This document shows, piece by piece, positions 1 to 64,000 of a stretch of DNA of 64,000 nucleotides. The stretch spans positions 1-64,000 of the forward strand of contig NZ_FUZQ01000007.1 in NCBI RefSeq assembly GCF_900167525.1, given 5' to 3'. The notes beneath the pieces were generated by a model. That model ran no database searches. It saw only the letters and a list, made by a program, of their open reading frames with translations, and was not told where the DNA came from. A program made the position numbers and the translations under genes. This DNA comes from Krasilnikoviella flava. Lineage in GTDB: Bacteria; Actinomycetota; Actinomycetes; Actinomycetales; Cellulomonadaceae. Position 1 is the first letter of the stretch. Every line of letters starts with the position of its first letter.

Positions 1-28
1 TGAATCGCCCTGGGTCTGATGGAGGCTC
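1..28. repeat. IS3 element terminal inverted repeat (left)
   Basis: Bases 1-15 (TGAATCGCCCTGGGT) match the reverse complement of 1351-1365 exactly. A second identical block, TGGAGGCTC (20-28), matches the complement of 1338-1346. The orfB stop codon lies just inside it at 32-34. Confidence 0.93.
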
Positions 29-31
29 TGG

Positions 32-1006
32 TTATTTGATCTCGGCCAGGGCCCTCGACCCCTGCTGGGTAGCGTAGAGGGCGCTCTCGAACTCGGCGGG
101 CGGGACGTCACCGAGGTAGCCGTGCAGGCGCTCGGTGTTGTGCCAGTGGACCCACCCCAGGGTCGCGAGCTCGACGTCCTCGACGCTCTTCCACGGTCCG
201 GGTCGGGCGGGTCCGCGGATGAGTTCGGCCTTGTAGTAGCCATTGACGGTCTCGGCTAACGCGTTGTCATACGAGTCGCCCACCGTCCCGATCGACGGAA
301 CCGCGCCGATCTCGGCCAGTCGTTCGCCGTAGCGCAGGCTCGTGAACTGAGATCCGGCGTCGCTGTGACACCTCAGTCCCTCGAGGTGGGTGCCGCGAGA
401 CCACCGGGCCATCTCGATCGCGTCCAGGACCATCGTGGTGCGCATGTGCGCCGCGACCCGCCATCCGACGATCATGCGCGAGTAGGCGTCGATGATGAAG
501 CACACGTAGGCCACGCCGGCCCAGGTCGGCACGTAGGTCAAGTCGGTGACCCACAGCTCGTTCGGCGCCATGGCGTTAAAGTCCCGACCGACCAGGTCCG
601 GATGCCGCGGCACGCCCTCGGCCGCCTTGGTGGTGCGGACCCGCTTGGTCCGCCGGGCACCTTCGATGCCCTCGGCGCGCATCAACCGGGCAACCTGGTC
701 CCGACCGATCTCCAGCCCGGCCCGGCGGGCGGCCTTCCACAGCTTCCGTGCGCCGTAGACCCGGTAGTTGTCATCCCACAGCGCCCGCAGCCGCGGGCGC
801 AGCTCGGCGTCACGCAACGCCCGCGCCGAGGCAGGGCGCTTCTTCGCGGCGTAGTACGTGCTCACAGCCACCTGCACCCCTGCCGCGCGCAGCACGGTGC
901 AGATGGACTCGACTGTGAGCCGCGCCCCGTCGACGACATCGCCACGGTTGGCGTCGATGAACGCCACTACCTCTTGTGCTGGCGGTCGAGCTCCGCCCCG
1001 AAGAAA
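32..1006 (-). CDS. IS3-family transposase OrfB (DDE integrase), made by -1 frameshift from OrfA
   Basis: This is the catalytic subunit of the IS3 transposase, which cuts and joins DNA at the element ends. The protein has an HTH_21-like segment (YRVYGARKLWKAARR) followed by an rve integrase core. The D, D and E residues are visible in the contexts WVTDLTYV, CHSDAGSQF and NALAETVNGYYK. The frame is open upstream to 1141 without a convincing start. In the overlap, the minus-strand sequence GAGTTTCTT (1001-1009) offers a TTTC slip site at about 1003-1006, where a -1 shift from orfA enters this frame; the coordinate given begins there. This would produce the usual OrfAB fusion. Family assignment is firm; the exact slip site is inferred. 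Confidence 0.9.
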   Translation of the reverse strand, partial: FLRGGARPPAQEVVAFIDANRGDVVDGARLTVESICTVLRAAGVQVAVSTYYAAKKRPASARALRDAELRPRLRALWDDNYRVYGARKLWKAARRAGLEIGRDQVARLMRAEGIEGARRTKRVRTTKAAEGVPRHPDLVGRDFNAMAPNELWVTDLTYVPTWAGVAYVCFIIDAYSRMIVGWRVAAHMRTTMVLDAIEMARWSRGTHLEGLRCHSDAGSQFTSLRYGERLAEIGAVPSIGTVGDSYDNALAETVNGYYKAELIRGPARPGPWKSVEDVELATLGWVHWHNTERLHGYLGDVPPAEFESALYATQQGSRALAEIK

Positions 1007-1311
1007 CTCGCAGCCCGCTTCAAGATCTCGTTCGCGCGCCGCAGCTCCCGGTTCTCCTGCTCCAGCTCCTTGATCCGCCGGGCCTCGCTCGCGGGCACCC
1101 CGGGCGCGTAGCCGTCGTCGATCTCGGCCTGCTTGACCCACTGGCGCACCGACTCCACGCCGTAGCCCAGCTGCGAGGCGACCCGCTGCACCGTGCCGTG
1201 CTCGGTCCCCAGCTCCGCCCGCAGGGTGCGCACCATCCGCACCGCCGCGGCCTTCTCCTCATCCGAGTACCGCCGCGTCTGCGGCTTCCCGGGCGTCTGC
1301 TCCTTCGGCAT
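967..1311 (-). CDS. IS3-family transposase OrfA (HTH, leucine zipper)
   Basis: OrfA is the DNA-binding and regulatory subunit of the IS. The N-terminal half shows a helix-turn-helix (RYSDEEKAAAVRMV ... GVESVRQWVKQ). A C-terminal leucine-zipper-like helix follows (IKELEQENRELRRANEILKRA), expected for dimerisation. I chose the ATG at 1311, giving an MPKEQ start. An upstream start at 1347 would lie inside the terminal inverted repeat and is less likely. The last 13 codons overlap the orfB frame, where the frameshift is expected. Confidence 0.88.
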   Translation of the reverse strand: MPKEQTPGKPQTRRYSDEEKAAAVRMVRTLRAELGTEHGTVQRVASQLGYGVESVRQWVKQAEIDDGYAPGVPASEARRIKELEQENRELRRANEILKRAASFFGAELDRQHKR

Positions 1312-1333
1312 GGCTCCATCCTCGTTTCCAAGG

Positions 1334-1780
1334 TCAGGAGCCTCCAAGAAACCCAGGGCGATTCAAGGCGATGGCTGCGATCGCTGACAGCCCCCCGAGC
1401 CAGGTGGCCACGAGCACGTTCATACGGTTGCTCTTAGCGGCGATCATGACCTGGGCGACGAGCAGGTCTGCGGTCTGCTCGTCTGGAAGGCCGGCGACCC
1501 GTGCCATCTCCAGGATCGAGTCGGTGTCCGGCTCGTCGAGGCTTGCTACCAGCCACATCACAATCAGTAGCAGGCCAGATGCGGCGAGCAGGAAGGCTGC
1601 GACGACGGCTTGGCCTGCCGTTTGGGCGACCTGCCACGCGCTCGCGTCGATCGCGGCGGCGATCCCCACCGTGAAGGTGCAGGCAAGCCTCATTCCGTCA
1701 ACAGTCCACCGCTGCGCTTCGAGCCTGCGCTCTGCCAGCCGATTCAACTCCTGGCCAAGCGCGTTCGACGTGATCGGCAT
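1334..1780 (-). pseudogene. Small membrane protein truncated by the IS3 insertion
   Basis: About 138 residues of a host or island gene are followed by 10 residues encoded by the IS end (starting within the Leu codon that spans the 1365/1366 junction), then a stop at 1334. The N-terminus is a charged amphipathic stretch (LNRLAERRLEAQRWT). Two hydrophobic helices follow at about residues 28-50 and 55-80, then a polar segment, then a third hydrophobic stretch at about 120-137, where the IS cuts in. This TM-TM-cytosolic-TM layout occurs in many small accessory-region membrane proteins, including some two-helix effectors of nucleotide-signalling defence systems. That resemblance is architectural only. 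The missing 3' part should lie beyond window base 1. Confidence 0.7.
1338..1365. repeat. IS3 element terminal inverted repeat (right)
   Basis: Mirror of the left end. It lies upstream of orfA and is read through by the truncated host gene that enters from the right. Confidence 0.93.
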
Positions 1781-1956
1781 CTGCTCCCCTAGTTCCGCGT
1801 CCTCCTGCGTACCTTAGAAGCGGGGCGGCGCCTCATCGTCGGAGGCGCGCAGGCGAGGTTCCGGCGGTCGGAGGGCTGCCTCACCGGGCGGCGTGGCGAG
1901 CAATGTTGCCGCGCCGGTCTGTCAGGAGTGTGGGTTGGCTCCGGGTCGTGGACGGG

Positions 1957-2292
1957 CTAGTACCCGCACTGCTCCAGGACGTAATCAGTGAGGCTGCCGG
2001 CGTCGACCTTGAGCCCGTCGACCTCGGGGTCGTCGAGCCAGATCGGGTCAAGGTCGGCGTAGCCCTGACCCTTTGCCAGGCCGTTCAGGGCATACAACTC
2101 CCCGTCGGCCTTGACGATGATCGCGTTTCCTTCGCCGCACATGTAGGTCACGCTGTCCACGCTCAGTGGCCAGTCCCAACCCTCCTCCGCCGCGATGTCG
2201 GCGCTGATCACGTCGTCCTCGCCGCCACCCGAGCACCCGCTCGCCAGGCCCGCCGAAAGTGCTGCAACCAGCAGCCAAGTCGCTCGCTTCAC
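1957..2292 (-). CDS. DUF2511-like secreted lipoprotein
   Basis: A short signal peptide ends in the lipobox LASGC, so the mature protein should be lipid-anchored on the outer face of the membrane. The rest (about 90 residues) resembles DUF2511 proteins: a WPLSVDS motif, two cysteines (MCGEG and the C-terminal EQCGY) and the segment YALNGLAKGQGYADLDPIW. The function of the family is not known. I chose the GTG at 2292, which gives a KRATWLLVAALS signal core; a TTG at 2304 is the alternative. It is an isolated gene, with about 175 unassigned bases between it and the truncated membrane protein. Confidence 0.72.
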   Translation of the reverse strand: MKRATWLLVAALSAGLASGCSGGGEDDVISADIAAEEGWDWPLSVDSVTYMCGEGNAIIVKADGELYALNGLAKGQGYADLDPIWLDDPEVDGLKVDAGSLTDYVLEQCGY

Positions 2293-2359
2293 TGGGCAAG
2301 GCAATCATGCAAGCCATTTGGGAGCGGCGCTCTGGCGGGGTGAAATCTGGTACGGAGGC

Positions 2360-2776
2360 TTACTGCCCCGCCCGGCCTAGTCGCGGACGTCTGGGGATGG
2401 TCCGGTAGACGTCGCTCGCGCGGAGCCAGACGTACAGCTCGGTCGCTCCCTGCGCGGCCCCAACTTCGATGACGGCGACCTGCACGTGGCCCTTGGTCCA
2501 GCGCACGGCCTCAGCCGGCATGAGCTCCTCGTGCGTGGGCCAGAGCAGGCGGACGATGACGGGGATGCTGCCCTGCGGCTTGAGCGGGACGTGGGGAGGC
2601 CGCTCGGCGTTGAGCGGCCTCCGGATGCGCCAGTCCGAATCAGCGTCCGGTCGCTGCCAAGTCTTGCCCTCAGCCTCTCGCTCCACGAGGCGAGCGTAGA
2701 ACGTGTGTTCGAACAGCCTGAAGCCATGCGCCGAACGGCGCCCGGCGTCCGACCGCTCGGTACCCCCACATGCCAA
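2360..2776 (-). CDS. Conserved hypothetical protein, start uncertain
   Basis: The 138-residue frame has a protein-like composition (RLFEHTFYARLVEREAEGKTW, then PVIVRLLWPTHEE and AVRWTKGHVQVAVIEV). It ends in a basic tail and has the feel of a small beta-rich protein. I do not recognise a named family. It overlaps the 3' end of the upstream gene by 107 bases in another frame. The apparent TTG start at 2776 lies beside a GGGGG run (about 2771-2775), so the true start is unclear. A one-base change in that run would join this frame to the upstream gene. Confidence 0.5.
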   Translation of the reverse strand: MACGGTERSDAGRRSAHGFRLFEHTFYARLVEREAEGKTWQRPDADSDWRIRRPLNAERPPHVPLKPQGSIPVIVRLLWPTHEELMPAEAVRWTKGHVQVAVIEVGAAQGATELYVWLRASDVYRTIPRRPRLGRAGQ

Positions 2777-3308
2777 TGCCGCCCCCTCGTGGAGCGCCGG
2801 CCAGCTCGTCCGAGATGGCCTGTTCCATGACGCCCTTCGTGACGAGGAAGTCGTGCTCCTGCTCAGTCGCGTAGTCCCGGTTCCCCTCAGTCGGGTTCTC
2901 GATCTCCATCAGGTCCGCCTCGACCAGGCGCCGTAGGCCGGTCTCGTACCACAGCACGGCCTGAGTCACGCGATCCGAGGCGTACGCCGTGAGCCTGGCC
3001 TGCACGTGCGGCGGGAGCCGAGCGTCGTAGAGGAACGCCCGAAGCCCCTCGGAGGTGTCACCAGTGACCGTGCCTCCGATGACGCCAAGGAGCCGACTTC
3101 GCGCTCCGTGCGACCACACAAGGATCTCCTCGTAGAGTTCGGCGCGCTTCGCCCAGAGCCGGTCGTCATTCGCCATCTCGCGCTGCGCCTTGAGCGTGCG
3201 CTTCTGGGTCCGGGCGTTGACGAACGGCCCGACGAGCCCGACCAGCAGGGCTACGCCTGCGGCAGCCAAAGCTACCCAGGTCTCAGGCTTGAGGTCGGGT
3301 ACGTTCAT
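2670..3308 (-). CDS. Hypothetical membrane-anchored protein
   Basis: About 212 residues from the ATG at 3308 (MNVPDLKPETW). One N-terminal transmembrane helix (VALAAAGVALLVGLVGPFV) is followed by a basic stretch and a helical soluble domain (RTLKAQREMANDDRLWAKRAELYEEILVWS). This layout, a single helix plus a coiled cytosolic region, is common in uncharacterised actinobacterial proteins. No catalytic motif is seen. The C-terminal 35 residues, read across the next gene's frame, are Arg/Gly-rich and may be out of frame. An ATG at 3326 is an alternative start. Probably a cytoplasmic protein tethered to the membrane; function unknown. Confidence 0.55.
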   Translation of the reverse strand: MNVPDLKPETWVALAAAGVALLVGLVGPFVNARTQKRTLKAQREMANDDRLWAKRAELYEEILVWSHGARSRLLGVIGGTVTGDTSEGLRAFLYDARLPPHVQARLTAYASDRVTQAVLWYETGLRRLVEADLMEIENPTEGNRDYATEQEHDFLVTKGVMEQAISDELAGAPRGGGIGMWGYRAVGRRAPFGAWLQAVRTHVLRSPRGARG

Positions 3309-3456
3309 GGACAGATGGTGCCGCATCGCGCCGACAGGCGCTCCGAAACGGGGGAACCTGATGCGGACCTGCGTAGTAGAACGTTGGTAACTCGCATTGC
3401 AAGCGTGCTCCCTTCTCACCGATCAGGCGTTTGCCTCCGCGAACTTTCGGGGCGGT

Positions 3457-4359
3457 TCAGAAAGGGGGTTCATCCGGCATGGCTGGTTGTTCGGGTAAGC
3501 GAGATGGCTCGTCGGCGAAGGTGGAGGCGGGCGCGGTCTCGCGCGCTAGCAGGTGGAGGGTTCGAGCAAGCGCCACGGCGGATTGACCGGAAGCGAACGC
3601 TGCCGTCCTCGGCGCCGTGGCCGAGTGCGTGGCGGCGTTGGCGAGGGACCATGAGCGGTTGAACCATGCGCGCAGTTGCTCAAACGACGGTCCGGCCAGC
3701 CTGGCACTGATGATCTGATCAAAGCGAGCCTTAGCGTCCCCACGCTTCGGTACCTCGGTGCCATCTGGGCACATGGACTCGTCGTAGACAAGATTCACGG
3801 CGTCCTTGAGGATCTCGCGCGATCGGCGACCCACGTCCTGCCACTGGTCCAGGTCGCGGGCCGATCCGTACTCGGCGACAAGACCTGCGATTCGCGACTC
3901 TAGTGGCGCCCACCTGGCCTCAGTCGTGAGCGCCACGTCCAGCAGCTCGTGACTGTCGCCCATTCTTTCAAGTTCGGCCTGTACGGGTTCGTATGACTCC
4001 CTCAGCAGAGAGCGGCGCTCCCTGTAGGTCCCAAGTTCGGAGCAGCGATCCCACCAAGCACTTAAGTCTGACCAGGGGAACGGGTCGTTGACTCCCCGCT
4101 GTCGCAATGCCGCTCGAATCCTGTGCGCACGTTCGCGGTAGCGCCGGTCTGCGTCCTTGTCCTTAATGCTCACCTCATGGCGCGATACTGCAATGAGGAG
4201 GTCGAACTGGCGCTCCATGAGGGCTACCAGACCATTGGTAGTGGAGGAATCAGGGTCCGGGCTAGGGTCCTTCTCGGGTTGAGCGAAGACGGACGGCCCC
4301 CAGGGACCCGCGCTCGCCCCGGACGGGGGAGAGGCTGTTCCCCAGGGATCAGTGGTCAT
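3457..4359 (-). CDS. Hypothetical helical protein
   Basis: About 300 residues. The first 45 are Pro/Ser/Gly-rich and probably disordered. A predicted helical region follows (LMERQFDLLIAVSRHEVSIKDKDADRRYRER), then a long all-helical body. Near the C-terminus, RSWSLANAATHSATAPR followed by a hydrophobic helix recalls HEPN-like or abortive-infection C-terminal regions, but a canonical R-x4-6-H motif is absent, so this stays a weak suggestion. The ATG at 4359 (MTTDPWG) was preferred over the one at 4389 because the upstream ten residues look non-native. No partner gene is obvious. Confidence 0.6.
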   Translation of the reverse strand: MTTDPWGTASPPSGASAGPWGPSVFAQPEKDPSPDPDSSTTNGLVALMERQFDLLIAVSRHEVSIKDKDADRRYRERAHRIRAALRQRGVNDPFPWSDLSAWWDRCSELGTYRERRSLLRESYEPVQAELERMGDSHELLDVALTTEARWAPLESRIAGLVAEYGSARDLDQWQDVGRRSREILKDAVNLVYDESMCPDGTEVPKRGDAKARFDQIISARLAGPSFEQLRAWFNRSWSLANAATHSATAPRTAAFASGQSAVALARTLHLLARETAPASTFADEPSRLPEQPAMPDEPPF

Positions 4360-4537
4360 GCCGCCCACGGTAGAGCGCCTGACCGACACCGACGCGCAGA
4401 CCTGTGGATGAATTCGGCGGCCCGGCGCGGTCCGGTGCCACGTCCTTCCGTCCCGGCGCTACCGCGCCCGCCACCTTCGTCCGGCATCTGGGTCGGAGAA
4501 CTCCCTCCCCACCGAAGTAAGAGGTACCTGGCCGGTG

Positions 4538-5245
4538 TCAGGCCGCACGGACCAGGCCGACTGACTCCATGTCCCGGATTGCACGGTCTACCAGCGTTCG
4601 GGACATGCCGACGGTTTGAGCGATGTTCTGGTGGCGCTCTCCGCGCCTGTGCATGGACAGGATGAGCGCGAGGTTGTCGCGTGTGCGCTTGGACTGCGGG
4701 TGTGTGCTCGCGAGCGTGCTGAGGATGTCGAGTTCGTCGGCCTCGGCGTCGGTCAGTTCGCGGAGCATGACCACGTTGTCCGTGCGCCACACGTCGCCGT
4801 CGGGCGTGCTCACGGGGACGGTGCGGGCGTGAGTGCTCGCCACGATGAGGCCGGCGAGGTTCTCTAGAGCCGCGAGAGCAGCGACGGGAGCCAGGGCGAC
4901 GACGACCGTGCCGATGAAGGGCTGTGCGGCCCCAGGTACGCCCAGGGAGTGCGCCGCATTGCCGAGCAGCGAGACCAGCGTGAAGGACGCCAGCAGGAAC
5001 CATGAGAACCGCGCGGACTGTCCCCGTGCTCGGCGCACGAGTGCCGACAGGCTGTACACGACGAGGGCGACGTCGAGCATGACGGGGACCGCCCACGACA
5101 GCCAGCCGGGGACTCTGGCCCAACCGGCCACGTCGACCAGCGCGTTGAACGACAGCGCGAACGAGGCGAGGAAGACGAGAGCCGTGCCCGTCGAGATCGC
5201 AAGGATGACCGGGAGGGAGTCAGGGTTGAGGCGAGGGTTGCTCAC
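4538..5245 (-). CDS. DUF2637 (Spd/transfer-associated) membrane protein with C-terminal HTH
   Basis: Residues 1-135 contain about four hydrophobic helices with the DUF2637 pattern (ALSFNALVDVAGWARVPGW ... AVPVMLDVALVVYSL). The C-terminal 60 residues form a helix-turn-helix (RTRDNLALILSMHRRGERH ... MSRTLVDRAIRDME). DUF2637 proteins are typical of actinobacterial plasmids and integrative elements, often beside replication or spread genes. The GTG start at 5245 overlaps the stop of the upstream gene (GTGA), with an AAGAAGGA ribosome site about 10 nt before it, so the two are translationally coupled. Together with the next two genes this suggests a remnant integrative element. Confidence 0.8.
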   Translation of the reverse strand: MSNPRLNPDSLPVILAISTGTALVFLASFALSFNALVDVAGWARVPGWLSWAVPVMLDVALVVYSLSALVRRARGQSARFSWFLLASFTLVSLLGNAAHSLGVPGAAQPFIGTVVVALAPVAALAALENLAGLIVASTHARTVPVSTPDGDVWRTDNVVMLRELTDAEADELDILSTLASTHPQSKRTRDNLALILSMHRRGERHQNIAQTVGMSRTLVDRAIRDMESVGLVRAA

Positions 5246-5571
5246 TCGTCGTCATCCTTCTTCGCGGAGTTGATGGCGGTGTGGGTCGCCACGACCCACG
5301 TGGTCGTGGTGGAGATGGTCAGTTCCGCGAGGACGGCTGCGAGCTGCCGGGCGGCGAGGTGTGGCGGGACGTCGGTAAGGATGCGCTCGTAGACCTTCTG
5401 GGCGCGCTTCACGACCCTGTCGGAGGCAGCCTTGGCGACGTCACGGTCGATGACGCCCGAGTTCAGGCTAGCGAAGGTGATCTCACGGACGGCGCTGCTC
5501 ATGATCTCGTCGAGGTGGATGAACGCGGCGTTCACCTCATCGGTGAACGTCCGGGTCTGGTGGGTGCTCAT
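5242..5571 (-). CDS. Small hypothetical protein of the integrative-element cluster
   Basis: 109 residues, predominantly helical (SAVREITFASLNSGVIDRDV ... DRVVKRAQKVYERI), with an acidic end (KKDDDE). A good AAGGAG ribosome site lies just before the ATG at 5571. Its stop overlaps the start of the DUF2637 gene, so it is the first cistron of a coupled pair. No domain is recognised; a small accessory or structural role for the element is the most that can be said. Confidence 0.65.
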   Translation of the reverse strand: MSTHQTRTFTDEVNAAFIHLDEIMSSAVREITFASLNSGVIDRDVAKAASDRVVKRAQKVYERILTDVPPHLAARQLAAVLAELTISTTTTWVVATHTAINSAKKDDDE

Positions 5572-5593
5572 GGGTTACTCCTTAGTTGGTTGG

Positions 5594-6181
5594 TCAGGCA
5601 GGGAGGTCACGGCGGCACAGGGCGCAGTAGGCGGAGCCTCGCGGCTCGCCGTGCGAGCACTCGTGGTGAGGAGAAGCGTCACGACGGGGAAGCGTCGGGA
5701 GACTTCCCCGTGAGGGGGAGGAGGCTTGCAGCGAGTTCCGGATGGCAGGGCGACGACGCTTGCCGAGCACGAACGACAGGCCCACAACACGACGTCGTGT
5801 CACTGCCCGTCGCGCCTCGACGGCGGCGTCCTTCATCGAGCGAGCAATGCCAACGAGGGCCAGGACCGCGCCTTTGGCGATGCGCACGTGCGATGGGACG
5901 CACTTGCCGGCGACGACGCCGCCACGGCGCCAGATGATGAGCCCTCGCGCCTCGAGCTCGGACAGGCGGGACCTGACCCAACGCTCGGAGTAGCCCGAGG
6001 CGTCCGCGAGCTGGGGGGCGGTCACCAGGCCCTCGCCCGAGCCGTAGGGGAGCAGGTCGACCAGGGCGCGGAGCATGGCCCGCGTGCCCTTGTGTTCGGA
6101 ACCGGAGATCTCGCCCCAACCAGCACGGGCAAGGCTGGTCATGATGTCGCGCGTGGGGGCGTGAGCAGTAAGGTGGGGCAC
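5594..6181 (-). CDS. Winged-helix protein of plasmid/integrative-element type
   Basis: 195 residues. A winged helix at about residues 45-100 (VTAPQLADASGYSERWVRSR, then LSELEARGLIIWRRGG) resembles the DNA-binding domain found in small proteins of actinobacterial plasmids, often next to DUF2637 genes. A basic middle follows (ARRAVTRRRVV ... GKRRRP). The C-terminus, CSHGEPRGSAYCALCRRDL, has Cys/His residues that could bind zinc. The GTG at 6181 is supported by a GGGAGGT site 8 nt upstream. A replication or copy-control role is inferred only from the neighbour and fold. Confidence 0.65.
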   Translation of the reverse strand: MPHLTAHAPTRDIMTSLARAGWGEISGSEHKGTRAMLRALVDLLPYGSGEGLVTAPQLADASGYSERWVRSRLSELEARGLIIWRRGGVVAGKCVPSHVRIAKGAVLALVGIARSMKDAAVEARRAVTRRRVVGLSFVLGKRRRPAIRNSLQASSPSRGSLPTLPRRDASPHHECSHGEPRGSAYCALCRRDLPA

Positions 6182-6200
6182 GTCGGGCTACCTCCCGGCC

Positions 6201-6458
6201 ATGCCCCCGAGCCGTTGCAGCGGCTGCGGGGGCTTCTTCGTGGGTAGCGACAGCGGATTGGCCTACAGCGGGACCCCGCTCGCCGACGTGCTGCGTGCTC
6301 AGGCGCAGGACGTGCGTGAGTCGGGGCGCCGGGCCTTGATGGAGGCCGGCGGCAAGAAGGAGGTCGCGATGCTCGTTCCCGTGGTCTTCCTCATCCTGCC
6401 GATCACCGTCGTCTTCGCCGTGTTCCCGTCCCTCGCGACCCTCCAGATCGGCCTCTGA
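6201..6458 (+). pseudogene. TadC-like (T2SS F domain) C-terminal remnant at the island boundary
   Basis: From about residue 22, the 85-residue frame matches the C-terminus of TadC, the inner-membrane platform protein of Tad/Flp pili. Seen are TPLADVLRAQAQDVRESGRR, then KKEVAMLVPVVF followed by a hydrophobic helix ending ATLQIGL. A full TadC has about 250-300 residues with several membrane helices, so most of the gene is absent. The first ~20 residues (MPPSRCSGCGGFF) are unrelated and come from the island side. The breakpoint should lie at about 6235-6265, just after an imperfect hairpin (6204-6232). The genes that follow are the rest of the Tad locus. Confidence 0.75.
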
Positions 6459-6517
6459 GCATGCCTGCCGACCTCCGTCCCCGCCGCCACCGCGCGGTGC
6501 CACCGAAAGGACCGACC

Positions 6518-6706
6518 ATGCACGACGAGACCGAGAACCTGCCGCCGCGCCACCCCGAGGCCGACGACCCGGAACGTGGCGACGTGCCCGGCTGGGTGCT
6601 TGTGACGCTGATGACGGCAGGCCTGGTCGTCGCCCTGTGGGCGATCGCCGGGCCGCTGCTGGAGGACGCGTTCACCCAGGCGATCTCGAGCGTCACGGGT
6701 CGCTGA
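6518..6706 (+). CDS. Small Tad-locus membrane protein (Flp-like)
   Basis: 62 residues: an acidic/proline-rich N-terminus and one C-terminal hydrophobic helix (GWVLVTLMTAGLVVALWAIA), then a short amphipathic tail. Flp pilins and their accessory proteins have this size and layout, and its place between tadC and tadE supports a pilus role. I chose the ATG at 6518, which has GAAAGGA about 8 nt upstream; a frame-opening ATG at 6461 lacks this. It ends one base before the start of the VOC gene. Confidence 0.68.
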   Translation: MHDETENLPPRHPEADDPERGDVPGWVLVTLMTAGLVVALWAIAGPLLEDAFTQAISSVTGR

Positions 6707-6707
6707 G

Positions 6708-7122
6708 ATGGCGATCGGCCGGCTGCACCACCTGGTGATCGACTGCCCCGACCCCGCCGCCCTGGCGGCGTTCTGGTCGGCGGTGCTCGGCCAGGACGTC
6801 ACGTACGCCGACGACGACTTCGCCGTCGTCGCGCCCAGCGACCGGCACTCCGGCCTCGCGTTCCAGCGCGCCCCCGACCACCGGCCGCCGGACTGGGGCG
6901 ACCCGGTCCGGCCGCAGCAGATGCATCTCGACGTGATGGTCGACGATGGTCGACGACGTGGCCGAGGCCCACGGCTGGGTGCTCGCGCTGGGAGCCCGTC
7001 GGCTGACGGGCGCCGTGCCGGGCGCGGGCCACGGCGACGTGTACGCGGACCCGGCGGGCCACCCCTTCTGCCTGATCCCGCGCCCGGCGTGGGCGTCGCC
7101 GGTCGCGGAGGAACGGGCGTGA
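6708..7122 (+). pseudogene. VOC/glyoxalase-family protein, frameshifted by a 10-bp tandem duplication
   Basis: Residues 1-78 are a typical VOC/glyoxalase-like N-terminus (IGRLHHLVIDCPDPAALAAF ... VTYADDDFAVV). The sequence GATGGTCGAC occurs twice in tandem (6935-6954). The extra copy shifts the frame, after which translation is Arg/Gly-rich nonsense. In the original frame the protein continues sensibly (VAEAHGWVLALGARRLTG, then YADPAGHPFCLIPRP) to a TGA at 7120-7122. That stop would overlap the tadE start as GTGA. As sequenced, the shifted frame runs on into tadE in frame, giving a 266-codon chimera. It is either a recent mutation or an assembly error. Confidence 0.82.
6935..6954. repeat. 10-bp tandem duplication (GATGGTCGAC x2)
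   Basis: Two adjacent copies at 6935-6944 and 6945-6954. Removing one copy restores a full-length VOC protein, so the duplication is the mutation responsible for the frameshift. Confidence 0.9.
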
Positions 7123-7508
7123 TCTCGAAGGTCGCGCGCGACGAGGAGTCCGGGTCGGCCGTCGCCGAGTTCGTCATGGTCTCGGCGCTGGTCCTCGCGC
7201 TCTTCCTCGCCGTGGTGCAGGTCGCGCTGGCGATGCACGTGCGGGCGCTCGCGATCGATGCCGCCGCCGAGGGCGCCCGGGTCGCGGCGCGTGCCGACCG
7301 GGACCTGGCGAGCGGTGCCGTGCGCACGCAGGAGCTGCTCTCTGCCGCGCTGGGCGCCAGGTACGGGGACGACGTGTCCGTGCGCCGGGCCGTCGAGGGC
7401 GGTCTCGACGTCGTGGAGGTGACGGTGCAGGTGCCGCTGCCCGTCGTGGGGCTGATCGGCCCGTCGGGCGTGCTCACGCTCGAGGGTCACGCGCTGGAGG
7501 AGATGTGA
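7119..7508 (+). CDS. TadE-like pilus pseudopilin
   Basis: 129 residues from the GTG at 7119. A short polar leader with the TadE signature (ESGSAVAEFVMVSALVLALF) is followed by one membrane helix and an extracytoplasmic domain. TadE-type pseudopilins are processed by a prepilin peptidase and support Flp pilus assembly or secretion. The start would overlap the stop of an intact VOC gene, so translation was probably coupled; with the frameshifted VOC frame it is read in frame instead. The stop overlaps the next gene's GTG. Confidence 0.82.
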   Translation: MISKVARDEESGSAVAEFVMVSALVLALFLAVVQVALAMHVRALAIDAAAEGARVAARADRDLASGAVRTQELLSAALGARYGDDVSVRRAVEGGLDVVEVTVQVPLPVVGLIGPSGVLTLEGHALEEM

Positions 7509-8002
7509 CGGCGCGCACGACGCCGGCGCGGACGGCGGCGGAGCCCCGCGAGGTGGACGAGGCCGACGGGATCGACCCCGAGGCGGGGGCGGCGCTGGTG
7601 GAGTTCCTCGGCACGGCGGTGCTGCTGCTGGTGCCGCTCGTGTACCTCGTGCTCACGGTGGCCCAGGTGCAGGCGGGCGCGTTCGCGGTCGAGGGCGCGG
7701 CGCGGGAGGCGGGGCGAGCGATGGTCACGGCTGATTCCTCGGCGGCAGGCGCCGAGCGCGCCCGGGCCGCCGCCGGCGTCGCGTTCGCCGACCAGGGCTT
7801 CGCCGTGGGCGACGGCTCGGTGTCGCTGGAGTGCTCGGCCGACCCTTGCCTCACGCCCGGCGCGACGGTGGGCGTGCGGACGCGCCTGGACGTGCCGCTG
7901 CCGTTCGTCCCGCCCGCGCTGCGCAGCTGGGTGCCGCTCGAGATCCCGGTCACGGCCACGCACGTCGCCACCGTCGACGAGTACGGGCAGGCGCGCCCGT
8001 GA
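7505..8002 (+). CDS. Second TadE-like pilus protein
   Basis: 165 residues. After a 25-residue acidic/Thr-Pro leader comes the TadE pattern EAGAALVEFLGTAVLLLVPL and a single membrane helix. An extracytoplasmic domain follows with two cysteines (LECSADPCLT) that could form a disulfide. The GTG start overlaps the preceding TGA and its own stop overlaps the next GTG, so the three genes form a tightly coupled tail of the Tad operon. It is likely a minor pseudopilin. Confidence 0.8.
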   Translation: MTARTTPARTAAEPREVDEADGIDPEAGAALVEFLGTAVLLLVPLVYLVLTVAQVQAGAFAVEGAAREAGRAMVTADSSAAGAERARAAAGVAFADQGFAVGDGSVSLECSADPCLTPGATVGVRTRLDVPLPFVPPALRSWVPLEIPVTATHVATVDEYGQARP

Positions 8003-8508
8003 CGGCTCCGTCGACCCGCGGACGGACCGGCGGACGGACCGCCCTGCCGGACCGCGGACGTGGTGACGAGGACGGGCGGATCATGCTGCTCACGGCCGGG
8101 ATGGTGGCGATCGCGCTCATGATCGTGGGAATGGTGGCGTCGGCCACGGCCGTGCACCTCGACCGCAAGCACCTGTACAACCTGGTCGACGCCGTCGCGG
8201 CCGACGCCGCGGACGCGATGCCCCCGGTGCGGTTCTACGAGGGGGAGGCTCGCGCCCCGCAGCGGGAGGCGGTGCCCACGCTCACCGCCGCCGACGTCGA
8301 GGGCTCGGTGCGGGACTACCTCGCCGCCCATCCGGGCGAGGCCGAGGGGCTGGACGACCTCCGCGTGGTCGAGGCCACCTCCCCGGACGGCCGGACGGCG
8401 CGGGTGCGGCTGGCCGCGACGTCCCACCCGCCGCTGGTGCGGTGGTTCACGGACGCGTTCGGCGGTGGCTTCACCGTCGCTGCCACGTCGTCGGCCCGCG
8501 CCGGCTGA
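7999..8508 (+). CDS. TadG-like membrane-anchored pilus protein
   Basis: 169 residues from the GTG at 7999. An Arg/Gly-rich leader is followed by DEDGRIMLLTAGMVAIALMI, one transmembrane helix, and a segment HLDRKHLYNLVDAVAADAAD typical of TadG-family N-termini. A compact extracellular domain completes it. Full TadG proteins often carry a von Willebrand A domain; none is present here, so this is the short actinobacterial form. It is the last gene of the Tad run; nsrR follows after 126 bases. Confidence 0.75.
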   Translation: MTAPSTRGRTGGRTALPDRGRGDEDGRIMLLTAGMVAIALMIVGMVASATAVHLDRKHLYNLVDAVAADAADAMPPVRFYEGEARAPQREAVPTLTAADVEGSVRDYLAAHPGEAEGLDDLRVVEATSPDGRTARVRLAATSHPPLVRWFTDAFGGGFTVAATSSARAG

Positions 8509-8541
8509 GCGCACTGCGGCGCAGGCGCGCGGCGCAACAGG

Positions 8542-8575
8542 ACGATGACGCCGTGCTGACGATGACGGCGTGTTG
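8542..8575. repeat. 17-bp direct tandem repeat upstream of nsrR
   Basis: ACGATGACG-CGTG-TG is present twice, at 8542-8558 and 8559-8575, differing at two positions. It lies between tadG and nsrR, directly before a TGTGGAA/TTCCCACA-like dyad (about 8570-8590). Role unknown. Confidence 0.7.
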
Positions 8576-8594
8576 TGGAACTTCCCACACCCTC

Positions 8595-8628
8595 AAAGGC
8601 GCATCTGAGAGTCCGATTTGGCTACCCT
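8595..8628 (+). promoter_or_regulatory. Probable nsrR promoter with overlapping imperfect dyad operator
   Basis: An imperfect 25-bp dyad (8595-8619) has A/T-rich ends (AAA...TTT) around TCTgAGA. It lies immediately before a -10-like TACCCT (8623-8628), which is 6 nt from the GTG of nsrR. The AAA-GCATCTGAGA-TTT shape is compatible with NsrR autoregulation as known in Streptomyces, but no footprint can be inferred from sequence alone. Confidence 0.5.
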
Positions 8629-8634
8629 GCGGGT

Positions 8635-9078
8635 GTGCAGCTCACCGCGTTCACCGACCTCGGTCTGCGCATCGTGATGCGCCTCGCCGTCCTCGACGCC
8701 GAGCAGACGGCGACCACGCGCGCGCTCGCCGGCGAGCTGAACGTGCCGGCGACGCACGCGGCGAAGGTCGTCACGCGACTCGGCCGCCTCGGCGTCGTCG
8801 ATGCCCGTCGCGGCCGGTCGGGCGGGCTGCGGCTCGCCGACGGCGCCCGGGACCTGTCCGTCGGGTTCGTCGCGCGCGAGCTCGAGGGCGACGGCGAGGT
8901 CGTCGAGTGCGAGGGGCCGAATCCCTGCCCGCTGCGCGGCGGCTGCCGCCTGCGCGGCGCGCTCGCCCGCGCCCGGGAGGCGTTCTTCGCGGCGCTCGAC
9001 CCCATGACGATCGCCGACGTCTCCGCCGCACCCACCCGGGACCTGCTGCTCACCATCGGCACCCGCCCGCCCGGCTGA
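8635..9078 (+). CDS. nsrR: Rrf2-family nitric-oxide-sensing repressor NsrR
   Basis: 147 residues from the GTG at 8635. An N-terminal winged helix (LTAFTDLGLRIVMRLAVLD ... VPATHAAKVVTRLGRLGVV) is followed by a dimerisation helix. Three cysteines (residues 92, 98 and 104; CEGPNPC and GGC) ligate the NO-sensitive iron-sulfur cluster in this family. It lies 65 bases upstream of the flavohaemoglobin gene, which NsrR usually represses until NO destroys its cluster. Together the pair forms an NO sense-and-detoxify unit. The call as NsrR rather than IscR rests on the cysteine spacing and the hmp neighbour. Confidence 0.88.
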   Translation: MQLTAFTDLGLRIVMRLAVLDAEQTATTRALAGELNVPATHAAKVVTRLGRLGVVDARRGRSGGLRLADGARDLSVGFVARELEGDGEVVECEGPNPCPLRGGCRLRGALARAREAFFAALDPMTIADVSAAPTRDLLLTIGTRPPG

Positions 9079-9143
9079 CGTCTCCGCCCGGGCGCGCCGC
9101 CCTGGGCGAGGAGAACCCCAGAAGGAACAGACAGGAGTCACGC

Positions 9144-10352
9144 ATGCTCACCCCCGAGTCCGCCGCCGTCGTCCGCGCCACGCTGCCCGTGATCGGCGGC
9201 GCGATCGGCGACATCACGCCGGTGTTCTACCGACGCATGTTCGCCGCGCACCCCGAGCTGGAGCGCGACCTCTTCAACCGGGGCAACCAGGCCCGCGGCG
9301 ACCAGCAGCGAGCGCTCGCCGGGGCGATCGCCGCCTACGCGACGCTCCTCGTCGACGACGGCCCGGACCCCCGCACGGTGCTGGCGCGCATCGCGCACAA
9401 GCACACGTCGCTGGGGATCCTCCCCGAGCAGTACCCGATCGTGCACGAGCACCTGTTCGCCGCGATCGTCGAGGTGCTCGGCGACGCGGTCACCCCCGAG
9501 GTCGCGGCCGCGTGGGACGAGGTCTACTGGGACATGGCGGACGCCCTCGTCGAGATCGAGCTGGGCCTCTACGCCGAGGCCGGCGTCGCACCCGGCGACG
9601 TGTGGCGTCAGGTGACGGTCGCCCGGCGCGTGCAGGAGTCGCCGGACACGGTCTCGCTCGAGCTGGTCGCCCCCGACGGCGCGCCGCTGCCCGCCGCCCG
9701 GCCTGGCCAGTACGTGTCGGTGGCGGTCGACCTGCCCGACGGTGCCCGCCAGATCCGCCAGTACAGCCTGACGGGTGCCGCCGCGCCCGGGGCCTGGGCG
9801 ATCTCGGTCAAGTCGATCCCCGCCGGCCCGGACGGCGTCGCACCCGCCGGCGAGGTGTCGAACCACCTGCACGCCAACGCCTTCGAGGGCGACGGCCTCG
9901 AGGTCTCGACCCCCTTCGGCGAGCTCACCCTGGTCGACGGGGACAACCCGCTGGTGCTGGTCTCCGCGGGCATCGGCATCACGCCGATGATCGGCTTCCT
10001 GCACCACCTGCGCAGCGCGGGCACCACGCGGCGCGTCGTCGTGCTGCACGCCGACCGGTCGCCCGCACGGCACGCGCACCGGGCCGAGCTGCGCGCGCTC
10101 GTCGACGACATCCCGACGGCGGAGCTGCACCGCTGGTACGAGGACCTCGGTACCCGGCCCGCGCAGGACCGGCTGCACTCCGGCCTCATCGACCTGGACG
10201 GTCTCGACCTGCCGCACGACGCCGACGCGTACCTCTGCGGCCCGGCGCCCTTCATGACCGTCGTCCAGTCCGCCCTGCTCGGCCGCGGCATCACGACCGA
10301 CCGGATCCATCACGAGGTGTTCGGCCCCGGGCACGAGATCGCCGCGGCGTGA
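9144..10352 (+). CDS. hmp: Flavohaemoglobin (nitric oxide dioxygenase)
   Basis: 402 residues, the normal size for Hmp. The globin domain (about 1-138) contains the haem pocket segments FYRRMFAAHPEL and RIAHKHTSLGI. The reductase part has an FAD motif (RQYSLTG) and a NAD-binding motif (LVSAGIGITPMIGFL), and ends in the conserved HHEVFGPG. It oxidises NO to nitrate using NADPH and O2 in the cytoplasm. The ATG at 9144 has an AGGAG site 6 nt upstream. It is transcribed in the same direction as nsrR, probably under its control. Confidence 0.95.
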   Translation: MLTPESAAVVRATLPVIGGAIGDITPVFYRRMFAAHPELERDLFNRGNQARGDQQRALAGAIAAYATLLVDDGPDPRTVLARIAHKHTSLGILPEQYPIVHEHLFAAIVEVLGDAVTPEVAAAWDEVYWDMADALVEIELGLYAEAGVAPGDVWRQVTVARRVQESPDTVSLELVAPDGAPLPAARPGQYVSVAVDLPDGARQIRQYSLTGAAAPGAWAISVKSIPAGPDGVAPAGEVSNHLHANAFEGDGLEVSTPFGELTLVDGDNPLVLVSAGIGITPMIGFLHHLRSAGTTRRVVVLHADRSPARHAHRAELRALVDDIPTAELHRWYEDLGTRPAQDRLHSGLIDLDGLDLPHDADAYLCGPAPFMTVVQSALLGRGITTDRIHHEVFGPGHEIAAA

Positions 10353-10355
10353 GCC

Positions 10356-10892
10356 TCACGCCCCCGGGGGCCGGCGGGTGAACAGACCAGGGTGGTCGAC
10401 GACGAACCCGTCGGCGTCCACCGAGATCTCGCTGTGGAAGTCGTCGTCGCGCGACTCGTAGACGTAGCGGTCCGCGGCCAGGCGGGTGTACCGCTGCGGG
10501 TCGGGAGCGACCTCGAAGGACTCCCCGTCGACGTAGGCCGTCACGATGTCGGCCGCCGCCTCGACCGTGAGGCCGAGGCGGCGGATCGGCAGCGTGTTGG
10601 TGAACGGGCTGAACGACAGGTCCACGTCCACGGCGTCCGCCAGGTCGGGCCGGAGGACGCCGTCCACCCACCAGTCGCCGCCGTCGTCCCGGCTGAGGTC
10701 GAGCTGGCGCCCGTCGGACGACCGCAGCCGCAGCGCCTGGAAGACCCACGCGAGGTCGAGGTCCATCGCGTACTCCAGCCGCACCGGCCCGAGGTCGACG
10801 ACCGACCGGGCGCGCAGGTGGTCGTCGCGGCGGAGCACGTCGAGGTGCTCGATGCTGCCGGTCCTCAGCCCGCGCCACCGGTACGTGGTCAT
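10356..10892 (-). CDS. Putative glycolipid-binding protein (DUF1089 family)
   Basis: 178 residues from the ATG at 10892 (MTTYRWRGL), preceded by a GGAGG site. The pattern matches the DUF1089 family: YRWRGL...S.EHL, then VRLEYAMDLDLAWVFQALRL, then SFSPFTNTLPIRRLGL. These are small cytosolic beta-barrel proteins; the Pseudomonas member has been linked to glycolipid binding. It is convergent with hmp, with only 3 bases between their stops. Physiological role unknown here. Confidence 0.82.
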   Translation of the reverse strand: MTTYRWRGLRTGSIEHLDVLRRDDHLRARSVVDLGPVRLEYAMDLDLAWVFQALRLRSSDGRQLDLSRDDGGDWWVDGVLRPDLADAVDVDLSFSPFTNTLPIRRLGLTVEAAADIVTAYVDGESFEVAPDPQRYTRLAADRYVYESRDDDFHSEISVDADGFVVDHPGLFTRRPPGA

Positions 10893-10975
10893 GACCGACC
10901 GCCTCCACGCTCGCCTCGGCCCCCTGGGTCCAGCATCGACCCGGCGCGGCACCCCCGCCCGGTAGATTCGCGCGC

Positions 10976-11353
10976 ATGACCGACGACAAGCTGCCCGTCG
11001 ACCTGGACCAGATGTTCGACCTCGCCCGCGCGGGAGCCGGCCTGCTCCTGGAGTTCGTCGACGCGGGCGTCCCGGCCGACCACGCCGACGCGGCGGGGAA
11101 CACCCTGCTCATGCTCGCGGCCTACCACGGGCACGTCGGCCTCGTGCGGGGCCTCGCGGCGCGCGGCGCCGACGTCGACCGCGTCAACGCGCGCGGGCAG
11201 TCGCCGCTGGCCGGCGCCGTCTTCAAGGGCTCCGACGACGTGGTCGTGGCCCTTCTCGCCGCGGGAGCCGACCCCGACGCCGGTGCGCCCAGCGCGCGGG
11301 ACACGGCGCAGGTGTTCGGCCGCGGGCTGCCGGACCCGCCGGCCGGCGCCTGA
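10976..11353 (+). CDS. Small ankyrin-repeat protein
   Basis: 125 residues with about three ankyrin repeats. Seen are AGNTLLMLAAYHGHVGLVRG, then ARGQSPLAGAVFKGSDDVV, then LLAAGADPDAGAPS. The N-terminal helix (DQMFDLARAGAGLLLEFVDA) fits the first half-repeat. Such stand-alone ankyrin proteins usually bind other proteins; the partner is unknown. The start is supported by a TAGATT hexamer 7 nt upstream of the ATG, suggesting a leaderless message. It shares its repeat type with the MFS-ankyrin fusion at 59.7-61.3 kb. Confidence 0.82.
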   Translation: MTDDKLPVDLDQMFDLARAGAGLLLEFVDAGVPADHADAAGNTLLMLAAYHGHVGLVRGLAARGADVDRVNARGQSPLAGAVFKGSDDVVVALLAAGADPDAGAPSARDTAQVFGRGLPDPPAGA

Positions 11354-11446
11354 CGTCGGCCGCCCTCCGGGAGTCGCGGCCCTCCGCGAGGCCCTCGACC
11401 GCGACCCGGGCGGGGGAGCAGCGCGCGGCGGGTAACCTTGAGGATC

Positions 11447-12562
11447 GTGGCCACCATCGACTTTCCCGCAGAGATCAAGGCGCTGCGCGCCACCCTCGAG
11501 TCCATCGAGGCCGTGAGCGACCCCACCGTCCTGCAGGCGAAGATCGACGACCTCACGCAGCAGGCCACCGCCCCCGACCTCTGGGACGACCCGGAGAAGG
11601 CCCAGCAGGTGACGTCCGCGCTGTCCATCGCGCAGAACGAGCTGCAGCGCGTCGAGAGGCTCGGACGTCGTATCGACGACGTCGAGACCCTGGTGGAGCT
11701 GGGCCAGGAGATGGAGGACGAGGACTCCCTGACGGAGGCGGAGGGCGAGATCGCCGCGGTCCGCAAGGACCTGGACATCCTCGAGGTCCGCACCCTCCTG
11801 AGCGGCGAGTACGACGCGCGCGATGCCGTCGTCACGATCCGCGCGGGCGCCGGGGGCGTCGACGCCGCGGACTTCGCCGAGATGCTCATGCGCATGTACC
11901 TGCGCTGGGCCGAGCGCCACGGCTACCCGACGAAGGTCATGGACACCTCGTACGCGGAAGAGGCCGGTCTCAAGTCGGCGACCTTCGAGGTGAACGCGCC
12001 GTACGCCTTCGGGAACCTCTCCGTCGAGGCCGGCACGCACCGCCTCGTGCGCATCTCGCCGTTCGACAACCAGGGGCGGCGCCAGACGTCGTTCGCCGCC
12101 GTCGAGGTCGTGCCGCTCATCGAGCAGACGGACTCCGTCGAGATCCCCGAGTCCGAGCTGAAGATCGACGTGTTCCGGTCGTCGGGCCCCGGCGGGCAGT
12201 CCGTGAACACCACGGACTCCGCCGTGCGGATGACCCACCTCCCGACGGGCACCGTCGTGTCGATGCAGAACGAGAAGTCGCAGATCCAGAACCGCGCCGC
12301 CGCCCTGCGCGTCATGCAGTCCCGCCTGCTGCTCATCCGGCAGCAGGAGGAGGCGGCGAAGAAGAAGGAGCTCGCGGGCGACATCAAGGCGAGCTGGGGC
12401 GACCAGATGCGCTCCTATGTGCTGCAGCCGTACCAGATGGTCAAGGACCTGCGCACCGAGCACGAGTCGGGCAACACGCAGGCCGTGTTCGACGGTGCCA
12501 TCGACGACTTCATCGAGGCCGGGATCCGCTGGCGTCGCTCCGGCGGCGCCGACGCCGCCTGA
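11447..12562 (+). CDS. prfB: Peptide chain release factor 2
   Basis: 371 residues, full length. RF2 recognises UGA and UAA stop codons and triggers peptide release. The discriminating SPF tripeptide is at residues 204-206 and the catalytic GGQ at 249-251 ([17 protein letters not shown]). The frame is continuous, with no in-frame UGA near codon 25, so the autoregulatory programmed frameshift known in E. coli prfB is absent. The GTG start lies 8 nt after a TAACCT hexamer, consistent with a leaderless transcript. It precedes ftsEX, an order conserved in actinobacteria. Confidence 0.96.
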
Positions 12563-12746
12563 CGCCCGGCGGTGCGGATCGATCGCTCCGGGCGACGGAT
12601 CCGACCCGTGACTCACCGGCGTGTCCTTCGCGCCACCCTCCCCGCCGGGTGCGACTCTCGGAAATCGGGCGGCCCGGCCCAGGTGCGACACGACGTCGCG
12701 CCCGCTCCGGCGCCGCACGGTCGACCTGGCAGGGGAGAGGCACGTC

Positions 12747-13694
12747 GTGATCCGGTTCGAGAACGTCTCGAAGGTCTACGCCCGAGGGGCGCGGCCCGCG
12801 CTCGACGACGTCTCCGTCGACGTCTCGAGGGGGGAGTTCGTCTTCCTCGTGGGTGCCTCCGGCTCGGGCAAGAGCACGTTCCTGCGGCTCGTGCTGCGCG
12901 AGGAACGGCCCACGGGCGGCAAGGTGTACGTCGCGGGTCGTGACCTGTCCCGGCTGTCCAGCTGGAAGGTGCCGTCCCTGCGGCGCAGCATCGGTGTCGT
13001 CTTCCAGGACTTCCGCCTGCTGCCGGGCAAGACCGTGCACGAGAACGTCGCGTTCGCCCTGCAGGTGATCGGCAAGCCGCGGCACACCATCCGCACCACG
13101 GTGCCCGAGGTGCTGGAGATGGTGGGCCTGGACGGCAAGGAGAAGCGGCTGCCGCACGAGCTGTCCGGCGGCGAGCAGCAGCGCGTCGCGATCGCGCGGG
13201 CGTTCGTCAACCGGCCCCAGATCCTGCTCGCGGACGAGCCGACGGGCAACCTCGATCCCACGACGTCGCTCGGCATCATGCGTCTGCTCGACCGGATCAA
13301 CCGCACCGGCACCACGGTGGTCATGGCCACGCACGACGACGAGATCGTCAACGAGATGCGCAAGCGCGTCGTCGAGCTGTCGACCGGCTCGGTGGTGCGC
13401 GACGAGGTGGACGCCGTCTACGGCGAGCGGGAGTCGATCCTCCCGCAGGTGGGACAGACACCGGTGCTCGACGCCCCGGGCCGCGGCGCACGGGCGGTGC
13501 AGCGGGTGCAGGTCACCCCCGAGCCGGCGGACCTCGAGGCAGAGCGCGCCGCGGAGGCCGCGGCCGCGCGGACCGCGACGGTGCAGGAGCCGGAACGGGA
13601 GCCGGCACCTGAGACCCGGGGGTCGTCGGCGGACGAGGTGGTGCAGCAGGTGCTGCGCGAGCACGAGCGCGTGCGCGCGGGACGGGAGGCCTGA
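12747..13694 (+). CDS. ftsE: Cell-division ABC ATPase FtsE with long C-terminal tail
   Basis: 315 residues. Walker A ([11 protein letters not shown]), the signature [14 protein letters not shown] and Walker B ([13 protein letters not shown]) are intact. FtsE pairs with FtsX to transmit ATP hydrolysis to a periplasmic or extracellular peptidoglycan hydrolase at the septum. The core ends at about residue 230. The remaining 85 residues are Ala/Glu/Arg-rich and poorly conserved, as in other actinobacteria. The GTG at 12747 has a strong AGGGGAGAGG site. FtsX starts 3 bases after the stop. Confidence 0.94.
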
Positions 13695-13697
13695 GGC

Positions 13698-14609
13698 GTG
13701 CGGCTCCAGTTCGTCCTCACCGAGGTCCTCCAGGGCCTGCGGCGCAACCTGTCGATGGTGATCTCGGTCGTCCTCGTGACCTTCGTGTCCCTGACCTTCG
13801 TGGGCGCGGCCGCGCTGCTGCAGACGCAGGTCACCAAGCTCAAGGGGGACTGGTACGACCTCGTCGAGGTCTCGGTCTTCCTCTGCCCGACGGGTTCCAC
13901 CGCGCCGACGTGCGCGGACGGCGAGGCCACCGAGGAGCAGGTCGACACGCTCGAGAACGTGATCGACACCGAGCTGTCCGACGTCGTCGCCACCACGTAC
14001 TTCGAGAGCAAGGCGGACGCGTTCGAGGCGTTCACCCAGCTCTACCCCGACGGGTACCAGGGCACCCAGCTCACCGAGGACGACATGCAGTCGTCGTTCC
14101 GGCTCAAGCTCGTCGACCCCGAGCAGTACCAGGTGGTCGACGACGTGCTCGAGGGCCGCTCGGGCGTCGAGGTCGTGGAGGACCAGCGCGAGGTCTTCGA
14201 ACCGCTGTTCCTCGCGCTCGGGCGCGCGTCCCTGCTGGCGGCCGGGCTCGCGGGCGTCATGCTGCTGGCCGCGGTGCTGCTGATCACGACGACCATCCGG
14301 CTGTCCGCGGTGTCGCGGCGCCGGGAGACCGGCATCATGCGCCTGGTCGGCGCGTCGAACCTGTTCGTGCAGCTGCCGTTCATGCTGGAGGGCGCGATCG
14401 CCGCGCTGGTGGGCGCGCTGCTCGCCGTGGGCGGGCTCTGGCTCGCCGTGCAGTACCTGGTGACGGACTGGCTCCAGGACTCCGTCGACTGGGTGGCGTA
14501 CGTGGACGTGGGCGACGTCCTCCTCATCGCACCGCTGCTCATCGGCATCGCCGTGCTCCTGGCGGTGGTGTCGTCCGTGGTGACGCTCAACCGGTACACG
14601 AGGGTGTGA
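13698..14609 (+). CDS. ftsX: Cell-division permease-like protein FtsX
   Basis: 303 residues. One N-terminal membrane helix (SMVISVVLVTFVSLTFVG) precedes an extracellular loop domain (about residues 45-170, with two cysteines FLCPTG and APTCADG). Three C-terminal helices follow, including the FtsX core (RLSAVSRRRETGIMRLVGAS). FtsX recruits and activates a hydrolase through its extracellular loop. The operon position between ftsE and an M23 hydrolase gene supports that role. GTG start. Confidence 0.94.
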   Translation: MRLQFVLTEVLQGLRRNLSMVISVVLVTFVSLTFVGAAALLQTQVTKLKGDWYDLVEVSVFLCPTGSTAPTCADGEATEEQVDTLENVIDTELSDVVATTYFESKADAFEAFTQLYPDGYQGTQLTEDDMQSSFRLKLVDPEQYQVVDDVLEGRSGVEVVEDQREVFEPLFLALGRASLLAAGLAGVMLLAAVLLITTTIRLSAVSRRRETGIMRLVGASNLFVQLPFMLEGAIAALVGALLAVGGLWLAVQYLVTDWLQDSVDWVAYVDVGDVLLIAPLLIGIAVLLAVVSSVVTLNRYTRV

Positions 14610-14617
14610 GATCGCAG

Positions 14618-16072
14618 ATGACGACGACGGACGGCGTCGGACGACGCGTGCTGGGCGGCCTGGTGGTCGCGGTGCTGGTGCTGGGCGGGGCGACGACGTC
14701 GGCGACCGTGTCCGCAAGCGTGTCCGCACGCACCGCGGCGGCGGACGACATCGACGACCAGCGCGCCGCCGCGGAGGCGAAGCAGCGCGCGAAGGAGCGC
14801 GAGCGCGACGGCCTCCAGGAGGAGCTCGAGGACACGAACGCCAAGTACCGCCAGGCGGTCCTGGACCTCAACGAGGTGGAGGGCCGGCTGCCGGTGGCGC
14901 AGGCCGAGCTCGCCGCCGCGGAGGCGGCGCTCGAGGAGGCGCGGCGCAAGGCCGCGATCCTCGCGCAGCGGCTGTCGGACGCCGAGGCCGAGGAGTCCTC
15001 CGTCGCCGGTGAGATCGCCGCCGGCAAGGGCAAGGTCGAGGCGGCGCGCGCCGACGTCGTGCAGATGGCGCGCCAGGCGTACCGCAACGGCGACGACACC
15101 AGCACGCTCGGCATCGTCACGGGCGCGCAGTCCACCGAGGACTTCCTCGAGGAGTTCGCCGTGTCGTCGTCCGCGGCGCGCAGCCAGGCCCGCACGCTGA
15201 CCGACCTGCAGGACGCCGAGGCGGTGGCGCGCAACCAGCAGGCGCGCCTGGAGGCGATCCGGTCGGCCATCGCGGACCTCAAGCGCGAGGCCGACGCGAA
15301 CGTGGTGGCGGCGGAGAAGGCGCAGCGCCAGGCGGCGGACCGCAAGGCCGAGGTGGAGCGCCTCATCAGCCAGCAGCGCAAGCTCAAGGCGTCGATCGAG
15401 GCGCAGAAGGCCAACGCGCTCGAAGAGCTCAAGGCGAACGAGCAGGCGCAGACGAGCCTCGAGTCGCAGATCAAGGACATCATCGCCAAGCAGAAGGCCC
15501 GCGACGCCCGGATCGCCGAGGAGCGCCGCAAGGCCGAGGAAGCGGCGCGCAAGAAGGCGGCCGCCGAGCGCCGCAGCAACACCAGCGGCGGCGGAGGCGG
15601 AGGCGGTTCCAGCAACGACGGCGGCTCCGGCGGTGGCGGTGGCGGTGGCGGCGGTTCGTCGTCCTCCGGCCCGTTCCTCGGCTGGCCGACGAACTACCAC
15701 GTCGTGACCAGCTCGTACGGGATGCGGTTCCACCCGACGCTGCACTACTGGCGGCTGCACGCCGGCACGGACATCCGCACGTACTGCGGCACGCCGGTCT
15801 ACGCCGCGCAGAGCGGGTACGTCGAGCAGGCGCACTACACGTCCGGCGGCGGCAACAACGTGCTCATCAATCACGGGTCGTACCAGGGGGACAACGTGAT
15901 GTCCCGGTACCTGCACCTGAGCTACGACACCGTGGGCGTGGGCGAGAAGGTCGGCAAGGGCGAGATCATCGGGTACTCAGGCTCCACCGGGACCTCGGCG
16001 GCGTGCCACCTGCACTTCGAGGTGTACGTGAACGGCAGCACGACGGACCCGATGGGCGGCTGGCTGAACTGA
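14618..16072 (+). CDS. EnvC-like coiled-coil M23 peptidase, probable FtsEX effector
   Basis: 484 residues. A signal peptide or anchor (VVAVLVLGGATTSATVSA) precedes a long coiled coil at about residues 45-320 (Glu/Lys/Ala heptads). A Gly/Ser linker (about 325-350) leads to an M23 domain at about 360-484. The zinc residues appear in HAGTDI (about 381-384) and HLHFEV (about 464-466). The coiled-coil-plus-M23 plan is that of EnvC, which FtsX activates in E. coli; in mycobacteria the FtsX partner is the NlpC/P60 protein RipC instead. All the usual zinc residues seem present, so it may be directly catalytic. It starts 8 bases after ftsX. Confidence 0.85.
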   Translation: MTTTDGVGRRVLGGLVVAVLVLGGATTSATVSASVSARTAAADDIDDQRAAAEAKQRAKERERDGLQEELEDTNAKYRQAVLDLNEVEGRLPVAQAELAAAEAALEEARRKAAILAQRLSDAEAEESSVAGEIAAGKGKVEAARADVVQMARQAYRNGDDTSTLGIVTGAQSTEDFLEEFAVSSSAARSQARTLTDLQDAEAVARNQQARLEAIRSAIADLKREADANVVAAEKAQRQAADRKAEVERLISQQRKLKASIEAQKANALEELKANEQAQTSLESQIKDIIAKQKARDARIAEERRKAEEAARKKAAAERRSNTSGGGGGGGSSNDGGSGGGGGGGGGSSSSGPFLGWPTNYHVVTSSYGMRFHPTLHYWRLHAGTDIRTYCGTPVYAAQSGYVEQAHYTSGGGNNVLINHGSYQGDNVMSRYLHLSYDTVGVGEKVGKGEIIGYSGSTGTSAACHLHFEVYVNGSTTDPMGGWLN

Positions 16073-16162
16073 CGTCCGCGGAGCGCGGAAAAGCCCTGGC
16101 CGCACGGGCGCGCTCCCGTATCCTGGGTCGTCGCGAGTCCGCGATGCCGGGAGGAGGAGAGC

Positions 16163-16663
16163 ATGTCCAGGGCCAAGGGTGGCGCCAAGAAGAAGCAGGG
16201 CGATCCGCGCGCGATCGTGGCGAACAACAAGAAGGCCCGCCACGACTACGTGATCGAGGACGTCGTCGAGGCCGGGATCGTCCTGTCCGGCACGGAGGTC
16301 AAGGCGCTCCGGATGGGGCGCGCGTCGCTGCTCGACGGGTACGCCGTGATCGACCACGGGGAGGCCTGGCTCGAGAACGTGCACATCCCCGAGTACTTCC
16401 AGGGCACCTGGAACAACCACTCGCCGCGGCGCAAGCGCAAGCTGCTGCTGCACCGCGAGGAGATCGACCGGCTCGGCGTGAAGTCGCGCGAGAAGGGGCA
16501 CACCCTGATCCCGCTGAGCCTGTACTTCCTGGACGGCCGCGCCAAGGTCGAGATCGCCCTGGCGCGCGGCAAGAAGGAGTACGACAAGCGGCAGACCCTG
16601 CGCGAGCAGCAGGACATGCGCGAGGCGCAGCGCGCCATCCGGCACCAGGAGCTGCTGGGCTGA
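16163..16663 (+). CDS. smpB: SsrA-binding protein SmpB
   Basis: 166 residues. SmpB binds tmRNA and brings it to stalled ribosomes. The conserved OB-fold segments are present ([38 protein letters not shown]), as is the C-terminal tail ([18 protein letters not shown]) that enters the mRNA channel. A GGGAGGAGGAG ribosome site precedes the ATG. The partner RNA gene ssrA follows 130 bases later. Confidence 0.97.
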
Positions 16664-16793
16664 ACGGGCAGCGGCCGCGGACCCGTGCGGAAATAACGAC
16701 GCGCCCGGGGCGGTTGATCCTCTAGACTGAAGGACGTCGGCGCGGGGTCACCCTCGCCGGCAGGGTCGGCAGACCCGGTTTGAAAAATGCATA

Positions 16794-17158
16794 GGGGCTG
16801 ATCGGTTTCGACGGTGGTCGTGCTTCGAGGAGAAGCGGGCCGAGGATGCAGGCTCATCTCGTGAACGCTTGCCTGCAAACCTATAGGTGCCGATAACAAG
16901 CGCACCGACTTCGCCCTCGCCGCCTGAGCGAGTCTCGAAGTCCGTGAGCCCGGGATTGCTCTCGACCCGGTAGCTCACGTCATCTAGAGAGCCACTGCTC
17001 GCCGCCCTCGTCACCGGGGCGGCGGGGACACCTAGGTGACTGGGCCCGTCCGCACCTTGTCTGCGTGAGTGCGGGGGCCGAGAAAAGCACAGCAGACTGC
17101 GCCCGGAGAAGTCCTCGAAAGGCGCCACCGGACCCGGGTTCGATTCCCGGCAGCTCCA
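16794..17158 (+). ncRNA. ssrA: Transfer-messenger RNA (tmRNA)
   Basis: The 5' end GGGGCTGATCGGTTTCGACG and the 3' TΨC arm/acceptor (GGTTCGATTCCCGGCAGCTCC) form the tRNA-like domain; GGGGCTG pairs with CAGCTCC. The tag frame starts at GCC (16889) and encodes ADNKRTDFALAA before a TGA at 16925-16927; ALAA is the degradation tag. CCA is not encoded. A TAGACT hexamer at 16723-16728 is a possible promoter -10. The gene is intact; no integrated element follows it although this 3' end is a common integration site. Confidence 0.96.
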
Positions 17159-17161
17159 CCC

Positions 17162-17207
17162 CACGACAAGGCCCCGCCGGCCACGAGCCGGCGGGGCCTT
17201 TGTCGTG
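17162..17207 (+). terminator. tmRNA terminator hairpin
   Basis: A long stem (AAGGCCCCGCCGGC / GCCGGCGGGGCCTT) extended outward by CACGAC/GTCGTG, beginning 3 bases after the tmRNA end. Confidence 0.88.
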
Positions 17208-17348
17208 CCCGCCCGGGGGCCCGGCGGGTGGCGAAGGCCACGTCGGTCGGATGCCCGGAGCATGCACCCGTCGAGCGTACTGTTGAAAAGTGAACGATTC
17301 GCCGCCGGGCGGACCGTCCTGACATCCGCCGAGGAGAGAGGCACCGCT

Positions 17349-18395
17349 GTGCGCGCCGTCGTGTTCGAGAACTTCCAGACCTTCCCGGAGCTGAAGGAGG
17401 TCGACCGACCGACGCCGGGGCCGGGCGAGGTCCTCCTCAAGGTCGCCGGCTCGGGTGCGTGCCACTCCGACGTGAGCATCTACCGCGAGTTCACCGCCGG
17501 TGCGCCCGGGGCCCAGAACCCCCCGTTCGTGCTCGGGCACGAGGTGTCGGGCTGGGTCGAGGAGCTCGGCCAGGGGGTCGACGGCGTGCAGGTGGGCGAC
17601 GCCTACCTCGTGTACGGCCCGATCGGCTGCGGCCGCTGCGCGGCCTGCTCCCGTGGCCAGGACACCTACTGCGAGAACGTGGCGAGCATGCCCTACCTCG
17701 CGACCGGCATCGGTCGTGACGGCGGTATGGCCGAGTACGTGCGCGTGCCGGTGCGCAACCTCGTCCCGCTCGGCGACGCCGACCCGGTGGCTGCCGCGCC
17801 CCTGAGCGACGCGGGTCTCACCCCGTACCACGCGATCAAGCTGGCGCTGCCGAACCTGGCGGGCGGCGGCAAGTTCGCCCTCGTGATCGGGCTCGGCGGG
17901 CTCGGCCAGGTCGCGGTGCAGATCCTCACCGCGCTCACCGGCGCCACCGTGATCGCCACCGACACCAAGCCCGAGGCGATGGAGCGGGCGGCCGCGAACG
18001 GTGCCGTGACGGTGCCGGGCGGTGAGGGGCAGGTCGAGGCGATCCGCGCGATCACCGGCGGCAGGGGCGTCGACGCCGCGTTCGACTTCGTGGGGGCCAC
18101 CCCGACGATCCGCACGGCGCAGGCGTCGATGGCCCGCCAGGGCCGGCTCACCGTCGTCGGGATCGCGGGCGGGACCGCCGAGTGGTCGTTCTTCGCCAAC
18201 CCCTACGAGGCCACGATCACGAACACCTACTGGGGCACGATCGAGGACCTCCACGAGGTCGTGGCGATGTACCGCGCGGGGCAGATCACGCCGCAGGTGC
18301 AGCGCTACTCGCTCGACCAGGCGCTGGACGCCTACCGCGACCTGGAGGCCGGGAAGGTGGCCGGGCGCGCCGTCGTCGTGCCGCACACCGCCTGA
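17349..18395 (+). CDS. Zinc-dependent NAD(P) alcohol dehydrogenase
   Basis: 348 residues, MDR family. Catalytic zinc residues sit in GACHSDV and GHEVSGWVEELG. The structural zinc loop is GCGRCAACSRGQDTYC, and the NAD(P) site is GLGGLG. A Cys in GACHSD and a His-Glu pair make it a likely oxidoreductase of primary or secondary alcohols or aldehydes; the substrate is not predictable. The GTG at 17349 has a GAGGAGAGAGG site upstream. It is a single gene after the tmRNA terminator, and GH20 starts 34 bases after its stop under its own promoter-like hexamer. Confidence 0.9.
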   Translation: MRAVVFENFQTFPELKEVDRPTPGPGEVLLKVAGSGACHSDVSIYREFTAGAPGAQNPPFVLGHEVSGWVEELGQGVDGVQVGDAYLVYGPIGCGRCAACSRGQDTYCENVASMPYLATGIGRDGGMAEYVRVPVRNLVPLGDADPVAAAPLSDAGLTPYHAIKLALPNLAGGGKFALVIGLGGLGQVAVQILTALTGATVIATDTKPEAMERAAANGAVTVPGGEGQVEAIRAITGGRGVDAAFDFVGATPTIRTAQASMARQGRLTVVGIAGGTAEWSFFANPYEATITNTYWGTIEDLHEVVAMYRAGQITPQVQRYSLDQALDAYRDLEAGKVAGRAVVVPHTA

Positions 18396-18429
18396 CGGTC
18401 CCGCGCGACCGTTCACTAGGGTGGCGCCC

Positions 18430-20130
18430 ATGCCGCACGCCACCGACGTCGTCCCCGCCCCCGCCTCTCTGCACGAGGGCGGGGGCGAGGTCGTCCTGCC
18501 CGACGGCGCCCGGGTCGCCGCCGACCCGGGCATGCGCCCCGCAGCGCGGTGGTGGCGGCGGGCGAGCGAGGACGCCTTCGGCGTCGACCTGGTGCCCGCA
18601 GAGCCGGGCGGCGCGGCGGACGTGACGTTCGTCCGTGACCCGGCAGTCCCCGTCGGCGGCTACCGGCTGACCGTCGCCGACCGGGGCGGGCACGCGCTCG
18701 TGCACGTCGCCGCGACGGACGGCGCGGGCGCCCTCGCGGGCGCGCAGACGCTGCGCCAGCTCGCGGGCCCGCAGGCGTTCCGACGCGCGGGCAGCGCGCC
18801 GCTCGCGCTGCCGGTCGTGACCGTCGAGGACGGACCGCGGTTCGGCTGGCGCGGTGTGCTGCTCGACGTCGCCCGGCACTTCCTGCCGAAGGCGGACGTG
18901 CTGCGCTTCGTGGACCTCGCGGCGGCCCACCACCTCAACGTGCTGCAGCTCCACCTCACCGACGACCAGGGGTGGCGGATCGAGGTCCAGCGGTACCCGC
19001 GGCTCACGCAAGCCGGGTCGTGGCGACGCGAGTCGGGTGTCGGCACCTGGCGCGCGGAGCGCTACGACGGGCGGCCGCACGGCGGGTACTACACGCGGGA
19101 CGACCTGCGAGAGATCGTGGCCTACGCGCGCGAGCGCGGCGTGACCGTCGTGCCCGAGATCGGGTCGCCGGGGCACGTGCAGGCGCTCCTCACTGCGTAC
19201 CCGGAGCTGGCCGCGCGGCCCGGGGCGCACGAGGTGCGCACCACCTGGGGCATCAGCGAGGACGTGATCGACCCGTCGCCCGCGGCCGTCGACTTCTTCG
19301 CCGGCGTCCTGGACGAGGTGTGCGACGTGTTCGACTCGCCGTTCGTCGCCCTCGGCGGCGACGAGGTGCCCACGACCGCCTGGCGCGAGCGGCCGGACAT
19401 CGTCGCGCGTGCCGCCGCGCTCGGCCTCGTCGGTCCGGACGGCGAGGGGGACGTCACCCGGCTGCACGGCTGGTTCCTCTCCCGACTCGCGGACCACCTG
19501 CGCTCGAAGGGCCGCCGCGCCGTCGTCTGGGACGAGGCGTTCGGCCCCGACCTGCCGCGCGACGTCGTCGTGACCTGCTGGCGCGGGCACACCGTCGCCG
19601 CGGACGCGCTCGCGGCCGGGCACGACGTCGTGATGGCGCCCGAGCAGGAGGTGTACCTCGACCATCGTGCTGCCGAGGGCGACGACGAGCCGGTGCCCGT
19701 CGGGTTCGCGCGCACCGTGGACGACGTCCGCGCGTTCGAGCCGCTGCCCGCGGGGCTCCTGGCCGTGCGTCCCGAGCTGGCGGCCGACCTGCCCGGCACG
19801 CTGCTGGGGGCCCAGGCACAGGTGTGGAGCGAGCACCTCGACTCCGTGCGACGCCTCGACTACGCGGCGTTCCCCCGCCTCGTCGCGTTCGCGGAGGCGG
19901 TCTGGAACCCGGCGGCGTCGGGGTTCGACCGGCGCCTGCGCGAGGCGCACCTGGCGCGGCTCGACGCCGCGGGCGTCGAGTACCGCCCGCTCGACGGGCC
20001 GCGGCCCTGGCAGCGCCGTCCTGGCGTGGCGGGCTACCCGCGCGACCTCGCCGCCGAGCGCGCGACCGCCGGCTGGGCCGGGATGGGCGGCTGGGTCGAG
20101 GGGCGCGACGGCGCGGAGCCGGGCGAGTAG
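18430..20130 (+). CDS. GH20 beta-N-acetylhexosaminidase, probably cytoplasmic
   Basis: 566 residues. A GH20b-like N-terminal domain (about 1-130) precedes the TIM barrel, which opens with FGWRGVLLDVARHF and continues with LHLTDDQGWRIEV. The catalytic Asp-Glu pair is D311-E312 in ALGGDEVP; the usual HxGGDE histidine is not present at that position. A tryptophan-rich end (QVWSEHLD) completes the active site. The family removes terminal GlcNAc or GalNAc from chitobiose and glycans. No signal peptide is seen, so it probably acts on imported oligosaccharides, in line with the ABC transporter and nagB downstream. TAGGGT lies 7 nt before the ATG. Confidence 0.9.
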   Translation: MPHATDVVPAPASLHEGGGEVVLPDGARVAADPGMRPAARWWRRASEDAFGVDLVPAEPGGAADVTFVRDPAVPVGGYRLTVADRGGHALVHVAATDGAGALAGAQTLRQLAGPQAFRRAGSAPLALPVVTVEDGPRFGWRGVLLDVARHFLPKADVLRFVDLAAAHHLNVLQLHLTDDQGWRIEVQRYPRLTQAGSWRRESGVGTWRAERYDGRPHGGYYTRDDLREIVAYARERGVTVVPEIGSPGHVQALLTAYPELAARPGAHEVRTTWGISEDVIDPSPAAVDFFAGVLDEVCDVFDSPFVALGGDEVPTTAWRERPDIVARAAALGLVGPDGEGDVTRLHGWFLSRLADHLRSKGRRAVVWDEAFGPDLPRDVVVTCWRGHTVAADALAAGHDVVMAPEQEVYLDHRAAEGDDEPVPVGFARTVDDVRAFEPLPAGLLAVRPELAADLPGTLLGAQAQVWSEHLDSVRRLDYAAFPRLVAFAEAVWNPAASGFDRRLREAHLARLDAAGVEYRPLDGPRPWQRRPGVAGYPRDLAAERATAGWAGMGGWVEGRDGAEPGE

Positions 20131-20146
20131 CGGCCCGGGCGCGGCG

Positions 20147-21169
20147 TCAGCGCCCCGCGGGTACCGGCTCGGAGGAGTCCTCGGGCTCGGACGGCAGCGG
20201 GGCCGGCGACGGTGCGCCCGGCCCGTCCGGGCCCGGGTCGTCCGAGCCGTCGGGGGAGCCGCCGGCCGACCCGCCCGTCGCGTCGGCGGACGGCCGCGTG
20301 CGACGGCGCAGCCAGCGGTAGCCGAGGTACCCGAACCCGGCGAGTGCGAGCCAGGGGAGCAGCACGCCGACGACGAGGACGACCGTCTGCACCGTCGTGA
20401 CCAGGGCGCCCCAGCCCGACGCGAGCCCGCCGAGGAAGCCGCCGCGCGACTGGGCGGCGGCTACCGGCTCGGGGACGATCGAGACGTCGAGCGTGGACAT
20501 CGCCACCTGGTCGGACAGGCGCTGGCGCTGGGCGGTCAGCGCGTCGAGGTCGGCCTGGCGGTCGGACAGCTCCTGCTCCACCTGGAGCAGGTCCTCCGTG
20601 CTCCCGGCCGTCGTCATGAGCTCGCGGAGCCGGTCGGTGGAGGTGGTCAGTGCCGCGATCCGGGCGTCGAGGTCCTGGCCCTCGCCCGTCACGTCCGTGC
20701 TCTGCACGTCGACGTCCTCGACGGTGCCGAGCGTGTCCAGCGCCTCCACGGCGCCGGTCATCCGGTCGGAGGGCAGCCGCACGGTCATCGAGGCCGACCC
20801 GGGCGTGTCGTCCGTGGCGGCGGTCTCGGAGCGCCGTTCGACGCGGCCGCCGGCCTCCTCCACGAGCCGTGCGAGCCGGGTCGCGGCCGCCGCCGGGTCG
20901 TCGGCGACGACCGTCGCGCTGCCGGTGGTGACGACCTCGCGCGCCGCGGCGGCACCGGGCTCTTCGGCACCCTCCGCGAGCGCCGCGTCGGCCTGCTCCG
21001 CGCCGACGTCCGCGGCCGCGCCCGCGCTGTCCGTCCCCACCGCCGACGACTCGGCGCCCGCGCCGTCGCCGCCCGACGAACAGGCCGTCACGACCAACAG
21101 GAGGGCCGTGACCAGAGCCGCGACGACGGGTGCGCGGCGGGTCGGTTCCCGGCGCTGGGTGGCAGGCAT
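20147..21169 (-). CDS. DUF4349 lipoprotein
   Basis: 340 residues. A lipobox (LLLVVTACSS) predicts lipid anchoring. An Ala/Gly/Glu-rich spacer leads to the DUF4349 domain, about residues 75-240, with strands such as MTVRLPSDRMTGAVEALD and a coiled coil (DLLQVEQELSDRQADLDALT). A C-terminal membrane helix follows (VVLVVGVLLPWLALAGFGYL) and a Pro/Ser/Glu-rich cytosolic tail. The family has no established function. It is convergent with GH20 (16 bases apart). TACGCT lies 7 nt before the ATG, suggesting a leaderless message. Confidence 0.85.
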   Translation of the reverse strand: MPATQRREPTRRAPVVAALVTALLLVVTACSSGGDGAGAESSAVGTDSAGAAADVGAEQADAALAEGAEEPGAAAAREVVTTGSATVVADDPAAAATRLARLVEEAGGRVERRSETAATDDTPGSASMTVRLPSDRMTGAVEALDTLGTVEDVDVQSTDVTGEGQDLDARIAALTTSTDRLRELMTTAGSTEDLLQVEQELSDRQADLDALTAQRQRLSDQVAMSTLDVSIVPEPVAAAQSRGGFLGGLASGWGALVTTVQTVVLVVGVLLPWLALAGFGYLGYRWLRRRTRPSADATGGSAGGSPDGSDDPGPDGPGAPSPAPLPSEPEDSSEPVPAGR

Positions 21170-21311
21170 GGCTCAGAGCGTAGGGCGGGGTGGTGCCCTG
21201 CTCGGGCCCGTCCGCAGGATCGTGATCCGACCGTGCCGTGACCGTGACCTTGGCCGACGCCGGCCGACCGTCACGATCCGGTCACGCCTGACGTCCCGGG
21301 TCCGCGGCGGA

Positions 21312-21344
21312 TTGACAGAGAGCTAGTTAAGACGCTGTACTAAC
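21312..21344 (+). promoter_or_regulatory. Promoter and likely ROK operator of the amino-sugar operon
   Basis: A consensus -35 TTGACA (21312-21317) is 18 bases from a -10-like TGTACT (21336-21341), only 7 nt before the ATG, so the transcript should be leaderless. GTTA (21326-21329) and TAAC (21341-21344) form an imperfect dyad spanning the -10, a natural place for autorepression by the ROK protein. Confidence 0.62.
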
Positions 21345-21348
21345 AAAC

Positions 21349-22500
21349 ATGTCCACGCCGACGACGCGCACAGCACGACGAGGTCTGGGTGCCGGCCTGC
21401 GAGCCACCTCCAAGGTGCTCCCCGAGCACGCCCGGGCGCACAACCGTGCCCTGGTGCTCCAGCACCTGTTCCACGAGGGCCCGACGTCCCGGGCCGACCT
21501 GGCCCGCGCGACCTCGCTGACCCGCGTGACGATCTCCGACCTCGTGAACGTCCTCCTCGCCGAGGGCCTGGTCGAGGAGCTGGGCGTGCAACCCGGCCGC
21601 CGCGTTGGCAAGCCGGCCATCCTCGTGGGCATGCGCACCGACGCCTACCAGATCGTGGCCGTCGACCTGTCGGACGACGCCGTGATGCGGGGCGCCGTCA
21701 TGACGCTCACCGGCGAGGCCGTGGTGCGCCGCTCCCTGCCGGTGGCGGGACAGGTCGGCGACGAGCTCGTGGGCCTGCTCACGCGCTTCGCGCGCACCCT
21801 GATCTCCGCGGCCACGCGCCCTGTCATCGGTGTCGGTGTCGGCTCTCCCGGCGTCGTCGACGACTCCGGCCGCGTGATCGAGGCGCCGAACCGCCAGTGG
21901 ACCGACCTGCCGCTCGCCGCGATCCTCACCGACCGCCTCGCGCTGCCCGTGCACGTCGCCAACGACGCGAACTCCGCGGCGCTCGGCGAGTACACCTACG
22001 GCGGTGCCGCCGACTCGATGCTCGTGCTCACCGTCGGGCAGGGCGTGGGGGCTGGCGTCATGGTCGACGGGTCGCGCGTGCACGGTGCCGTCGACGCCGC
22101 GGGCGAGCTCGGGCACGTCACCGTGGTGGACGACGGCGAGCTCTGCGCGTGCGGCCGCCGCGGCTGCCTCGAGACCGTGCTCGCCGCCCCGGCGCTGCGC
22201 CGCGCCGTCGCGGGCCTGGACCCGGCCGCCGCGGACGAGGCCCTGGCGGGCGTCGGCCGCACCCTCGGCACGGCGCTCGCGCCCGTCGTGGGCGCCCTCA
22301 ACCTCGGCGAGGTGCTGCTCAGCGGCCCCGCCGACCTGCTCGACGGCGCGCTGCGCACCGCCGCCCTGCAGACCCTGACCGACCGCACGATGCCGGCCAC
22401 CGCCGTCGGCCTGCGGCTCCGGATGGCCACGCTCGACGAGGACGTCGTCCTCGCCGGGGCGGCCGTCCTGGTGCTGGCCGCCCAGCTCGGGGTCTCCTGA
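21349..22500 (+). CDS. ROK-family transcriptional repressor
   Basis: 383 residues. An N-terminal winged helix (VLQHLFHEGPTSRADLARAT ... RVTISDLVNVLLAEGLV) is followed by a ROK sugar-sensing domain with the zinc motif CACGRRGCLE. NagC/XylR-type ROK repressors release DNA when an (amino) sugar or its phosphate binds. It heads a run of sugar-transport genes on the same strand, so it probably controls them. The glucokinase-like ATP site is degenerate, as in regulators. Confidence 0.9.
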   Translation: MSTPTTRTARRGLGAGLRATSKVLPEHARAHNRALVLQHLFHEGPTSRADLARATSLTRVTISDLVNVLLAEGLVEELGVQPGRRVGKPAILVGMRTDAYQIVAVDLSDDAVMRGAVMTLTGEAVVRRSLPVAGQVGDELVGLLTRFARTLISAATRPVIGVGVGSPGVVDDSGRVIEAPNRQWTDLPLAAILTDRLALPVHVANDANSAALGEYTYGGAADSMLVLTVGQGVGAGVMVDGSRVHGAVDAAGELGHVTVVDDGELCACGRRGCLETVLAAPALRRAVAGLDPAAADEALAGVGRTLGTALAPVVGALNLGEVLLSGPADLLDGALRTAALQTLTDRTMPATAVGLRLRMATLDEDVVLAGAAVLVLAAQLGVS

Positions 22501-22572
22501 CCCCCTGAACGACGACCACCACCGCGGGCGCCGATCCTGGCGCCGCTCTGCTCAGACCGAGAGGAATCCCCA

Positions 22573-23904
22573 GTGAAGAGGACCCGTGTCGTCGCCACCG
22601 GCGTGGCGACGAGCCTGACCCTGGCGCTCGCGCTCGCCGCGTGCGCGCCCGCCGCCGACGAGGGGAGCGGCGAGACCGGCGCCTCCCCCGAGGCCGGCGA
22701 CATCACCCTGTGGCTCGCCGGTGCGGACACCAACGACGACCTGCGGAAGTACCTCGTCGACACGTTCGCCGAGGAGAACCCCGGCTCGACGCTGACGATC
22801 GAGGAGCAGGACTGGACCGACCTGGTCACGAAGCTCACGACCGCGCTGCCCGACGCCGCGAACACCCCCGACGTCGTCGAGATCGGCAACACGCAGGCCC
22901 CGACGTTCACCTACGCGGGCGCGTTCCGCGAGGTCTCGCCCGAGCTGTACGACGAGCTGGGCGGCGACAAGCTGCTGCAGTCGTTCGTCGAGGCCGGCTC
23001 GATCGACGAGACCAAGTACGCGCTGCCGTACTACTACGGCTCGCGCTACATGTTCTTCCGCAAGGACATCTGGTCGAAGGCCGGCCTCGAGGTCCCCACG
23101 ACGCTGGAGGAGTTCGGCGACTCGGTCAAGGAGCTCACCTCCAAGAAGCAGTCCGGCTTCGCGATGGGCGGCCAGGACTGGCGCAACGGCATCTCCTGGG
23201 TGTTCGCGAACGGCGGCGAGCTCGCCGTCAAGGACGGCGAGCAGTGGACCTCCACGCTGTCCGACCCGAACACGGTCAAGGGCCTCGAGCAGTGGCAGGA
23301 CGTGTTCGAGGGCGCCTCGAACCTCCCGCCGACGGCGAAGGACGAGGCGTACTGGGACTTCATCAACGACGGCACCGACGGCGCTGCACCCCAGGGCGCG
23401 ACGATCATGGCGCCGGGCTGGGCCCGCTGGTCGATCGGTGACATGACGAAGGGCGACGACGGCAAGGAGGTGCGGGACGGCATGGTCGACGACAAGAAGT
23501 TCGACATCTTCGCCCTGCCCGGCGTCGACGGCGGCGTCGCCCCCGTGTTCGCCGGTGGCTCGAACCTTGCCGTGTCGGCGAAGTCGCAGCACCCGGAGCT
23601 CGCGGAGAACCTGCTGCGGATCGTGTACTCGGACGAGTACCAGACCCAGCTCGCCGAGGCGGGCCTGGGGCCGGCCAACACCGACTTCAACAAGCTCATG
23701 GAGGTCGACAAGTTCGGCGAGGTCGCCGTCGAGACGGCCGAGGCGTCGAAGCTGACCCCGGCCGCGCCCGGCTGGGCCGCCGTGGAGGGCGCCTCCGTCT
23801 ACGAGGAGCTCTTCCAGAAGATCGCCGAGGGCGGTGACGTGACGGCTCTCGCCAAGCAGTACGACGAGAAGCTCACGCCGATGCTCAACGGCCAGGCGGG
23901 CTGA
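22573..23904 (+). CDS. Sugar ABC transporter binding lipoprotein 1
   Basis: 443 residues, family 1 solute-binding protein. The signal peptide ends in the lipobox LALAACAP. The mature part shows ITLWLAGADTNDD, the ligand-side GSRYMFFRKDIW and a long conserved middle (FAMGGQDWRNG). It should deliver a sugar, probably GlcNAc or chito-oligosaccharides judging by nagB and GH20, to the two permeases that follow. A small GGCGCC-gatcct-GGCGCC hairpin (22527-22544) lies between the repressor and this gene. GTG start with AGAGGAA upstream. Confidence 0.9.
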   Translation: MKRTRVVATGVATSLTLALALAACAPAADEGSGETGASPEAGDITLWLAGADTNDDLRKYLVDTFAEENPGSTLTIEEQDWTDLVTKLTTALPDAANTPDVVEIGNTQAPTFTYAGAFREVSPELYDELGGDKLLQSFVEAGSIDETKYALPYYYGSRYMFFRKDIWSKAGLEVPTTLEEFGDSVKELTSKKQSGFAMGGQDWRNGISWVFANGGELAVKDGEQWTSTLSDPNTVKGLEQWQDVFEGASNLPPTAKDEAYWDFINDGTDGAAPQGATIMAPGWARWSIGDMTKGDDGKEVRDGMVDDKKFDIFALPGVDGGVAPVFAGGSNLAVSAKSQHPELAENLLRIVYSDEYQTQLAEAGLGPANTDFNKLMEVDKFGEVAVETAEASKLTPAAPGWAAVEGASVYEELFQKIAEGGDVTALAKQYDEKLTPMLNGQAG

Positions 23905-23925
23905 CCCCCTCACGCCCCACCCCCT

Positions 23926-23983
23926 GACGGGCGGAGCGGTGCCCCTCGCTGGTCCCCCCACCAGCGCCACCGCTCCGCCCGTC
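23926..23983. other. Long intergenic hairpin between binding protein and permease genes
   Basis: A perfect 16-bp stem (23926-23941 with 23968-23983) encloses a second perfect 7-bp stem (23947-23953 with 23960-23966). It could stabilise the upstream message or attenuate transcription into the permease genes, a common way to make more binding protein than permease. Confidence 0.8.
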
Positions 23984-24011
23984 ACCCACGACCCCCGGGA
24001 AGGAGGACCGC

Positions 24012-24941
24012 ATGACCGCCGCGACGCCCGCGCCCGCCATCGCGATCCGCCGTCGGCGCACGCCGGCCACCCCCTACCTCCTGCTGATCCCCGCCGTGCT
24101 GGTCCTGCTGGTCGGCCTCGGGTACCCCGTGTACTGGCAGGTCGTGACCTCGCTGCAGGAATACGGGATGATGCAGCAGTTCGGCGCGCCCCCGACCTTC
24201 GCCGGCCTGGACAACTACGCGCGCATCTTCTCCGACGAGCGGCTGTGGACGGTCGTCGGGCGCTCCGTGCTCTTCTGCCTCGTGAACGCGTTCCTCACCG
24301 TGGCGATCGGTCTCGGCCTCGCGCTCCTCATGAAGGCGGTGCACGCCGCCGTCCGCGTCACCATGCAGGTCGTGCTGCTCCTGGCCTGGGCGACGCCGCT
24401 CGTGGCCGCGGTGACCGTCTTCCGGTGGCTCTTCGACTACCGTGCGGGCGTCGTGAACTGGCTGCTCGTGCAGATGGGGTTCGAGCAGTACCAGGGCTAC
24501 GCCTGGCTCGCCCAGCCGCTGACGTTCTTCCTGGTCGCGACCGTGGTCATCGTGTGGATGTCCGTGCCGTTCGTGGCCATGTCCCTGTACGCCGGTCTCA
24601 CGCAGGTCTCCGAGGAGGTCCTCGAGGCCGCCCGGCTCGACGGGGCCCGCCCCGCGCAGATCCTGCGCCACATCCTGCTGCCGCTGGTGCGCCCGGTGCT
24701 CGCCATCGTGCTGCTGCTGCAGATCATCTGGGACCTGCGCGTGTTCGCGCAGATCCGCCTGCTGCAGGACGCCGGGGCCCCGATCTCGGAGACGAACCTG
24801 CTGGGCAACTTCATCTACGAGCTCGGCATCGGCAGCCAGGACTTCTCCGGCGCCGCCGCCGTCTCCATCTTCGTCCTGCTGCTCACGGTGCTGCTCGCCG
24901 CGCCGTACGTGCGCAGCCTCATGAAGGAGGACGCCGCATGA
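24012..24941 (+). CDS. Sugar ABC transporter permease 1 (MalF type)
   Basis: 309 residues with six predicted helices. The EAA loop that docks the ATPase is LEAARLDGARPAQILRHILL, followed by PLV. An N-terminal basic segment precedes the first helix (YLLLIPAVLVLLVGLGYPVY). GGAAGGAGG ribosome site. The stop overlaps the next start (ATGA). No ATPase gene is in the cluster, so a shared MsiK-type ATPase encoded elsewhere is likely. Confidence 0.92.
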   Translation: MTAATPAPAIAIRRRRTPATPYLLLIPAVLVLLVGLGYPVYWQVVTSLQEYGMMQQFGAPPTFAGLDNYARIFSDERLWTVVGRSVLFCLVNAFLTVAIGLGLALLMKAVHAAVRVTMQVVLLLAWATPLVAAVTVFRWLFDYRAGVVNWLLVQMGFEQYQGYAWLAQPLTFFLVATVVIVWMSVPFVAMSLYAGLTQVSEEVLEAARLDGARPAQILRHILLPLVRPVLAIVLLLQIIWDLRVFAQIRLLQDAGAPISETNLLGNFIYELGIGSQDFSGAAAVSIFVLLLTVLLAAPYVRSLMKEDAA

Positions 24942-25867
24942 GTACCGCGACCGAGACCGCGCGGCCGTCCGCCGCGCCCGTGGTGCGCGACGTCCGCCCG
25001 GACGCGCGCCGCCCGCGGCCGCGGGTCGGCAAGATCCTGCTGGGGGCGCTGGGGATCGTGCTCTCCCTCGTGTGGGCGTTCCCCGTCTACTGGATGCTGC
25101 TGTCGGCCGTGACGCCGGACGCCCGCCTCCGGGCGAGCACCCCGAGCTTCCTGCCCACGCACTTCACGCTCTCGAACTTCGGCAGCGTGCTGACGGGCTC
25201 GGGGTTCGGCGGGGCGCTGCGGATGAGCCTGATGATCACGGGCGTGACGATCGTGGTCGTCCTGGCGTTCGCGTTCCTCGCGGCGCTCGCCATCAGCCGC
25301 TGGCGCTTCCGCGGCCGGACCGGCTTCGTGCTGGCGGTGCTGTTCATCCAGATGCTGCCCGCCGAGGGCCTGTTCATCGCGCAGTACAAGATGCTCTCGA
25401 CAGTGGGGGAGAGCGCGCCCGTGCTCGGCCTCAACTCCGTGCTCGGTATCTCGATCCTGTACGCCGCGATGCTGGTGCCGTTCACGATCTGGATGCTGCG
25501 CGGCTTCGTCGCGGGCGTCCCGGCGGAGCTCGAGGAGGCGGCCATGGTCGACGGGCTCTCGCGCACCAAGGCGTTCCTGCGGATCACGTTCCCGCTGCTC
25601 GCGCCGGGCCTCGTCGCCTCGGGCGTGTACGCGTTCCTCCAGGCGTGGAACGAGTTCACGACGGCGCTCGTGATCCTGCCCGCCGAGGACCACCAGACGC
25701 TGCCGATCTGGCTGCGCAGCTTCCTGTCCGCCTCGGCGAACCGCGGCATCGACTGGGGCGAGGTCATGGCGGCCTCGACGCTCATCGCGGTGCCGGTCAT
25801 CGTCTTCTTCCTCTTCGTGCAGGGCCGGATGACGTCCGGTCTGGTCTCCGGGGCGGTGAAGGGCTGA
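24938..25867 (+). CDS. Sugar ABC transporter permease 2 (MalG type)
   Basis: 309 residues. A 35-residue polar N-terminus is followed by six helices. The EAA loop is LEEAAMVDGLSRTKAFLRIT, followed by FPLL. The segment FPVYWMLLSAVTP is typical of MalG-like permeases. It pairs with the preceding permease as a heterodimer. The ROK kinase begins one base after its stop, so the whole set is probably one operon. Confidence 0.92.
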   Translation: MSTATETARPSAAPVVRDVRPDARRPRPRVGKILLGALGIVLSLVWAFPVYWMLLSAVTPDARLRASTPSFLPTHFTLSNFGSVLTGSGFGGALRMSLMITGVTIVVVLAFAFLAALAISRWRFRGRTGFVLAVLFIQMLPAEGLFIAQYKMLSTVGESAPVLGLNSVLGISILYAAMLVPFTIWMLRGFVAGVPAELEEAAMVDGLSRTKAFLRITFPLLAPGLVASGVYAFLQAWNEFTTALVILPAEDHQTLPIWLRSFLSASANRGIDWGEVMAASTLIAVPVIVFFLFVQGRMTSGLVSGAVKG

Positions 25868-25868
25868 C

Positions 25869-26876
25869 GTGGACGACGGCACAACGAGGGTGACGGGTCG
25901 CCCGACCGGACCGACCGTCGGGCTCGACATCGGCGGCACCAAGACGCTCGCCGTCCTGCTCGACGCGGCCGGCGCCACCGTGGCGCAGGCACGGCTGGCC
26001 ACCGAGCGGGGTCCGGCCGGCGTGGTGGCGGGCGCGGCACGCGCCGTGCGCGGCGTCGCCCGACAGGCCGGGGTCGACGTCTCCGAGGTCGCCGGCGTGG
26101 GCGTCGGCATGCCTGGCCTCGTCGACCCCGCCGCGGGCACCGTGCGCCACGCCGTGAACGTCGGCGTGGACGCGTCGCCGCTGGCGCTCGCCCGGCTGCT
26201 CGGCGAAGAGCTCGGCGGCGTCCCCGTGGGCCTGGAGAACGACCTGAACGTGGCGGCGCTCGGCGCCGCGCACCTGGAGGCCACCGCGACGGGCACGCCG
26301 CGGGGCAGCGTGGACCTCGCGTTCCTCGCGCTCGGCACCGGGCTGGCCGCGGGCCTCGTGCTCGACGGCGAGCTCCGGCGCGGGTTCGGCGGCGCCGCGG
26401 GCGAGATCGGGCACGTGCCGGTCGACCCGGGCGGCCCCGTGTGCCCGTGCGGTCAGCGCGGCTGCCTCGAGCTGTACGCGTCGGGCACGGCGGTGGCCCG
26501 GCTGTGGCCCACCGACACGGGCCGCCCGGCGCCCGTCGAGCTGTTCGAGGCGGCAGCCCGTGGCGTGCCCGCGGCCGTCGAGGTGCGCGACGCCTACGCG
26601 TCGGCCGTCGCCGCGGCCGTGCGCATGCTGGTGCTCACGGTCGACGTCCAGCACGTGGTGCTGGGCGGCGGGGTGGCCCAGCTCGGCGACCCGCTGCTCG
26701 ACGCCGTGCGCGCCGCCCTGACGCGGGAGTCGCGGTCCTCCGGATTCCTCGGCTCGCTGCACCTGGCCGACCGGGTCCGCCTCGCGCCGGGCCGCGTGCC
26801 CGTGGGCGCCGTGGGCGCCGCCGTCGTCGGGCGCACGGTCGCCGGCCCGGCACCGGTGAACGGGGTGGCGTCGTGA
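25869..26876 (+). CDS. ROK-family sugar kinase (probable N-acetylglucosamine or glucose kinase)
   Basis: 335 residues. The phosphate-1 site VGLDIGGTKTLAVLL and catalytic Asp in ENDLNVAALG are present. The adenosine-side ALGTGLAAGLV and the ROK zinc motif CPCGQRGCLELY follow. No HTH is present, so it is an enzyme rather than a regulator. In context it should phosphorylate the imported sugar for entry into GlcN-6-P metabolism. The exact substrate cannot be read from sequence. The stop overlaps the GTG of the second binding-protein gene. Confidence 0.88.
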   Translation: MDDGTTRVTGRPTGPTVGLDIGGTKTLAVLLDAAGATVAQARLATERGPAGVVAGAARAVRGVARQAGVDVSEVAGVGVGMPGLVDPAAGTVRHAVNVGVDASPLALARLLGEELGGVPVGLENDLNVAALGAAHLEATATGTPRGSVDLAFLALGTGLAAGLVLDGELRRGFGGAAGEIGHVPVDPGGPVCPCGQRGCLELYASGTAVARLWPTDTGRPAPVELFEAAARGVPAAVEVRDAYASAVAAAVRMLVLTVDVQHVVLGGGVAQLGDPLLDAVRAALTRESRSSGFLGSLHLADRVRLAPGRVPVGAVGAAVVGRTVAGPAPVNGVAS

Positions 26877-28189
26877 CCCGACGTCGGGCAGGGGCGGCCA
26901 CCGGTCTGCTCGTGCTCGCGCTGGCGGGGTGCTCCACGCCGGGCGCCGGCGCGGAGCGGTCGGGTCCCGACCAGGACCTCACGATGTGGTTGGTCGGCAC
27001 GGACACCACGCCCGAGCTGCGCGAGTACCTGGTGCAGACGTTCGAGGACGAGCACCCGGGCGCGACCCTCACGATCGAGCAGCAGGAGTGGGGCGACCTC
27101 GTCGAGAACCTCACCGAGGCGCTGGACGACCCCGCCACCACGCCGGACGTCGTCGAGGTCGGGAACACCCAGTCGCCGACGTTCACCACCTCCGGCGCGT
27201 TCCGCGAGATCTCGCCGGAGCTGTTCGAGGAGCTGGGCGGCGACGCGCTGCTGCCTTCGTTCGTCGAGGCGGGGTCGGTCGACGGCCGCCACTACGCGCT
27301 GCCCTACTACTTCGGCTCGCGCTACGTCTTCTACCGCAAGGACCTGTGGGCTGCCGCCGGGTTCGACAAGCCGACGACGCTGGCCGAGTTCGGCGAGACG
27401 GTCAAGGCGCTGACCGACGACGACCACGCCGGGTTCGCGATGGGCGGCCAGGACTGGCGCAACGGCGTCTCCTGGGTGTTCGCGAACGGCGGCGAGCTCG
27501 CGGTGAAGGAGGGCGACCGCTGGGTGTCGACCCTGTCGGACCCGAGGACCGTCGAGGGCCTCGAGATGTGGCAGGACGTGTACGAGAACGCGTCGTACCT
27601 GCCGTCCACCGAGAAGGACGTCTCGTACTGGGACTTCCTCAACGACGGCGTGGAGGAGGCTCCGCCCGCGGCGGCCACGATCATGGCGCCCGCCTGGGCG
27701 CGCTGGTCGATCGGCCACCTCGAGCGCAACGACGAGGGCGAGCTGGTGCGCGACGGGATGAAGGACGGCGACACGTTCGACATCTTCGCGCTGCCGGGCG
27801 TGGACGGGGGCCCGGCCCCGGTCTTCGCGGGCGGGTCGAACATCGCGGTCTCCGCCACGTCGCCGAGCCCCGAGCTGGCCGAGGACGTGCTGCGCGTCGT
27901 CTTCTCCGACGAGTTCCAGGAGAGGCTCGCCGGCAGCGGGCTCGGGCCGGCGAACGCCGAGGCGCAGGAGCTGATGAAGGCCGACAAGTTCGGCCGCCTG
28001 ATGGTCCGCACGGCCGCCGCCTCGAAGCTCACGCCGGCGGCGCCCGGCTGGGCCTCGATCGAGGACGCCGGCGTCTACGAGGAGCTCTTCGGCCGGATCT
28101 CCGACGGCGGCGACGTCGCGACGCTCGCCGAGGAGTTCGACGCCCGCCTCACGCCGATGCTCAACACCCCGGCGACAGCCGAGGACTGA
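26873..28189 (+). CDS. Sugar ABC transporter binding lipoprotein 2 (paralogue of lipoprotein 1)
   Basis: 438 residues from the GTG at 26873. Lipobox LALAGCST. It aligns along its whole length with the product at 22573, sharing blocks such as FAMGGQDWRNG, SWVFANGGELAVK and the LTPAAPGWA region. The duplication probably arose within the operon. The two may differ in ligand (mono- versus disaccharide) or affinity while sharing the permeases. Placement between kinase and nagB, coupled by GTGA, shows it is part of the unit. Confidence 0.9.
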   Translation: MTRRRAGAATGLLVLALAGCSTPGAGAERSGPDQDLTMWLVGTDTTPELREYLVQTFEDEHPGATLTIEQQEWGDLVENLTEALDDPATTPDVVEVGNTQSPTFTTSGAFREISPELFEELGGDALLPSFVEAGSVDGRHYALPYYFGSRYVFYRKDLWAAAGFDKPTTLAEFGETVKALTDDDHAGFAMGGQDWRNGVSWVFANGGELAVKEGDRWVSTLSDPRTVEGLEMWQDVYENASYLPSTEKDVSYWDFLNDGVEEAPPAAATIMAPAWARWSIGHLERNDEGELVRDGMKDGDTFDIFALPGVDGGPAPVFAGGSNIAVSATSPSPELAEDVLRVVFSDEFQERLAGSGLGPANAEAQELMKADKFGRLMVRTAAASKLTPAAPGWASIEDAGVYEELFGRISDGGDVATLAEEFDARLTPMLNTPATAED

Positions 28190-28250
28190 CGCGCCCGACG
28201 CACGACCACGGGGATGATGGACCCGATCCCCCGAGAGACTGGAGCCCCGC

Positions 28251-29033
28251 ATGGAAGTCGTGATCGCCCCCGCCGAGGAGCTGGCCGTGCTCGCGGCCGA
28301 CGCGATCGAGGCGCTGCTGCGCCGTGACCCCGCCGTCGTGCTCGGCCTGGCCACCGGCTCGAGCCCGCTGAAGGTGTACGACGAGCTGGCGCGCCGCCAC
28401 CGCGAGGAGGGCCTGTCGTTCGCCCGTGCCCGCGGGTTCATGCTGGACGAGTACGTGGGGCTGCCCGCCGAGCACCCCCAGCGGTACCGCAACGTGATCG
28501 AGACGGAGATCGCCTCGCGCGTCGCGTGGCCGGCCGACCAGGTCCTCGGGCCCGACGGCCTGGCCGCGGACATCCCCGCGGCGTGCTCCGCGTACGAGCA
28601 GGCGATCACGGACGCCGGTGGCGTGGACCTGCAGATCCTGGGGATCGGCACGGACGGCCACATCGCGTTCAACGAGCCCGGGTCGTCGCTCGCGTCGCGC
28701 ACCCGGATCAAGACCCTCACCGCCCAGACCCGGGTGGACAACGCGCGGTTCTTCGACGACGACGTGGAGCAGGTGCCGACGCACTGCCTCACCCAGGGCC
28801 TGGGCACGATCATGCAGGCGCGCCACCTGGTGCTGCTCGCGACCGGGCGGCAGAAGGCCGAGGCCGTGCACCAGCTCGTCGAGGGGCCGATCTCCGCGAT
28901 GTGGCCGGGCACGGTGATGCAGCTGCACCCGCACGCCACGGTGCTGGTCGACGACGCGGCGGCCTCGCGCCTGCAGCTCGGCGACTACTACCGCCAGACG
29001 TTCACCAGCAAGCCCGGCTGGCAGGGCCTGTGA
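28251..29033 (+). CDS. nagB: Glucosamine-6-phosphate deaminase
   Basis: 260 residues, full length. It converts GlcN-6-P to fructose-6-P and ammonia. Active-site blocks are LGLATGSSPLKVYDEL, FMLDEYVGL (catalytic Asp) and GIGTDGHIAFNEPGSS (catalytic His). It ends the amino-sugar operon and connects imported sugar to glycolysis. The deacetylase NagA that would be needed for GlcNAc-6-P is not in the window. GAGACTGGAG upstream of the ATG is a plausible ribosome site. Confidence 0.95.
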   Translation: MEVVIAPAEELAVLAADAIEALLRRDPAVVLGLATGSSPLKVYDELARRHREEGLSFARARGFMLDEYVGLPAEHPQRYRNVIETEIASRVAWPADQVLGPDGLAADIPAACSAYEQAITDAGGVDLQILGIGTDGHIAFNEPGSSLASRTRIKTLTAQTRVDNARFFDDDVEQVPTHCLTQGLGTIMQARHLVLLATGRQKAEAVHQLVEGPISAMWPGTVMQLHPHATVLVDDAAASRLQLGDYYRQTFTSKPGWQGL

Positions 29034-29107
29034 TCCGTGCCCGGATCCGCGCCACGGGGGCGGTCGTGGCCGCGGAGCGTCGGGGGGTCCGTCGTAGACT
29101 GCCCGGC

Positions 29108-29425
29108 ATGAGCGATCCCCTCTCCACCCCGCCCGCCGACCCCTCGCAGGACACCGGGGCCGGCACCAGCGTGCTGGAGCGTCCGGACACCCGCGAGCAG
29201 GCGGCGGAGCCGGGCGACCACGAGCGCTTCGCGCACTACGTGCGCAAGGAGAAGATCATGGAGTCGGCCCTGTCGGGCAAGCCCGTGATCGCGCTCTGCG
29301 GCAAGGTGTGGGTGCCGGGTCGCGACCCGGCGAAGTTCCCCGTGTGCCCGGTCTGCAAGGAGATCTACGACGGCCTGCGCGACCCGCAGGACGGCGAGGG
29401 CGGCGAGGGCGACTCCGGCAAGTGA
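29108..29425 (+). CDS. DUF3039 protein
   Basis: 105 residues. A disordered N-terminus precedes the family core: HERFAHYVRKEKIMESALSG, VIALCGKVWVPGRDP and CPVCKEIYDG. The CPVC pair and the upstream Cys suggest a small zinc-binding fold. Function unknown; in actinobacteria it commonly precedes a DEAD/DEAH helicase gene as here, coupled by GTGA. TAGACT is 7 nt before the ATG. Confidence 0.88.
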   Translation: MSDPLSTPPADPSQDTGAGTSVLERPDTREQAAEPGDHERFAHYVRKEKIMESALSGKPVIALCGKVWVPGRDPAKFPVCPVCKEIYDGLRDPQDGEGGEGDSGK

Positions 29426-31284
29426 GCGCCCAGCCGCTTCCCGAGCCCGAGTCCACCCCCGATCTCTTCGAAGCCGCGGCGGAGCCGGCCAAGCCGCTGC
29501 CGCTGCCGCAGTCGCCGTCGTCGTCGGCGGCGTCGCACCTCAGCCCGGCGTTCCCGCGCCGGGCCCCGTGGGGCACCGCATCCAACCTTCGTGCCTGGCA
29601 GGCGGAGGCCCTGGAGCTGTACCGGCAGCGCGACCCGCGCGACTTCCTCGCGGTCGCGACGCCGGGCGCCGGCAAGACGACGTTCGCGCTCCGCGTCGCC
29701 ACCGAGCTGCTCGAGGCCGGGATCGTGCGGCGCGTGACCGTCGTGGCACCCACGGAGCACCTCAAGCACCAGTGGGCGGACGCCGCCGCGCGTGTCGGCA
29801 TCCGGATCGACCCGTCGTTCAAGAACAGCCAGGGCAGGCACGGCTCGCACTACGACGGCGTCGCCCTGACGTACGCGCAGGTCGCGGCCAAGCCGGCGCT
29901 GCACCGCGCCCGCACGGAGGCGGCCCGCACGCTCGTCATCCTCGACGAGGTGCACCACGGCGGCGACGCCCTGAGCTGGGGCGAAGCCGTCCGGGAGGCG
30001 TTCGAGGACGCGACCAAGCGGCTCGCGCTGACGGGCACGCCGTTCCGGTCGGACACGGCGCCGATCCCGTTCGTCACCTACGAGGAGGACCGCGAGGGCA
30101 TCCGCCGGTCCAAGGCGGACTACACCTACGGCTACGGCGACGCGCTGCGCGACCACGTCGTGCGGCCCGTGCTGTTCATGACCTACTCGGGCAACATGCG
30201 CTGGCGCACCAAGGCCGGCGACGAGGTCAGCGCCCGCCTCGGCGAGGCGATGACGAAGGACATGCACGGCCAGGCGTGGCGCACCGCGCTGGACCCGAAC
30301 GGCGAGTGGATCCCGTCGGTGCTCGCCGGTGCGGACAAGCGGCTGACCGAGATGCGCCGCGCCGTCCCCGACGCGGGAGGGCTCGTCATCGCGACGGACC
30401 AGACGGACGCGCGGGCCTACGCCGGGCACCTGGCGCGCCTCACCGGGCAGAGCCCGACGGTCGTGCTGTCCGACGACGACGGCGCGAGCGCCCGCATCGA
30501 CGAGTTCGCCCAGAGCGACTCGCGGTGGATGGTGGCCGTGCGCATGGTGTCCGAGGGCGTGGACGTGCCGCGTCTGGCGGTCGGCGTGTACGCCACCAGC
30601 ACCTCCACCCCGCTGTTCTTCGCGCAGGCGGTGGGCCGGTTCGTGCGCGCCCGCAAGCGGGGCGAGACGGCGTCGGTCTTCCTGCCGAGCGTGCCGCTGC
30701 TGCTCGAGCTGGCCAACGGCATGGAGCTCGAGCGGGACCACGCGCTGGACCGGCCGAAGACGGCCGAGGAGCAGGGCATCGAGTACGACCCGGAGGCGGA
30801 GCTGCTCGCGGCTGCCAATCGGGAGGAGAAGGCGTCGGGCGAGCTCCTCGGCTCGTTCGAGGCGCTCGAGGCGCAGGCGTCGTTCGACCGCGTGCTCTTC
30901 GACGGCGGCGAGTTCGGCACCGGCGCGGACGTCGGCTCCGCCGAAGAGCTCGACTTCCTCGGCCTTCCGGGGCTGCTCGAGGCCGACCAGGTGACCACGC
31001 TGCTGCGGCAGCGGCAGGCGCAGCAGGTGCGCGGGCGGGGCGGCGCCACGGCGTCCGAGGCCGCGCTCGAGCAGTCGGAGGCGGAGCACCGCCGGGCCGC
31101 CGACCTGCGCAAGGAGCTGTCCAAGCTGGTCTCGGCCTGGGCCCGCAAGAGCAGCACGCCGCACGGGTCGGTGCACAACGAGCTGCGCCGTCGGTGCGGC
31201 GGCCCCGAGGTGCCGCTCGCCACCGCCGAGCAGCTCACCGCGCGCGTCGAGATGGTGCGGGGCTGGTTCGTCGGGAAGCGATAG
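29422..31284 (+). CDS. DEAD/DEAH-box (superfamily 2) helicase
   Basis: 620 residues. Motif I is ATPGAGKTTFAL, motif II LVILDEVHHGGD, motif III LALTGTPFRS. The helicase C-terminal domain has SEGVDVPRLAVGVYAT and QAVGRFVRAR (motif VI). Acidic/coiled C-terminal segments follow (EQSEAEHRRAADLRKELSKL). It is a DNA or RNA helicase of the type widely conserved in actinobacteria next to DUF3039; the substrate is unknown. GTG start overlaps the DUF3039 stop. Confidence 0.9.
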   Translation: MSAQPLPEPESTPDLFEAAAEPAKPLPLPQSPSSSAASHLSPAFPRRAPWGTASNLRAWQAEALELYRQRDPRDFLAVATPGAGKTTFALRVATELLEAGIVRRVTVVAPTEHLKHQWADAAARVGIRIDPSFKNSQGRHGSHYDGVALTYAQVAAKPALHRARTEAARTLVILDEVHHGGDALSWGEAVREAFEDATKRLALTGTPFRSDTAPIPFVTYEEDREGIRRSKADYTYGYGDALRDHVVRPVLFMTYSGNMRWRTKAGDEVSARLGEAMTKDMHGQAWRTALDPNGEWIPSVLAGADKRLTEMRRAVPDAGGLVIATDQTDARAYAGHLARLTGQSPTVVLSDDDGASARIDEFAQSDSRWMVAVRMVSEGVDVPRLAVGVYATSTSTPLFFAQAVGRFVRARKRGETASVFLPSVPLLLELANGMELERDHALDRPKTAEEQGIEYDPEAELLAAANREEKASGELLGSFEALEAQASFDRVLFDGGEFGTGADVGSAEELDFLGLPGLLEADQVTTLLRQRQAQQVRGRGGATASEAALEQSEAEHRRAADLRKELSKLVSAWARKSSTPHGSVHNELRRRCGGPEVPLATAEQLTARVEMVRGWFVGKR

Positions 31285-31297
31285 CCCCACCCCACCT

Positions 31298-32734
31298 TCA
31301 GCGCAGCACGAGGTCCACGGTGGGGATCGCGGGGTCCCCGGCCGAGAGCCGTCGCCCGCCGCGCGGCAGCTCGGCGCGCGCCTGCAGATGGTGCCGGGCC
31401 GCGTTCTGCACGCCGTAGGCGCCCACCCAGCGGGAGTCGACGGCGCCGTCCACGACGAGCGGGACCAGGAGGCGGCGCAGGTCGGGTTGCTCGCCGTCCG
31501 ACGGCCGGTCGTCCGGGGCGCCACCGTCCTCGGGCGACCAGGCCACGACGAGGTCGTCCGGCCCGGTGACGAGCACCTCCTCGACGGCTCGGCCGTCGGA
31601 CCCGAAGCGCCGCGCCGCGCCCTTGCGGCCGCCCTGGCTCGTCTTGTGCGCGGACGCCTTCGCGACCGGCTGCAGCACCCCCGAGGCGTCGGCGCGCGCG
31701 ACGAGCTTGTAGACCATGCCGCAGGTGGGCGCGCCCGACCCGGTGACGAGCGAGGTGCCCACGCCGTAGACGTCCACCGGCATCGCGGCGAGCCCGGCGA
31801 TCGCGTGCTCGTCCAGGTCGGACGTCACGACGATCTTCGTACCGGTGGCGCCGAGCTCGTCGAGCTGGCGGCGCACCTCGACCGCGAGGACGCCGAGGTC
31901 GCCCGAGTCGAGACGGACGGCGCCCAGCGACGTCCCGGCGGCGGCGATCGCGTTCTCGACGCCGCGCCGCACGTCGTACGTGTCGACCAGCAGCGTGGTC
32001 CCGGTGCCGAGGGACGCGACCTGGGAGTCGAACGCCGACCGCTCGTCGTCGTGCAGGAGGGTGAACGAGTGCGCGGCCGTGCCGATCGTGTCGACCCCGT
32101 AGCGCATGCCCGCCTCGAGGTTCGACGTGCCGGCGAACCCGCCCACGACGGCAGCGCGTGCGGCCGCGACGGCGGCCTGCTCGTGCGCCCGCCGCGAGCC
32201 CATCTCGAGCACCGGGCGGTCCACCGCGGCGCTCGTCATGCGCGACGCGGCGGAGGCGATCGCGGAGTCGTAGTTGAGGATCGACAGGATCAGGGTCTCG
32301 AGGAGCACCGCCTCGGCGAACGTGCCCTCGACCTGCAGCACGGGAGAGCCGGGGAAGAAGATCTCGCCCTCGGCGTACCCCTGGATCGAGCCGGTGAACC
32401 GGTAGCCGCGCAGGAAGTCGAGGGTGCGGGCGTCCACCACGCCGGCCCGCTCGAGGTAGGTCAGCTCGGCGTCCCCGAAGCGGAAGTGAGCGAGCGCCTC
32501 CAGGATGCGGCCGGTGCCCGCGAGCACCCCGTAGCGCCGGCCGGCGGGCAGCCGCCGGGTGAACACCTCGAAGACGCAGTGCCGGTGCGCGGTGCCGTCG
32601 GCGAGGGCGGCCTGCAGCATCGTCAGCTCGTAGCGGTCCGTGAGCAGGGCGACCGACGGGCGGACGGACGGGAGGGGGGCCGCCGGGACGGCGTGCAGCG
32701 ACGGGGCGGCGCCGCCCCGGGGCTCGTCGGTCAT
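31298..32734 (-). CDS. pncB: Nicotinate phosphoribosyltransferase
   Basis: 478 residues from the ATG at 32734. It makes nicotinate mononucleotide from nicotinate and PRPP (NAD salvage). The N-terminal LLTDRYELTMLQAAL, the catalytic-region GSRRAHEQAA and the phosphate-binding GVGTSLVTGS are present. A TACCGT hexamer is 6 nt before the start, suggesting a leaderless transcript. It is divergent from clpS, as Rv1330c is in Mycobacterium tuberculosis. It converges with the helicase gene, 13 bases apart. Confidence 0.93.
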   Translation of the reverse strand: MTDEPRGGAAPSLHAVPAAPLPSVRPSVALLTDRYELTMLQAALADGTAHRHCVFEVFTRRLPAGRRYGVLAGTGRILEALAHFRFGDAELTYLERAGVVDARTLDFLRGYRFTGSIQGYAEGEIFFPGSPVLQVEGTFAEAVLLETLILSILNYDSAIASAASRMTSAAVDRPVLEMGSRRAHEQAAVAAARAAVVGGFAGTSNLEAGMRYGVDTIGTAAHSFTLLHDDERSAFDSQVASLGTGTTLLVDTYDVRRGVENAIAAAGTSLGAVRLDSGDLGVLAVEVRRQLDELGATGTKIVVTSDLDEHAIAGLAAMPVDVYGVGTSLVTGSGAPTCGMVYKLVARADASGVLQPVAKASAHKTSQGGRKGAARRFGSDGRAVEEVLVTGPDDLVVAWSPEDGGAPDDRPSDGEQPDLRRLLVPLVVDGAVDSRWVGAYGVQNAARHHLQARAELPRGGRRLSAGDPAIPTVDLVLR

Positions 32735-32829
32735 GGGGACACGGTAGGGGGCACGCGCGGATCCGGCAGGGCGTGGCCCGCCTGCCGGACGGTCGACGCC
32801 CACGGCTCGGCTGCGCCTAGGCTGGGCGG

Positions 32830-33195
32830 GTGAACGGGCAGACGACGACGGCGGCGACCGCGGTCGCGGCGACCGAGGTGGAGCGCGAGACGCGGACCGA
32901 CGCGGCGACGGCCGTCGCCGACCCGTGGGTGACGATCGTGTGGAACGACCCGGTGAACCTCATGTCGTACGTGAGCTACGTCTTCGAGAGCTATTTCGGC
33001 TACCCGCCGGCGAAGGCGCAGAAGCTGATGATGCAGGTGCACCACGACGGGCGCGCCGTCGTGTCGTCCGGCCCGCGCGAGCGCATGGAGGTGGACGTGC
33101 AGGCCATGCACGGGTTCGGGCTGTGGGCCACGCTGCGGCAGTCGGGTGCGTCCGACGGCGGCGTCGAGGGCGGCGCGGCAGGAGGCGCCGCGTGA
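32830..33195 (+). CDS. clpS: ATP-dependent Clp protease adaptor ClpS
   Basis: 121 residues. ClpS hands N-degron substrates to the ClpC/ClpP protease. The core motif [20 protein letters not shown] and the ClpC-binding helix HHDGRAVV ... [17 protein letters not shown] are intact. The N-terminal 30 residues are Thr/Ala-rich, and a Gly/Ala tail follows the core. TAGGCT lies 6 nt before the GTG. The stop overlaps the start of the DUF2017 gene. Confidence 0.93.
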
Positions 33196-33875
33196 CGCCG
33201 TTCCGGTCCGCGCCGGCGGGCTACGTCGCCCGGTGGGAGGACGTCGAGCGGGAGGTGCTCGGCCGCGTCGCGCGCGACGTCGCGGAGCTGGTGCGCGCCG
33301 AGTCGGGGCTGGAGCCGGGCATCGAGGTCGGTGACGGCGTCGCGTTCACGGGCGTGGCACGGGTGCCGCAGGACCCGGCGGTGCAGCGCCTGCTGCCCGA
33401 CGCGCACGACGAGGACGCCGACGTCGCCACCGAGTTCCGGCACCTGACCCAGACGGACCTCGCCGCTGGCAAGGTTGCGCGCCTCCTGGCGTTCGCCGAC
33501 GCGATCGAGTCCCCGGACGAGCTGCCGGACGACCCGCGGGCGGGCGCGGAGGTCGTCGTGCCGCGCGAGTCGGCGCAGGAGTTCGCCGGTGCCCTCACCG
33601 ACGTGCGACTCGTGCTGGCGGAGCGGCTGGGGCTGGTCGACGACGCCGACGTGGAGACCCTGCACGACGACGTCCTGTCCGGCGTCGACGAGGAGGACGA
33701 GGACACCGACGACGCCGACGACACCCCCGACGAGTTCGCCGGCTGGGAGCGGGTCGGGCTGTCGGGCCCGGAGCGGCGGTACTGGGGCGGCGTGTTCGTC
33801 GCGGCCGGGTTCGCGCAGGAGTCGCTGGTCGACGAGATGCTCGCGGACCTGCGTGCAGGGCGTGCGGACGGGTGA
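33192..33875 (+). CDS. DUF2017 protein
   Basis: 227 residues. Helical protein with the family blocks [34 protein letters not shown] and REWG-like [21 protein letters not shown] very acidic insert ([16 protein letters not shown]) precedes the C-terminus. It always follows clpS in actinobacteria (Rv1332 in M. tuberculosis), which hints at a link to proteolysis, but no function is established. GTG start, coupled to clpS. Confidence 0.88.
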
Positions 33876-33878
33876 CCG

Positions 33879-33910
33879 CAGCAGCGTCCCCGCAGGCCGG
33901 GACGCTGCTG
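33879..33910 (+). terminator. Hairpin terminator after the clpS-DUF2017 unit
   Basis: Perfect 12-bp stem CAGCAGCGTCCC / GGGACGCTGCTG with an 8-base loop, 3 bases after the DUF2017 stop. Confidence 0.78.
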
Positions 33911-33982
33911 TGGCGGGCGCCACGCCGTGTCGCCGCTCACTCCCCGGGGTCCTGACGGTCCGTCGCGACTAGGCTTCCTCGG

Positions 33983-34786
33983 GTGAACGACGCCCCCATC
34001 GGGATCTTCGACAGCGGCGTCGGCGGGCTGACCGTCGCGCGCTCCATCCTCGACCAGCTGCCCCACGAGCAGGTGCTCTACCTGGGCGACACGGCGAACA
34101 GCCCGTACGGGCCGAAGCCGCTCGCCGCCGTGCGCGCGATGGCGCTCGACGTCATGGACCGGCTGGTCGACGAGGGCGTGAAGATGCTGGTCATCGCCTG
34201 CAACTCCGCGACCGCGGTCGCGCTGCCCGACGCCCGCGAGCGGTACACCGTGCGGCGCGGCATCCCGGTGGTCGAGGTGATCCGCCCTGCGGCACGACGC
34301 GCGGTGCTCGCCTCCAAGACCGGGCGCATCGGCGTCATCGGCACCAAGGCGACCGTCGACTCGCGCGCCTACGACGACGCGTTCCACGTGACCCCTGGGC
34401 TGGAGATCACCACGCAGGCATGTCCGGACTTCGTTCCGCTGGTGGAGCGGGGGCTGACGTCCGGCCCCGAGGTGCTCGAGGTCGCCCACCGCTACCTGGA
34501 CCCGGTGAAGGCCGCCGGCGTCGACACTCTCGTCCTGGGCTGCACCCACTACCCGCTGCTCGCGGGCGCCGTCTCGTACGTCATGGGGGAGGACGTCACC
34601 CTCGTCTCGAGCGCCGAGGAGACCGCCAAGGACGTGTACCGCAACCTCGTGCAGCACGACCTGGAGCGGTCGTCCGACGCGCCCCCGCCCGCGCACCGCT
34701 TCCTCGCCACGGGGACGCCCGAGCCGTTCGAGCAGCTCGCGCGCCGGTTCCTGGGGCCGGAGGTGGCCCTGGTGGAGGCCGCATGA
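33983..34786 (+). CDS. murI: Glutamate racemase
   Basis: 267 residues. It supplies D-glutamate for peptidoglycan. Substrate and catalytic motifs are [30 protein letters not shown], the first catalytic Cys in IACNSATA and the second in [15 protein letters not shown] 7 nt before the GTG suggests a leaderless message. The ATGA overlap couples it to the metallo-hydrolase gene, the same order as Rv1338-Rv1339 in M. tuberculosis. Confidence 0.95.
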
Positions 34787-35589
34787 GGCTCGTCACCGTC
34801 GGTGTCGCCGGCTCCTTCCCCGGGCCCGCCTCGCCCGCGTCCGCCTACCTGCTGCAGGCGCACGACGGCGAGCGGGAGTGGAACGTGCTGCTCGACCTCG
34901 GCAACGGGGGGCTCGGAGCGCTGCAGCGGCACGTCGACCCGCTCGACCTGGACGCCGTGGCCCTGTCCCATCTGCACCCGGACCACTGCGCGGACCTGTC
35001 GGGGCTGTACGTGTACCTGCGCTACCACCCCGAGCGGGGCGGCACGCGCACCGGGGTCGGGCGGAAGCTGCCCGTGCTCGGGCCCGCCGCCACGCCCGAA
35101 CGAGCCGCCGCGATGTACGGCCTGGCGCCGGGCGAGTCGATGGCGGGGGAGTACGACTTCCAGGCGTGGCAGCACGGGACGCCGGTGCGCGTGGGTCCGT
35201 TCGAGCTCGAGCCCTTCGCGGTGTTCCACCCGGTGGAGGCGTACGGCATCCGCGTGACCGGGCCGTCGTCGGTCCGCCCGGGGGAGCGAGCGACCCTCGT
35301 CTACTCCGGGGACACGGATGCCTGCGACGGGCTGGTCGCCGGGGCGCGCGACGCCGACCTGTTCCTGTGCGAGGCCGCGTTCCAGGAGGGGCGCGACGAC
35401 GCCGTCGAGCGTGGCATCCATCTCACCGGCCGGCGGGCCGGGGAGGCCGCGGCCGCCGCCGGGGCGCGGAGTCTGCTGCTCACGCACCTGCCTGTGTGGA
35501 GCTCGCCGGACGTCGCGCGTGCGGAGGCGCGGTCGGTCTACGACGGGCCCGTCGAGGTGGCGGTCGCCGGCGGGGTGCACGAGCTGTGA
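34783..35589 (+). CDS. MBL-fold metallo-hydrolase, Rv1339-like (probable cyclic-nucleotide phosphodiesterase)
   Basis: 268 residues. The metal site [11 protein letters not shown] (HxHxDH) is followed by the Asp in [11 protein letters not shown], with a final His in LLTHLPVW. The position directly after murI matches Rv1339, reported as an atypical class II cAMP phosphodiesterase; the orthology is inferred from order and length. If correct, it would lower cAMP in the cytoplasm. ATGA overlap with murI. Confidence 0.8.
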
Positions 35590-35606
35590 GCGATAGCCTC
35601 GGCCCC

Positions 35607-36008
35607 GTGAACGACGCCTCCGCTCCCGCCTCCCCGACGACCCCGACTGCTCGGCCCGCCTGGCCCGCCGCCGTCTGCGACCTCGTCTGCGTGCTCGTGT
35701 TCACCGTGGTGGGCACGCTCAACCACGACACGGCGGGCGTCGGGCACGTCGCGCTGGTCGGGCTCCCGTTCGTCGTGGGGCTCGCCGTCGGCTGGCTCGC
35801 GACGCGCGCCTGGCGCGCCCCCGCGCAGGTGTGGCCCACGGGGGTGGCGGTGTGGTTCGCCACCGTGGTGCTGGGCCTGGTGCTGCGGCCCGTGCTCGGC
35901 ATCGGCGGGGTCGAGGTGTCGTTCGCGATCGTCACCGCCGTCTTCCTCGGCGTGACGATGCTGGGCTGGCGGGCGCTCGCGGCGCTCGCCGCCCGCCGCC
36001 GCGCCTGA
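35607..36008 (+). CDS. DUF3054 membrane protein
   Basis: 133 residues, four predicted helices. The family pattern is VCDLVCVLVFTVVGTLNHDT and GLAVGWLATRAWRAP. Function unknown. Two GTG codons are possible: 35586 (overlapping the upstream stop) and 35607. I favour 35607 because TAGCCT (35594-35599) sits 7 nt before it, matching the leaderless pattern seen elsewhere in the window. Confidence 0.8.
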   Translation: MNDASAPASPTTPTARPAWPAAVCDLVCVLVFTVVGTLNHDTAGVGHVALVGLPFVVGLAVGWLATRAWRAPAQVWPTGVAVWFATVVLGLVLRPVLGIGGVEVSFAIVTAVFLGVTMLGWRALAALAARRRA

Positions 36009-36027
36009 GTGGTCGTGCGCGCCCGGG

Positions 36028-36696
36028 TCAGAGGGCGGCGGCGACCGCCGCGGCCAGGGCGCGGAACGCCTTCCCGCGGTGGCTGATGGCGTTCTTCTCC
36101 GCCGGCTCGAGCTCCGAGGACGTGCGCGTCCCGGGCGTGCCGTCGGGCCCGGGGGCCTGCTCGGCGGGCACGTGGACGGGGTCGTAGCCGAAGCCGTTCT
36201 CGCCGCGCGGCGCGCGCACCAGGGTGCCGGGCATCTCGCCGAGGCACACCTCCTCGCGCCCGTCCGGGGTCACCAGCGCCGCCGCGCAGACGAACGCCGC
36301 GGCGCGGTGCTCGTCGCGCACGTCCGACAGCTGCGCCAGCAGCAGCTCGAGGTTCGCCACGTCGTCGCCGTGCCGCCCCGCCCAGCGGGCCGAGAAGATG
36401 CCGGGCGCGCCGCCCATGACGTCCACGCTGAGGCCGGAGTCGTCTGCCACGGCGGGCAGGCCCGTGGCCGCGGCGAGCGCTCGCGCCTTGATGAGCGCGT
36501 TCTCGACGAACGACACCCCGTCCTCGACCGGCTCCGGGGCGCCGAGGTCGCCTGCCGTCACCACGGCGTCGTCGGGCAGCGCGTCGAGGCCCGGCTGCTC
36601 GCGCAGGATGGCGCGCAGCTCCACGAGCTTCTTGCGGTTGTGCGTGGCCAGCACCAGGCGGGCGCCGGCAGGGACGGTGATGCTCGCGCCGGACAT
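36028..36696 (-). CDS. rdgB: XTP/dITP pyrophosphatase (RdgB/HAM1)
   Basis: 222 residues. It hydrolyses non-canonical purine triphosphates. Motifs are LVLATHNRKKLVELRAIL, PAVADDSGLSVDVMGGAPGI and GENGFGYDPVHVP, with the C-terminal SHRGKAFRAL. A Gly/Pro insertion (EQAPGPDGTPGTRTSS) lies between the last two. It starts 2 bases after the rph stop; the two are an operon, as in many bacteria. Confidence 0.94.
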   Translation of the reverse strand: MSGASITVPAGARLVLATHNRKKLVELRAILREQPGLDALPDDAVVTAGDLGAPEPVEDGVSFVENALIKARALAAATGLPAVADDSGLSVDVMGGAPGIFSARWAGRHGDDVANLELLLAQLSDVRDEHRAAAFVCAAALVTPDGREEVCLGEMPGTLVRAPRGENGFGYDPVHVPAEQAPGPDGTPGTRTSSELEPAEKNAISHRGKAFRALAAAVAAAL

Positions 36697-36698
36697 GC

Positions 36699-37466
36699 TC
36701 AGAGCTCCTGCGCCAGCGCCGCGCGCTGGGTCTCGGTGAGCTCGGCCGTGCCGGCGACGGCGAGGTCCAGCAGGGCGTCGAGCTCGGCGCGGTCGAACGG
36801 CGCGTGCTCCGCGGTGCCCTGCACCTCCACGAACGTGCCCGACCCGGTCGTCACGACGTTCATGTCCGTCTCGGCCCGCACGTCCTCGACGTAGGGCAGG
36901 TCGAGCATCGGGGTCCCGTCGATGATGCCGACGCTGACGGCGGCGACCGAGTCGGTGAGCACCTGCTTGCCGCCGGTGACGTGGCCGTGCCGGGCGCCCC
37001 ATGCCACGGCGTCGGCGAGGGCCACGTACGCGCCGGTGATCGCGGCGGTGCGGGTGCCGCCGTCGGCCTGCAGGACGTCGCAGTCGAGCACGATCGTGTT
37101 CTCCCCGAGCGCCGAGACGTCGACGACGGCGCGCAGCGCGCGGCCGATGAGGCGGGAGATCTCGTGGGTGCGGCCGCCGATCTTGCCCTTGACCGACTCG
37201 CGCTGGCTGCGCTCGTTGGTCGCGCGGGGGAGCATCGCGTACTCCGCGGTGACCCAGCCCTCGCCGGAGCCCTTCTTCCAGCGCGGCACGCCCGCGGTGA
37301 ACGACGCCGTGCACAGCACACGGGTGTTGCCGAACTCCACCAGCACGGAGCCCTCGGCGTTCTGGGTCCACCCGCGCGTGATCGTGACGGGGCGGAGCTG
37401 GTCGGGCGTGCGGCCGTCGGCGCGCAGGGCAGCGCCGGGCACGGTCTCGGAAGCGGGGGAGGTCAT
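36699..37466 (-). CDS. rph: Ribonuclease PH
   Basis: 255 residues from the ATG at 37466. A phosphorolytic 3'-5' exonuclease trimming tRNA 3' ends. Signature blocks are [30 protein letters not shown] and [26 protein letters not shown] lies 7 nt before the ATG (37474-37479 on the plus strand), so the message is probably leaderless; a GTG three codons upstream is less likely. Divergent from the ABC-F gene. Confidence 0.94.
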
Positions 37467-37516
37467 GCCGTCCACCCTATGCGAGCGCCCGGCAGGCCTC
37501 GCCCTAGGATCGTCGG

Positions 37517-39256
37517 GTGCAGCTCACCGCCACGGACCTCGCGTTCGCCTATCCCGGCCGCCCGGTCCTCGACGGCGTGAGCCTGCGGGTGTCCGACGGC
37601 ACCCGCCTGGGCGTGGTGGGCGAGAACGGCTCCGGAAAGTCGACGCTGCTGCACCTGCTTGCCGGCGACCTGCAGCCCGCCCGCGGCGGGATCCGTCGCA
37701 AGGGGAGCGTCGCGCTGGTGGAGCAGGAGCTCGTCACCACGCCCGGCCAGACGGTCGGGGACCTGGTGCGGGGCACGCTCGCCGGGCTGCGGGCGCTCGC
37801 CGCCGAGATCGAGGCCGAGGCCGCGGCGTTCGACCACGAGACGGGCGACCTGCGGCGGCTGTCCGGCCTGCTCGCGCGCGCCGAGCACCTGGCCGCGTGG
37901 GACGCCGACCGCCGGGTCGAGGTGGCCCTGACCCGGCTGGACGCGGTGCGCGACCCCGACCGCCGTCTCGACACCCTGTCCGTCGGCCAGCGGTACCGCG
38001 TGCGGCTCGCGTGCCGGCTCGCCGAGCGGGCGGACCTGCTGCTCCTGGACGAGCCGACCAACCACCTCGACGACTCCGCGATCGAGTTCCTCACCGGCGA
38101 GCTGATCGCCTGGCGCGGCGGGGTCGTGGTCGTGACGCACGACCGCGAGCTGCTCGACGACGTCGCCACGGCGATCCTCGACCTCGACCCCTCGATGGAC
38201 GGCAAGCCCGTCCTGTACGGGCAGCCCGGCTACCTGGCGTACCGGTTCGCCAAGAACCAGGCCCTGCACCGGTGGCGGCAGCGCTACCGCGCGGAGCAGG
38301 AGCGCGCCCGCGTGCTCGCCGAGCGCCTCGACGCCTCGTACGAGGGGCTGTCTGACGAGTGGCGCCCGGCGAAGGGGTCGCAGAAGCACCGCCGCGCGAC
38401 GCGCGCCCGCATCCACGTCAAGGCCGCCGACCGGCTGGTCGAGAAGCTCGAGGCCGAGGCCGTCGAGGTGCCCGTGCCGCCGGCGCGGCTCGCGTTCCCG
38501 GACCTGCCCGCGATGTCGCCCGGCTGGGACGCGGGCGACCCGCTCGTCGAGCTCCGCTCGCCGCGGGTCGTGGCGGACCCCTGGGCCCTTCGACAGGCTC
38601 AGGACGGCGCCGGCTCGGGGCGGCGAGACGGCGACGGCGTCCGGGTCGACCTGCCCGGCACGCGTGTCGCGATCCCACCGTCGGGCCGGCTGCTGGTCGT
38701 CGGGCCCAACGGGGCCGGCAAGTCGACCCTGCTGGCGGCGCTCGCGGGCCGGGTGCCGCTGGCGCGCGGGACCCGCACCGTGACCGCGGGGGCACGGCTG
38801 GGCATCGTGGCGCAGGAGACGGCGCTCGCGGCCGGCGCCGAGACCCGCGCCCCGGCGCTGGACGTCGTGGACATCGCGGACGCCGGCGACGCGGGGCCGC
38901 GTTCCGGGTTCGACGCGTACGCGGCGGAGGCGCTGGAGCTGCTGCAGCGCGGCGAGCTGGACCCGGAGCACGTGGTGCCCGTGGCCGCCCTCGGCCTGCT
39001 GAGCGAGGAGGACCTGGAGCGGCCGCTCGCGGAGCTGTCGGCGGGGCAGCGGCGCCGGTTCGAGCTCGCGCGGGCGCTCCTGCACGCGCCCCACGTGCTG
39101 CTGCTCGACGAACCCACCAACCACCTGTCGGTGGACCTCGTGGACGAGCTGACCCGCGCGCTGATCGCCACGCCCGCCGCCGTCGTCGTCGCCACCCACG
39201 ACCGGCGCATGCGCGCCGACCTCGCGGACTGGCCGGTGCTCGACCTCTCCGCCTGA
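37517..39256 (+). CDS. ABC-F family ATPase
   Basis: 579 residues with two ABC domains. Domain 1 has [29 protein letters not shown] and [13 protein letters not shown]; domain 2 has [29 protein letters not shown] and [11 protein letters not shown]. There are no membrane helices. ABC-F proteins act on ribosomes as translation factors or antibiotic-protection factors; the subgroup is not clear. A copy of a short dispersed repeat (38584-38603) is inserted in frame before domain 2 and encodes LRQAQDG. TAGGAT is 6 nt before the GTG. No resistance genes are adjacent. Confidence 0.9.
38584..38603. repeat. Dispersed repeat motif inside the ABC-F gene
   Basis: CCCTTCGACAGGCTCAGGA is a motif recognised as a widely dispersed short repeat in many high-GC bacteria (its other strand encodes SLSKG). 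Here it lies in frame in a variable linker, so it is tolerated. Confidence 0.6.
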
Positions 39257-39302
39257 CCGCAGGTCGACGACCGTGCGAGAGGCCGGTGACTACCCTCGGC
39301 TC

Positions 39303-41579
39303 GTGGCCGCCGAACCTCCCATCCCCGTCGAGGAACCTGTCGCGCCCGGGCGCGAGGCCCGCGCGCTGGTCGCACGCCACGCCGGCCGCAGGGACGGCGC
39401 ACGGGCGATCCTGGACCACCTCGACGCGGCCGTCGTCACCGTCGCGGCCTGGGTGCGGGACGACGAGCGCCGGCGCGTCCGCGAGGAGCTGGAACGCGTC
39501 GACACGGCGCGCCTGGGCGAGACCACCGACCGCAACCTGCGGCTGTCCGCCGTCCAGGCGGCCGGCTACTTGACTGCCGCGGACCTCCTCGACGTCGGGC
39601 CGCGCGACCTCGCGGCCCTGCCCGGGGTCGGGGAGACGACGGCACGCGGCGTGGTGGCCGCTGTCGGGCAGCTGGCGGAGGCCGCCGTCGCGCTGCACCC
39701 GCTGCGGATCGGGATCGACCGGGCGGGGCTGCCGACGCCGGCCGGCGCGGACCGGCTCCTGGCGTCCCTCCACCGGGTCATGCGGCTGCGCCCGCTCGTC
39801 GCACCGCACCGCACCGCGCTGACGGACTACGCGGCGAGCGTGGCCGCCGCCCTGCCCGTCGCGGCGCGCGCCCGGCACCTCGCGCGGTGGTGGACGGCGC
39901 GGGCGTCCACACGCCGGGCCGCGCGCGAGGCGCTGGCCTCGTTGCGCGCCTGGGACCGCTCGGGTTTCGGCACACACCTGGACGTGACGCTCGCCACGCT
40001 CGCTGCCGGTGTCGAGGAGCCCGACCCCGGGGTGCTCGCGCTGGCCGCCGACTTCGAGAAGCGGTCCGCCGAGTACTACGCGGTGCTGGTCGACATCGTG
40101 CCCCAGGCGCAGGACGCCCTCGCGGCACGCGGGCTCCTGCCGCAGGACCTGGTCGACCGCGTCGAGGCCCGCCCGCTCGACGTCGGCGCGATGCGCGTCC
40201 CCCTGCGCGGCTACCAGGAGTTCGGCGCCCGGTTCGTCCTCAACCAGGGACGGGCGCTGCTCGGCGACGAGATGGGGCTCGGCAAGACCGTGCAGGCGCT
40301 CGCGGTCATGGCCCACCTGACGGCGCAGGGCGAAGGGCGGTTCCTCGTGGTCTGCCCGGCCAGCCTGCTCGCGAACTGGGCGAGGGAGGTGGAGGACCGC
40401 ACCTCGTTGACGTCCCACCGTATGCACGGCGAGGGACGGGCCGGCGCGATCGCGGCGTGGGAGTCGCGCGGCGGCGTCGGCCTCACCACCTTCGAGGGCC
40501 TCGCGCACGTGCCCGACGTCGGCGACGTCGCTCTCGTCGTCGTCGACGAGGCGCACTACGTGAAGAACCCCCGCACGCGACGGTCCCGGGCGGTGGGCCG
40601 CTGGGCCCGCCGGGTGTGGCGGGTGCTGTTCCTCACCGGCACCCCGATGGACAACCGGCTCGAGGACTTCCTGGAGCTCGTCCGCATGCTGCAGCCCGAC
40701 CTCGTCGCGCAGCTGCCGGGCCACCTGGGGCTGCTGGGTCCTGACGCCTTCCGGCGGGTCGTCGCGCCGGTCTACCTGCGGCGCAACCAGGAGGACGTGC
40801 TCGTCGAGCTGCCCGAGATCATCGCCGCCGACGACTGGGTCGACCTCACCGCGGCCGACGACCGTGCCTATCGGGACGCCGTCGCCGCCGGCAACCTCAT
40901 GGCGATGCGGCGAGCGGCCTGGGTCGCGGGCGCCGACGGCGACTTCAGGGCGTGCGCCAAGCTGACGCGGCTGCTGGAGATCGTCGATGAGGCGCGCGAC
41001 GAGGGGCGGGGCGTGGTCGTCTTCTCCACCTTCCGCGACGTGCTGGACACGGTGGTCACGGTGCTCGGATCCCGGGGCGTGCCGGTGCACGGGCCCCTGA
41101 CCGGTGACGTCCCCGTCGCCGAGCGCATGGGGCTCGTGGACGGGTTCGTCTCCGACGACGACGCTCCGGTGCTCGTGGCCCAGATCGCCGTCGGAGGGAC
41201 CGGGCTCAACCTCCAGGCGGCGAGCGTCGTCGTGCTGTGCGAGCCGCAGCTCACCCCGGCCGCCGAGGATCAGGCGGTCGCGCGGCTGCACCGGATGGGC
41301 CAGGTCCGCACGGTCCGGGCCCACCGGCTGCTCGCGGAGGACGGTGTGGACGAGCGGGTCGTGGAGCTGCTCGCCGGGAAGCAGAAGGTGTTCGACGAGT
41401 ACGTCCGCACGTCGAGCGTGGCGGCCGCGGCCGTGTCGGCGGTGGACGTCACCGTGGGAGCCCTCGCCCGGGACGTCGTGGCCTGGGAGCAGGCACGTCT
41501 CGGCTACGGGCCGTGCTGGGACGGTCTGGACGACGACGGGGGCGACGGGGGCGGCCTGGGCGAGACGGCCGTGTCCTAG
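39303..41579 (+). CDS. SNF2/SWI2-family helicase with N-terminal helix-hairpin-helix
   Basis: 758 residues from the GTG at 39303. The N-terminal region has a helix-hairpin-helix (LAALPGVGETTARGVVAAV). The SNF2 core has motif I GDEMGLGKTVQALAVM, motif II VVVDEAHYVKN, motif III FLTGTPMDN and motif VI AVARLHRMGQVRTVRAHRL. SNF2 proteins translocate on double-stranded DNA to remodel protein-DNA complexes. TACCCT 6 nt before the GTG favours this start over a GTG at 39273. The stop overlaps the end of the convergent Pr6Pr gene by 4 bases. Confidence 0.88.
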   Translation: MAAEPPIPVEEPVAPGREARALVARHAGRRDGARAILDHLDAAVVTVAAWVRDDERRRVREELERVDTARLGETTDRNLRLSAVQAAGYLTAADLLDVGPRDLAALPGVGETTARGVVAAVGQLAEAAVALHPLRIGIDRAGLPTPAGADRLLASLHRVMRLRPLVAPHRTALTDYAASVAAALPVAARARHLARWWTARASTRRAAREALASLRAWDRSGFGTHLDVTLATLAAGVEEPDPGVLALAADFEKRSAEYYAVLVDIVPQAQDALAARGLLPQDLVDRVEARPLDVGAMRVPLRGYQEFGARFVLNQGRALLGDEMGLGKTVQALAVMAHLTAQGEGRFLVVCPASLLANWAREVEDRTSLTSHRMHGEGRAGAIAAWESRGGVGLTTFEGLAHVPDVGDVALVVVDEAHYVKNPRTRRSRAVGRWARRVWRVLFLTGTPMDNRLEDFLELVRMLQPDLVAQLPGHLGLLGPDAFRRVVAPVYLRRNQEDVLVELPEIIAADDWVDLTAADDRAYRDAVAAGNLMAMRRAAWVAGADGDFRACAKLTRLLEIVDEARDEGRGVVVFSTFRDVLDTVVTVLGSRGVPVHGPLTGDVPVAERMGLVDGFVSDDDAPVLVAQIAVGGTGLNLQAASVVVLCEPQLTPAAEDQAVARLHRMGQVRTVRAHRLLAEDGVDERVVELLAGKQKVFDEYVRTSSVAAAAVSAVDVTVGALARDVVAWEQARLGYGPCWDGLDDDGGDGGGLGETAVS

Positions 41580-42220
41580 CGTCGGCGGTCGGGCGCCGCG
41601 GGCAGACGGCGGTCCGCCCAGAGCGCCACGAGGGCGAGCAGGAGGAACATGGCCGCGACGAGGGCGGCGTTGACCAGCGCGCGCGCCAGGCCCAGCTCGC
41701 CGACGTCGAGGAACGGGTACGGGTACCAGCCCACGACCGCGCCGCGCACGAAGGTGTAGCCGATCCATGCCAGCGGCCCGACGACGGACCAGCCCACCGT
41801 GACCGCGTCGACCCGGGGGCGCGGCCCGGCGAGGAGCCACACGACCACCGCGAGCACGGGCGACGCCATGTGCAGGAGCACGTTCGACAGCTGACCTGCC
41901 TGCGTGAGCCCGGGCACCGTGCCGGCGAGCACCGTGTTGTAGACGACGCCGGTGACGACGATGCACAGCAGCGCATCCAGGTGCGCGACGCGCAGCAGCC
42001 GGCCGTCGCGCGCCGGGTGGAGCGCCAGGAGCACGGAGACCGCACCGATGCCGACGTTGGACAGGATCGTGAAGTAGGAGAACAGCCGGACCAGCCGCTC
42101 CGTCGTGGTGCCCGCCGCGCCCGGGCCGTCGACGAGCGCGATGACGAGCTCCATGAGCACGCCCCCGAGGGCGGGGAGCGCGACGAGCAGGTGCGCGGCG
42201 GTCGCCGTCCGGCGGCTCAC
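41576..42220 (-). CDS. Pr6Pr family membrane protein
   Basis: 214 residues with six predicted helices. The family pattern includes RLFSYFTILSNVGIGAVSVL, GVVYNTVLAGTVPGLT and WIGYTFVRGAVVGWYPYPFL, with conserved Tyr/Pro residues. Function unknown. GTG start overlaps the DUF4916 stop (GTGA), so the two are cotranscribed. Confidence 0.85.
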   Translation of the reverse strand: MSRRTATAAHLLVALPALGGVLMELVIALVDGPGAAGTTTERLVRLFSYFTILSNVGIGAVSVLLALHPARDGRLLRVAHLDALLCIVVTGVVYNTVLAGTVPGLTQAGQLSNVLLHMASPVLAVVVWLLAGPRPRVDAVTVGWSVVGPLAWIGYTFVRGAVVGWYPYPFLDVGELGLARALVNAALVAAMFLLLALVALWADRRLPAAPDRRR

Positions 42221-42789
42221 GTCAGGCGGCCGGCCCAGGCCATCGCCTGCTTCACGAGGGTGCCCTGGCCGTGGATCATCTCGGCCTGCACGGTGTCGCT
42301 GCACGCCTCCTCCGGCGTGAGCCACGCCAGGTCGAGCGCGTCCTGCTGCGGGCGGCAGTCGCCCGTCACCGGGACCACGTACGCCAGGGACACGGCGTGC
42401 TGGCGGGGGTCGTGGTACGGCGTGATGCCGGGGGTGGGGAAGTACTCAGCCACGGTGAACGGCTGGGGCGACGCCGGCACCTGCGGCAGCGCGACCGGGC
42501 CCAGGTCCTTCTCGATGTGCCGCAGCAGCGCGTCGCGCACCCGCTCGTGGTAGAGGACGCGGCCCGAGACGAGCGCCCGGGTCATGGTGCCGAGCGGCGT
42601 GACGCGCAGCAGCAGCCCGACGGCGACCACGTCGCCGGAGTCGTCGACGCGCACCGGCACGGCGTCGACGTAGACGACGGGGAGCTGCGCGCGCACGGCC
42701 GCAAGGTCCTCCGGGCTGAGCCAGCCCGCGGGCTGTGGCTCGTCGCGGTAGAACTCGTCGTCTGGAGGAAACTCGGCCGTGTCCGTCAC
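42217..42789 (-). CDS. DUF4916 (Nudix-like) protein
   Basis: 190 residues. Typical blocks are FYRDEPQPAGWLSPEDLAAV, VVYVDAVPVRV and HAVSLAYVVPVTGDCRPQQD. The Nudix-box position reads GRVLYHERVRDALLRHIEKD, lacking the full REx2EE set, so hydrolase activity is doubtful. It is the first gene of a two-gene minus-strand unit, divergent from thioredoxin. TAGAAA 6 nt before the GTG is a weak promoter candidate. Confidence 0.82.
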   Translation of the reverse strand: MTDTAEFPPDDEFYRDEPQPAGWLSPEDLAAVRAQLPVVYVDAVPVRVDDSGDVVAVGLLLRVTPLGTMTRALVSGRVLYHERVRDALLRHIEKDLGPVALPQVPASPQPFTVAEYFPTPGITPYHDPRQHAVSLAYVVPVTGDCRPQQDALDLAWLTPEEACSDTVQAEMIHGQGTLVKQAMAWAGRLT

Positions 42790-42915
42790 AGGTCGTTTCT
42801 ACCAGCCCGCACCCCGCGCCACCCCGTCGCAGCGCGCCGTGACGGGTGCCCCGGGAATACTGGGGAGCGTCCCGGCGCTGTGCGCAGGAGACCCCCTGAT
42901 GGAAGGACGACACCC

Positions 42916-43293
42916 ATGGCCACCGTCGAGCTGACCGACGACACGTTCGAGAAGACCGTCACCGACAACGACATCGTGCTGGTCGACTTCTGGGCCGAGT
43001 GGTGTGGCCCGTGCAAGCAGTTCGCGCCGGTCTTCGAGGCCTCGTCCGAGGAGAACGCGGACGTGGTGCACGCCAAGATCGACACCGAGGCCCACCAGCG
43101 CATCGCCGCCGCCGCGGGCGTGACGGCCATCCCGACCCTCATGGCGTTCCGCGAGGGCGTGCTGGTCTTCAACCAGGCCGGCGCCCTGCCCCGCCCCGCG
43201 CTCAAGCAGGTCGTCGACGCCGTCAAGGGCCTCGACATGGACGACGTGCGCGCCCAGATCGCCGCCGAGAACAACGGCGCGCCGCAGGCCTGA
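42916..43293 (+). CDS. trxA: Thioredoxin
   Basis: 125 residues. Active site WAEWCGPCKQF (the usual WCGPCK), the cis-proline in AIPTLMAF, and standard N- and C-terminal helices. It is a cytoplasmic disulfide reductase. A GGAAGGA site precedes the ATG. The C-terminal 20 residues are longer than in short thioredoxins, which is frequent in actinobacteria. A strong terminator follows. Confidence 0.93.
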   Translation: MATVELTDDTFEKTVTDNDIVLVDFWAEWCGPCKQFAPVFEASSEENADVVHAKIDTEAHQRIAAAAGVTAIPTLMAFREGVLVFNQAGALPRPALKQVVDAVKGLDMDDVRAQIAAENNGAPQA

Positions 43294-43315
43294 CCGCCGC
43301 ACCGCCAGCACCACG

Positions 43316-43353
43316 GACGACGCCCGTCCCGGCTTCCCGGGGCGGGCGTCGTC
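43316..43353 (+). terminator. Terminator hairpin after the thioredoxin gene
   Basis: GACGACGCCCG and CGGGCGTCGTC form the stem, extended by G/C pairs around CTTCC; it lies between trxA and the convergent tRNA-Leu. Confidence 0.82.
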
Positions 43354-43362
43354 ATTCGCCGG

Positions 43363-43443
43363 TGCGCGAGGCGGGACTCGAACCCGCACGTCCGAAGACA
43401 CTGGTTCCTAAGACCAGCGTGTCTGCCATTCCACCACTCGCGC
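43363..43443 (-). tRNA. tRNA-Leu (anticodon TAG)
   Basis: The acceptor GCGCGAG pairs with CTCGCGC. The anticodon stem CTGGT/ACCAG encloses the loop CTTAGGA, giving TAG (plus-strand 43408-43410). A long variable arm is present, as expected for class II leucine tRNAs. CCA is not encoded. Confidence 0.94.
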
Positions 43444-43468
43444 GCCGGGCCAGTGTAGGCAGTCGGCG

Positions 43469-43975
43469 TCAGTCGAGGCCGAGGGTCTTGCGCACCCGCG
43501 CGACGTGACCGGTCGCCTTGACGTTGTACTGCGCGACGGCGACCTTGCCCTCCGGGTCGACGACGACGGTGGAGCGGATGACGCCCACGTACGTCTTGCC
43601 GTAGTTCTTCTTCTCGCCCCACGCGCCCCAGGCCTCGAGCGCCGTGTGCTCGGTGTCGGCGACGAGCGGGAACGTCAGCGCGTCGCGCTCGGCGAACGTC
43701 GCGAGCTTGTCCACGCCGTCGGGGGAGACGCCGACGACGGCGTAGCCGGCGCCCTGCAGGGACGCGAGCGAGTCGCGGAAGTCGCAGGCCTCGGTGGTGC
43801 ACCCCGGCGTCATCGCGGCGGGGTAGAAGTACACGACGACGCCCTTGCGGCCGGGCTCGGCGAGCGCGTCGGCCAGCGAGAAGGTGCCGGTCGTGCGGCC
43901 GGTGCCGGACGCGTCGGGCAGGACGGCGGGCAGCTCGAGGGCGGGGGCGGTGTCGCCGACGGCGAGACGGGTCAC
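43469..43975 (-). CDS. bcp: Peroxiredoxin, Bcp/PrxQ type
   Basis: 168 residues from the GTG at 43975, which has an AAGGAG site. A thiol peroxidase. The peroxidatic cysteine lies in YFYPAAMTPGCTTEACDF, with the partner Cys five residues later, as in 2-Cys atypical PrxQ. The thioredoxin gene 180 bases away could supply its reductant. The tRNA-Leu gene lies just downstream on the same strand. Confidence 0.93.
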   Translation of the reverse strand: MTRLAVGDTAPALELPAVLPDASGTGRTTGTFSLADALAEPGRKGVVVYFYPAAMTPGCTTEACDFRDSLASLQGAGYAVVGVSPDGVDKLATFAERDALTFPLVADTEHTALEAWGAWGEKKNYGKTYVGVIRSTVVVDPEGKVAVAQYNVKATGHVARVRKTLGLD

Positions 43976-44073
43976 GGGCACTCCTTGGTCTGGTGGCTGT
44001 CGTGCGGGCGGGGCCGTCGAGGCCGCACGCCCCGGCGTCGAGCGTAGACGTCCGCGTCGTCTAGCGTGGTGCC

Positions 44074-44412
44074 GTGACCGACGCTGCGCCTCGCACCGCA
44101 CCCCTGCCCATCCGCATGCTGCACGACCGCCTGCTGGTGGAGCCCGAGGTGGACTCGTCGGAGCGGCAGTCGACGGCGGGCCTCGTGATCCCGGCCACCG
44201 CCGCCGGGGCCAAGCGGCTCGCGTGGGCCCAGGTGGTGGCGAAGGGCGAGCACGTGCGCCAGGTCGCCGTGGGCGACCGCGTGCTCTACGACCCGGAGGA
44301 CCGGGCCGAGGTGGACCTCGGCGGCACCGACTACGTGCTCCTGCGCGAGCGCGACGTGCACGGTGTCACCGAGACCGAGGACGAGGGCGGCGCGACCGGC
44401 CTGTACCTCTGA
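44074..44412 (+). CDS. GroES-like co-chaperonin homologue
   Basis: 112 residues. GroES fold blocks are IRMLHDRLLVEPEVDSSERQ, STAGLVIPATA and VGDRVLYDPEDRAEVDLGG, and the protein ends in GLYL. It differs from the canonical GroES in the mobile loop region and lacks an adjacent groEL, as in a known second actinobacterial group. Whether it caps a chaperonin is unknown. TAGCGT is 6 nt before the GTG. Divergent from bcp. Confidence 0.85.
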   Translation: MTDAAPRTAPLPIRMLHDRLLVEPEVDSSERQSTAGLVIPATAAGAKRLAWAQVVAKGEHVRQVAVGDRVLYDPEDRAEVDLGGTDYVLLRERDVHGVTETEDEGGATGLYL

Positions 44413-44443
44413 CGGCCCGGCCCGGCGTCGCTACGGTGGGCCC

Positions 44444-45637
44444 ATGATGGGCGATCCCCTGGACCTGCTCGCGCTCGAGGACGAGCTGAGCGCCGCGGAG
44501 CGCGAGACCCGTGACCGGGTACGCGCGCTCGTCGACGAGCACGTGCGGCCGCACGTCGCGCGCTGGTTCGCGGACGGCGTCTTCCCGCTCGACCTGGTGC
44601 CGCACCTCGCGGAGGCGGGCCTGCTCGGCATGCACCTGCACGGGCACGGCTGCGCGGGTCGCTCGGCCGTCGAGTACGGGCTCGCGATGGCCGAGCTCGA
44701 GGCGGGCGACTCCGGGATCCGGACGTTCGTCTCCGTGCAGGGATCGCTGGCGATGTCGGCGATCGCGAAGCACGGCTCGACCGTCCAGCAGGAGCGCTGG
44801 CTGCCCGCCATGGCGACGGGCGACGCCATCGGCTGCTTCGCCCTCACCGAGCCCGCCGCGGGCTCCGACCCGGCGTCGATGACGACCACGGCGACCCGCG
44901 TGGGCGACGAGTGGGTGCTGTCGGGGCGCAAGCGCTGGATCGGGCTGGCGTCGGTGGCCGACGTCGCGGTGGTGTGGGCGCGCGCGTCGGACCCGGCGGA
45001 CGAGACGGCGGCCGGCGCAGGCCGTGTGCGCGGCTTCCTCGTCCCGACGTCGACCCCGGGATTCGTCGCCACTCCCATCGAGCCCAAGCTGTCGCTGCGG
45101 GCGTCCCTGCAGTGCGACGTCGTGCTCGACGACGTGCGGCTCCCGGCGGACGCGATCCTGCCGCACCACCCTGGCCTGGCCGGTCCGTTCGCCTGCCTGG
45201 CGGAGGCCCGCTACGGGATCGCGTGGGGCGCTGCGGGCGCGGCGCGCGACTGCCTGGACGTGGCGCTGCGGCACGCGGGGGAGCGGGTCCAGTTCGGGCG
45301 CCCGCTCGCCGCGTTCCAGCTCACCCAGGCGAAGCTCGTGGACATGGCCCTGGAGGTCTCCGCCGCGCAGCTCCTGGCACTGCGGATCGGGCGGCTCAAG
45401 GATGCCGGGCGGCTCGAGCCGCACCAGGTCTCGGCTGCCAAGCTCGCGAACGTCCGGTCCGCGATCGACGTCGCCCGGACCGCCCGTACCGTCCTCGGCG
45501 GCGACGGCATCACCCTGGAGCACTCCCCGATGCGGCACGCCGCGAACCTCGAGTCGGTCCGCACGTACGAGGGCACCGACGAGGTGCACACCCTGATCCT
45601 GGGGCGTCACCTGACGGGCCACCAGGCGTTCCGCTGA
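44444..45637 (+). CDS. Acyl-CoA dehydrogenase (glutaryl-CoA dehydrogenase-like)
   Basis: 397 residues. The N-terminal helical domain (FPLDLVPHLAEAGLLG) precedes the FAD-contact CFALTEPAAGSDPASM. The C-terminal helical domain contains the catalytic Glu in RTYEGTDEVHTLILGR, a position shared by glutaryl-CoA and short-chain dehydrogenases. The substrate is not certain; no other beta-oxidation gene is near. A second ATG lies directly after the first. TACGGT is 6 nt before the start. Confidence 0.9.
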   Translation: MMGDPLDLLALEDELSAAERETRDRVRALVDEHVRPHVARWFADGVFPLDLVPHLAEAGLLGMHLHGHGCAGRSAVEYGLAMAELEAGDSGIRTFVSVQGSLAMSAIAKHGSTVQQERWLPAMATGDAIGCFALTEPAAGSDPASMTTTATRVGDEWVLSGRKRWIGLASVADVAVVWARASDPADETAAGAGRVRGFLVPTSTPGFVATPIEPKLSLRASLQCDVVLDDVRLPADAILPHHPGLAGPFACLAEARYGIAWGAAGAARDCLDVALRHAGERVQFGRPLAAFQLTQAKLVDMALEVSAAQLLALRIGRLKDAGRLEPHQVSAAKLANVRSAIDVARTARTVLGGDGITLEHSPMRHAANLESVRTYEGTDEVHTLILGRHLTGHQAFR

Positions 45638-45741
45638 GGGCGCCCGCCGCTGGCCGGACGGCTGTCGTGCAGGTCACAGCGCCGACCGGCCGGAACGGTT
45701 TCCCGGCAGCCCTGGACGGCTGGTAATGTTTCTCACCGCCA

Positions 45742-45814
<73 letters not shown>

Positions 45815-45820
45815 CCAGCA

Positions 45821-45847
45821 CGAGGTCCCCGTTCCGCGGGGGCCTCG
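45821..45847 (+). terminator. Hairpin between the two tRNA-Lys genes
   Basis: CGAGGTCCCCG pairs with CGGGGGCCTCG (one G-T pair) 3 bases after the encoded CCA. Confidence 0.6.
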
Positions 45848-45904
45848 TCGCGTGAGTGCATCGCGACCAGGCCCTTTCCGGGCCGGCTGCCGCCCTCTGG
45901 CCAC

Positions 45905-45977
<73 letters not shown>

Positions 45978-45982
45978 CCAGC

Positions 45983-46014
45983 AAGCCCCGTCCGGCACCG
46001 CCGGGCGGGGCTTT
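45983..46014 (+). terminator. Terminator hairpin after tRNA-Lys copy 2
   Basis: AAGCCCCG-CCGG pairs with CCGG-CGGGGCTT and ends in a short T run (CTTTCTCG). Confidence 0.75.
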
Positions 46015-46191
46015 CTCGTGCTGTCCCGTCGCCCGGACCCCGCGTCCAGTGGTCGTCCAGTGTTCTCCCCGTCGCCCCCGGCACGCACCGGGGAGTTCAC
46101 CCGCCGCCGGAACGCTGTCGTCCCGGGTGAGCCCGGGCTGCCTGGCGGGAGCGCCCTTCCCTTCATCGACGACAGGAAGGACGGCACGCTG

Positions 46192-49100
46192 ATGCGGCCG
46201 AAACCCTCTGGACGCCTGCGCGCGTCCTCCCTCGCCGCCTGCGTGGTGGCGGCGTCGCTGGCGCTCCCCGCCGCCGGCGTCGCACCCGCCGCCGCGGCAC
46301 CGACGGACCCGGACCCCGACCCGGCCGCGACGGTCGCCGCCGACGACCGGTTCCCCGGGTTCCCGGGCTGGACGGAGGGCACCGCGGCCTCGACGCACGG
46401 GAAGAAGCCCGGCAAGCCCACCGGACCCACCAAGCCCGGCACGGCGCCCACGCTGACCCCGAAGGACGGCACCCACCTCGAGGGCGCGGTGCGGTTCGCG
46501 GCGGGTCCGTCCACCGCGGGCGACCCGGTCGGCCGCATCACGGTGGACGGCGCGGACCTGCCCGGCCTCGAGTCGACGACGGGCACGTCCGCGCTGGCGT
46601 TCGACGTCGGCAGCAACTCGGCCGATGCCGCGTTCGGCAACTACCTCGTGGTCAACGGGCATCGCGTCGAGCAGGAGCGCACCTGGGTGTCGGAGCGCGT
46701 CTCGGTCCCCGTGCCGAACGCGTGGCTGGTCCAGGGCACGAACACGGTCGAGATCCACGCGGGCGGCCTCGACTCGTCGTGCGGCGTCAACTTCGACGAC
46801 TTCGTGGTCTCCGAGGTGCAGCTCGAGCTGCTCGGCGAGACCGCGGGCGACACGGGGAACTCCTTCGGGTACTCGATGGGCGACGGCTCCTGCGGCAGCA
46901 ACACCTCCTATGTCAAGGAGGCGACGGTGACGTTCGAGGTCGAGAACGCGCCGGGCGCCACCACGGGGCTCGCCGCCGACGTCGACACGACGACGCTCGC
47001 GAACGGCTCCCACCGGGTCGTCGCCACCACGCGGTCGGGCGCCACGGCCACGCACACCGTGCGCGTGAACAACGCCCCGGTCGGCGCGCCCGCGCTCTCG
47101 CCGGAGGACGGCACGCTCACGCGGGGCGTGCAGACCGTCACGGCGTCCGCGCCGGCCGACGGCGACGGCGGCACCGCCTCGCTGACCGTCGACGGCGAGC
47201 CCGCCGCCGGGCCCGCGACGCTCGGCGACGGGGTGTCGGTGTTCGCGTTCGACGTCGGCACGAACGCGGTCGAGACGCGCCACCAGAACCACCTGCTCGT
47301 CAACGGCACCCGGCTCGACCTGCGCGGCGAAGGCGGCCGCGACCTCGTGTCCGAGCGGGCCCAGGTGGGCGTCCCGAACCGCCTCCTGCGCCCCGGCGCG
47401 AACACGATCGCGCTGGTCGCCGGGGACGTCTCGTCCTCGTGCGGCGCGAACCTCGACGACTTCACGGCGTCGGACCTCGCGCTGAGCGTCGCCGACGGCA
47501 CCGTCACCCCGCCGGAGGACCTGCAGGCCTCCTACGCGATGGGCGACGGCAGCTGCGGCTCCAGCACCACTGCGGTGCCCCAGGTCGAGCTCACGTGGAC
47601 GGTCGACGCCCCCGCCGAGACCGCGTTCCCCGCGCTCGGGCACGGCGAGGCCACCGTCTCGTTCGTCGTCGGCTCCAACTCGCTCGACGGGTCCGCGCAG
47701 AACCTGCTGCGCGTCAACGGCGTCGAGCGACGCATCGACCAGACCGTCGTCGGCGGCCGCGGCGAGATCACGTTCCCGAACGAGTGGCTCCTGCCCGGCT
47801 GGAACGAGGTCGACGTCGTCGCCGGCGCCTTCGAGAACGACTGCAACCTCGACGACTTCACGATCTCCGACGTCGTGCTGACGCCGGCGTCCGGCACGGC
47901 GCAGCAGCAGAACGCGGCGGCGTCCTACGCCCTCGGCGACGGCACCTGCGGCTCCAACCTCAACTCCTTCCGCCAGGTCGACCTGCACTTCCTCGTCGAC
48001 GCCCCGGCGCGCGGCCTGCGCGCCGACGTCGACACCGCCGACCTGGAGGACGGCGAGCACGAGCTGGCCGCGGCGTCCACCACGGGCGAGACCGCCACGC
48101 GCACGCTGGAGACGGACAACACGGCCCCGCGCGTCTCGTCGTCCACCCCCGCCGACGGCGCGGTGATCACCAGCGCCGTCCCGCTCGCGGTGGAGCTCAC
48201 CGACGCGCACGGCGTGGTCGGCGACGCGCAGGTGACGCTCGACGGCGAGGCCGTCGCGCTCGGCGACCCGGTCGGCCCGGGCCTGCCCGCCGGCGAGCAC
48301 ACTCTCGAGGTGGTGACCGCGGACTCCCTCGGCAACACCGCCACGCGCGAGATCGCCGTCACCAGCGCGGGCGTGCCCGACGTCCCGACCGACCTGTCCC
48401 CGGCCACCGGGACCACCGGCGCCCAGGCGCCGGTCACCCTCTCGGCCCGCGTCGCCGGCCCCGACAAGGGCAACGTCACTGCGACGTTCGCGCAGGCGGA
48501 CGTGCTGCTCCCCGGCGAGGTCCGGCAGGGCGCGGCCGACGCCGTCCCGACGGAGCTGAACCCTCGTGGGGCGACGAGGGCGCCGGCGAAGGGACTGGCC
48601 GCGGGCGACGGGAAGACGCTCGCCTCACCGCAGGCCGACGCCGTCGCCTACCAGCGCTTCGACGTGCGGGTGAAGACCCGCGAGGAGCACCCCGTGGTGC
48701 GCTGGAGCGGCACCGCCGACCCGGCGCGCGAGGTCGCTCTGCTGGCCTGGGACACCCGGGCGAAGGCATGGGACACGCTCGCGGCGTCGCGCGGCTCGGC
48801 GCAGGGCGACACCGTCCTCGTCGCGCCGGCCGGGCCCCAGCACCGCGACCGCGGCGTCGTGCACGTCATGGTGGCGGCCACCGACCCGTTCGCGGACGAC
48901 CTCGACGCGGGCGAGGAGGGCTTCGCCGACCCGGCGGACTACGACTTCTCCATCGCGCACCTGACCGACACCCAGTACCTGTCCGAGGGCGCGGTCGAGC
49001 AGGAGACGGCCGAGGAGCGGGAGATCTGGGAGTCCGCGTACGCCGGCGTGACCGACTGGATCGCCGCGAACGCCGACGAGCGCAAGATCGCGTTCGTGTC

Positions 49101-50178
49101 GCACACCGGCGACCTCATCGAGAACAACATCCGCGAGCCGCAGGACGATGCCATGCGGGCGCAGGTGACCGGTGAGTTCGAGGTCTCGTCCCGGCACCAG
49201 GCGACCATCGACGGCATCCCGAACTCCGCGGTCGCCGGCAACCACGACAACTGGTCCGGGGCGGCGGGCGGTGCCGACATGTACAACCGGTACTTCGGCC
49301 CCGACCGGTACGAGGCCGCGGCCGAGTCCTGGGAGAACGCCGAGTACGGCTCCTGGCGCGAGGGCGACAGCTCCAACCACTACGTGCTGTTTTCCGCTGG
49401 CGGGCTGGACTTCGTCGCCGTGGGCATGGGTTACGGCGTCACCCGCGAGGAGGCCGAGTGGGCCGACGGGATCTTCGAGCGGTACTCCGACCGCAACGGC
49501 ATCCTCATGACCCACGCGTACCTCGCCGCCAGCACGCAGAAGGACGGCCGGGACGCGGGCTTCGCCACCCCGGACGGCTCCCCGCTGTACAAGTACGTCG
49601 TCGAGCCGAACGACAACGTGTTCCTCGTGCTCGCCGGTCACGTGCACGGCGTCACGACCAACGTGAAGCCGAAGGTGGGGCAGATCGCCGACGGAGTCGT
49701 GGAGCTCCTCGCGGACTACCAGGCGTTCACGGTGCCCGCCGGTCGGGTGGGCCTCGGCACGATCGGCGGCTACGACCCGGCCGAGCGGCTGCGGTTCGGG
49801 GCGTCGTACTTCCGGATGCTGCAGTTCGACGTCGACCGGGCGGAGATGAGCGTGGACACCTACTCGCCGCTCCTCGACGACTTCGGGGCCGACGAGTGGG
49901 ACCCGGACGCCCGGTACGACTCGACCGCCGACAACATGGTGCTCCCGGTGGACCTCACCACCCGCACCACGTCGCTGGTCACGGACTCGCTGGCCGTCTA
50001 CGCGCCCACGCGCGTGATCGGGACGAGGACCGTGGCGTCCGGCGAGGTCGCGTCCGTGCGGTGGGACCGCCTGGAGCGGGACACGCAGTACGCGTGGGTC
50101 GTCACGGCGACCACGCGCGGCGGCGGCGTCACCGCCGCGGAGCCGGCGCTCCTCACCACCGCGGGCGGCAAGCGGTGA
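46192..50178 (+). CDS. Large secreted metallophosphoesterase with three internal repeats
   Basis: 1328 residues. A signal peptide (SSLAACVVAASLALPAAGVA) is followed by a Pro/Lys/Gly linker. Three repeat units at about residues 125-245, 340-465 and 480-600 each carry a F-DVGxN (or VVGSN) strand, NxLxVNGxR, P-N-WLxPGxN and a closing SYxxGDGxCGSN. Bacterial Ig-like modules follow, then a calcineurin-type phosphoesterase at about 915-1180: IAHLTDTQYL, HTGDLIEN, AGNHDNW and AGHVHG supply the metal ligands. The protein likely acts outside the cell on phosphate esters. The ATG at 46192 has an AGGAAGG site. Its stop overlaps the next gene (GTGA). Confidence 0.87.
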   Translation: MRPKPSGRLRASSLAACVVAASLALPAAGVAPAAAAPTDPDPDPAATVAADDRFPGFPGWTEGTAASTHGKKPGKPTGPTKPGTAPTLTPKDGTHLEGAVRFAAGPSTAGDPVGRITVDGADLPGLESTTGTSALAFDVGSNSADAAFGNYLVVNGHRVEQERTWVSERVSVPVPNAWLVQGTNTVEIHAGGLDSSCGVNFDDFVVSEVQLELLGETAGDTGNSFGYSMGDGSCGSNTSYVKEATVTFEVENAPGATTGLAADVDTTTLANGSHRVVATTRSGATATHTVRVNNAPVGAPALSPEDGTLTRGVQTVTASAPADGDGGTASLTVDGEPAAGPATLGDGVSVFAFDVGTNAVETRHQNHLLVNGTRLDLRGEGGRDLVSERAQVGVPNRLLRPGANTIALVAGDVSSSCGANLDDFTASDLALSVADGTVTPPEDLQASYAMGDGSCGSSTTAVPQVELTWTVDAPAETAFPALGHGEATVSFVVGSNSLDGSAQNLLRVNGVERRIDQTVVGGRGEITFPNEWLLPGWNEVDVVAGAFENDCNLDDFTISDVVLTPASGTAQQQNAAASYALGDGTCGSNLNSFRQVDLHFLVDAPARGLRADVDTADLEDGEHELAAASTTGETATRTLETDNTAPRVSSSTPADGAVITSAVPLAVELTDAHGVVGDAQVTLDGEAVALGDPVGPGLPAGEHTLEVVTADSLGNTATREIAVTSAGVPDVPTDLSPATGTTGAQAPVTLSARVAGPDKGNVTATFAQADVLLPGEVRQGAADAVPTELNPRGATRAPAKGLAAGDGKTLASPQADAVAYQRFDVRVKTREEHPVVRWSGTADPAREVALLAWDTRAKAWDTLAASRGSAQGDTVLVAPAGPQHRDRGVVHVMVAATDPFADDLDAGEEGFADPADYDFSIAHLTDTQYLSEGAVEQETAEEREIWESAYAGVTDWIAANADERKIAFVSHTGDLIENNIREPQDDAMRAQVTGEFEVSSRHQATIDGIPNSAVAGNHDNWSGAAGGADMYNRYFGPDRYEAAAESWENAEYGSWREGDSSNHYVLFSAGGLDFVAVGMGYGVTREEAEWADGIFERYSDRNGILMTHAYLAASTQKDGRDAGFATPDGSPLYKYVVEPNDNVFLVLAGHVHGVTTNVKPKVGQIADGVVELLADYQAFTVPAGRVGLGTIGGYDPAERLRFGASYFRMLQFDVDRAEMSVDTYSPLLDDFGADEWDPDARYDSTADNMVLPVDLTTRTTSLVTDSLAVYAPTRVIGTRTVASGEVASVRWDRLERDTQYAWVVTATTRGGGVTAAEPALLTTAGGKR

Positions 50179-51407
50179 CCTTCCCCACCCCCGCCAGGGC
50201 GGCGTCGCGTCGCGGCGCCGTCCTGGCGGCCCTCGCCGTCGCCGGGGCGGCCACCGTGCTGCCGGCCGGCCCCGCCGTCGCGCACGACGCCACGACCGAC
50301 GCGTACGCGCAGGTAGCGGCCGCCGTCGGCGCGGACGTCCACGTCGAGCTCGACCTCGAGTACGACCTGCTCATGAAGTCCGCCTGGCTCACGGCCGAGG
50401 CCTACGACGCGCAGGGCCAGGCCGCCCAGGAGGCGCAGCTCGCGGCGCACGCCGAGGAGGTGGCGACGTACGTCACCGAGCGGTTCCAGGTGGCGGCCGG
50501 CGAGGACCTCTGCGACCCGGCGCTCGCGGCCGACCCGACCGTCGGCGACCGCGGCGGGAAGGCCTACGCGACGGTGGTGCTCGACTACTCCTGTCCGACC
50601 GGCGAGGAGACGCACACGCTGTTCAGCGCGCTCTTCCCCGACACCGAGTCGTTCGTGCACTCCACCGAGACGATGGTCGCCTACGAGCTCGACGACGAGG
50701 AGGGGTCGGCGGTGCTCACGCCGTCCGAGCCGACCGTGACCACGGGCGAGCACCGGACGCTGCACCGCCTGGGCGCGTTCTTCGTGCTCGGGGCGGAGCA
50801 TCTGCTGCTGGGCCCCGACCACCTCCTCTTCCTGCTGGCGCTCATCGTCGGGTCGCGCCGGCTGCGGGACGTCGTGCTGGTGGCGACCGCGTTCACCGTG
50901 GCGCACTCCGTGACCTTCCTGCTCGCGGCGACGGGCGCCGTGAACGCGCCCGGCGCCGTCGTGGAGCCGGTCATCGCGATATCGATCGCGGCCGTCGCAG
51001 CCTGGCACCTCTGGGCCGTGCGCCCCGGGGCGCCGCCGCGCCTGCTGACGGGGCTCGACGGCGGGCCCGGGGGCACCGTCGAGCCGCGGCGCCGGCGCGA
51101 CCTGGCGCGCGCGGACGTCATCCGGCTCGCCGTCGTGTTCGCCTTCGGCCTGGTGCACGGGCTCGGGTTCGCCGGCGCGCTGGGGCTCGACGAGCCCTGG
51201 TCGTGGGGCCTGCTCGGGTCGCTGCTCGTGTTCAACGTGGGCATCGAGGCGGTGCAGCTCTGCATCGTCGCGATCGTGTTCCCCCTCCTGGTGCTGCTGC
51301 GCCGCCGCTCCCCGCGCGTGGCGCGGTGGGTGACCGCCGTCGTGGCGGCCGGCGTCGCCCTGGTGGGAGTCTTCTGGTTCGTGCAGCGGGTGCTCGGTCT
51401 GGGCTGA
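50175..51407 (+). CDS. HupE/UreJ-like secreted-domain membrane protein
   Basis: 410 residues. A signal peptide (AVLAALAVAGAATVLPAGPAVA) leads an extracellular domain (about 35-190) with Cys pairs. Six C-terminal helices carry the family histidines (GAEHLLLGPDHLLFLLAL, AFTVAHSVTFLL, GLVHGLGFAGAL). HupE/UreJ proteins are linked to nickel or other metal uptake, but this long form occurs without hydrogenase or urease genes. Translational coupling to the phosphoesterase suggests a joint role, possibly in metal or phosphate acquisition; this is inference. Confidence 0.8.
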   Translation: MTFPTPARAASRRGAVLAALAVAGAATVLPAGPAVAHDATTDAYAQVAAAVGADVHVELDLEYDLLMKSAWLTAEAYDAQGQAAQEAQLAAHAEEVATYVTERFQVAAGEDLCDPALAADPTVGDRGGKAYATVVLDYSCPTGEETHTLFSALFPDTESFVHSTETMVAYELDDEEGSAVLTPSEPTVTTGEHRTLHRLGAFFVLGAEHLLLGPDHLLFLLALIVGSRRLRDVVLVATAFTVAHSVTFLLAATGAVNAPGAVVEPVIAISIAAVAAWHLWAVRPGAPPRLLTGLDGGPGGTVEPRRRRDLARADVIRLAVVFAFGLVHGLGFAGALGLDEPWSWGLLGSLLVFNVGIEAVQLCIVAIVFPLLVLLRRRSPRVARWVTAVVAAGVALVGVFWFVQRVLGLG

Positions 51408-51468
51408 GCCCGCGGGGCATCACCGGCGCCGGCGCGCGCCGGGCCGCGACCCGGCGCAGGATGAGGCG

Positions 51469-51873
51469 ATGATCTCCACCGAGCTCGCGGCCCGGCTGCG
51501 CGACGCAGGGCTGGTCTGGCGACCGGCCGACGGCGACCGGTTCCGCATCGACGCGCCCGACCTCTCCGGGGACGTCTTCACCGTCAGCACCATGACGATC
51601 GAGGCCCACGACTACCCGACCGGCACCATTCTCGGCTTCAACGGCACCACCGAGTGGGCACTCGACTCGGTGGCCGTCGAGGACGCGCTGTGGCTGCCCC
51701 GCGAGGACCAGCTGCGCGACCTGCTGCGCACCACGTTCCGGGGCCTGACGCGTGCGGGGGAGCGGTACGAGGTCGAGGTGGAGCTGAGGGGCGAGCAGCG
51801 GACCTTCGCCGCCGACGACCCCGCAGAGGCGTACGGGGCGGCCCTGCTCGCCCTCGTCGGGCTGAGCACCTGA
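51469..51873 (+). CDS. Conserved hypothetical protein
   Basis: 134 residues, mixed alpha/beta. Conserved-looking blocks are FTVSTMTIEAHDYPTG, ILGFNGTTEWALDSV and EDALWLPREDQLRDLLRTTF. Similar short proteins in related actinobacteria have at times been labelled CpaE-like; nothing here supports an ATPase. No membrane segment or signal peptide. It sits alone between the HupE-like gene and trmB. Confidence 0.78.
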   Translation: MISTELAARLRDAGLVWRPADGDRFRIDAPDLSGDVFTVSTMTIEAHDYPTGTILGFNGTTEWALDSVAVEDALWLPREDQLRDLLRTTFRGLTRAGERYEVEVELRGEQRTFAADDPAEAYGAALLALVGLST

Positions 51874-51921
51874 CCGGGGGGCCGTGCCGGGGAGCGGGCG
51901 CCGCCCGTCTACCCTGGACCC

Positions 51922-52782
51922 GTGCCCGACCCCGTGACCTCCGAGCCTGCCGACGTACCCGCCGACGTGCCCGCCGACGTGCCCGCCGACGCGATCGTCG
52001 ACGCGATCGCCGCCGAGCCGACCGGTGCGGCCCACCCCCGGTACCGGCGCCAGCCGGTCAGCTTCGTCCGGCGCAGCGCGCGCCTCACCACGGCGCAGCG
52101 CAAGGCGTGGGACACCCGCCGCGACCGGTACCTCGTGGACGTGCCGCGCGACGTCACGGTGGCGTCGGTCGACCCCGCCTGGCGGCTCGACCCGGCGCAG
52201 GTCTTCGGCCGCACGGCCCCGCTGGTGGTGGAGATCGGGTCCGGCCAGGGCGAGGCGATCGTCGCGGCCGCCGCGGCGCACCCCGAGCGCGACCACCTGG
52301 CCGTCGAGGTGTACACCCCCGGCCTGGCGCAGACCATCGTGCGGGCCGGGCACGCCGGCGCCGACCCGGGGCGGGACGGCGGTGCGCCGGGGAACGAGCT
52401 CGGCAACCTGCGGCTCGTCGAGGCGGACGCCGCGGAGCTGCTGGCCACGGCGCTGCCGGAGGCGTCGGTCGACGAGCTGTGGGTCTTCTTCCCCGACCCG
52501 TGGCACAAGTCGCGCCACCAGAAGCGACGCCTCGTCACGCCGGCGTTCGCCGCTGTCGTCGCCCGCGCGCTGCGGCCCGGCGGCGTGTGGCGGCTCGCCA
52601 CGGACTGGTCGCACTACGCGGACCAGATGATCGAGGTGCTGGAGGCCAGCGACGACTTCCGCAACGCCCACGGTCCCGGGGTGCGCGCGCCCCGGTTCGA
52701 CGGCCGCGTGCTCACGAGCTTCGAGAGGAAGGGTTCCGCCGCCGGGCGGGCCGCGACCGACCTGGAGTACGTGCGCGGCTGA
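51922..52782 (+). CDS. trmB: tRNA (guanine-N7)-methyltransferase
   Basis: 286 residues. It methylates G46 of tRNAs using SAM. The SAM site is VVEIGSGQGEAIVAAA, the acidic residue LAVEVY, and the hallmark FFPDPWHKSRHQKRRL. The N-terminal 40 residues are an extension containing four ADVPADx repeats, encoded by a 12-bp tandem repeat (51945-51992). TACCCT lies 6 nt before the GTG. The mapping of start is supported by this hexamer. Confidence 0.93.
   Translation: MPDPVTSEPADVPADVPADVPADAIVDAIAAEPTGAAHPRYRRQPVSFVRRSARLTTAQRKAWDTRRDRYLVDVPRDVTVASVDPAWRLDPAQVFGRTAPLVVEIGSGQGEAIVAAAAAHPERDHLAVEVYTPGLAQTIVRAGHAGADPGRDGGAPGNELGNLRLVEADAAELLATALPEASVDELWVFFPDPWHKSRHQKRRLVTPAFAAVVARALRPGGVWRLATDWSHYADQMIEVLEASDDFRNAHGPGVRAPRFDGRVLTSFERKGSAAGRAATDLEYVRG
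51945..51992. repeat. 12-bp tandem repeat in trmB (about 4 copies of GCCGACGTNCCC)
   Basis: Units at 51951, 51963, 51975 with variants at the ends, coding for ADVP/ADAI. In a non-conserved N-terminal extension, so copy number could vary without loss of function. Confidence 0.7.
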
Positions 52783-52921
52783 GCCCGTGCGTGGCTGACC
52801 TGGGGACGCGCCTGGGTAGTGACTTGCGCCACACCGTCCGGCTCTAGCAGGGTGTGCCTCGCGAACGTTATCGACCGGGGCAGCGTGGCCTCGGCACCCC
52901 GCATGAGCCAACGGAGGCATC

Positions 52922-53269
52922 ATGACCGACCTGTCCAAGGAAGGGCCACCACCCGGCGAGACCGAGTACCAGAGGGTGCAGCGGTCGGACGAGTTCCAGG
53001 GGCTGCGGCGCGCGTTCCGGAACTTCGTGTTCCCGATGACGGCGCTGTTCCTCGCCTGGTACTTCGTCTACGTCCTGCTCGCCAACTACGCCCACGACTT
53101 CATGAGCATCCGGCTGGGCGACAGCAACATCACGGTGGGGCTGCTGTTCGGGCTCGGGCAGTTCGTCTCCACCTTCGCTATCACGATGCTCTACGCCCGC
53201 TGGGCGAACAAGAAGTTCGACGCGCGGGCCGACGCGCTGCGCCGTGAGATCGAGGAGGGCGACCTGTGA
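52922..53269 (+). CDS. DUF485 membrane protein (ActP partner)
   Basis: 115 residues, two helices (TALFLAWYFVYVLLANY, LLFGLGQFVSTFAITMLYA). Family signature FRNFVFPMTALFLAWY. DUF485 proteins (YjcH type) are encoded directly before sodium:acetate symporters and are thought to assist them. Here the symporter overlaps by GTGA. A GGAGGCATC site precedes the ATG. The 139 bases upstream hold the promoter, not clearly recognisable. Confidence 0.88.
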   Translation: MTDLSKEGPPPGETEYQRVQRSDEFQGLRRAFRNFVFPMTALFLAWYFVYVLLANYAHDFMSIRLGDSNITVGLLFGLGQFVSTFAITMLYARWANKKFDARADALRREIEEGDL

Positions 53270-54927
53270 GCGGCAACCTGACCCTGGCGGCCGACGGGAC
53301 GGCCGGCGCGCCGACCGTCGTCGCGGCCGAGGCCACCGACATCGGCAACCCCTGGGTGAACATCGGCATCTTCGCCGCGTTCGTCCTGGTCACGCTCGTG
53401 ATCGTGTTCCGCGCCTCGCGGCAGAACAAGTCCGCCGCCGACTTCTACGCTGGCGGGCGCAACTTCACCGGCCCGCAGAACGGCACCGCGATCGCCGGCG
53501 ACTACCTGTCCGCCGCGTCCTTCCTCGGTATCTGCGGCGCCATCGCGCTCAACGGGTACGACGGCTTCCTCTACTCGATCGGGTTCCTGGTCGCCTGGCT
53601 CGTGGCGCTGCTGCTGGTGGCCGAGCTGCTGCGCAACACCGGCAAGTTCACGATGGCCGACGTGCTGTCCTTCCGGCTCCGCCAGCGTCCGGTGCGGATG
53701 GCGGCCGCGCTCGCGACCCTGCTCGTGGTGTTCTTCTACCTGCTCGCCCAGATGGCGGGCGCCGGCGGCCTCGTCGCCCTGCTCCTGGGTGTCGACAGCC
53801 GGGCCGGGCAGAGCCTCGTCATCGCCGTCGTCGGCGCGCTGATGATCCTCTACGTGCTGGTCGGCGGCATGAAGGGCACCACCTGGGTGCAGATCATCAA
53901 GGCGATCCTGCTCATCGCGGGCGCCGCGATCATGACGGTCTGGGTGCTGGCCCAGTACGGGTTCAACCTCTCCGACCTGCTCGGCGGTGCCGTCGAGGCG
54001 GCCGGGCCCGGCGGGGAGGCGCTGCTCGAGCCGGGCAAGCAGTACGGCGCGGACTCCACCTCCAAGCTGAGCTTCCTGTCGCTGGCCCTCGCGCTCGTGC
54101 TCGGGACGGCCGGCCTGCCGCACGTGCTCATGCGCTTCTACACCGTGCCGACGGCCAAGGAGGCCCGTCGATCGGTGGTCTGGGCCATCTGGCTCATCGG
54201 CATCTTCTACCTGTTCACCCTCGTGCTGGGCTACGGGGCGGGCGCGCTCGTGGGTCCGGAGGCGATCAACAACGCCCCCGGCGGCGTGAACTCGGCGGCG
54301 CCGCTGCTGGCGTTCGCCCTCGGCGGCGAGATCCTGCTCGGGCTCATCTCGGCGGTCGCGTTCGCGACGATCCTCGCGGTGGTGGCGGGGCTGACGATCA
54401 CCGCGGCGGCCAGCTTCTCCCACGACATCTACGCCAACGTCATCAAGAAGGGGCAGGTCAAGCCCGACTCCGAGGTGCGCATCGCGCGCTGGACGGTGGT
54501 GGTGATCGGCGTCATCGCCATCGTGGGCGGCATCTTCGCCCAGAACCAGAACGTCGCGTTCCTCGTGGCGCTCGCCTTCGCGGTGGCGGCCTCCGCGAAC
54601 CTGCCGACCATCGTGTTCTCGCTGTTCTGGAAGCGGTTCAACACCTCGGGCGCGCTGTGGAGCATCTACGGCGGGCTGGTCTCCTGCATCGTGCTCATCG
54701 TCCTGTCGCCCACCGTGTCGGGGGACGAGAAGGCGATGTTCCCGGGCGCTGACTTCGCCGTCTTCCCGCTGACGAACCCGGGCCTGGTGTCCATCCCGCT
54801 GGGCTTCCTCCTGGGCATCGTCGGTACCTTCCTGTCCAAGGAGAAGCCGCACCCGGAGAAGTTCGCCGAGATGGAGGTCCGCTCCCTCACCGGTGCCGGT
54901 GCCGAGAAGGCGACCGCCAAGCACTGA
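53266..54927 (+). CDS. actP: Sodium:solute symporter, acetate permease type
   Basis: 553 residues, 13 predicted helices, SSS family. Sodium-site and family blocks are DFYAGGRNFTGPQNGTAIAG, DYLSAASFLG, GTAGLPHVLMRFYTVPT and AATFSHD-like AAASFSHDIY. It imports acetate or short monocarboxylates with sodium. GTG start overlapping the DUF485 stop. Its N-terminal 30 residues are longer than usual. A strong bidirectional terminator follows. Confidence 0.9.
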   Translation: MSGNLTLAADGTAGAPTVVAAEATDIGNPWVNIGIFAAFVLVTLVIVFRASRQNKSAADFYAGGRNFTGPQNGTAIAGDYLSAASFLGICGAIALNGYDGFLYSIGFLVAWLVALLLVAELLRNTGKFTMADVLSFRLRQRPVRMAAALATLLVVFFYLLAQMAGAGGLVALLLGVDSRAGQSLVIAVVGALMILYVLVGGMKGTTWVQIIKAILLIAGAAIMTVWVLAQYGFNLSDLLGGAVEAAGPGGEALLEPGKQYGADSTSKLSFLSLALALVLGTAGLPHVLMRFYTVPTAKEARRSVVWAIWLIGIFYLFTLVLGYGAGALVGPEAINNAPGGVNSAAPLLAFALGGEILLGLISAVAFATILAVVAGLTITAAASFSHDIYANVIKKGQVKPDSEVRIARWTVVVIGVIAIVGGIFAQNQNVAFLVALAFAVAASANLPTIVFSLFWKRFNTSGALWSIYGGLVSCIVLIVLSPTVSGDEKAMFPGADFAVFPLTNPGLVSIPLGFLLGIVGTFLSKEKPHPEKFAEMEVRSLTGAGAEKATAKH

Positions 54928-54941
54928 CGGAATGCACGGAG

Positions 54942-54980
54942 AAGGGCCCCGAGGATCGCTACCTGATCCTCGGGGCCCTT
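54942..54980. terminator. Bidirectional terminator between actP and the betaine-binding gene
   Basis: A perfect 16-bp stem (54942-54957 with 54965-54980) and a 7-base loop GCTACCT. It lies between two convergent units. Confidence 0.92.
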
Positions 54981-55002
54981 CCTCGTGCGCGTGCCGCGGC
55001 GC

Positions 55003-56040
55003 TCAGCCGGCCGACGTCGACAGGGAGCCGTCGGAGCTGAATACCAGGCCGAGGGTGATCTCGCCCTTCTGCAGCGCCGCCTTGGTGAGCGGGCCGCCGG
55101 CGTCCAGCGAGCGGAACTCGGAGAACGTCAGACCGTAGGTGTCCTCGAGCCCGGGCTGGCAGAACGGCCGTTCGGTGCACTCCGGCCCGGCGCCGAGCAC
55201 CAGCCCGCCGCAGGCCTCGGCGAGGTCGCTCAGCGTCGTGAGGTCGTGCTCGGTCGCGAACGCCTGCGTGACGGCGAACGCGTTCTGGTCCTGCGCCGGG
55301 GACGGGGTGCCGAAGGCCAGGCCGGCCTGCTCGCCGAGGTCGGTGAGCGCCGTCATCGTCGCGTCGAGGTCGCCGCTCGCCTGCGGCTCGGCGTCCGCTC
55401 CGTTGAGGTCCTTGTTGAGGAACTCGGTGAGCGTGCCCACGTACTCGGGCACCATCTGCACCTGGTCGCCCTTCAGCAGCGCGGGCAGGTACGTCTCGCG
55501 GTTGCCGATCGTCGTGACGGAGGCGTCGTAGCCCGCGCTCTGGAGCACGTCGGCGTAGATGTTGCCCAGGGTGGCGCTCTCGGCGAAGTCGGCCGCGCCG
55601 ATCGCGACCTTCACGCCCTCGCCCGCCGAGGCGTCGTCGGCCGCGAGGCCGGCGTCCTCGACGAACTGGGCGGCGACGTCCTCGGAGGTCTTGCGGTCGA
55701 TGTCGACCGCCTTGTTGAGGCCGATCAGCGTGTCCGTGTCGAGCGCGGCGGACACGGTGTCGAGCAGCGGGATCAGGTCGGGCGCCTGGGACGCGAGGTC
55801 GGCGTTGACCGCGGGGACGATGTTGTCCACGGTCTGCAGCTTCTTGTCGTCCTCGAGCACCACGAGCGCGTCGTCGGGGACGGCCTCGCAGGTCGCGGCT
55901 GCGGCCGAGGCGGTGGACGTGGAACCGCCGCCCCCGGCCGAGCCGGGGTCGCCGCAGGCGGCGAGCAGCCCGCTCGCGCCGACGACGGCGGCCAGCGCGG
56001 CCGTCGTGCGACGCAGGGTGGTGGTGCGGTGGGAGGTCAT
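55003..56040 (-). CDS. Glycine betaine/choline-type ABC binding lipoprotein with circularly permuted domain order
   Basis: 345 residues. Signal peptide with lipobox LLAAC (C29). After a Gly/Ser spacer, residues 51-132 (ALVVLEDDKK ... DTDTLIGLNKAVDI ... AAQFVEDAGL) match what is normally the C-terminal part of OpuAC/OpuBC-type binding proteins. Residues 144-345 (VAIGAADFAESATLGNIYAD ... VPEYVGTLTEFL ... ITLGLVFSSDGSL) match the normal N-terminal part, ending where LVVLEDD should continue. The protein therefore looks circularly permuted. It should bind a betaine-like osmolyte for the two permeases encoded upstream on the same strand. Confidence 0.85.
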   Translation of the reverse strand: MTSHRTTTLRRTTAALAAVVGASGLLAACGDPGSAGGGGSTSTASAAAATCEAVPDDALVVLEDDKKLQTVDNIVPAVNADLASQAPDLIPLLDTVSAALDTDTLIGLNKAVDIDRKTSEDVAAQFVEDAGLAADDASAGEGVKVAIGAADFAESATLGNIYADVLQSAGYDASVTTIGNRETYLPALLKGDQVQMVPEYVGTLTEFLNKDLNGADAEPQASGDLDATMTALTDLGEQAGLAFGTPSPAQDQNAFAVTQAFATEHDLTTLSDLAEACGGLVLGAGPECTERPFCQPGLEDTYGLTFSEFRSLDAGGPLTKAALQKGEITLGLVFSSDGSLSTSAG

Positions 56041-56164
56041 CGAGCTCTCCGTCCGTGGGAGGGACCAGGGTGGGGGTGGGTACCGCGTGGGAGTGACGGG
56101 CGAACCGCCCCATTCGACCGCGGAGGCCGGGGCGGGGCAACCGGTTTGTGGTGGATCGACCTGG

Positions 56165-56881
56165 TCACCGCCGGGCGGACGCCCGCAGGGGAGCCGGGGT
56201 GACGAGCCGCTGCACGACGGCGAAGACGCCGTCGAGCACGAGGGCCAGGGCCGCGACCAGGACGCCCCCGGCGAGCACCTGGCCGTAGCGCTGGGTGCCC
56301 ATGCCGAGCGCGATGATCTGCCCCAGGCCGCCGCCGCCGGCGAGCGCCGCCAGCGGCACCGTGGCGCTGACCTGCACGACGGCGGTGCGCACGCCCGCCG
56401 CGACCAGCCCGGTGGCGAGCGGCAGCTCGACCCGGGTGAGCACCTGACGACCCGGCATCCCGAGGCCGACCGCGGCGTCGCGCGCGGAGGGGTCCGCGCC
56501 GCGCACGCCCTCGTACGTGTTGACCAGCAGCACGGGCGCGGCGAAGAGGGCGGCGGCCACCACGGTGGCGCCGTCGCCGAAGAGGCCCGCCGTGGCGAGC
56601 AGCAGGATGATGCCGAGCGTCGGGACGGCGCGGCTGGCGTTGGTCAGCCAGACGGTGACGCCGCCGCCCCGGCGGCCGTGGCCCAGCCACGCGCCGACCG
56701 GCAGGGCGACGGCCGCGGCGACGAGCACGGCGGCGGCCGTGAGCGCCAGGTGCTCCCGCCCCAGCTCGAGGATGCCCCCCGGCCCGGTCCAGCTCAGGGG
56801 GTCGTTGAGGTAGGCGATCGCCTGGCTGACGACACCGGTGTCCTGTGCCATGGTCACGGGCCCGGTGGCCGCGGCGCTCAT
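56165..56881 (-). CDS. Betaine-type ABC permease 2
   Basis: 238 residues, about five helices. ProW/OpuB permease features: SRAVPTLGIILLLATAGLFG, the EAA-like AVGLGMPGRQVLTRVELPLA and a Gly-rich LAGGGGLGQIIALG. It begins with ATGA overlap to the first permease, so the two are coupled. An internal ATG 10 codons in (MAQDTGVV) is an alternative start. The binding-protein gene follows 124 bases later on the same strand. Confidence 0.88.
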   Translation of the reverse strand: MSAAATGPVTMAQDTGVVSQAIAYLNDPLSWTGPGGILELGREHLALTAAAVLVAAAVALPVGAWLGHGRRGGGVTVWLTNASRAVPTLGIILLLATAGLFGDGATVVAAALFAAPVLLVNTYEGVRGADPSARDAAVGLGMPGRQVLTRVELPLATGLVAAGVRTAVVQVSATVPLAALAGGGGLGQIIALGMGTQRYGQVLAGGVLVAALALVLDGVFAVVQRLVTPAPLRASARR

Positions 56882-57552
56882 GCGGACCTCCCGCGCAACC
56901 ACGGCGTGAGCGCGCGGCCGGCGGCCCACAGCACGAGGTCGAGGACGAGGGCGAGCAGGACGCAGGCGATCGTCGCCGTCATGATCTCCGCCCGGTAGAA
57001 GTTGTTGCGGAAGCCCTGGAACATCAGCTGGCCCAGGCCGCCGTAGCCCACCACCACGCCCACCGTGACCAGCGCGACGGTGGTGACGGTGGCGAGCCGC
57101 AGCCCCGCCATGATGCTCGGGAGCGCGTTCGGCAGGCGTACGCGGGCGAGCACCTGCAGGGGCCCGTGGCCCACCCCGCGGGCGGCGTCGACCGCGGCGG
57201 GGTCGACGCCGTCGAGGCCCGTCACCGTGTTGCGCAGGATCACCAGCAGCGCGTAGAGCACCAGCCCGAGCAGCACGGGCTGGCGGCCGATCCCCATGAT
57301 CGGCGCGAGGATCGCGAACAGTGCGAGGGACGGGACCGTGTAGAGGATCGCCGCGGTGCCGAGCAGCGGCCCGGCGAGCCAGCGCACCCGGGAGGCGAGC
57401 AGACCCAGCGGGATCGCGACGAGCGCGGCGATCGCCACCGCCTCGACCGTGAGCAGCGCGTGCTCGGTGGTGCGCGCCCACAGCACGTCGGCGTTCTCGG
57501 TCACGTACGACCAGGAGAACCACGGGTTGTCCGCGGCGGCGGTGCTGACCAT
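56878..57552 (-). CDS. Betaine-type ABC permease 1
   Basis: 224 residues, about six helices. Family blocks are YTVPSLALFAILAPIMGIG, ILRNTVTGLDGVDPAAVDAA, GVGHGPLQVLARVRLPNALP and VGYGGLGQLMFQGF. Pairs with permease 2 as the membrane channel. A TACGGT hexamer is 7 nt before the ATG (57560-57565 on the plus strand). It diverges from the ATPase gene; 96 bases separate the two starts and hold both promoters. Confidence 0.9.
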   Translation of the reverse strand: MVSTAAADNPWFSWSYVTENADVLWARTTEHALLTVEAVAIAALVAIPLGLLASRVRWLAGPLLGTAAILYTVPSLALFAILAPIMGIGRQPVLLGLVLYALLVILRNTVTGLDGVDPAAVDAARGVGHGPLQVLARVRLPNALPSIMAGLRLATVTTVALVTVGVVVGYGGLGQLMFQGFRNNFYRAEIMTATIACVLLALVLDLVLWAAGRALTPWLRGRSA

Positions 57553-57648
57553 GGGCTCGACCGTAGCGGCCGGGTCCGACGCCGTGCCGTGGGCCACCCC
57601 GGCGCGCCGCGGTCCGGGGTGTCGGACGGCGTGGATAGCCTCGCAGCC

Positions 57649-58707
57649 ATGCCCGCCCCGACGGACCAGTCCGCACCGCCCGCGTCGCCGCCCGCCCGGT
57701 TGACGACCGGCATCGAGCTCGACGCCGTCCGCAAGGCCTACCCGGACGGCACGGTCGCGGTCGAGGGGTTGAGCCTCACGGTGCGGCCGGGGGAGGTGCT
57801 CGCCCTGGTGGGGCCCTCCGGCTGCGGCAAGTCGACCACGCTGCGGATGATCAACCGCCTCGTCGAGCTCACCTCCGGGCGGGTGCTGGTGGACGGCGAG
57901 GACGTCACGCACGTCGACCCCGTCGCGCTGCGCCGCCGGACCGGGTACGTCATCCAGGACGTCGGGCTGCTGCCGCACCGCACGGTCGAGGCGAACGTCG
58001 CCACCGTGCCGCGGCTGCTCGGCTGGGACCGGCAGCGCGTGCGCGACCGCGTGTCCGAGGTGCTCGACCTGGTCGGCCTCCCGGCCGACCGGTACGGGCG
58101 GCGCTACCCGCACCAGCTCTCCGGCGGGGAGCGGCAGCGCGTCGGCGTGGCCCGCGCGCTGGCCACCGACCCGCCCGTGCTGCTCATGGACGAGCCGTTC
58201 GGCGCGGTCGACCCCGAGCGCCGCCGGGACCTGCAGAACCAGGTGGCGCGCATCCTCGCCGAGGTCGGCTCCACGGTGGTGCTGGTCACGCACGACGTCG
58301 ACGAGGCGGTGCGGCTCGGGGACCGGGTGGCGGTGCTCTCCCGCGGCGGGCACCTGGAGCAGGTCGCCTCGCCGCTGACCGTCCTCGCGCACCCCGCGAC
58401 CGACCGGGTGCGCGACTTCGTCGGCGCCGGGGCGCACCAGCGCATGCTCGCGCTCGCCGTGGTGCAGCGCGAGGACCTCGAGGACGCGTCGCTGGTGGTG
58501 CTGCCCGCGCCGCCCCCCGTGGCCCTCGGCGCCAGCCTCGCGGAGGCGTTCGAGGCCGTGGCCGCGCTGCCGACGTCGTCCCAGGGGCGGGTCCCGGTGG
58601 TCGACGACGGTGGTGCCGTCGTCGGCTCGCTCACCGCGGCCGGCATCCTCGGCGGGCTGCGCCGTGCCGCGGACGCCGCGGCGCCTGCCGTGTCGCCCGC
58701 CGACTAG
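57649..58707 (+). CDS. Betaine-type ABC transporter ATPase with C-terminal CBS-like region
   Basis: 352 residues. Walker A GPSGCGKSTTLRMI, signature LSGGERQRVGVARAL and Walker B LLMDEPFGAVDP are intact. The C-terminal ~90 residues (ASLAEAFEAVAALPTSSQGR, VPVVDDGGAVVGSLTAAGIL) form one CBS-like motif, the osmosensing type of region in OpuA ATPases. It serves the divergent permease pair. TAGCCT is 7 nt before the ATG. Confidence 0.9.
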   Translation: MPAPTDQSAPPASPPARLTTGIELDAVRKAYPDGTVAVEGLSLTVRPGEVLALVGPSGCGKSTTLRMINRLVELTSGRVLVDGEDVTHVDPVALRRRTGYVIQDVGLLPHRTVEANVATVPRLLGWDRQRVRDRVSEVLDLVGLPADRYGRRYPHQLSGGERQRVGVARALATDPPVLLMDEPFGAVDPERRRDLQNQVARILAEVGSTVVLVTHDVDEAVRLGDRVAVLSRGGHLEQVASPLTVLAHPATDRVRDFVGAGAHQRMLALAVVQREDLEDASLVVLPAPPPVALGASLAEAFEAVAALPTSSQGRVPVVDDGGAVVGSLTAAGILGGLRRAADAAAPAVSPAD

Positions 58708-58716
58708 GCTCGACGC

Positions 58717-59622
58717 GTGACCACGACCCGCATCGGCCTCGCCACCTGCTCCGCCCTGCCCCGCCTGGACAGCGACGACCGCCCGCTGCTCGCCGCGCTC
58801 ACCGATCGCGGCGTGGTGACCGAGGCGGTGGTGTGGGACGACCCGGACGTGGACTGGTCGGTCTACGACCTCGTCGTCGTCCGCTCCACCTGGGACTACT
58901 CGCCCCGCCGCGACGACTTCCTCGCCTGGGCGCAGACGGTGCCGCGCCTGGAGAACCCGGCCGACGTGCTGCGGTGGAACACCGACAAGGGCTACCTGCG
59001 CACCCTCGAGGAGGCGGGCGTGCCCGTCATCCCGACGATCTGGCTGGACCCCGACCGGCACCTGTCGAAGCGCGCGGTGCACACGCGCATGCCCGCCTTC
59101 GGCGACTTCGTGGTCAAGCCCGTGGTCAGCGCCGGCGCGCAGGACACGGGTCGCTACCAGCCGGTGTCCGCGCAGTCGCGGGCGCTCGCGATCAAGCACG
59201 CGGTGGACCTGCTCGACGGCGGCCGCGCCGTGATGATCCAGCCCTACGTGACGTCGGTGGACACGACGGGGGAGACCGGCCTCGTCTTCGTGGACGGCGA
59301 GCTGCGGCACGCGGTGCGCAAGCACGCGCTGCTGACCGGGCCCGTCGAGGCCAGCGAGGCGCTCTACGCCGCAGAGCGCATGGAGCCCGCGGTGGCGACG
59401 CCCGAGCAGGTCGACGTCGCGGAGAAGGCGCTCGCGGTCGCGCGCGAGCAGGTCGGCGGCGAGCAGCCGTTCCTCTACGCGCGCGTCGACCTCGTCGCCA
59501 GCGACGACGGCACCCCGATGGTCATCGAGCTCGAGCTCACCGAGCCGTCGCTGTGGATGCAGCACTCCGGCACGGCCGCCACCCTGGACGCGTTCGCGGA
59601 CGCGATCGTCGCGCGGGCCTGA
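58717..59622 (+). CDS. ATP-grasp domain protein
   Basis: 301 residues. The N-terminal part (VVWDDPDVDWSVYDLVVVRS) precedes an ATP-grasp fold with the nucleotide-binding FGDFVVKPVVSAGAQDTGRY and metal ligands in YARVDLVA and PMVIELELTEPSLW. It resembles glutathione-synthetase/RimK-type ligases, but the acceptor is unknown. The gene starts 9 bases after the ABC ATPase, though TAGGCT 6 nt before the GTG suggests its own promoter. Confidence 0.85.
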   Translation: MTTTRIGLATCSALPRLDSDDRPLLAALTDRGVVTEAVVWDDPDVDWSVYDLVVVRSTWDYSPRRDDFLAWAQTVPRLENPADVLRWNTDKGYLRTLEEAGVPVIPTIWLDPDRHLSKRAVHTRMPAFGDFVVKPVVSAGAQDTGRYQPVSAQSRALAIKHAVDLLDGGRAVMIQPYVTSVDTTGETGLVFVDGELRHAVRKHALLTGPVEASEALYAAERMEPAVATPEQVDVAEKALAVAREQVGGEQPFLYARVDLVASDDGTPMVIELELTEPSLWMQHSGTAATLDAFADAIVARA

Positions 59623-59661
59623 GCCCGGCGGCCCCGCGGCGGTCCCGGGCGCGCGGTGTCG

Positions 59662-61302
59662 TCAGCGGGCGCGGTCGAGCTCGGCGACGATCGCGTCGTA
59701 GCCCCGGGAGGCGGCCAGGTCCCGGAGGAGCACGCCGTCCCCGTCGCGGATCGTCGGGTCCGCGCCGGCGTCGAGCAGGAGGCGTACGACCTCGACCTGG
59801 TCCGCCGACCCGTCGCCGAGCACGATCGCCTCGTGCAGCGCGGTCCACGACAGGCGGTTGACGTGGTCGACCGGCACGCCGGCGTCGGGCAGGATGCGCA
59901 CGGTCGAGACGTGCCCGTGCTCGCTCGCGGGGATGAGCGCCGTGCCGCTGTCCCGGTTCGTGCTCGTCACGTCGGCGCCGGAGGGTGTTCCGGAGGTGGT
60001 GTCGCGGGCGCCGGCGTCGTCCGCGCGACCGATGCGCAGCAGGGCAGGGACGGCGACCACGAGGACGACGAGGCAGACGACGAGCGCCAGGCTCGCCCCG
60101 AGGGCCGTGCGGGGCACGCCGACGTGCTCCGCGACCACGCCGATCACCAGCGTGGCGGCGGGCATGACGCCGATCACGAGCTCCTGCAGGCCGAGCGCGC
60201 GGCCGTGCACGCCGGGGTCGGTGACCATGAGGAGCAGCGTGGTCTGCAGCACGCCGAACGCGGCGCCGGCGAGCCCGATGACGGCCATGAGCACGAACGC
60301 GGGCGCAGGCGCCGCGGTCAGCGAGAACGCGGCCCAGGCCAGCCCCCACACCGTCGTGCCGAGCACGAACAGCGCGCCCTTGAAGCGGAAGTCGCCGAGC
60401 GCGGCGATGACGAGCGACCCGACGAGCCCGCCCACGCCGGCGCAGGTGAGCAGCGCGCCGAGGCCCGCGGCATCGAGCCCGAACGACTCGGCGGCGAAGA
60501 CGGGCATGAACGACTGGTACACGGGCCAGAGGAAGACGTTCGCGGCCAGGGTGACGAGCAGGACGCCGACAGCGAGCCGGTTCCCGGCGACGGCGCGGAA
60601 CCCGCCCGCGACCATGGCGAGCACCGACGCCGAGGCGTGGCCGCCCGGACCGGTGCGGGTGCGCAGGCGGCGCAGCGGCAGCAGGAGAAGGAGAGAGGCC
60701 ACGTACCAGGCCGTGGAGACCCAGAGCGCGGCCGGGGCGCCTATCGCCGCGATCATGCCGCCGCCCAGCGCCGGCCCGATCACCTGGGTCATGTTGAGCG
60801 CCATCGAGTTCAGCGCGTTCGCGTTCGAGAGGTTCTCACGGCCCACGAGGTCGAGCACGAGCGACATCCGGGCCGGCTGGGAGGGCGACTGGGCGATGCC
60901 GATCGCGAAGCCGCCCAGGACGATCGCCCCGTAGGGCAGCAGGTCGGCGGTCGCGAGCGCGGCGACCACGGCCACGGCACCGGTGGCCCAGGTGCAGGCG
61001 ACGAGCAGCAGCCGCACCCGGTCGTAGCGGTCCGCGAGCGCCCCCGCGACGGGTCCGAGCAGCAGGGGTGCCAGCCGTGCCGCGGTGTACACGGCGACGA
61101 GGAGCTCTGAGCCGGTGAGCTCGAACGCGAGCCAGCCGAGCACCAGGGTCTGCGTCCAGACGCCGCCGAAGAAGAACAGGTTGGACGCCCACAGGAGCTG
61201 GAACGGGCGGTTGCCCCGCAGGGAGGAGAAGGTGGCGGTGGCCGCGCTCGGGCGGGCGGGGGCGGCCTGTCGTGCCACGGCGGGGGTGTCTCCTTCGGTC
61301 AC
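59662..61302 (-). CDS. MFS transporter fused to a C-terminal ankyrin-repeat domain
   Basis: 546 residues from the GTG at 61302. Residues ~30-425 form a 12-helix major-facilitator transporter of the EntS/DUF894 type: the loop motif is GALADRYDRVRLLLV, with NALNSMALNMTQVIGPALGG after it. After an Ala/Asp/Thr linker, residues ~455-546 contain two to three ankyrin repeats: TALIPASEHGHVSTVRILPD, then LSWTALHEAIVLGDGS, then LLLDAGADPTIRDGDGV. I know of no standard family with this order, so it may be a recent gene fusion. The frame is continuous throughout. Confidence 0.85.
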   Translation of the reverse strand: MTEGDTPAVARQAAPARPSAATATFSSLRGNRPFQLLWASNLFFFGGVWTQTLVLGWLAFELTGSELLVAVYTAARLAPLLLGPVAGALADRYDRVRLLLVACTWATGAVAVVAALATADLLPYGAIVLGGFAIGIAQSPSQPARMSLVLDLVGRENLSNANALNSMALNMTQVIGPALGGGMIAAIGAPAALWVSTAWYVASLLLLLPLRRLRTRTGPGGHASASVLAMVAGGFRAVAGNRLAVGVLLVTLAANVFLWPVYQSFMPVFAAESFGLDAAGLGALLTCAGVGGLVGSLVIAALGDFRFKGALFVLGTTVWGLAWAAFSLTAAPAPAFVLMAVIGLAGAAFGVLQTTLLLMVTDPGVHGRALGLQELVIGVMPAATLVIGVVAEHVGVPRTALGASLALVVCLVVLVVAVPALLRIGRADDAGARDTTSGTPSGADVTSTNRDSGTALIPASEHGHVSTVRILPDAGVPVDHVNRLSWTALHEAIVLGDGSADQVEVVRLLLDAGADPTIRDGDGVLLRDLAASRGYDAIVAELDRAR

Positions 61303-61383
61303 GGGGGACCGCGTCCGCGGCCGTGGCGATGGTATACCGAATGGACCGGGGCGGGCCCTGCCCGCACCCGCCCGGAGACGGAG

Positions 61384-61425
61384 AGAGGCCCCCGTCGCGT
61401 CCGGACGGACGCGACGGGGGCCTCT
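61384..61425 (-). terminator. Terminator of the tRNA-His gene
   Basis: A perfect 18-bp stem (61385-61402 with 61407-61424) and a 4-base GGAC loop, directly downstream of tRNA-His on the minus strand. Confidence 0.88.
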
Positions 61426-61433
61426 TCTGGTGG

Positions 61434-61507
61434 GGTGGCTAACCGGGCTTGAACCGGCGACCTCCTGGACCACAACCAGGCGCTCTACCGACTGAGCTAT
61501 AGCCACC
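61434..61507 (-). tRNA. tRNA-His (anticodon GTG)
   Basis: The anticodon stem CTGG/CCAG holds the loop TTGTGGT with GTG (plus-strand 61471-61473). An extra 5' G (61507) pairs with C73, the identity element of tRNA-His. CCA is encoded (61431-61433). It lies just downstream of orn, a linkage often kept in actinobacteria. Confidence 0.95.
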
Positions 61508-61565
61508 ATGGTCCGGTTACCGAAGCACCGGGCCGTCGAAAAGTGTACATGCTCCGCGGGGCGGT

Positions 61566-62204
61566 TCAGGCCTCCGTGGTGCGCCGGGTGACCGACGTCT
61601 CGCTGACGCGCTCGGCGACGACGCGGGCGGTCTTCGTGTCCGGGCCGGGCTGGGGCACGAACAGTGCCTCCCGGTAGTACCGCAGCTCGTCGATGCTCTC
61701 GAGGATGTCGGCGAGCGCCCGGTGGCCGCCGTCCTTCTTGGGGGAGGCGAAGTACACGCGGGGGTACCAGCGGCGGGCGAGCTCCTTGATCGACGACACG
61801 TCGACGATCCGGTAGTGCAGGTGTCCCACCAGCTCGGGCATGTCCCGGTCCAGGAACATCTTGTCCGTGCCGACGGAGTTGCCGGCCAGCGGTGCCTTGC
61901 CCGGGTCCGGCACCCACTCGCGCACGTAGTCGAGCACGGCCTGCTCGGCCTCGGCGAGCGTCGTGCCCGCGGGCAGCTCCTCGATGAGGCCGGACGTGGT
62001 GTGCATGTCGCGGACGAAGTCGTTCATCTGCTCGAGGGCGGCAGCGGGCGGCGCGACGACGACGTCCACCCCCTCGCCGAGCACGTTCAGCTCGGAGTCC
62101 GTGACCACGGCGGCGACCTCGACCAGCGCGTCCGCGCGCAGGTCCAGACCGGTCATCTCGCAGTCGATCCAGACGATGCGTTCGTTCGGGTTCGCGGGGC
62201 TCAC
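61566..62204 (-). CDS. orn: Oligoribonuclease
   Basis: 212 residues. A DEDDh 3'-5' exonuclease that degrades 2-5 nt RNAs. The motifs are [11 protein letters not shown] (Exo I), [15 protein letters not shown] (Exo II) and [17 protein letters not shown] (Exo III with the His). The C-terminal 30 residues are an extension. A TAGGCT hexamer (62211-62216, complement) is 6 nt before the GTG start, so the mRNA is probably leaderless. Confidence 0.96.
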
Positions 62205-62277
62205 GGGGTCAGCCTACGGTCCGCGCGCCCGGGGGCGGCCCGGTGACCCTGGTGACCCCGGTGAGCTCGGTGACACG

Positions 62278-62337
62278 ACGAGGGCCCCGGCGCTCCGGAC
62301 GGTTCGGTGCGAACGGTCCGGGCCCCGGGGCCCTCGT
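62278..62337 (-). terminator. Long hairpin between the small basic gene and orn
   Basis: ACGAGGGCCCCGG pairs with CCGGGGCCCTCGT around an inner CCGGAC/GGTCCGG stem. Probably ends the minus-strand message of the 62388 gene. Confidence 0.75.
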
Positions 62338-62387
62338 GGTGGCGTCGTCGGCGGGTCGATACCCGGCCGGCGCCCGCCCTGCGGGTG

Positions 62388-62567
62388 TCATGCGGTCAGC
62401 CAGTCGTACAGCCACCGGGCGATGCTGGTGCGCTGTCGGCGGGCGTGCGGCTGCGGGCGCAGCTTGCGCTGCTGCTGCAGTCGGTGGATGGTTCGTCGTC
62501 GCTCGGCGTCCTCGAGACGCTCGCGCTGGATGGCCTGCACGAGAAGCAGGTTCTCCGGGGGAAACAT
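62388..62567 (-). CDS. Small basic hypothetical protein
   Basis: 59 residues from the ATG at 62567 with an AAGGA site upstream. Highly basic and helical (LLLVQAIQRERLEDAERRRT, then QQQRKLRPQPHARRQR), ending in an aromatic motif ARWLYDWLTA. Nucleic-acid binding is possible. An upstream ATG (62618) would add 17 poorly protein-like residues. No family recognised. Confidence 0.6.
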   Translation of the reverse strand: MFPPENLLLVQAIQRERLEDAERRRTIHRLQQQRKLRPQPHARRQRTSIARWLYDWLTA

Positions 62568-62777
62568 GGTGATGGTGTCCTTCGTGACGTGGGGTCGTCG
62601 GTCCGGGCCAGGGACCACCCGTGCGACCGGTGTCTGACCGGCCGCGCGTCACCGCGGTGCATGCATGAGTCTGCCGGGACGTCATCGTCCGGCGCACGGC
62701 TTTTTCCCAGGTGGGCGCGCCCCCGGCCGTGCACGGGGCCGTGGTCGACGGGCGCCGTGCCGATACCATGGGTGCGC

Positions 62778-62850
<73 letters not shown>

Positions 62851-62853
62851 CCG

Positions 62854-63243
62854 TCAGACGGCAGCGGGGCGCGGCATGGCCGCCGCGTCGGCGTGGTCGA
62901 CCAGCTCGCGCCCCTCGCGCCGGATGCGCTCGGAGCCCCACAGCCCGAGCGGGGCGAGCGCGTCGTTGAGCGCCCGCCCGTGCTCGGTGAGCGCGTACTC
63001 GACGCGGGGCGGCACCTCGGCGTAGACGGTGCGCACCACGAGGTCGTCGGCCTCCATCTCGCGCAGGTGCTGGGTGAGCACCTTCTCGCTCACGCCCGGC
63101 AGCCCGCGGCGCAGCTCCGCGAAGCGGCGCACGCCGTGCTCCTCGAGCTCCCAGAGGATGAGGCCCTTCCACTTGCCGCTCACGACGTCGAGCGCGGCGT
63201 CGATGCCGCAGACGTAGGGGCCGCGCCGGGTGCTGGTGGTCAT
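62854..63243 (-). CDS. HxlR-family winged-helix regulator
   Basis: 129 residues. HxlR pattern: CGIDAALDVVSGKWKGLILW, RFAELRRGLPGVSEKVLTQH, LREMEADDLVVR and a wing with PPRVEYALTEHGRAL. A single Cys at residue 12 is the sort of thiol that some members (HypR, QorR-type) use to sense quinones or electrophiles. Divergent from an oxidoreductase gene, which it likely controls through the dyad at 63278-63304. Confidence 0.9.
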   Translation of the reverse strand: MTTSTRRGPYVCGIDAALDVVSGKWKGLILWELEEHGVRRFAELRRGLPGVSEKVLTQHLREMEADDLVVRTVYAEVPPRVEYALTEHGRALNDALAPLGLWGSERIRREGRELVDHADAAAMPRPAAV

Positions 63244-63277
63244 GGTGCTCCTCGTGTCCGGGTACCTCCCTCGAGGT

Positions 63278-63304
63278 AAGTACCGCAGTTTTTTGTGCGT
63301 ACTT
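63278..63304. promoter_or_regulatory. Dyad operator between hxlR-type regulator and oxidoreductase
   Basis: AAGTACCGCA (63278-63287) and TGCGTACTT (63296-63304) are inverted repeats differing by one base, separated by an A/T-rich 8-base centre in an otherwise G+C-rich region. Likely HxlR-type binding site controlling both divergent genes. Confidence 0.65.
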
Positions 63305-63379
63305 CACACGCTTGCCGTACCCCCTGAGCATGGAGGTGTCCGGCTCGAAGGACAAGTCCCGACACCAGGAGGAGACCCC

Positions 63380-64000
63380 ATGACGCAGCACCACGCACCG
63401 ATCGAGCAGGCTCCGGTCACCGTGATCGGCCTGGGCCCGATGGGCCAGGCGATGGTCCGCAGCCTGCTCAACGGCGGCCACCCCGTCACGGTCTGGAACC
63501 GCACCCCGTCCCGGGCCGACGGCGTGGTGGCGGCCGGTGCGGCCTTCGCGCCCACGCCCCGCGAGGCGCTGGAGGCGGCCGAGCTGGTCGTGCTCAGCCT
63601 CACCGACTACGCCGCGATGGACGCGATCCTCGACGGCGCGGCCGACGCGCTCGCCGGTCGCACGCTCGTCAACCTCAGCTCGGACACGCCGGACCGGACC
63701 CGCGCTGCGGCCTCGTGGGCCGCGGAGCACGGGGCCGGCTTCCTCACCGGCGGCGTGATGACGCCTGCGCCGATGGTGGGTACCGACGAGGCCTTCGTCT
63801 ACTACTCCGGGCCGCAGGAGCTGCTCGAGCGGCACCGCGACGCCCTCGGGCGGATCGGGCGCCCGCGCTACCTCGGGGCGGACCCGGGGCTGGCGCAGCT
63901 GATGTACCAGGCGCAGCTCGACGTCTTCCTCACGTCGTTGTCCGCGCTGATGCACGCCACGGCGCTGATCGGCTCCGCGGGCCTGCCCGCCCGCGAGTTC
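63380..64000 (+). CDS. NAD(P)-dependent oxidoreductase, beta-hydroxyacid dehydrogenase/imine reductase type (partial)
   Basis: 207 residues to the window end. The nucleotide-binding motif VTVIGLGPMGQAMVRSLLNG and the segment VTVWNRTPSRADGVVAAGA match the 6PGDH-like N-terminal domain. GGVMTPAPMVGTDEAFVYYS marks the imine-reductase-like branch, which lacks the catalytic Lys of hydroxyacid dehydrogenases at this site. The C-terminal helical domain is cut off. AGGAGGAG precedes the ATG. Paired with the divergent HxlR regulator. Confidence 0.88.
   Translation, partial: MTQHHAPIEQAPVTVIGLGPMGQAMVRSLLNGGHPVTVWNRTPSRADGVVAAGAAFAPTPREALEAAELVVLSLTDYAAMDAILDGAADALAGRTLVNLSSDTPDRTRAAASWAAEHGAGFLTGGVMTPAPMVGTDEAFVYYSGPQELLERHRDALGRIGRPRYLGADPGLAQLMYQAQLDVFLTSLSALMHATALIGSAGLPAREF

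Follow-up and report, generated by a model that had tools for sequence, protein, structure and literature searches.

A circularly permuted OpuBC/ProX-type receptor in Krasilnikoviella flava and the recurrence of permuted orders in Actinomycetota

Can one and the same importer receptor occur with its two halves in either order, and if so, how often and by what route has the order changed? In nature, circular permutation is often deduced from a comparison of distantly related proteins. The question is raised here by a gene in the window, the whole stretch of 64,000 nucleotides from Krasilnikoviella flava that was analysed (contig NZ_FUZQ01000007.1, positions 1 to 64,000). A preliminary description of this DNA had proposed a betaine-type binding protein with a permuted order at this gene. 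We consider it very likely that the gene product is a naturally occurring circular permutant that serves as lipid-anchored receptor for an OpuB/ProX-type importer, and that it was produced by a rearrangement in place, of a kind that has been repeated in Actinomycetota.

Order of the two halves in the window protein

The gene, its strand and its ends were found as described before: a single open reading frame starting with ATG (Table 1). In a search of the organism's own genome with PF04069, residues 58–128 (55657–55869) matched profile positions 187–256 (52.7 bits, E 1.2e-13) and residues 144–341 (55018–55611) matched positions 2–184 (93.5 bits, E 2.9e-26). Both stretches exceed the family cut-off of 21.2 bits. 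The whole protein scored 145.2 bits in two stretches and belongs to the family, with profile positions 187–256 coming before 2–184 along the chain, against the N-to-C order of the profile. Similarly, phmmer against the PDB aligned residues 143–314 with residues 6–172 of Archaeoglobus fulgidus ProX (1sw1), and residues 58–133 with its residues 200–274. A profile of 28 relatives matched 27 distinct PDB sequences, both stretches being canonical in order in all five alignments listed.

Every part of the canonical domain is therefore found once, in rotated order, and these sequence comparisons confirmed that the window protein is a circularly permuted PF04069 (OpuBC/ProX-type) receptor. The swap had been assigned correctly, as the leading segment hits the C-terminal region of the profile and the following one the N-terminal region. 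The leading segment had been placed at residues 51–132; it does correspond to the C-terminal region of the family, but the match begins only at about residue 58. Nor does the protein stop exactly after FSSDGSL: it runs five residues further and ends in FSSDGSLSTSAG. Duplication instead of permutation, already discounted in the preliminary description, was rejected, since each half is present once in the profile, PDB and relative comparisons. By tblastn (E up to 1e-3), no second copy of either half was found flanking 85 permuted loci, among which the window was not included as a whole. A family definition that is itself permuted was also rejected, as 100 of 234 distinct classified proteins are canonical.

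No NCBIfam model matched the window protein above its cut-off, the best being OsmF with 88 bits against 400. The genome, assembled in 10 contigs (completeness 100, contamination 0.07), contains two more full-length PF04069 matches, both canonical and on a different contig.

Table 1. Features of the receptor and its neighbours in the window
Feature	Coordinates	Strand	Basis
PF04069 solute-binding lipoprotein, circularly permuted, P1 order, 345 aa	55003..56040	-	ORF and PF04069 search
Signal peptide and lipobox LAAC, lipid-anchor Cys29	55954..56040	-	lipobox read by eye
Cys51 codon, in the new N-terminal extension	55888..55890	-	alignment
aa 58-133, C-terminal segment in the family: second hinge strand LVVLEDD and C-terminal part of lobe I	55642..55869	-	PF04069 187-256, PDB match
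aa 134-143, linker from old C-terminus to old N-terminus	55612..55641	-	sequence
aa 144-340, N-terminal segment in the family: first part of lobe I, first hinge, lobe II; ends just past FSSDG	55021..55611	-	PF04069 2-183, PDB match
Cys277 codon, P1-specific candidate partner of Cys51	55210..55212	-	alignment
ABC permease 1	56165..56950 (upper bound, start not fixed)	-	BPD_transp_1 8.3e-16
ABC permease 2	56878..57687 (upper bound, start not fixed)	-	BPD_transp_1 2.2e-21
Divergent ABC ATPase	57649..58707 (start chosen)	+	ABC_tran 1.3e-36

The receptor is encoded together with ABC transporter components: two permease genes lie upstream in the same direction, and a divergent ATPase gene lies beyond them. 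ProX/OpuBC-type systems have such an operon of receptor, permeases and ATPase as well, and the window protein resembles A. fulgidus ProX and the OpuBC/OpuCC/OsmF-type receptors in both halves, in the hinge strand and in the lobe II motifs. It differs from them in the swapped halves, in several cage residues and probably in a lipid anchor on the lobe II side. The ergothioneine receptor EgtUC (PDB 9egh), which like the window protein is of the type II receptor family, has the canonical order (PMC9732360).

The gene product would thus be the lipid-anchored receptor of an OpuB/ProX-type ABC importer in which about ten residues of linker connect the former C-terminus to the former N-terminus and the new termini fall between the last strand of lobe II (FSSDG) and the second hinge strand (LVVLEDD). 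Most likely it would adopt the ordinary two-lobed fold and hand its ligand to the permeases encoded alongside. Two chain segments ordinarily contribute to lobe I; here it would consist of a single continuous one, and the lipid anchor would be attached on the side of lobe II.

As minor observations, the ATPase at 57649–58707(+) has a weak C-terminal CBS match under the Pfam cut-off, and elsewhere in the window a tmRNA gene was noted at 16794–17160(+), with the tag ADNKRTDFALAA.

Permuted orders among actinobacterial relatives

The survey of actinobacterial homologues that had been suggested was carried out on the best open reading frame of each of 308 loci, and proteins with identical last 120 residues were merged, leaving 234 distinct proteins. 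The order of the window protein, here called P1, was found in 114 of these, with conserved ends and linker across many genera, and the canonical order in 100; as the loci are search matches taken best first, these counts are not frequencies. Contig-edge loci L057 and L190 were set to P1 by hand, L179, cut by a contig edge, was reassigned by hand from P3 to P2, and the order labels of L181, L182, L281, L282, L298, L301 and L302 were also assigned by hand. The match in genome G308 carries an internal stop and was excluded from P1.

Of 18 genomes from the genus of the window (its own included), 5 have a full-length permuted match, 11 have matches split in canonical order and 2 have none. A full-length or contig-edge P1 match was present in at least 39 of the 297 genomes of the order (own genome included), while P1 was found in at least 15/345 genomes of the class sample and at least 2/396 of the phylum sample. 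Among named genomes, the best 80 of 443 relatives are all P1. They include Cellulomonas (25), Promicromonospora (9), Actinotalea and Geodermatophilus (8 each), Oerskovia and Demequina (5 each), Isoptericola (4), Myceligenerans (3) and others, the closest to the window protein being Isoptericola at 94–95%. The receptor L127 shares 68% identity with the window protein, as does that of Cellulomonas hominis; its contig bears the name Cellulosimicrobium cellulans and is possibly mislabelled. On named plasmids, 304 records matched the window protein, none of them covering 80% of it at a single site, and the best match (H1) is in canonical order. With a P2 protein as the query, 496 plasmid records matched and 335 reached 80% coverage, but pieces were joined in any order and the ten matches listed are two-piece, so that the 335 are not to be read as P2-ordered.

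Three further permuted forms were identified. P2 starts at the strand LVLGGPPEC and ends at SDLA (14 distinct proteins, one cut by a contig edge), and was found in at least 12/396 genomes of the phylum sample and at least 2/345 of the class sample. P3 (2 proteins) runs from FxPLDxGG to YGLxF. P3b, from a separate subfamily, starts at LDTGVIY or LDLGVIY, equivalent to the P3 start, and ends at HYGFxI (2 proteins). All three have the old C-terminus joined to the old N-terminus by a short linker, and in all three the Pfam match is likewise split into two stretches. The cuts were mapped by hand onto EgtUC (chain number + 229, anchored on Y443, N339, Y341 and Y419), which placed P1 at about 425–430, P2 at about 368 and P3 at about 397. 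Since D2 of EgtUC spans 341–432 (PMC9732360), all the cuts identified are within lobe II or where the chain leaves it. The lipid anchor, on lobe I in canonical receptors, should thereby end up on lobe II.

The importer setting is kept in the permuted forms. Where enough flank was available, permeases and ATPase adjoin the receptor in 69 of 74 distinct P1 loci, the full neighbour pattern being absent in the other 5, as well as in 9/9 P2 and 2/2 P3 loci. In the P3b subfamily, the order permease–ATPase–permease–receptor was seen in 7 of 8 loci, the eighth lying at a contig edge. Canonical genes share these settings: the neighbourhood of two canonical sisters (L287, L288) is the same as in P1, and the canonical orthologues of the P3b subfamily (L303–L312) have the same operon as P3b where it is visible, with the order of the receptor unpermuted. 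The dN/dS ratios were 0.11, 0.15, 0.15 and 0.23 in four P1 pairs, 0.07–0.28 in five P2 pairs and 0.37 for P3b; the P3 value of 0.995, at 53% identity, was taken as uninformative. The conserved operon place together with low dN/dS indicates that the rotated receptor is in use.

Origins of the permuted order

A tree of 76 rows was built with IQ-TREE after all proteins had been rotated to one register; 22 of 98 rows, which were long, near-identical or odd and included both fused proteins then known, had been excluded. P1 forms one clade (100/100) nested among canonical class-mates. The tree requires seven order changes, all forced by well-supported branches (one for P1, four for P2, one for P3 and one for P3b), a count that is blind to gain versus loss. 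AU tests rejected a single clade of all permuted rows (p 1e-60), of P1 with P2 (p 2e-115) and of all P2 rows (p 4e-75), and a common origin of all permuted forms was rejected on this basis. For the 11 main P2 rows, a group picked after the tree had been seen, one clade was only weakly rejected (p 0.019). The P2 clades lie close together in the tree, and given this weak split a conservative count, with every change read as a gain, comes to about six events. In a tree restricted to the part of the chain that no form interrupts, P1 was still one clade and eight changes were counted, of which starred branches force three; this tree is poorly resolved and does not join the P3b pair, which is joined in the 76-row tree at 80/95 and in 75% of bootstrap trees. 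The trees and AU tests thus show more than one origin of the permuted order. This goes beyond the preliminary description: the order is common to a large clade, and permutation has occurred repeatedly, at differing cut sites.

P3b is the clearest case of independent permutation. In its bacterial family, of which 35 genomes were searched, G498 and G625 are permuted and 10/10 fetched orthologues are canonical. The permuted proteins are 70–81% identical to these orthologues over the N-terminal part and 66–75% over the C-terminal part. Moreover, the P3b linker GDELSGAEITVGSKDF resembles the mature N-terminal spacer GDAALDGATITVGSKDF of the canonical orthologues, a pattern expected from duplication followed by loss of the ends. 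The P3b loci (L181/L301, L302) and the canonical L303–L312 make a good system in which to trace a recent permutation at the DNA level.

The receptor gene of an existing operon would accordingly have been rearranged in place, probably through a tandem duplication and subsequent loss of the outer parts, and similar events would have occurred several times in Actinomycetota at different sites of lobe II. As no degraded duplicate was detected by tblastn (E 1e-3) beside the 85 permuted loci, the duplication step is one that we infer. The halves could instead once have been separate genes that were rejoined in reverse order. Fission and fusion is among the general mechanisms acknowledged for circular permutation (PMC3320104), but a lone half was never the best open reading frame in the 308 loci, contig-edge cases aside and best frames only being considered, and the spacer-like P3b linker also speaks against it; we think this route unlikely. 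Much less probable still is a single ancient permutation behind all permuted forms, with the canonical proteins in between as reversions. The joined C-to-N junction is common to all permuted forms and the change counts do not tell gain from loss, yet a single clade fails the AU test, P3b sits within a canonical family to which it remains closely similar over its N-terminal part, and with differing cut sites reversion would require exact restoration again and again. We give hardly any credence to an assembly artefact or a decaying, broken gene as the source of the rotated order. P3 and P3b have each been seen in two genomes, and both P3b genomes are in ~270–290 contigs; P1, on the other side, recurs in its 114 distinct proteins with the same ends and linker, its dN/dS is low in all four pairs, the neighbours are mostly intact, and the window genome is of high completeness in few contigs. 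A lone or broken gene was rejected on the same recurrence, low dN/dS and intact neighbours.

What the permutation may have brought is less clear-cut. In our view there is about an even chance that the rotation drifted neutrally in a fold that tolerates it and that the moved lipid anchor or termini brought no advantage: the pocket residues of P1 and its canonical sisters are identical, and the operon setting is the same as in canonical genes. Against drift, no cut was found outside lobe II and its exit, and a cysteine pair fixed in P1 suggests at least a stabilising adjustment. A more tentative proposal is serial permutation, in which independent openings of lobe II were kept for transferring the anchor between the lobes, from I to II, and for leaving a free end of lobe II available to new fusions, altering how the receptor is presented to the importer or a partner, with a disulfide in P1 replacing the lost peptide bond.

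Cysteine pair, ligand pocket and related systems

C51 and C277 are both present in 114/114 P1 proteins. A cysteine at the position of C277 was found in 0 of the 97 canonical proteins aligned there, and in 0/7 P2, 0/2 P3 and 0/2 P3b proteins; any cysteine near the junction was found in 2 of 100 canonical proteins. C288 and C294, by comparison, are common to P1 and canonical relatives (73/100). C51 lies just ahead of the new first strand and C277 ahead of the strand LVLGAG. The two perhaps form a disulfide that pins the new N-terminal strand to lobe II, and this putative P1-specific bond would probably tie down a strand that has lost its peptide bond.

The label "betaine-type" was borne out as regards the family and not as regards the quaternary-ammonium cage, most residues of which are replaced. 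By hand mapping, F293, T296 and R379 of EgtUC correspond to Y200, T203 and R291 of the window protein, and Y443, Y341, N339, K242 and Y419 to D72, N253, D251, A150 and F334. Y200 and F334 are aromatic, N253 and D72 are not, the lysine is replaced by A150, and the threonine and arginine are kept, so that the aromatic cage with K/T/R carboxylate contacts of EgtUC (quaternary-ammonium, subcluster F-III) was not found in the window protein. In ten canonical relatives taken as sisters, D72 is present in 10/10, D251 in 10/10 and N253 in 9/10; for example, L207–L209 and L211 have the same pocket residues as P1 in unpermuted order. Being common to P1 and its canonical sisters, the pocket changes are older than the permutation. 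Our guess is a cation other than simple betaine as the ligand, and betaine itself may still be bound.

Permutation in the betaine-binding fold was already known. CPSARST detected in 2008 a circular permutation among the glycine-betaine-binding structures 2b4l, 1r9l and 1sw1 (PMC2395249). Both cases concern permutation within this fold group, but the structures compared there are less than 24% identical (PMC2395249), whereas the proteins described here are clear homologues in matching operons, permuted at several sites. In the literature searched, outside which most subscription journals lie, no report was found of OpuBC-type receptors that are permuted among the members of one orthologous group. 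The family described here is an unusually clear case of repeated permutation. Because the receptor is found in both orders in matching operons, with three cut sites and several independent events, it can be tested directly how well permutation is tolerated, by which route it arises and what the anchor-bearing lobe does in ABC importers. It is a natural test of how far the ends of a protein can move without breaking the fold. OpuBC-type receptors are already in use for sensor design (PMC13230610), for which the permuted receptors are ready-made scaffolds.

Two genomes, G339 (L164/L289) and G365 (L180/L243), each have a P2 and a canonical receptor on separate contigs. Finally, four genomes from three bacterial families encode fusions in which a P2-ordered domain is joined by a peptidoglycan-binding domain and a polysaccharide deacetylase. 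In L281 (4070–6352(-)) and L282 (4427–6505(+)), the three are encoded by one open reading frame each, upstream of which no recognised permease gene was found. The same fusion is present in L321 (2348–4348(+)) and L322 (1759–3759(-)), which are outside the 308-locus, 234-protein, tree, pocket and cysteine counts. These fused proteins are possibly ligand-sensing cell-wall enzymes.
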